Shown here piece after piece: positions 1 through 16,470 of a stretch of 16,470 bases of DNA. Every line of letters starts with the position of its first letter. The stretch's first letter is position 1. The notes below the pieces were generated by a model. That model was not told the origin of the DNA. It worked only from the letters and a program-made list of their open reading frames with translations, and did no database searches. Both the position numbers and the translations under genes were made by a program. This stretch comes from Smittium mucronatum (lineage: Eukaryota > Kickxellomycota > Harpellomycetes > Harpellales > Legeriomycetaceae): the NCBI GenBank assembly GCA_001953115.1, contig LSSL01007677.1, positions 1 through 16,470 on the forward strand. Reading direction: 5' to 3'.

Positions 1-168
1 TTAATGTCGGAGATGGATCTGGAGACATATTCGATTCCATCCCTATGGTTTCCATGAAATTGGCTCCAGGCACACCCCACTTTTCTATCTGAACCTCCAA
101 TGCAAAATTTTTTCAAGCAGCGTTGGTCTCCTTCATGGAGCATGTGCTTGACTGAGACCTCTCAATAG
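1..168 (-). pseudogene. Ty3/gypsy retrotransposon RNase H fragment (decayed, runs off left edge)
   Basis: Read leftward on the minus strand, two overlapping frames together match the RNase H segment that follows reverse transcriptase in Ty3/gypsy polyproteins, whose consensus is F.LEVDAS..GVGA.LSQ followed by Y.SR.LS. One frame gives KNFALEVQIEKWGV (about 75-116); the other gives VGCAWSQ and, further on, GIEYVSRSIS, up to the window edge. Switching between the frames implies an indel near position 70-80. The first catalytic Asp (the D of DAS) is absent in both frames: Gln in one, Ser in the other. The stretch is clearly less AT-rich than the sequence to its right, as expected for an inserted coding element. 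The reverse transcriptase part expected upstream is not recognisable. This is an inactive remnant; a frame-aware search against gypsy Pol would settle it. Confidence 0.6.
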
Positions 169-258
169 AGGCTCATACCTATTAAGCTTTCGCTTAACAG
201 CGAAATTTTTTTTTGGGGGTTTCGTATTTTATCGTTTTTTTGGTGTTATGATTTTTTG

Positions 259-429
259 ATTTATTTTTGGAGTCAGCCGAATATCGGCCCTGAGCCCATG
301 GGAAGTTTACCAACACTTGATTTTGAAGACCCGTGGTGGACTTAATTGCAGTCTTCCCTTTACCAACCTTCGAACATAATGGCCTGGTACGTTTAGAGGG
401 TCTTGGCTCCTCCATGGTTGGTAAGCTTA
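259..429 (+). pseudogene. Possible Ty3/gypsy integrase fragment (weak)
   Basis: Two plus-strand frames resemble the junction between the integrase zinc region and the catalytic core in gypsy elements. The first (259-345) ends in PMGSLPTLDFEDPWW and then a stop, recalling the G.L..LP.P..PW motif. The second, overlapping one base off (336-429), reads VDLIAVFPLPTFEHNGLV, recalling the .MDFI..LP.S.GYNGI.V motif that holds the first integrase Asp. If correct, one indel separates them. It lies in the opposite orientation to the RNase H piece at the left edge, so the two would be separate or rearranged fragments. A 73-codon minus-strand frame also covers this stretch (194-415) and has no recognisable product. 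The call is tentative. Confidence 0.25.
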
Positions 430-1227
430 AAATAAAAAATCAAAAGGGCTTTCTATGTTTTCTTTCTATTTTTTTTTTTGATTTTAGGATTGAGAATCGG
501 AATTGAGATCTCAATCAATTTTTTTTTTTTTGTTTTCTTGCTCTTTTTTCTTATTAGAGCGTTTATTTATCGGTAAAAACTAAGTACAGATAGCCTGTAT
601 ACAATATACAGCTCTCTGGTACTATCTAGTCAGCTTTAAGCAGCTGGCTTAGTGTCGATAATATAAAAAATGGTAATAGAAATAAACTTTTTTTGGTAAT
701 GGAATTCAGAAATTTTATTGGCTAATTCAAATAAAAAAATCTAAAGGAAAGAGAGAGCCCTTTAATTACTGACTATTAATATTTTTATATCAGTCTGTAA
801 TCAATAAGGCAATCAATTTCTATCGAGCCTTCATTTTAGAAAAATTTCCAAAAAAGTCCATAGACCACCAAGGGCTTTATAATAGATTGATGAAAAGGAT
901 ATCCAACTGAAAAGATTTGATAGTTGTAAATTCAAATTCAAATTTAGAGTTTTGTTTTAAAAAAAGCATTTTTTAGATAAAGCTAAGGCATATTCAGTTT
1001 CCTCGGATTAAAGGGTGCTAAATAAAAATTAAAAAAAAATTGAACGAAAATTGCATTAGATTTTCAGAGCCAGAGATGCAAAAATTTAATTTATATTTCG
1101 GTTATTACAATAATTTTAATAAGATTTGAATTTGACAATTAGGATAAATCACTTTAATATCTGGCGGAAAGTGTTGAATTATTCAAATAAAAATTAAGTC
1201 ATTTTAAGAGCCTGAAATGATTAAAAT
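430..1227. other. AT-rich intergenic region downstream of the channel gene
   Basis: No reading frame or RNA gene that I can support. It holds T and A homopolymer runs. A compact perfect inverted repeat, ctgtata-caa-tatacag, lies at 594-610, and a second small one, taagc-agctg-gctta, at 637-651. The right end should carry the 3' untranslated region of the minus-strand channel gene; an AATAA-like motif lies within about 60 nt of its stop codon, but no cleavage site can be assigned. Confidence 0.5.
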
Positions 1228-4200
1228 CTAAAGACTGTTTGGTAAAGTGGTACACAAAATGTAGACCTTATCTGAAGAGTTAAGTACAGTTGTTTGCTTC
1301 GGATTGGCTACAAAGAAATTAACGACTTGCCCAGTTGATTGAGTCTCTATAGAATGTTCATTGACATTTCCTGCACTTGAACTAGAAGATGAACTATATC
1401 CTTTTACAACTGCTAAACTGTTCCTGTATAACCCAAGACAGATTCCATTGTGTTTGAAAATGAAGTAGCTGAACAAAGCGGAATAGGTCTTTCCGTAAAA
1501 ATCTTCAGGAACAGGCATCATAAATACATTACTATCTAATTTGGAACCACCACCTTTGATATTTTTTGGAATCTCAGAAATAGGCAGTCCTGCAGATACC
1601 ATCTTGGAATATTCGACATCATGTGTGATGTCGCCGTTTGGGAATATCATATTCTTGACAATTGAGATCAAATCTTTGTTATAAAAAGTTTGGCAAATCA
1701 ATGTATCGAGCATTACTGGAGCCGAACAATTCCCAGACATAAAGCAAGGTCTAAAGAATGATTGTATGTATTCCTCGCTTATAACCAATTCGCTACTGGA
1801 TCCAATAAATTTCATATTTTCTCTATAGTTAAACTCAATAAACATAGAGAAATCTTTGTTATTGGCAGTTAAGTATTCTATGTTTAAAACCGCCAACAAA
1901 GTAAGAGAATCGGATGATGCGACGTTAATATCGGTTTTTTGAGACAAAGAAGCTCCACTAGAATAGCTGCTGGAGTAATTACTAATTAGAACAATGGCCT
2001 TTGAAGATGAAGATATATTCGCTTTTATTAATCCGTGTTTAGACAAAGGAGTCCCATTGACAAAAAACACAGAACCGTAACCTTCCAAAATAGTCTTGGT
2101 TTCACTGTCAGGTTCACAAGGACATAGAAAAACCACAGGCTGCATATTAGGGAAAGATGGGCTTTGGTTAATCTTTTCATCGGCGGTGTTAAATTCAGAA
2201 ACTTTTTTACCGTAAAAGTTGTAAAAAAATGATGTCTTATCAGTCGAAAGCTCGTTTTTAGTAGAAAGTGGATTATTATTGTTTAAAGAATTAGACTTTT
2301 CCAGTTCTTTTAGGTATACTTGAGATCCGTATATAGATGTTCTAATGCTCCCTACCAAATATTCCATATTAGGAGGGAATGATGTTCCAGTGCAACAAAT
2401 AACCACATGATTGTAATACAATGGTGCTGATTTTGTAGCAGATCCAGATGAATAATCAGAGTCGACCCTTTTTATAGTGGCACTGACCAGGTTAGATGAG
2501 GAGGAATGGATTTCTTTTGTCTCCGAAACTTTCGGGAAGGGGGTTTCCTTTGAATTTTCGGAAATGGGAATGGGGCTTTGAGATTTCTTCAAAATAGATG
2601 TACTGGAATCTGAGGGTAAAAGAATAGATATTTTAGTTTGAGAATTTTCATCAACGGTGGGGCTGGAGGGATTAATTTCTTCCTCACTATTAGTTTCAAT
2701 AGCCTCTGCGTTAAATATGCCAGAAGATTGAGGTAAAGAATCTTCATGGGTGAAGTCTTTTGGTTGATCTGGTTCCAAAAGTTGCAATATTGGAGAGGTT
2801 CCAAATGCCTCATTTTCATCAGTTGACAATTTATTTCCCTGATCCAATGGATGGTTATCCGGGTTATCCTCAGAAGAAGATACTATTATAGGATTCGGAG
2901 TAGGTACCTTCTTAGAATTTGAAGATTTGTCAATAATCACAGAATCCATCGTATTAGAAGCTAGCTTCGATTTAAAAATAACAGATGACAAAGAATCTTG
3001 GGGTTCGGATAAAAATGGTTGTGACTCATCAGAGTCGTTATTTAACGAAGAAAGAGAGGATTTTTTTACAGAAAGAATGGAATTAGGAACAAAGGAATCG
3101 GTGGAGATAATGAATCCAATTTCATCCCCAGTCAGTATATATCCAGTGGGATTGAGATATACTATATCGTTAGGGCCACTTACAGGAATATCAGATTCTC
3201 CAGAGACAAAATCGGGATTTATCTTTAAAGCAAATAGAATGGAGTTAAAATTTTTGTAAATGTAATGGGCGACTATAGAAAACTTCATTCCTTTGAAGAA
3301 TGGTGAAAATTTGGTGGGGTAGATTTCCTGGCCAAGGCCGAATATATATTCCTCTAAATAGGGGGAGTAATTACTAGATTTAACGGCTTTAATGAGCTGA
3401 TCAGTAGTATCATCAGGAATTGAAGTGAAAAGACCTTGGAGCAGAGATGAAAAGCCGGGAACGTTAATCCCAATTGCGAGAAGGCCCAAACGCAATTCAG
3501 GGATACAAATGATGTCCTTGGTGATATAATCCAGATGTAAAGATGTCTCTGGAAGTAAAGCCTGGGCATAAATGGGGGTGGATACGTTCTTAGAGATCAA
3601 AAAACGCCTTATAGCAAGACAAATCATGATTTTCTTAGAATCCTCTTCAAAAGATCGTGAATTGGAGTTTTTGTCGCTAAGAACAAATACTGAACTGGCG
3701 GAATGAGCATTGATAGCTTCGAGATCATTATAAGAGGTGGGGGAACCCAAAACAAAGCTAACAGAGCTGGAATAAACGGGATTCTTTAGGAGAGATTGAA
3801 TTTTCTTTGAAGGAGGATTTTCGCTCATGAGTACTACATTAGTGTTGACAATCTGAGGACCGTGATCCTCGCAATAAAATTCTCTGAGGAATTCAAATAA
3901 AGAGCCAAACCAAATATCACCTATAATAATGACGTGTTTTTGATTTGGTTCGGGGGAATAGGAAGAGCTCCAAGGATTGCGATCCTTAATTAGAGAAAGA
4001 ACACTTGACATTCTTTGAGGAAGCCAAAATATGCCTAAGAACAGAATAGAGATGGAGACTAGCCTAGTAAAAGTGCTGTCTGGAGCCACATCGGATTTGA
4101 GGCCAGTAACAGAGCTTACAGCAGTGAAAAAGAGTACATCAAAAAAATCGACAGGCTGACCATCAGCGGTATAGTTCTGAAGGCATAAAACGATGTGAGT

Positions 4201-4980
4201 TAGGGCGGTGATTGATAATACAGTGGAAAACACTACAATTATAGATTCTAAGGCTTGATTAGTAGCAGGATCATTTAATAAAGTATTCTTAACCGAGGAA
4301 AGAACTTTAACTAGGGAGTAATATAATCGAACAAATCTAACTGGATAAATAAAAACCCAAATCCCAGAAGACATGAGGGTATCGTAATAGATAGAAGGAT
4401 CGAGATAAATGTTGAGCAAAATCAGAAAAGGGGTCAAGATGGTAAGGAAGCTGAGAATGGAAAAAGAGCTGAATAGGAACTTTCTGGCATCGGGAGAAAC
4501 GTAAAATCGAGGCAAGAAAAGAAGGAAAAGAAGAAAGGACAAAGTCGAATCAAGGACTAAAAGGCGATAAGGCACTATATCATTAGCCTTGGTGATATAA
4601 GTGGTAAAGTATATAAACAAGGAACACATAAGAAAATTAAAGAAGGCATCTAGCTGATCCCATCGTCTTCCCAATGAGCTCGAGTTGAGATAGAAACTGA
4701 TTATTTGACGCTTAGTAGGATTGGAGTTTGAATTTCCAGAATTGGAATCTGGTTGAGTGAAAGAAGAGGATGCAGAAATTTCCAACTGTTGAGGGTCACT
4801 TTTACTTTTACGGGAACTACTCCTGCGGTAGAAACTGGGAGAAGGTTTCATTTTTGAGCTAGAGAAAAATGGGGATATAGCGCTGCTCTCGGAGGAATCG
4901 ATGGAGGGGACAACGATAGTCCCATCGTTTGATCCCTTATCATATTGCTGAAGAGACTTTGGTTTGGAGAATTTGTACAT
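1228..4980 (-). CDS. Slo/BK-like large-conductance potassium channel homologue with two RCK domains and an atypical pore
   Basis: A single uninterrupted 1250-residue frame with A at -3 of the ATG and a TAG stop. Order of parts: a Ser-rich N-terminal tail (1-104); a membrane block with hydrophobic helices near 112-130, 138-160, 168-193, 205-225 (S4-like, WVFIYPVRFVRLYYSL, keeping two Arg) and 243-268 (S5-like); a pore loop at 278-299; an S6-like helix at 304-332 ending in LPQRM..VLSLIKDR, like the end of Slo S6. RCK1 starts at KHVIIIGDI (349) and runs to about 630. A 220-residue Ser/Pro/acidic linker follows. RCK2 runs from HVVICCTG (858) to the end, including PCFMSGNCSAPVMLDTLICQTFY, which matches the BK segment just after the calcium bowl. 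In this family the RCK domains form a cytoplasmic gating ring that opens the pore in response to Ca2+, Na+ or other ligands. No extra S0 helix is seen. The selectivity filter reads VTGLKSD and the Asp-rich calcium bowl is missing, so ion selectivity and ligand are unknown. Family assignment is strong; function as a K+ channel is not. Confidence 0.93.
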   Translation of the reverse strand: MYKFSKPKSLQQYDKGSNDGTIVVPSIDSSESSAISPFFSSSKMKPSPSFYRRSSSRKSKSDPQQLEISASSSFTQPDSNSGNSNSNPTKRQIISFYLNSSSLGRRWDQLDAFFNFLMCSLFIYFTTYITKANDIVPYRLLVLDSTLSFLLFLLFLPRFYVSPDARKFLFSSFSILSFLTILTPFLILLNIYLDPSIYYDTLMSSGIWVFIYPVRFVRLYYSLVKVLSSVKNTLLNDPATNQALESIIVVFSTVLSITALTHIVLCLQNYTADGQPVDFFDVLFFTAVSSVTGLKSDVAPDSTFTRLVSISILFLGIFWLPQRMSSVLSLIKDRNPWSSSYSPEPNQKHVIIIGDIWFGSLFEFLREFYCEDHGPQIVNTNVVLMSENPPSKKIQSLLKNPVYSSSVSFVLGSPTSYNDLEAINAHSASSVFVLSDKNSNSRSFEEDSKKIMICLAIRRFLISKNVSTPIYAQALLPETSLHLDYITKDIICIPELRLGLLAIGINVPGFSSLLQGLFTSIPDDTTDQLIKAVKSSNYSPYLEEYIFGLGQEIYPTKFSPFFKGMKFSIVAHYIYKNFNSILFALKINPDFVSGESDIPVSGPNDIVYLNPTGYILTGDEIGFIISTDSFVPNSILSVKKSSLSSLNNDSDESQPFLSEPQDSLSSVIFKSKLASNTMDSVIIDKSSNSKKVPTPNPIIVSSSEDNPDNHPLDQGNKLSTDENEAFGTSPILQLLEPDQPKDFTHEDSLPQSSGIFNAEAIETNSEEEINPSSPTVDENSQTKISILLPSDSSTSILKKSQSPIPISENSKETPFPKVSETKEIHSSSSNLVSATIKRVDSDYSSGSATKSAPLYYNHVVICCTGTSFPPNMEYLVGSIRTSIYGSQVYLKELEKSNSLNNNNPLSTKNELSTDKTSFFYNFYGKKVSEFNTADEKINQSPSFPNMQPVVFLCPCEPDSETKTILEGYGSVFFVNGTPLSKHGLIKANISSSSKAIVLISNYSSSYSSGASLSQKTDINVASSDSLTLLAVLNIEYLTANNKDFSMFIEFNYRENMKFIGSSSELVISEEYIQSFFRPCFMSGNCSAPVMLDTLICQTFYNKDLISIVKNMIFPNGDITHDVEYSKMVSAGLPISEIPKNIKGGGSKLDSNVFMMPVPEDFYGKTYSALFSYFIFKHNGICLGLYRNSLAVVKGYSSSSSSSAGNVNEHSIETQSTGQVVNFFVANPKQTTVLNSSDKVYILCTTLPNSL

Positions 4981-5050
4981 TTTAAGACTATGTTACGAGA
5001 ACAGTTTACAGGGCCAAGCAATATTGTACCCAGAGTGGGTATGTGGGAAG

Positions 5051-5059
5051 TAATATATA
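5051..5059 (-). promoter_or_regulatory. TATA-like element upstream of the channel gene
   Basis: On the minus strand this reads TATATATTA, about 72 nt before the channel start codon and in a less AT-monotonous context than most of the window. Position and sequence fit a core promoter, but AT-rich sequence produces such matches easily. No transcript data are available to confirm it. Confidence 0.3.
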
Positions 5060-5487
5060 GAAATGAAGGCTAAGGGCTGAATATTGACTGACCCAAACAA
5101 GAAGCACTTAATCTATTTGTTTATTAAAGAAGTCAACACACAAAGATTGCCGATTTATAAATCCAGCCAATTTGATGAAACGGATGATTTATTAGCCCAG
5201 TCAAGTTTTTGAAGCGGAAAATTAGTAAAATCAGTGCATATTGAAATCGGCTAATAAACCCATTAAGACAATGCCATGCTGCTTTCTGGACCCAATTGGC
5301 GACGATTGCGGAAAATTATGACACCCCAAAGATATCTAGCTGAGACTCCATACGTTTATAGACACCAAATTCCGGGATTAAAAAAAGAAAGAATCACCAT
5401 CTCTGATCCGGTTTGTTTTGTGCCCAAAATGAAGCCCAGTAATCATTCGATATTTCGAACACCCTCTCTAAAGTCCGAATACTATTC

Positions 5488-5716
5488 GATTTGGATTAGG
5501 CAGGCTTTTTTTTTGTATCACGGAATTTTATGGATTAGGCAGGCTAAAAGCTTAAATGATATCCGATTTGGATTAGGCAGACTAAAAGCTTAAATGCTGT
5601 TTGGTTCGGATTAGGTAGGCTAAAAGCTTAAATGATATCCGATTTGGATTAGGTAGGCTAAAGGCTTAAATGATATCCGATTTGGATTAGGCATGCTAAA
5701 AGCTTAAATGTCTATT
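5488..5716. repeat. 38-bp tandem repeat array, about 5 units, first unit split by an insertion
   Basis: Units of exactly 38 bp start at 5565, 5603, 5641 and 5679. An earlier unit starts at 5488 and resumes at 5546 after an insertion. Each unit holds the core ggattaggcaggct, then aaaagcttaaatg and usually atatcc. Differences between units are single substitutions; the third and last units differ most at their 3' ends. Removing the insertion and one copy of its target duplication restores the first unit to the consensus. The array lies about 0.5 kb upstream of the channel start codon, so it may sit in that gene's regulatory region, but no function is visible. Confidence 0.95.
5507..5530 (-). 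mobile_element. Extremely truncated poly(A) retroposon tail (copy 1) in the tandem array
   Basis: On the plus strand a T run (5506-5514) is followed by gtatcacggaatttta. The reverse complement, taaaattccgtgatac plus poly(A), is identical to the 3' end of the second copy near 15.8 kb. The flanks are direct duplicates of tggattaggcaggct (5492-5506 and 5531-5545), the expected size for target-primed reverse transcription. The inserted body is only about 16 nt plus the A tail. Part of the duplicate could reflect the tandem array itself, but the flanking unit is otherwise restored exactly when the insertion is removed, and the tail identity with copy 2 is independent evidence. Confidence 0.8.
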
Positions 5717-6316
5717 TTCTATTTTCCATCATCTTTTTTTATTATTTTTCACGGATGCCTATTTCGATCATTTGCTGATTAAAACATGGGGGAAAAGCGA
5801 TCAATAAACAACCAACTTTCGCTCACCGTATATATGTGGCAAATACCTAATGATACTGGCCAATAGATTTAGAGACTTCTTTTGGAATTGAAGAATCTAA
5901 GCTTGAATTAGGCTGAATGGTTAGCCCAGACAGCGGTTCTGGCAATTTGGCACTTTTTTTTGGATTATGGTCGCATTTTTAGTTTTAATGTTTTCAACGT
6001 CAAAAATCTTGCTTTATCTACAAATTGAATTGAATAATATAATAAGCAAGTCCGCATTTATTGATTACATATTCAAGCAATTGATGTACCAATATGTCAA
6101 AAGACACACTTTCTATACATCAAAAGATTCCCTGTCTCACCCAACTATTTTTTTTAACTCCCTTTCATTTTTTTTACTATAAATTAAATTTACGCAGCAC
6201 CAAATTATTACATTGTGCCAAATTTAATTTCTACCCCTAAATCAATTTTTGACTCTATTTTACGCTATATTTTGAAGAAATAAAATTTACGATACAAATA
6301 AGTTCAGGTATAAAGC
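5717..6316. other. Intergenic region, no supported gene
   Basis: It contains T-rich runs and a plus-strand frame of 71 codons (5967-6182) with AT-driven composition and no recognisable motif. Near 5896-5925 the words ctaagctt and gaattaggct recall the 38-bp repeat core and could be a strongly diverged outlier unit. Nothing else is supported. Confidence 0.4.
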
Positions 6317-6529
6317 TTATTTTAAATCCTTACTCTTAGAATTTGAGGATATCTTCAAATTAATATTGGCCTTCAAAAAAAATATTATATGTAATTTAGA
6401 TCCCACAAAGGCTAATAGACATACTGGTGATAAGATTAGTAATAGCGCTGCATTAATCCCTAACTTTCTTTTTCTTTTTTTACTTGATACAGGATGAAAC
6501 TTTATAGGGGAACTATTGTGATCGTGCAC
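6317..6529 (-). CDS. Possible last exon of a small single-pass membrane protein (hypothetical)
   Basis: A minus-strand frame of 70 codons. It begins at a GTG directly after an acceptor-like attatag at 6530-6536, so it reads better as a 3' exon than as a complete gene; there is no in-frame ATG at the start. It encodes a polar stretch, a basic cluster KKRKRK, then a hydrophobic helix LGINAALLLILSPVCLLAFV, and a Lys/Ser-rich tail before TAA. Codon choice is more varied than in the surrounding AT-rich sequence, which favours real coding. No upstream exon could be fixed and the family is not recognised. It may equally be chance or a remnant. Confidence 0.27.
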   Translation of the reverse strand: MHDHNSSPIKFHPVSSKKRKRKLGINAALLLILSPVCLLAFVGSKLHIIFFLKANINLKISSNSKSKDLK

Positions 6530-6536
6530 CTATAAT

Positions 6537-7192
6537 TATAAAAGAATTCAGTTTAAACTCCCCTCCCTCCCATTTATTTGTTTAACGCTATCAAAAAAAT
6601 TTAATCGAATTATCATAGGTACTATTTTTTATGTTGTTTAAATAAAAACTCCGAGAAAAATACAAAAAAAAATTATCATATAACTAAATCCCCCTAAACC
6701 CATAAAAAATATTGTATAAATCACATCATATAAGCTCTCCAGAAATTTTACAATCACCTCAATGATGAGATTTACAAAGTACTTTAGGAAATATGATATA
6801 AAAGAAAAGAATAAATTTCATAATCAATGATTGTAAAGAATTGTGAAATTGAAAAAGACATAAGATAATATTTGAAACATGTTATTTTTTTCAACTAAAA
6901 ATTTAGGCAATACCTAAAGGATTTTAGTTTATATTTCCACTAAAAAATTGTGAAACTAATTTCCAAAAATACTAGCAAAAAAATGCTACATTCTTTTACT
7001 AAAGAATGTTATATAAATTAGTAACTCTATTTATGAATACATAAAAACAAGCATCTACCACTTTATTTAATTGAGTTTATATATCTATTAACTATAAAAT
7101 AAATAAATTGAAACTGAAACTGAAACAACTTGATTTTGTGTTTGTAAATTTATCGTAGGAAAATTAGAATTTTGTTTTTGTTTTTTAAAGGG
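6537..7192. other. AT-rich intergenic region with small inverted repeats
   Basis: No gene seen. It contains a perfect 9-bp-arm hairpin (6988-7009), a 5-bp-arm one, ttagg-caata-cctaa, near 6903-6917, and three tandem copies of gaaact near 7110-7127. It lies directly left of the pogo-like element. Confidence 0.4.
6988..7009. repeat. Perfect hairpin, 9-bp arms and 4-nt loop
   Basis: Reads acattcttt-tact-aaagaatgt. It sits in non-coding DNA with no adjoining gene, so no role as terminator or RNA can be assigned. Confidence 0.6.
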
Positions 7193-7194
7193 TA

Positions 7195-7217
7195 CAGGTA
7201 ACCCTCGTTATTTGCGG
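7195..7217 (+). repeat. Left terminal inverted repeat of the pogo-like element
   Basis: Of 23 bases, 21 match the right end in inverted orientation; the two differences are an A/T and a T/C. Beyond this core similarity fades, though both ends continue with CG-containing words (cgcg, attcacg). Confidence 0.95.
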
Positions 7218-7441
7218 TTTTATTTTTCGCGTTTTTCGCAAATTCACGAAAACGAAAAAAAAATGCTAAATTCTTTTTTGGATATTTTTATTTTTCGTGA
7301 TTTTACTGATTTCCAAATAATTGGTTCCATTATTTGATTTCGATAATGATTTTTTATAAAGTATATTTCTTTTGCTAGTGACTTTATAAATACTAATAAA
7401 AATCTTATCCGAAGATAAACCATTTGAATAATAGTTAAAAT

Positions 7442-8973
7442 ATGGAAATTTATAAAGAAAAAAGGAAAAGGTTGCAATCTCCTATACCCGAAAAGATAGA
7501 AATTCTAGATGCTCCCTCCAACGGAGAAAGGGTCTCAAAGGTGGCAAAAATGAAGGAAATTAACGAAAGTACCTTAAGGGTGATCACGAAAATATCCGGA
7601 AATTTGAGAGAAATCGAAAAATAAAAATCAGATTATATCATTAAGAAATCTTATTACCAGAGACCTGATATAATTTCGAATGTCGAAAGAAATCTAAAAG
7701 TATGGATAGATATTCAAATAAAAAAACAGCTATCGCCACATATACGGCACGAATAAGGGCTATATCATTATTGATTCAGCTCTATGAATTATATCCAAGT
7801 CAGAAGGATGTAAAATTTGAGGCCAGCAATGGCTGGTTTGAAAATTTCAAAAAACGGGAGGCTTTGCGCAGTATAAAATTCACTGGTGAGATAGCTAGTG
7901 CCGATCATGAATCCGATAGGTAATTTCCAGAAAAATTAAGTAAAATAATTTTTGATGAAGACTATCTCCAATTTCAGGTAAAAACGCCCTCGATTTTTTT
8001 TATTTAGAAAGATAAAACTGAATTTTTTATTGTTAGATTTTATAATAGATGATACATGTTTATTTCAGGAAAAAAATTCCATCAAGATCCTATGATTCTG
8101 ACTCGGAAAAGGTTTTTTCCGATTTAAACCAGCCAGAGACAAAATTACACTGATGCTTGGGTCCAATTCACCAGGAGATTGCAGGCTTAACTTATGGTCA
8201 TCAACACATTCGAAACTCCAAGATCGTTTGGAGGGGGCGGGGGTGACCTCCCTGTGATTTGGGGGCCTTGGAAAAAAAGCTACATGACCAAATATATATT
8301 TGAAAGCTACTTCAAAAATTTGCTTTATTCATAATTGGAAGAATACTGTAAAAAAAAAACAATCAAAATACTCTTGTTGATGGAAGACTGATATGTTCAT
8401 ATCAAGGATCTTTCAGAAATTTTTGGGGAAATAAATGTTGTTTTTATGACTTCAAACACATCTTCATTGATAAAACCAATGGAATAAGGAGTTATATTAA
8501 CATTCAAGACTCACTATTTGAAAATTTCGTTAGAGATTCTAAATGATTCCGTTACTGGCGGAGTTTCAGCACAGGAATTTCGGAAAAGATTTAACATCAA
8601 AGATTGTATTAAAATGCTATCGGTTTCTTGGAGTCTTGCTCCTCAGTCGTGCCTTATTGGAATTTGGAAAAAATTAATGCCTTATATTGACGATAAAGAA
8701 TATTTGTATATAATCTTGTAAATATCGGAGTTAAAAATATCATTTTTGTACATGGTGCATAGTATGGGATTCAACGAATTAATATTAGATGATATTAACA
8801 ATGCTCTATATAGGAATAATTTGGATGATGAAGGTTTTGAAGATGTTTCAAATCATACAGGATCTAGTTCATCGGAAGAGGGGACGGGATTTGATGGAAT
8901 AAATATAGAAGAAATACCAGCTATACATAAATGCATATATCTCTTTGAAAAAGGTATTAAGATTTTATGTTAG
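7442..8973 (+). pseudogene. Broken pogo/Tigger-family transposase (CENP-B HTH, Tc5-type HTH, DDE/DDD core)
   Basis: It starts at an ATG 247 bp inside the element. Residues after KRKR (EKIEILDAPSNGE...INESTLRVI) match the CENP-B N-terminal helix-turn-helix. A TAA ends this frame at 7622. The second DNA-binding domain follows, first as VWIDIQIKKQLSPHIRHE (to about 7757), then after a frameshift as FEASNGWFENFKKREALRSI and GEIASADHES, ending in TAA at 7921. The core continues in pieces: FPEKLSKIIFDEDYL, then a roughly 60-90 nt disruption over the NADE catalytic motif, then KKIPSRSY, then RDKITLMLGSNSPGDCRL, and a long frame from about 8197 with stops at TAA near 8330, TGA 8389 and TAA 8485. That frame holds DLPVIW, and LLLMED in place of LLLVDNAPGH. 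It also holds KPME-stop-GVI in place of QPMDQGVI. The C-terminal part is 8518-8721, and an acidic tail frame, 8746-8973, follows. Several independent lesions make it non-functional. Confidence 0.92.
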
Positions 8974-10097
8974 AAAGATAAAGATCCAATTAGGCCGGGA
9001 CAGATGAAAAAAGCCATAAAAATTTCACTTCAAAGTTACCATAAAGTAGTTCGTGATTCAAAAAATGAAGACAAAGGTCAATCCTAAGCTTTTTTCATTC
9101 AGAAAATAGCTTTTATTGGGATTTTTTTTTATTCATATAAATTTTAATCTGGGGCTGGTTGTTCTAATTAAATAAACTCGAAATTATTTTTATCCAATTA
9201 ATTTTGATATTTCATAAAATTTTCTTTCATTTTAGTATTCTCCGATTTTTATTTTTCAAGATTTAGACCTCAAAACTTATAAAAAAAGGCTCAAAACAAT
9301 TGAGTTTTTAAAATAAAAAAACCATATGAAATTAATAAAAGGATGTTTAGATCTTTATAAAGAAGTTTGCGACGAAAATATTCTAAATCTGTAATTTATA
9401 AACCGAGATATACATTCAGATATTAATATACGATATTCATTTTTTAAAACAATAGCCCTAACCTTCGGGTTTTTTATCAACGAAAAAATATTACTGGCTT
9501 AAATGTATATTCTCGGATAATAAATATGGTATATTAACTGAGAATTAGTTTCTTAATCCAAAAAATAAATAAAGTGTTTATAATAATTAAATTGTAAAAT
9601 TCCTGGATTTTAGGATTTAATCGCCATAATTCTTATATTAGAATAAAAATTCATGGATTAGTAGATGTTACTTTTTTGAAATTTTCTTATTAAAGACCTA
9701 TTTCTATTTTATTTATTCATATAGATCCTCAGAAAGATCATATTTATTTTAACACATCTTACTGGTTTTTAGAGCCCTAATATTTACTCCAAAGATGCTT
9801 ATTTATAAACGGAAATTTAAAAAATGAATTTCTCATAGGTTTTAATGTTTTGATCTTTTGTCATATTTTAGCCTTATAAGAGATGCCAGATTGTAATTAT
9901 TTTGTGTTATAGCTAGGATGGATGCCGTTTAGAAGTTTTTACTTATAAACATCATTGATAAATTTCTTCTTATAATATTTAAATTGCCAATCAATTTGAT
10001 TTTTCTTTTCTTTTTTTTCTCAATTTCGAAATCAATTATACGCGACTTTTTTCTATTTTTTTTTCATCTAACCAAAATAAATAAGGATCTTTCTTTC
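8974..10097. other. Non-coding AT-rich right half of the pogo-like element
   Basis: No frame or RNA gene that I can support. It includes a weak four-pair stem with a ttcg loop and T run near 9460-9475, judged chance, and pyrimidine-rich tracts from about 9990 onward. The excess length over typical family members could be an older nested insertion too decayed to recognise. Confidence 0.5.
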
Positions 10098-10220
10098 ATT
10101 ATTCGCGGGTTTTATTCTTTTTTTATTTCATTTTTTTTTCACCATTTGGCTGCAATGCCTGCATATTGACATTTTGATTTGAGCGATTTCTAATTCACGC
10201 GATTTTTTTTTGGTAATTAT

Positions 10221-10243
10221 CCGCGAATAACGAGGGATACCTG
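10221..10243 (-). repeat. Right terminal inverted repeat of the pogo-like element
   Basis: Inverted partner of 7195-7217, immediately followed by the TA duplication. A third, similar word, cattattcgcgggttttatt, lies just inside at 10098-10117 in the same direction as the left end. Confidence 0.95.
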
Positions 10244-10314
10244 TAACATACATATGTCGCTAAAAAATAACCTCTAACAATAAAATACTGGCTCGAATCT
10301 ATGGATATATATAT

Positions 10315-10402
10315 GGATCACTGAAATTAGAAACCCCATGTGTTCATCAGTAAAATTGCACCATCTACCACTAAAAATCTAATTTTATTTTTTATTGGTT
10401 AC
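10315..10402 (+). repeat. Left terminal inverted repeat of the MULE, with repeated internal motif
   Basis: Contains atcactgaaatt, atcagtaaaatt and ccactaaaaatct at about 20-30 bp spacing, each aligned with a counterpart in the right end. Such repeated words in terminal repeats are often transposase-binding sites; that role is inference. Confidence 0.8.
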
Positions 10403-11543
10403 TTCTGTAAATAAAACTGCTATATTAGATCTAGAGAGTATTGCAGATACGCAACCTAATACATTAAATTTTATATTAGAATTTGACTAAAAAATACCTT
10501 TAACTATTGGGCCTCAAAATCTCGAAATAATCTTATTTAATAAAAAAAGCTCATTTTTTTGGGTAAATACATATCTAAAATATCAAACTATAATAAAAAT
10601 AAACTGTTGTTTAAGATATTCTTAATCTTTAACCATACTTTTTTTTAACTTTGATACAAAATTACAGAACTTATTGAAAATGAAAGTAAATTTACTTCTT
10701 TCATATAAAAAATAAATAAATATATTCTGAAAAAATTTACTCTATCCTAAAGAAAAAATCGATTAAAAATCCAGAGATCAAATTTTACTGAAAATTTACA
10801 ATTTTTCTCTCTTCACTAGAAACCATTGCAAATAATAGGAATTTTTTAAATAAATTTCTAATATGGATTAGTTTGCTGAAATACCGTGATTAAACATCAA
10901 GGATACAAAATCTATCAGCTCTAAAAAAATACTATAATCCCACCTTATTAATTCTGTTATTCAATAGTTATCCTTGGATTAAATAAGATACCTAAAAAGT
11001 CGATTATGATATCATTATAATATTTTCTTAATAATCCATCGATACATATCTTATCTTAGTGTAAATATATCTCTAATTTATCGTTTTGGTTTAAAAGCCC
11101 CTAGATTAAGCAAAAAATACCCTAAATAAAGAAAAAAAATATTTCAATTTGAAATTCTTTGAAAATTCGGAAATTTTATAAAGTGTGAATTGATTAAATT
11201 AATTTCATAGTGTTATAATGACTTTGAATAATATATAACCGAATTTCCTGATATTTAGTGAGATTTTAATGCATCTATTTATGAATATTATTTATATTGC
11301 TACAAAATATCTAAATAAGTTTTAATCTTTGATGATAAATCTACTCCCAAGTTAATTTTATTGTATTTTTAGTCGAGAGTTGATTAAGATGCAATTATTT
11401 CCAAAAATAATAATAAAATAACTGAAAAAGTCAACAGAATTCATCTATATTTAAATTTATATTGTGAAGTAATAATCAAAGAATGATTATTTTATTGATT
11501 CTGAAATCATGTTTCAAATTTTAAAAAAATCGATAAAGTTTTT
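10403..11543. other. Non-coding AT-rich part of the MULE, left of the transposase
   Basis: No frame longer than chance and no recognisable motif on either strand. By position it is the 3' flank of the minus-strand transposase inside the element. Confidence 0.5.
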
Positions 11544-12907
11544 TTAAATATTTTTCGGTCTTCCTCTTTTTTTGGCATTATAAATGTATCTACTAAATTT
11601 TATTTTTTACCTTTCAAAAATGAATGTAAATTTTCAAATTTCCATTTTATTATAAGTTCCGTTAAGAAAATTTCAGAACTTTATAGCTTGGAAGACTCCT
11701 TTTTATTATTATTGTTAATATATTGATAGTTATAAATTTCATCACATCAAAATTTTCAAAAGATTTGCTTTTCAACTTTGATAAATATGAAATAGTGGAC
11801 CCGATCTCACTTACTAATATTGCATATTTTTTAATCCCTGATCTTCAAAAATTAACATGTGATTAAAAAAATTTATCTAAAAGGACAAAATCATCCTTAT
11901 ATACTGGCATTTTAGTGTTTGGTAATTTTGTTTTTGCAATATCAGTCATCATTTCCGGAATAATTTTGAAGGAATTGACTAAATTTTTTTCCTCCAATAA
12001 TGCGTGCCCTGTTTTAATTATTCTGCTAAAACTTTTGAGTACATTGTTACTGCTGGGCGAAAATTTTTCGTAACCTCAATACCAGTTTCTGTTTTTTATG
12101 AAATAATTTTCATTCAGTCTGCTCAATATAACACTCAACTCGGAAAAAACTATTCATTTTTTTTAAAAAGTCTCCACTATATTATTTAATATCTTTTCTG
12201 AAAAATGATTTTGTATGAAATTCGCATCGGCTTTCAGATCCCCCCTGAAGCTTTTTTCTACAGTTTTAAAAACATCATTTATGTTTTTTAATTATGCGCC
12301 CAAAAACTCACCCTTTTAGCGTTAGGATTGATTTTCTTGATCTCAGATGATATTTGAGGAGCTGAGTCAGAAATTGTAGCTTTAAAGCCCCAATTAGCAC
12401 CTTGAAATTATAGTAATTTTTTTGTCTCGTTAAACGATCTATTATTGTTTCCTCGTTTTGATCTTGGACAATTCCGACTAAAGAAATAAAGAAAGATATA
12501 GAAAAATCGATAAGTCCAACTACAAACACTGAGTATCCAACATCTATAAGTCTTTATGTCATATCTAAGTGGATTTTATCATTATTTGATAGGTGCCTAC
12601 TACATATTTTTGATGTAATAGGCAGTTTGAAGTCGCCGCTTTTTACAACGCGATTGAAAAAATATCCGGAGTATTCATTATCATAATTTGAATTATTTTT
12701 GCAGTGATCTTCAATTTCACTTAAAGTCATTCTTTTTAAATGTCTTAAGGCTGAATATACTTGAATACCACAGGAATAAACACAGCTTCCATTTAATTCC
12801 AAATTTATTTGAAGTGGTTTCGTGTTTTGCGTTTGGTATATTTTTTTAGCTTGTTTAAATAAGGATTCGATTTTAATGATATTACGGCAACTGCCCCTAT
12901 GTATTCC
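11544..12907 (-). pseudogene. Broken MULE transposase
   Basis: Pieces in the correct minus-strand order. (1) 12907-12554: an open stretch without ATG, ending KICSRHLSNNDKIHLDM, resembling the R.LS..D segment before the catalytic core. (2) About 12551-12308: VGLIDFSISF, then QDQNEETIIDRL and FKVLIGALKLQFL, matching the MULE core pattern F.FL..E.EE.Y.W.L followed by P.VLITD.ELAL.NAI; the Asp of ITD is Gly here. (3) About 12150-11863: NRNWY-stop-GYEKFSPSSNNVLKSF, then IIKTGHALLEEKNL, matching the WYEG...PSTNNALESFN..IK segment. (4) 11576-11544: AKKRGRPKNI then stop, matching the KRGRP tail that follows the SWIM zinc finger. The SWIM CxC...CxH itself is not legible. Stops and frameshifts separate all pieces. 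No one piece is decisive, but four in order between matched inverted repeats are convincing. Confidence 0.75.
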
Positions 12908-13230
12908 CTAGTAGAATATTCTGTACGTTCCTGAAGCTCTTTCATAATCTATTTTTGCTAAAGCCTCTCAGACATTATGCGACTTATTTGAGCAATAATA
13001 ATATGTTATGATGTAACTTAAAAGCCTATTAGTCCTAAAAATATTCCAATAATTTCAAAAAGTATCAATGTTATTGTAATGAATGAGTAATGTCTATTTT
13101 TGGCATGTTTGATAATATGGTATCATTTAAACTTAAAATTAAATTATAAAAAATAAGAAGGGTGATTGCTCTTTACTGATATTTGTTGTTGTTTTTGTTT
13201 TTTTCATTACTAAAAATAAAATAAAAAGTG

Positions 13231-13318
13231 CCCAATATAAAAAAAAACCGAAATTTAGGTGATAAATGGCGCAATTTAAGTGATGAAACATTTTTGATTT
13301 CTAATTTTAGTGATACAT
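13231..13318 (-). repeat. Right terminal inverted repeat of the MULE, with repeated internal motif
   Basis: On the minus strand it holds atcactaaaatt, atcacttaaatt and atcacctaaatt (plus strand 13303-13314, 13273-13284 and 13252-13263). A fourth relative, atcattgaaatt, lies just outside at 13323-13334, which suggests that the element extends further right. Confidence 0.8.
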
Positions 13319-13360
13319 CCATAATTTCAATGATCCGGGCAATTATTCGGTAGATAAAAT

Positions 13361-13951
13361 TTGGATTTTATTTTTTAAACATTTTTCCAGTTTTTCGAAT
13401 ATAAATTAAGGTGATAGATTGAAATAAATTAAAGTAGAAACTTTTCTCAAGTTCTTTTTTTCTTTTCCCACTTGAGTTTGGAAGTGTTCAAATAGAATTT
13501 TATGAATATTTTAGAAAAAAGAGTGTTTATCTTTTTTTTAATTGCTATTGCGAGTTTAGAATATACTGGAATCGGGTTTTTCGGATTTCAATCGCAGCAT
13601 TCAAATACTGTCATGAGTTTTTTACCTTTGGCTTACAATATTTCGCATATTTTTTAAATGTAAATTTTAGCCCCATTCCCACCCAAATACATGCTTGATG
13701 TTCTTTCGATTTTATGGATCAAATTTAAAGAACTCCTTCTCTTATATGGGATGATTTTTAGATATTTATCTGTTATAAACATTGAACCGCTAGTTTGATG
13801 TTTATACATCTTTGAGCCGATAAATGAGCCATCTGTGCTGTTAAAATTTCAAGAAACTTACCATGTGACATCATTTTTTTATTATTACTCAAGCTCCCGT
13901 GATAAATTTTTCATAATATGTAAAAATAGTTATTAAAAGATAAAATAGTTC
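13361..13951. other. AT-rich region between the MULE and the piggyBac-type relic
   Basis: No supported gene. It may hold the degraded 3' part of the minus-strand piggyBac-type transposase, but the Cys-rich C-terminal zinc domain of that family could not be read. A short inverted repeat, ctcaagt...acttgag, lies near 13446-13476. Confidence 0.4.
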
Positions 13952-14880
13952 TAAATAAATGCTTTATACAACTTTTCAAAGTTATAGGTGTATTTTAACA
14001 GTATCTTTTAAGTCTTAAAAGATCATCCCTATCTACTCAACCCACTCCTCACTGGTACTTTGAAACCATGTTTGATTCCGTTATTGTTAAAATATTCAAA
14101 TTTTCATTTTTTTTAACAAAGCTCATATTATTTTTTGTCCACTTGAAATCAAATTTAACGAATTTGTATATAAACAAGACATTTCAACTATTGTGACGAT
14201 CGTATCACATTTTGAAATCACTGTAGTATTCCTTTATCTGAATCCAGACTTTATAGAAATATAAAAGTTTTTTGGGCAAACCAAACCATTTTAGATTATT
14301 TTTTCAACTGCATAAAGCCCAATCGTCTAAATATGAAAAAATAATCTGACCGAAGTGAATTATCTATCGAAATAAAGTATCATCTTTGTTCCATCAGCCG
14401 GTCTCAAACACGAAACATCCCTACAAGAGATATGGTGCCGGTTTTAGCGAAGAGAGTTTTAGTTTTTATCTGTTGTAAATATAATTCTTCCAGCATAAAT
14501 TTTAAAGCCGTTACAGTAAGAAAATTTGACAATTCAAACCAGTAACAGTTTTTCACCCCATTTTTGGGTCTTATTTTTTTTTTTTATAAACTCTAATTGG
14601 CATCATTTTGCCACGTTTAGGCAGCATAGCTTTGTAAAAAACCATTTCTCGACCCAGTTTAAATGCAAATTTGAAACTCGATGTTAATTTTTCAATAACT
14701 GGTATAATTTTCAACAATATACGAATTGACCTTCTAGGATAAATTTTATCTGAGAAGTGTAGAATCTGTAGGATATATTCAAACACATTTTTACTCATAT
14801 AATTACTAAAATTTCTTGATCTTATGCACCAAAATAATTTTCACTCCATTGATTTTGTATAACTCCTCCATTTGGTTTTA
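13952..14880 (-). pseudogene. Broken piggyBac-type transposase
   Basis: Pieces in minus-strand order. Near 14870-14830, QWSENYFGA recalls the dYW segment. 14798-14574 gives MSKNVFEYILQILHFSDK, then IIPVIEKL and LGREMVFYKAMLPKRGK. These match MSR.RF..ILR.LHFSD, then RPVI..L, then PGR..SIDESM.PF.GR. The first catalytic Asp is Tyr (codon 14636-14634) and the adjacent Glu is Lys. A 13-A run near 14571-14583 shifts frame into IRPKNGVKNCYWFEL, the KP.KWGIK.W.L motif. Then ISIDNSLRSDYFFIFRRLGF (about 14375-14310) matches the IDNFFTS..LF..L segment and keeps the second Asp (14364-14362). Finally VSKYQ-stop-GVG-stop-VDRDDLL (14060-14020) matches MGGVD..D and keeps the third Asp (14033-14031), followed by a basic helix with IKHLF. 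Multiple stops make it inactive. No TTAA-flanked ends were found. Confidence 0.88.
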
Positions 14881-15639
14881 GTTTTCGAGTTAAAAGAAAC
14901 CATGGGTGATGATAATCTTTATTGCCAATAGATCATTAAAATAATGGATTTTTGCCCCTTCAATTTCTACAAAATATCTTTTATACCAGATCATTTGTTA
15001 TACTCATTTTTCATTCATTCTCACAATGAAATTTTCATCAACATCAAAAGAAAATCCAGAGGTGAATAAACAAATCTTGTATCCATAGCTGTTAATTCTG
15101 CATCGTATTTAAAAAATATTTTCTACATTTAGTTTTTTTTTTTGATTGACCAAGTAAGATAATTTAGAATTTTTTTTCCTTTTCTAGTACTTGAAGGTGA
15201 AAATTAATTTATGTCTGACCTAATTGACTGTATTTTTTAGCCGAGATCATCTATATTAATCTCTAATATATCAGTACCCTCTCTCAAAATTTCAGAATCA
15301 TTTTCTGGTATAATTCAGCAATAGGAGTCGAAATTTTTCAGCAAAAAATCTTAATTAGAAACTCTTTCAAGAAATTTATTATATTTTTATATTCTATCTT
15401 AATAATTAAATTTACCATCTTTAATATCAAGATAAATAGTAATGATATAAATATAAATTATCGATGAAATAGTTAGGATAATTTTTTTTCTTGTTCATCA
15501 TTGGTGTTTCAAATGCCAATCATTGAAACCAAGAATAAATTAACTGCTTTTTTACTTATGATATGTTTTATTTCAGCAATGGATTTAATTATACTAGCCG
15601 TTTCACAGCTGAATTCATGGGTAGAATTTCTGTCACTAT
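14881..15639. other. AT-rich region, no supported gene
   Basis: The left part may hold the degraded N-terminal region of the piggyBac-type transposase (minus strand, to about 15000), but nothing diagnostic is legible. Several pyrimidine runs ending in AG look like splice acceptors by chance. The right end overlaps a plus-strand frame (15563-15790) that I regard as the shadow of the minus-strand remnant next to it. Confidence 0.4.
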
Positions 15640-15937
15640 TTATTTTTTACAGCAGAATTTTTTCATAAAAATTGTTAAAAACTTTGAACATTATTCTGTT
15701 TCTTTATCAAACCCATCGGGGATAAGCCAAGACCATTTCTCCCGAGTAATTCGTAAAATTTATTCATCCAATAAAAGCTTTTCAAGGTAAAATTTACTTT
15801 TTTAGTATAGTTTTTAATGACGTTATCTTACAATAAAATTCCGTGATACAAAAAAAAAAAAGGTAAAATTTACCTTCAAATTGAACCCATTAGATTCCAT
15901 CGTGAAGCTTTTTTTCGAGGTTTTTGGAACGATCTCC
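15640..15937 (-). pseudogene. Unrecognised decayed coding stretch interrupted by a retroposon tail
   Basis: When the retroposon tail at 15798-15861 and one copy of its duplication are ignored, one minus-strand frame runs across the empty site. It begins GDRSKNLEKKLHDGI, passes over the site as FEGKFYLEKLLLDE, then reads ILRITREKWSWLIPDGFDKE, and ends near SKFLTIFMKKFCCKK. Three in-frame TAA codons break it. The amphipathic, charge-balanced composition is unlike the surrounding AT-rich DNA and suggests former coding sequence. I do not recognise the family; another transposase or retroelement protein is as likely as a host gene. That the frame stays in phase across the inferred empty site supports both inferences. 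Confidence 0.4.
15798..15861 (+). mobile_element. 5'-truncated poly(A) retroposon (copy 2) with target-site duplication
   Basis: About 52 nt of sequence ends in AATAAA (15832-15837), 12 more nt, then A12 (15850-15861). It is flanked by the direct repeat aaggtaaaatttac (15784-15797 and 15860-15873). A polyadenylation signal at the right distance from a genomic A tail, enclosed in a 14-bp duplication, is the hallmark of target-primed reverse transcription by LINE machinery. The last 16 nt before the tail, taaaattccgtgatac, recur exactly in copy 1 near 5.5 kb in the opposite orientation, so this is a repeated family and not a one-off. Whether the source is a LINE, a SINE or a frequently copied mRNA cannot be told from the tail alone. 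Confidence 0.85.
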
Positions 15938-16449
15938 ACTCCAGTGGTATATAATATAGGTGGATAAGACCCTTTGAACAGATTTTTAGCTTTTTTTTAA
16001 CTCATTCAAATTTCGACTTAACTTCAATTTCATTCCCAAATTAGTTTAAGCTCTAAAAAATTATAGCTGACTAAAAACGATAAAATTTCATGCATTTTTC
16101 AGTTTAATTAACTTTAATAATGCTTAAATTTGAACAAAACTTTTTATTAACTGATTATCAAAAAAAAATCTGAAACATTTTTTAACAAAATCTCTCTGAT
16201 TTCAAAAGATATAATACTACTTAGGAATTTAAAATCAGAATATTATAAATATTAATTAAAAAATAAAAAAGATAAATCTATCTCATTCTTTATTTTATTG
16301 AAAACTTTCTGAGGCAGATAATGATCTAATACAGAAATGAAAAAATGATACTGCCTTTCATTGCAAAAAATTATCCAAGCGCATAAATGGTGTTGTCTAT
16401 GACTTGTAGGGTTAAGAATAATCAGATTTTTTTAATTTTCAAAATAAAC
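15938..16449. other. AT-rich terminal region, no supported gene
   Basis: No convincing frame or RNA gene. The word gggttaa at 16409-16415 is the kind of terminus expected for a piggyBac right end, but no inverted partner was found. Confidence 0.4.
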
Positions 16450-16470
16450 TTTTTTTTTTTTTTTTTTTTT
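16450..16470. repeat. Poly(T) run at the contig end
   Basis: Twenty-one consecutive T. It most likely marks an assembly break at a homopolymer. It could also be the A tail of another minus-oriented retroposon, which cannot be tested because the sequence stops here. Confidence 0.9.

What the first reader, a model, noticed from the sequence alone, without database searches (positions are those of the whole stretch)
4084..4116. Slo-type channel with a non-canonical selectivity filter
Aligning the pore loop by the flanking pore helix and the following RL...P S6 pattern places SSVTGLKSDVAPDS where Slo channels have STVGYGDVYAKT. The GYG/GFG core is gone and one or two residues are inserted, while both RCK domains and the membrane frame remain intact over 1250 codons with no stop. 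Either this lineage has a Slo-derived channel with altered or lost K+ selectivity, or the RCK assembly has been kept for a different role. The + strand codons at 4084-4110 give the filter directly and there is no hint of a frameshift.
Basis: partly seen in the sequence, partly recalled or inferred. Interest (0 to 1): 0.75.

Follow-up and report, generated by a model that had tools for sequence, protein, structure and literature searches.

The report
Fungal Slo channel lacking potassium filter
A fungal relative of the large calcium-activated potassium channel has a pore whose potassium-selecting motif is replaced by a different, conserved motif that is shared by relatives across several early-branching fungal lineages, so the protein, though relatives are named potassium channels in databases, may pass other ions.

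Summary
Partly confirmed, enlarged and corrected. An uninterrupted 1250-aa Slo-type ORF lies on the MINUS strand (4980-1228). The loop between pore helix and S6 reads SSVTGLKSDVAPDS (4116-4075) where Slo has STVGYGDVYAKT. It is no one-off: of 69 fungal rows (the window included) 58 cover the loop; [TSN]-G-[LM] stands there in 55, the full [TSN]-G-[LM]-x-[ST]-D in 46, and none of the 69 has T-x-G-Y/F-G. They come from Kickxellomycotina, Dimargaritales, Glomeromycotina, Umbelopsis, Calcarisporiella and chytrids. Sequence alignments are ungapped: no inserted residue. The P-loop (279-306) is the most conserved 28-residue stretch of the membrane domain (0 of 216 windows lower). A tree without filter columns splits the 20 fungal sequences used from six GYG/GFG-bearing Slo and one oomycete (ultrafast bootstrap 99). 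Both acids of the RCK1 Ca2+ site are kept (69 and 68 of 69); no Ca2+ bowl is recognisable. Best reading: a Slo-derived, gating-ring-controlled cation channel with a rebuilt, probably not K+-selective filter. Conductance and selectivity are untested. Ten paper searches listed no description.

The parts
1228..4980 (-). ORF of 1250 aa, Slo-type channel subunit, uninterrupted
4291..4677 (-). predicted S1-S4 (residues 102-230); in S4 R218 is Arg in 53 of 54 covering fungal rows, R215 in 21 of 54
4165..4269 (-). predicted S5 (residues 238-272)
4105..4146 (-). predicted pore helix (residues 279-292)
4090..4107 (-). T292-G-L-K-S-D297, aligned without gaps to TVGYGD: the non-canonical filter
4075..4116 (-). 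SSVTGLKSDVAPDS, residues 289-302, the peptide quoted in the finding
3982..4074 (-). predicted S6 (residues 303-333) with P321 (66 of 69 fungal rows, 3 gaps), in register with the LP of Slo2.2
3583..3945 (-). RCK1, best Pfam PF22614 stretch (residues 346-466)
3226..3516 (-). BK_channel_a, Pfam PF03493 (residues 489-585)
3865..3867 (-). D372, aligned to D356 of Aplysia Slo1 / D367 of human BK (RCK1 Ca2+ site)
3325..3327 (-). E552, aligned to E525 of Aplysia Slo1 / E535 of human BK (RCK1 Ca2+ site)
1423..1758 (-). C-terminal part of RCK2 (residues 1075-1186), weak match to Drosophila Slo
   Evidence: third domain, 6.6 bits

Best explanation
A Slo-clade channel subunit inherited from an early fungus, in which the K+ signature TVGYGD was replaced, most simply once and without a length change, by [T/S/N]-G-[L/M]-x-[S/T]-[D/N]. 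Shown: homology, domain order, ungapped sequence register of the P-loop, conservation of the new loop, the split of the fungal sequences used from GYG-bearing Slo, retention of the two RCK1 acidic residues. Inferred: it forms a tetramer; Ca2+ binding to RCK1 pulls the gate through the S6-RCK1 linker as in Slo; and the filter, which has L/M and mostly S/T where the two glycines of GYG align, cannot take the canonical K+ geometry, so the open pore passes cations with weak or no K+ preference (it works like a Ca2+-gated non-selective cation channel rather than like BK).
Against: No functional data. No Ca2+ bowl is recognisable, so Ca2+ gating rests on one site, whose two acids also stand in P0048, P0049 and P0073. 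S4 keeps one near-invariant Arg only. The narrow filter stretch 290-297 is less extreme in conservation (19 of 236 TM windows lower, 89 of 517 with RCK1). One nearly invariant glycine remains, so some K+ preference is possible.
Confidence: 0.5

Rival explanations
1. The channel is still K+-selective: the retained glycine (T-G-L-x-S-D) makes a simplified filter, as in Trk/Ktr/HKT transporters, whose pore loops keep a single glycine (recalled).
For: Position 293 is Gly in 56 of 58 covering rows; the rest of the loop matches K+ channels best (KcsA, Slo2.2); the short motif resembles T-x-G-L-S-T of Ktr/Trk loops (recalled, not tested against a Ktr sequence).
Against: In the ungapped register the glycine sits at the V of TVGYG, not at either G; Umbelopsis and P0063 (2 of 58 rows) lack it; no TrkH hit in Pfam for any of 14 pore segments.
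Confidence: 0.2
2. The subunit conducts little or nothing: the gating ring is kept as a Ca2+ sensor or scaffold, or it works only in heteromers with another subunit.
For: Precedent: PMC6974456 states (passage) that T. brucei TbK1 lacks a conserved filter and needs TbK2 to give significant currents. Several fungal gene models lack or scramble the P-loop, probably mis-spliced.
Against: The P-loop is the most constrained stretch of the membrane domain, not the most relaxed; no protein named as fungal with a GYG filter came up, though each search scored only about 8000 candidates by shared words.
Confidence: 0.2
3. Assembly error, frameshift or lone mutation at this spot.
For: None found.
Against: Intact ORF, 28 of 28 identity with the Smittium culicis protein P0002 over the loop, [TSN]-G-[LM] in 55 of 58 rows.
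Confidence: 0.01

Closest known systems
Slo1 / BK (KCNMA1) and Slo3
   Same: membrane-pore frame and RCK gating ring, RCK1 Ca2+ site acids, best PDB matches (7pxe E 1.9e-27)
   Different: no TVGYG/TVGFG; no recognisable Ca2+ bowl; no S0 seen in the N-terminus (by eye); different S6 end (LP earlier, instead of the CIPEI/FIPEI of Drosophila and Aplysia Slo1)
Slo2 / KCNT1
   Same: LP in S6 in register; the Slo2.2 pore domain is the third-best P-loop profile hit
   Different: Slo2.2 has TVGYGD; the fungal rows lack it
Plant CASTOR/DMI1 (RCK channels with a non-GYG filter; recalled, not compared)
   Same: RCK-type ring combined with an altered filter (recalled)
   Different: different protein family (recalled); no sequence test made here
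T. brucei TbK1 (PMC6974456, passage)
   Same: channel homologue without conserved filter
   Different: needs TbK2; not compared by sequence here

Membership tests
Slo family (by descent) | Slo-type RCK1 and RCK2 domains | tested here: met
   PF22614 130.3 bits (cut-off 24, two stretches), PF03493 72.9 bits (cut-off 26.8); PF21014 only 14.5 bits, below its cut-off of 24.2
Slo family (by descent) | membrane domain with the Slo fold | tested here: met
Slo family (by descent) | extra S0 segment (Slo1/Slo3) | tested here: inconclusive
   residues 1-95 are Ser/Lys-rich with no hydrophobic stretch (read by eye); not modelled
K+-selective channels, including Slo K+ channels | TVGYG/TVGFG signature | tested here: not met
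   0 of 69 fungal rows with TxG[YF]G
K+-selective channels, including Slo K+ channels | K+ selectivity measured | not testable with these tools
   needs electrophysiology
BK-type Ca2+ activation | RCK1 Ca2+ site acids (aSlo1 D356, E525) | tested here: met
   D 69 of 69, E 68 of 69 with 1 gap; residue numbers from PMC9414842 (passages); the other ligands were not tested
BK-type Ca2+ activation | acidic Ca2+ bowl in RCK2 | tested here: inconclusive
   no acidic run in the expected stretch: best 7-mer has 1 to 4 acids in 59 rows, 2 in 42 of them; but the bowl of Aplysia Slo1 lies just before the part aligned, and BK itself was not scored as a control
Trk/Ktr/HKT | TrkH-type sequence family | tested here: not met
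   no TrkH hit for any of 14 pore segments at E up to 10; only the short motif looks alike (recalled)

The most novel reading that the evidence does not exclude
Early-branching fungi carry a Slo channel whose sign has been inverted: gated by the Slo RCK ring, but letting Ca2+ or Na+ in through a filter rich in S, T and D, so that Ca2+ depolarises the cell or triggers more Ca2+ entry instead of K+ exit.
Probability: 0.25. Interest if true: 0.8.

Novelty: new variant of a known kind. Interest (0 to 1): 0.6.

Why it matters
The TVGYG filter is regarded as the mark of K+ channels. A branch of a classic K+ channel family that dropped it, kept the gating ring, and then conserved the new loop over deep fungal divergence is a natural experiment on what a filter can be. 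It also means that fungal proteins named 'calcium-activated potassium channel' (several names) are probably mis-named, and it offers a candidate for unknown cation pathways of arbuscular mycorrhizal and zygomycete fungi.

Tried and rejected
Insertion in the filter: not borne out, sequence alignments are ungapped. Relaxed, dying pore: rejected by the entropy scan. Trk/Ktr kinship: no Pfam support. dN/dS: not done; by their descriptions the genome and phage/plasmid collections hold no fungi and the metagenome cap is 0, so I did not try to fetch relatives' DNA. Own-genome search for a GYG paralogue: the tool did not complete. Rows set aside before the fungal counts: P0048, P0049, P0074 (GYG-type; taxon unnamed or unresolved, so a fungal origin of one of them is not excluded by name, only by the tree), P0073 (Albugo, filter missing in its model), P0052 (no pore). 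Kept although unnamed: P0063. Papers: ten searches (capped listings; 55 was about the RCK1 site, 65 listed nothing) showed no paper on fungal Slo filters; a term search of PMC3410928 found 'Slo', 'BKCa' and 'RCK' 0 times, though it used MthK among its queries; passages only were seen of PMC7678990, PMC4101882, PMC9414842, PMC6974456, PMC8778642 and PMC7935092.

Full report
What is there. Codon positions put SSVTGLKSDVAPDS at residues 289-302, bases 4116-4075. Pfam finds Slo-like RCK (two stretches) and BK_channel_a well above cut-off, while the general ion-channel pore model reaches only 11.8 bits against a cut-off of 22.5. The best solved relatives are Drosophila and Aplysia Slo1. The nearest named protein is from Smittium culicis (P0002, 62% identity), a harpellalean of the Kickxellomycotina; the window's own species is not known to me. 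Other group names in this report follow from the species names by recall.

Register of the filter. phmmer to Drosophila Slo runs ungapped from the pore helix through S6: S-V-T-G-L-K-S-D lies on M-S-T-V-G-Y-G-D less the first letter, that is V-T-G-L-K-S-D on S-T-V-G-Y-G-D. A profile of 14 fungal pore segments (chosen from the 58) against the PDB gives 92 matches at E up to 10, 60 shown; KcsA chains and the Slo2.2 pore lead (E 0.00075, 0.0013, 0.0015), and each of the five alignments printed is ungapped across the filter. MAFFT of all 74 proteins is ungapped between the window and P0048, P0049 and P0074 over residues 279-306. So T-V-G-Y-G-D became T-G-L-K-S-D with no inserted residue; L and S stand where the two glycines of GYG align. 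Structure comparison is weaker support: with the second model 5 of 50 rows start at D297 (model 202) paired with residue 292 of human Slo1 (four rows) or 281 of Aplysia Slo1 (one), the Asp after the filter (Aplysia by counting, human by recall); with the first, poorer model the rows that start near there show other offsets.

Not a private mutation. Three protein searches, each scoring about 8000 candidates, gave 74 distinct proteins, the window's own included. Five were set aside: P0048, P0049 and P0074 (GYG-bearing, species unnamed or unresolved), P0073 (Albugo, filter missing in its model) and P0052 (no pore). Of the remaining 69, 58 cover the loop; none of the 69 contains T-x-G-Y/F-G. [TSN]-G-[LM] stands at 292-294 in 55 of 58, the full [TSN]-G-[LM]-x-[ST]-D in 46 of 58. 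The 58 rows hold 24 different 13-mers, from SSITGLSSDIEPD in Coemansia through SSTNGMSTDLVPD in Funneliformis, SSTSGLSTDLVPD in Dispira and Tieghemiomyces and SVTSGLSTDIVPD in Boothiomyces to TAANGLSTDIVPD in Cladochytrium. Umbelopsis and P0063 read SSVSSIRTDIVPD and lack the glycine; P0004 and P0007 have Lys for the Asp; five rows have Asn or Gln there; P0003 has Ala and P0068 Val at 296; P0050 looks mis-spliced. The 32 Coemansia-type rows weigh heavily in the raw counts. The 11 rows not covering are partial proteins or gene models that skip or alter part of the loop.

Constraint. With rows weighted at 80% identity (effective number 26.2), residues 279-306 have the lowest mean entropy of the 28-residue windows of the membrane domain (0 of 216 lower), and 37 of 497 windows lie lower when RCK1 is included; 289-301 has 3 of 231 and 38 of 512 lower; the narrow 290-297 stretch is less extreme (19 of 236 and 89 of 517). 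The rows were those with at most one gap in 280-310, and gaps elsewhere were ignored. Position 293 is Gly in 56 of 58 rows, 297 Asp in 50 of 58, 301 Asp/Glu in 58 of 58. A dying or ignored pore would not look like this.

One origin. A maximum-likelihood tree of 27 sequences on 333 columns from S5 to the end of RCK1, filter columns removed, puts the 20 fungal sequences on one side and Drosophila and Aplysia Slo1, chicken Slo2, P0048, P0049, P0074 and Albugo on the other with ultrafast bootstrap 99; the three Glomeromycotina, the two Coemansia and the two Dimargaritales come out as groups, the four chytrids do not form one group in this unrooted view. Some inner supports are low (47 for the place of Umbelopsis, 52-61 within the outgroup), the outgroup branches are long, and I chose 20 of the 69 fungal rows. 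A single change on the branch between the two sides is the simplest reading (inference).

Gating parts. PMC9414842 (passages) names D367 and E535 of human BK, D356 and E525 of Aplysia Slo1, as RCK1 Ca2+ ligands. Their counterparts D372 and E552 are kept in 69 of 69 and 68 of 69 fungal rows (one gap). They are also kept in P0048, P0049 and P0073; P0074 keeps only the Glu. No acidic Ca2+ bowl is recognisable, without a BK control. In S4, R218 is Arg in 53 of 54 covering fungal rows but R215 in only 21 of 54. P321 in S6, in register with the LP of Slo2.2, is kept in 66 of 69 rows with 3 gaps.

How it most likely works. By descent and parts it should be a tetramer whose RCK1 Ca2+ site pulls on S6, as in Slo (inference). 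The filter lacks both glycines of GYG, so the canonical K+ geometry is unlikely (established K+-channel knowledge, recalled), and a weakly selective cation pore is my first choice (0.5). A K+-selective single-glycine filter and a non-conducting or heteromeric role stay open (0.2 each). I do not file it as a K+ channel, because the signature was tested and not met; I do place it in the Slo clade by descent.

Known or new. Ten paper searches, listings only except for passages in seven papers, showed nothing on fungal Slo filters (calls given under Tried and rejected); databases name several of these proteins 'calcium-activated potassium channel slowpoke'. I call it a new variant of a known kind. 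The library holds open-licence papers only.

Noticed in passing
window 7669-7923 + and 8488-8718 +: Possible remnants of a Tc5/CENP-B type transposon (HTH_Tnp_Tc5 E 2.7e-4, DDE_1 E 0.038, both below Pfam's cut-off).
   Followed up: partly
window 14571-14840 -: Transposase fragment (Pfam DDE_Tnp_1_7, E 4e-7, above cut-off), piggyBac-like by recall.
   Followed up: partly
window 5531-5710: 38-bp tandem repeat, 4.7 copies, about 550 bp upstream of the channel gene's start.
   Followed up: no
P0062, P0066, P0069, P0071 (Glomeromycotina proteins), P0050 (chytrid): Gene models that skip or scramble part of the P-loop; probably an exon missed by automatic annotation, but real skipping was not excluded.
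   Followed up: no
P0004, P0007 (Smittium culicis): Proteins with Lys where the conserved filter Asp (D297) sits: SSVTGLSSKVNPD.
   Followed up: no
P0060, P0063 (Umbelopsis and an unnamed source): Even the remaining filter glycine is absent: SSVSSIRTDIVPD.
   Followed up: no
P0073 (Albugo laibachii): Gene model without a readable filter between pore helix and S6.
   Followed up: no
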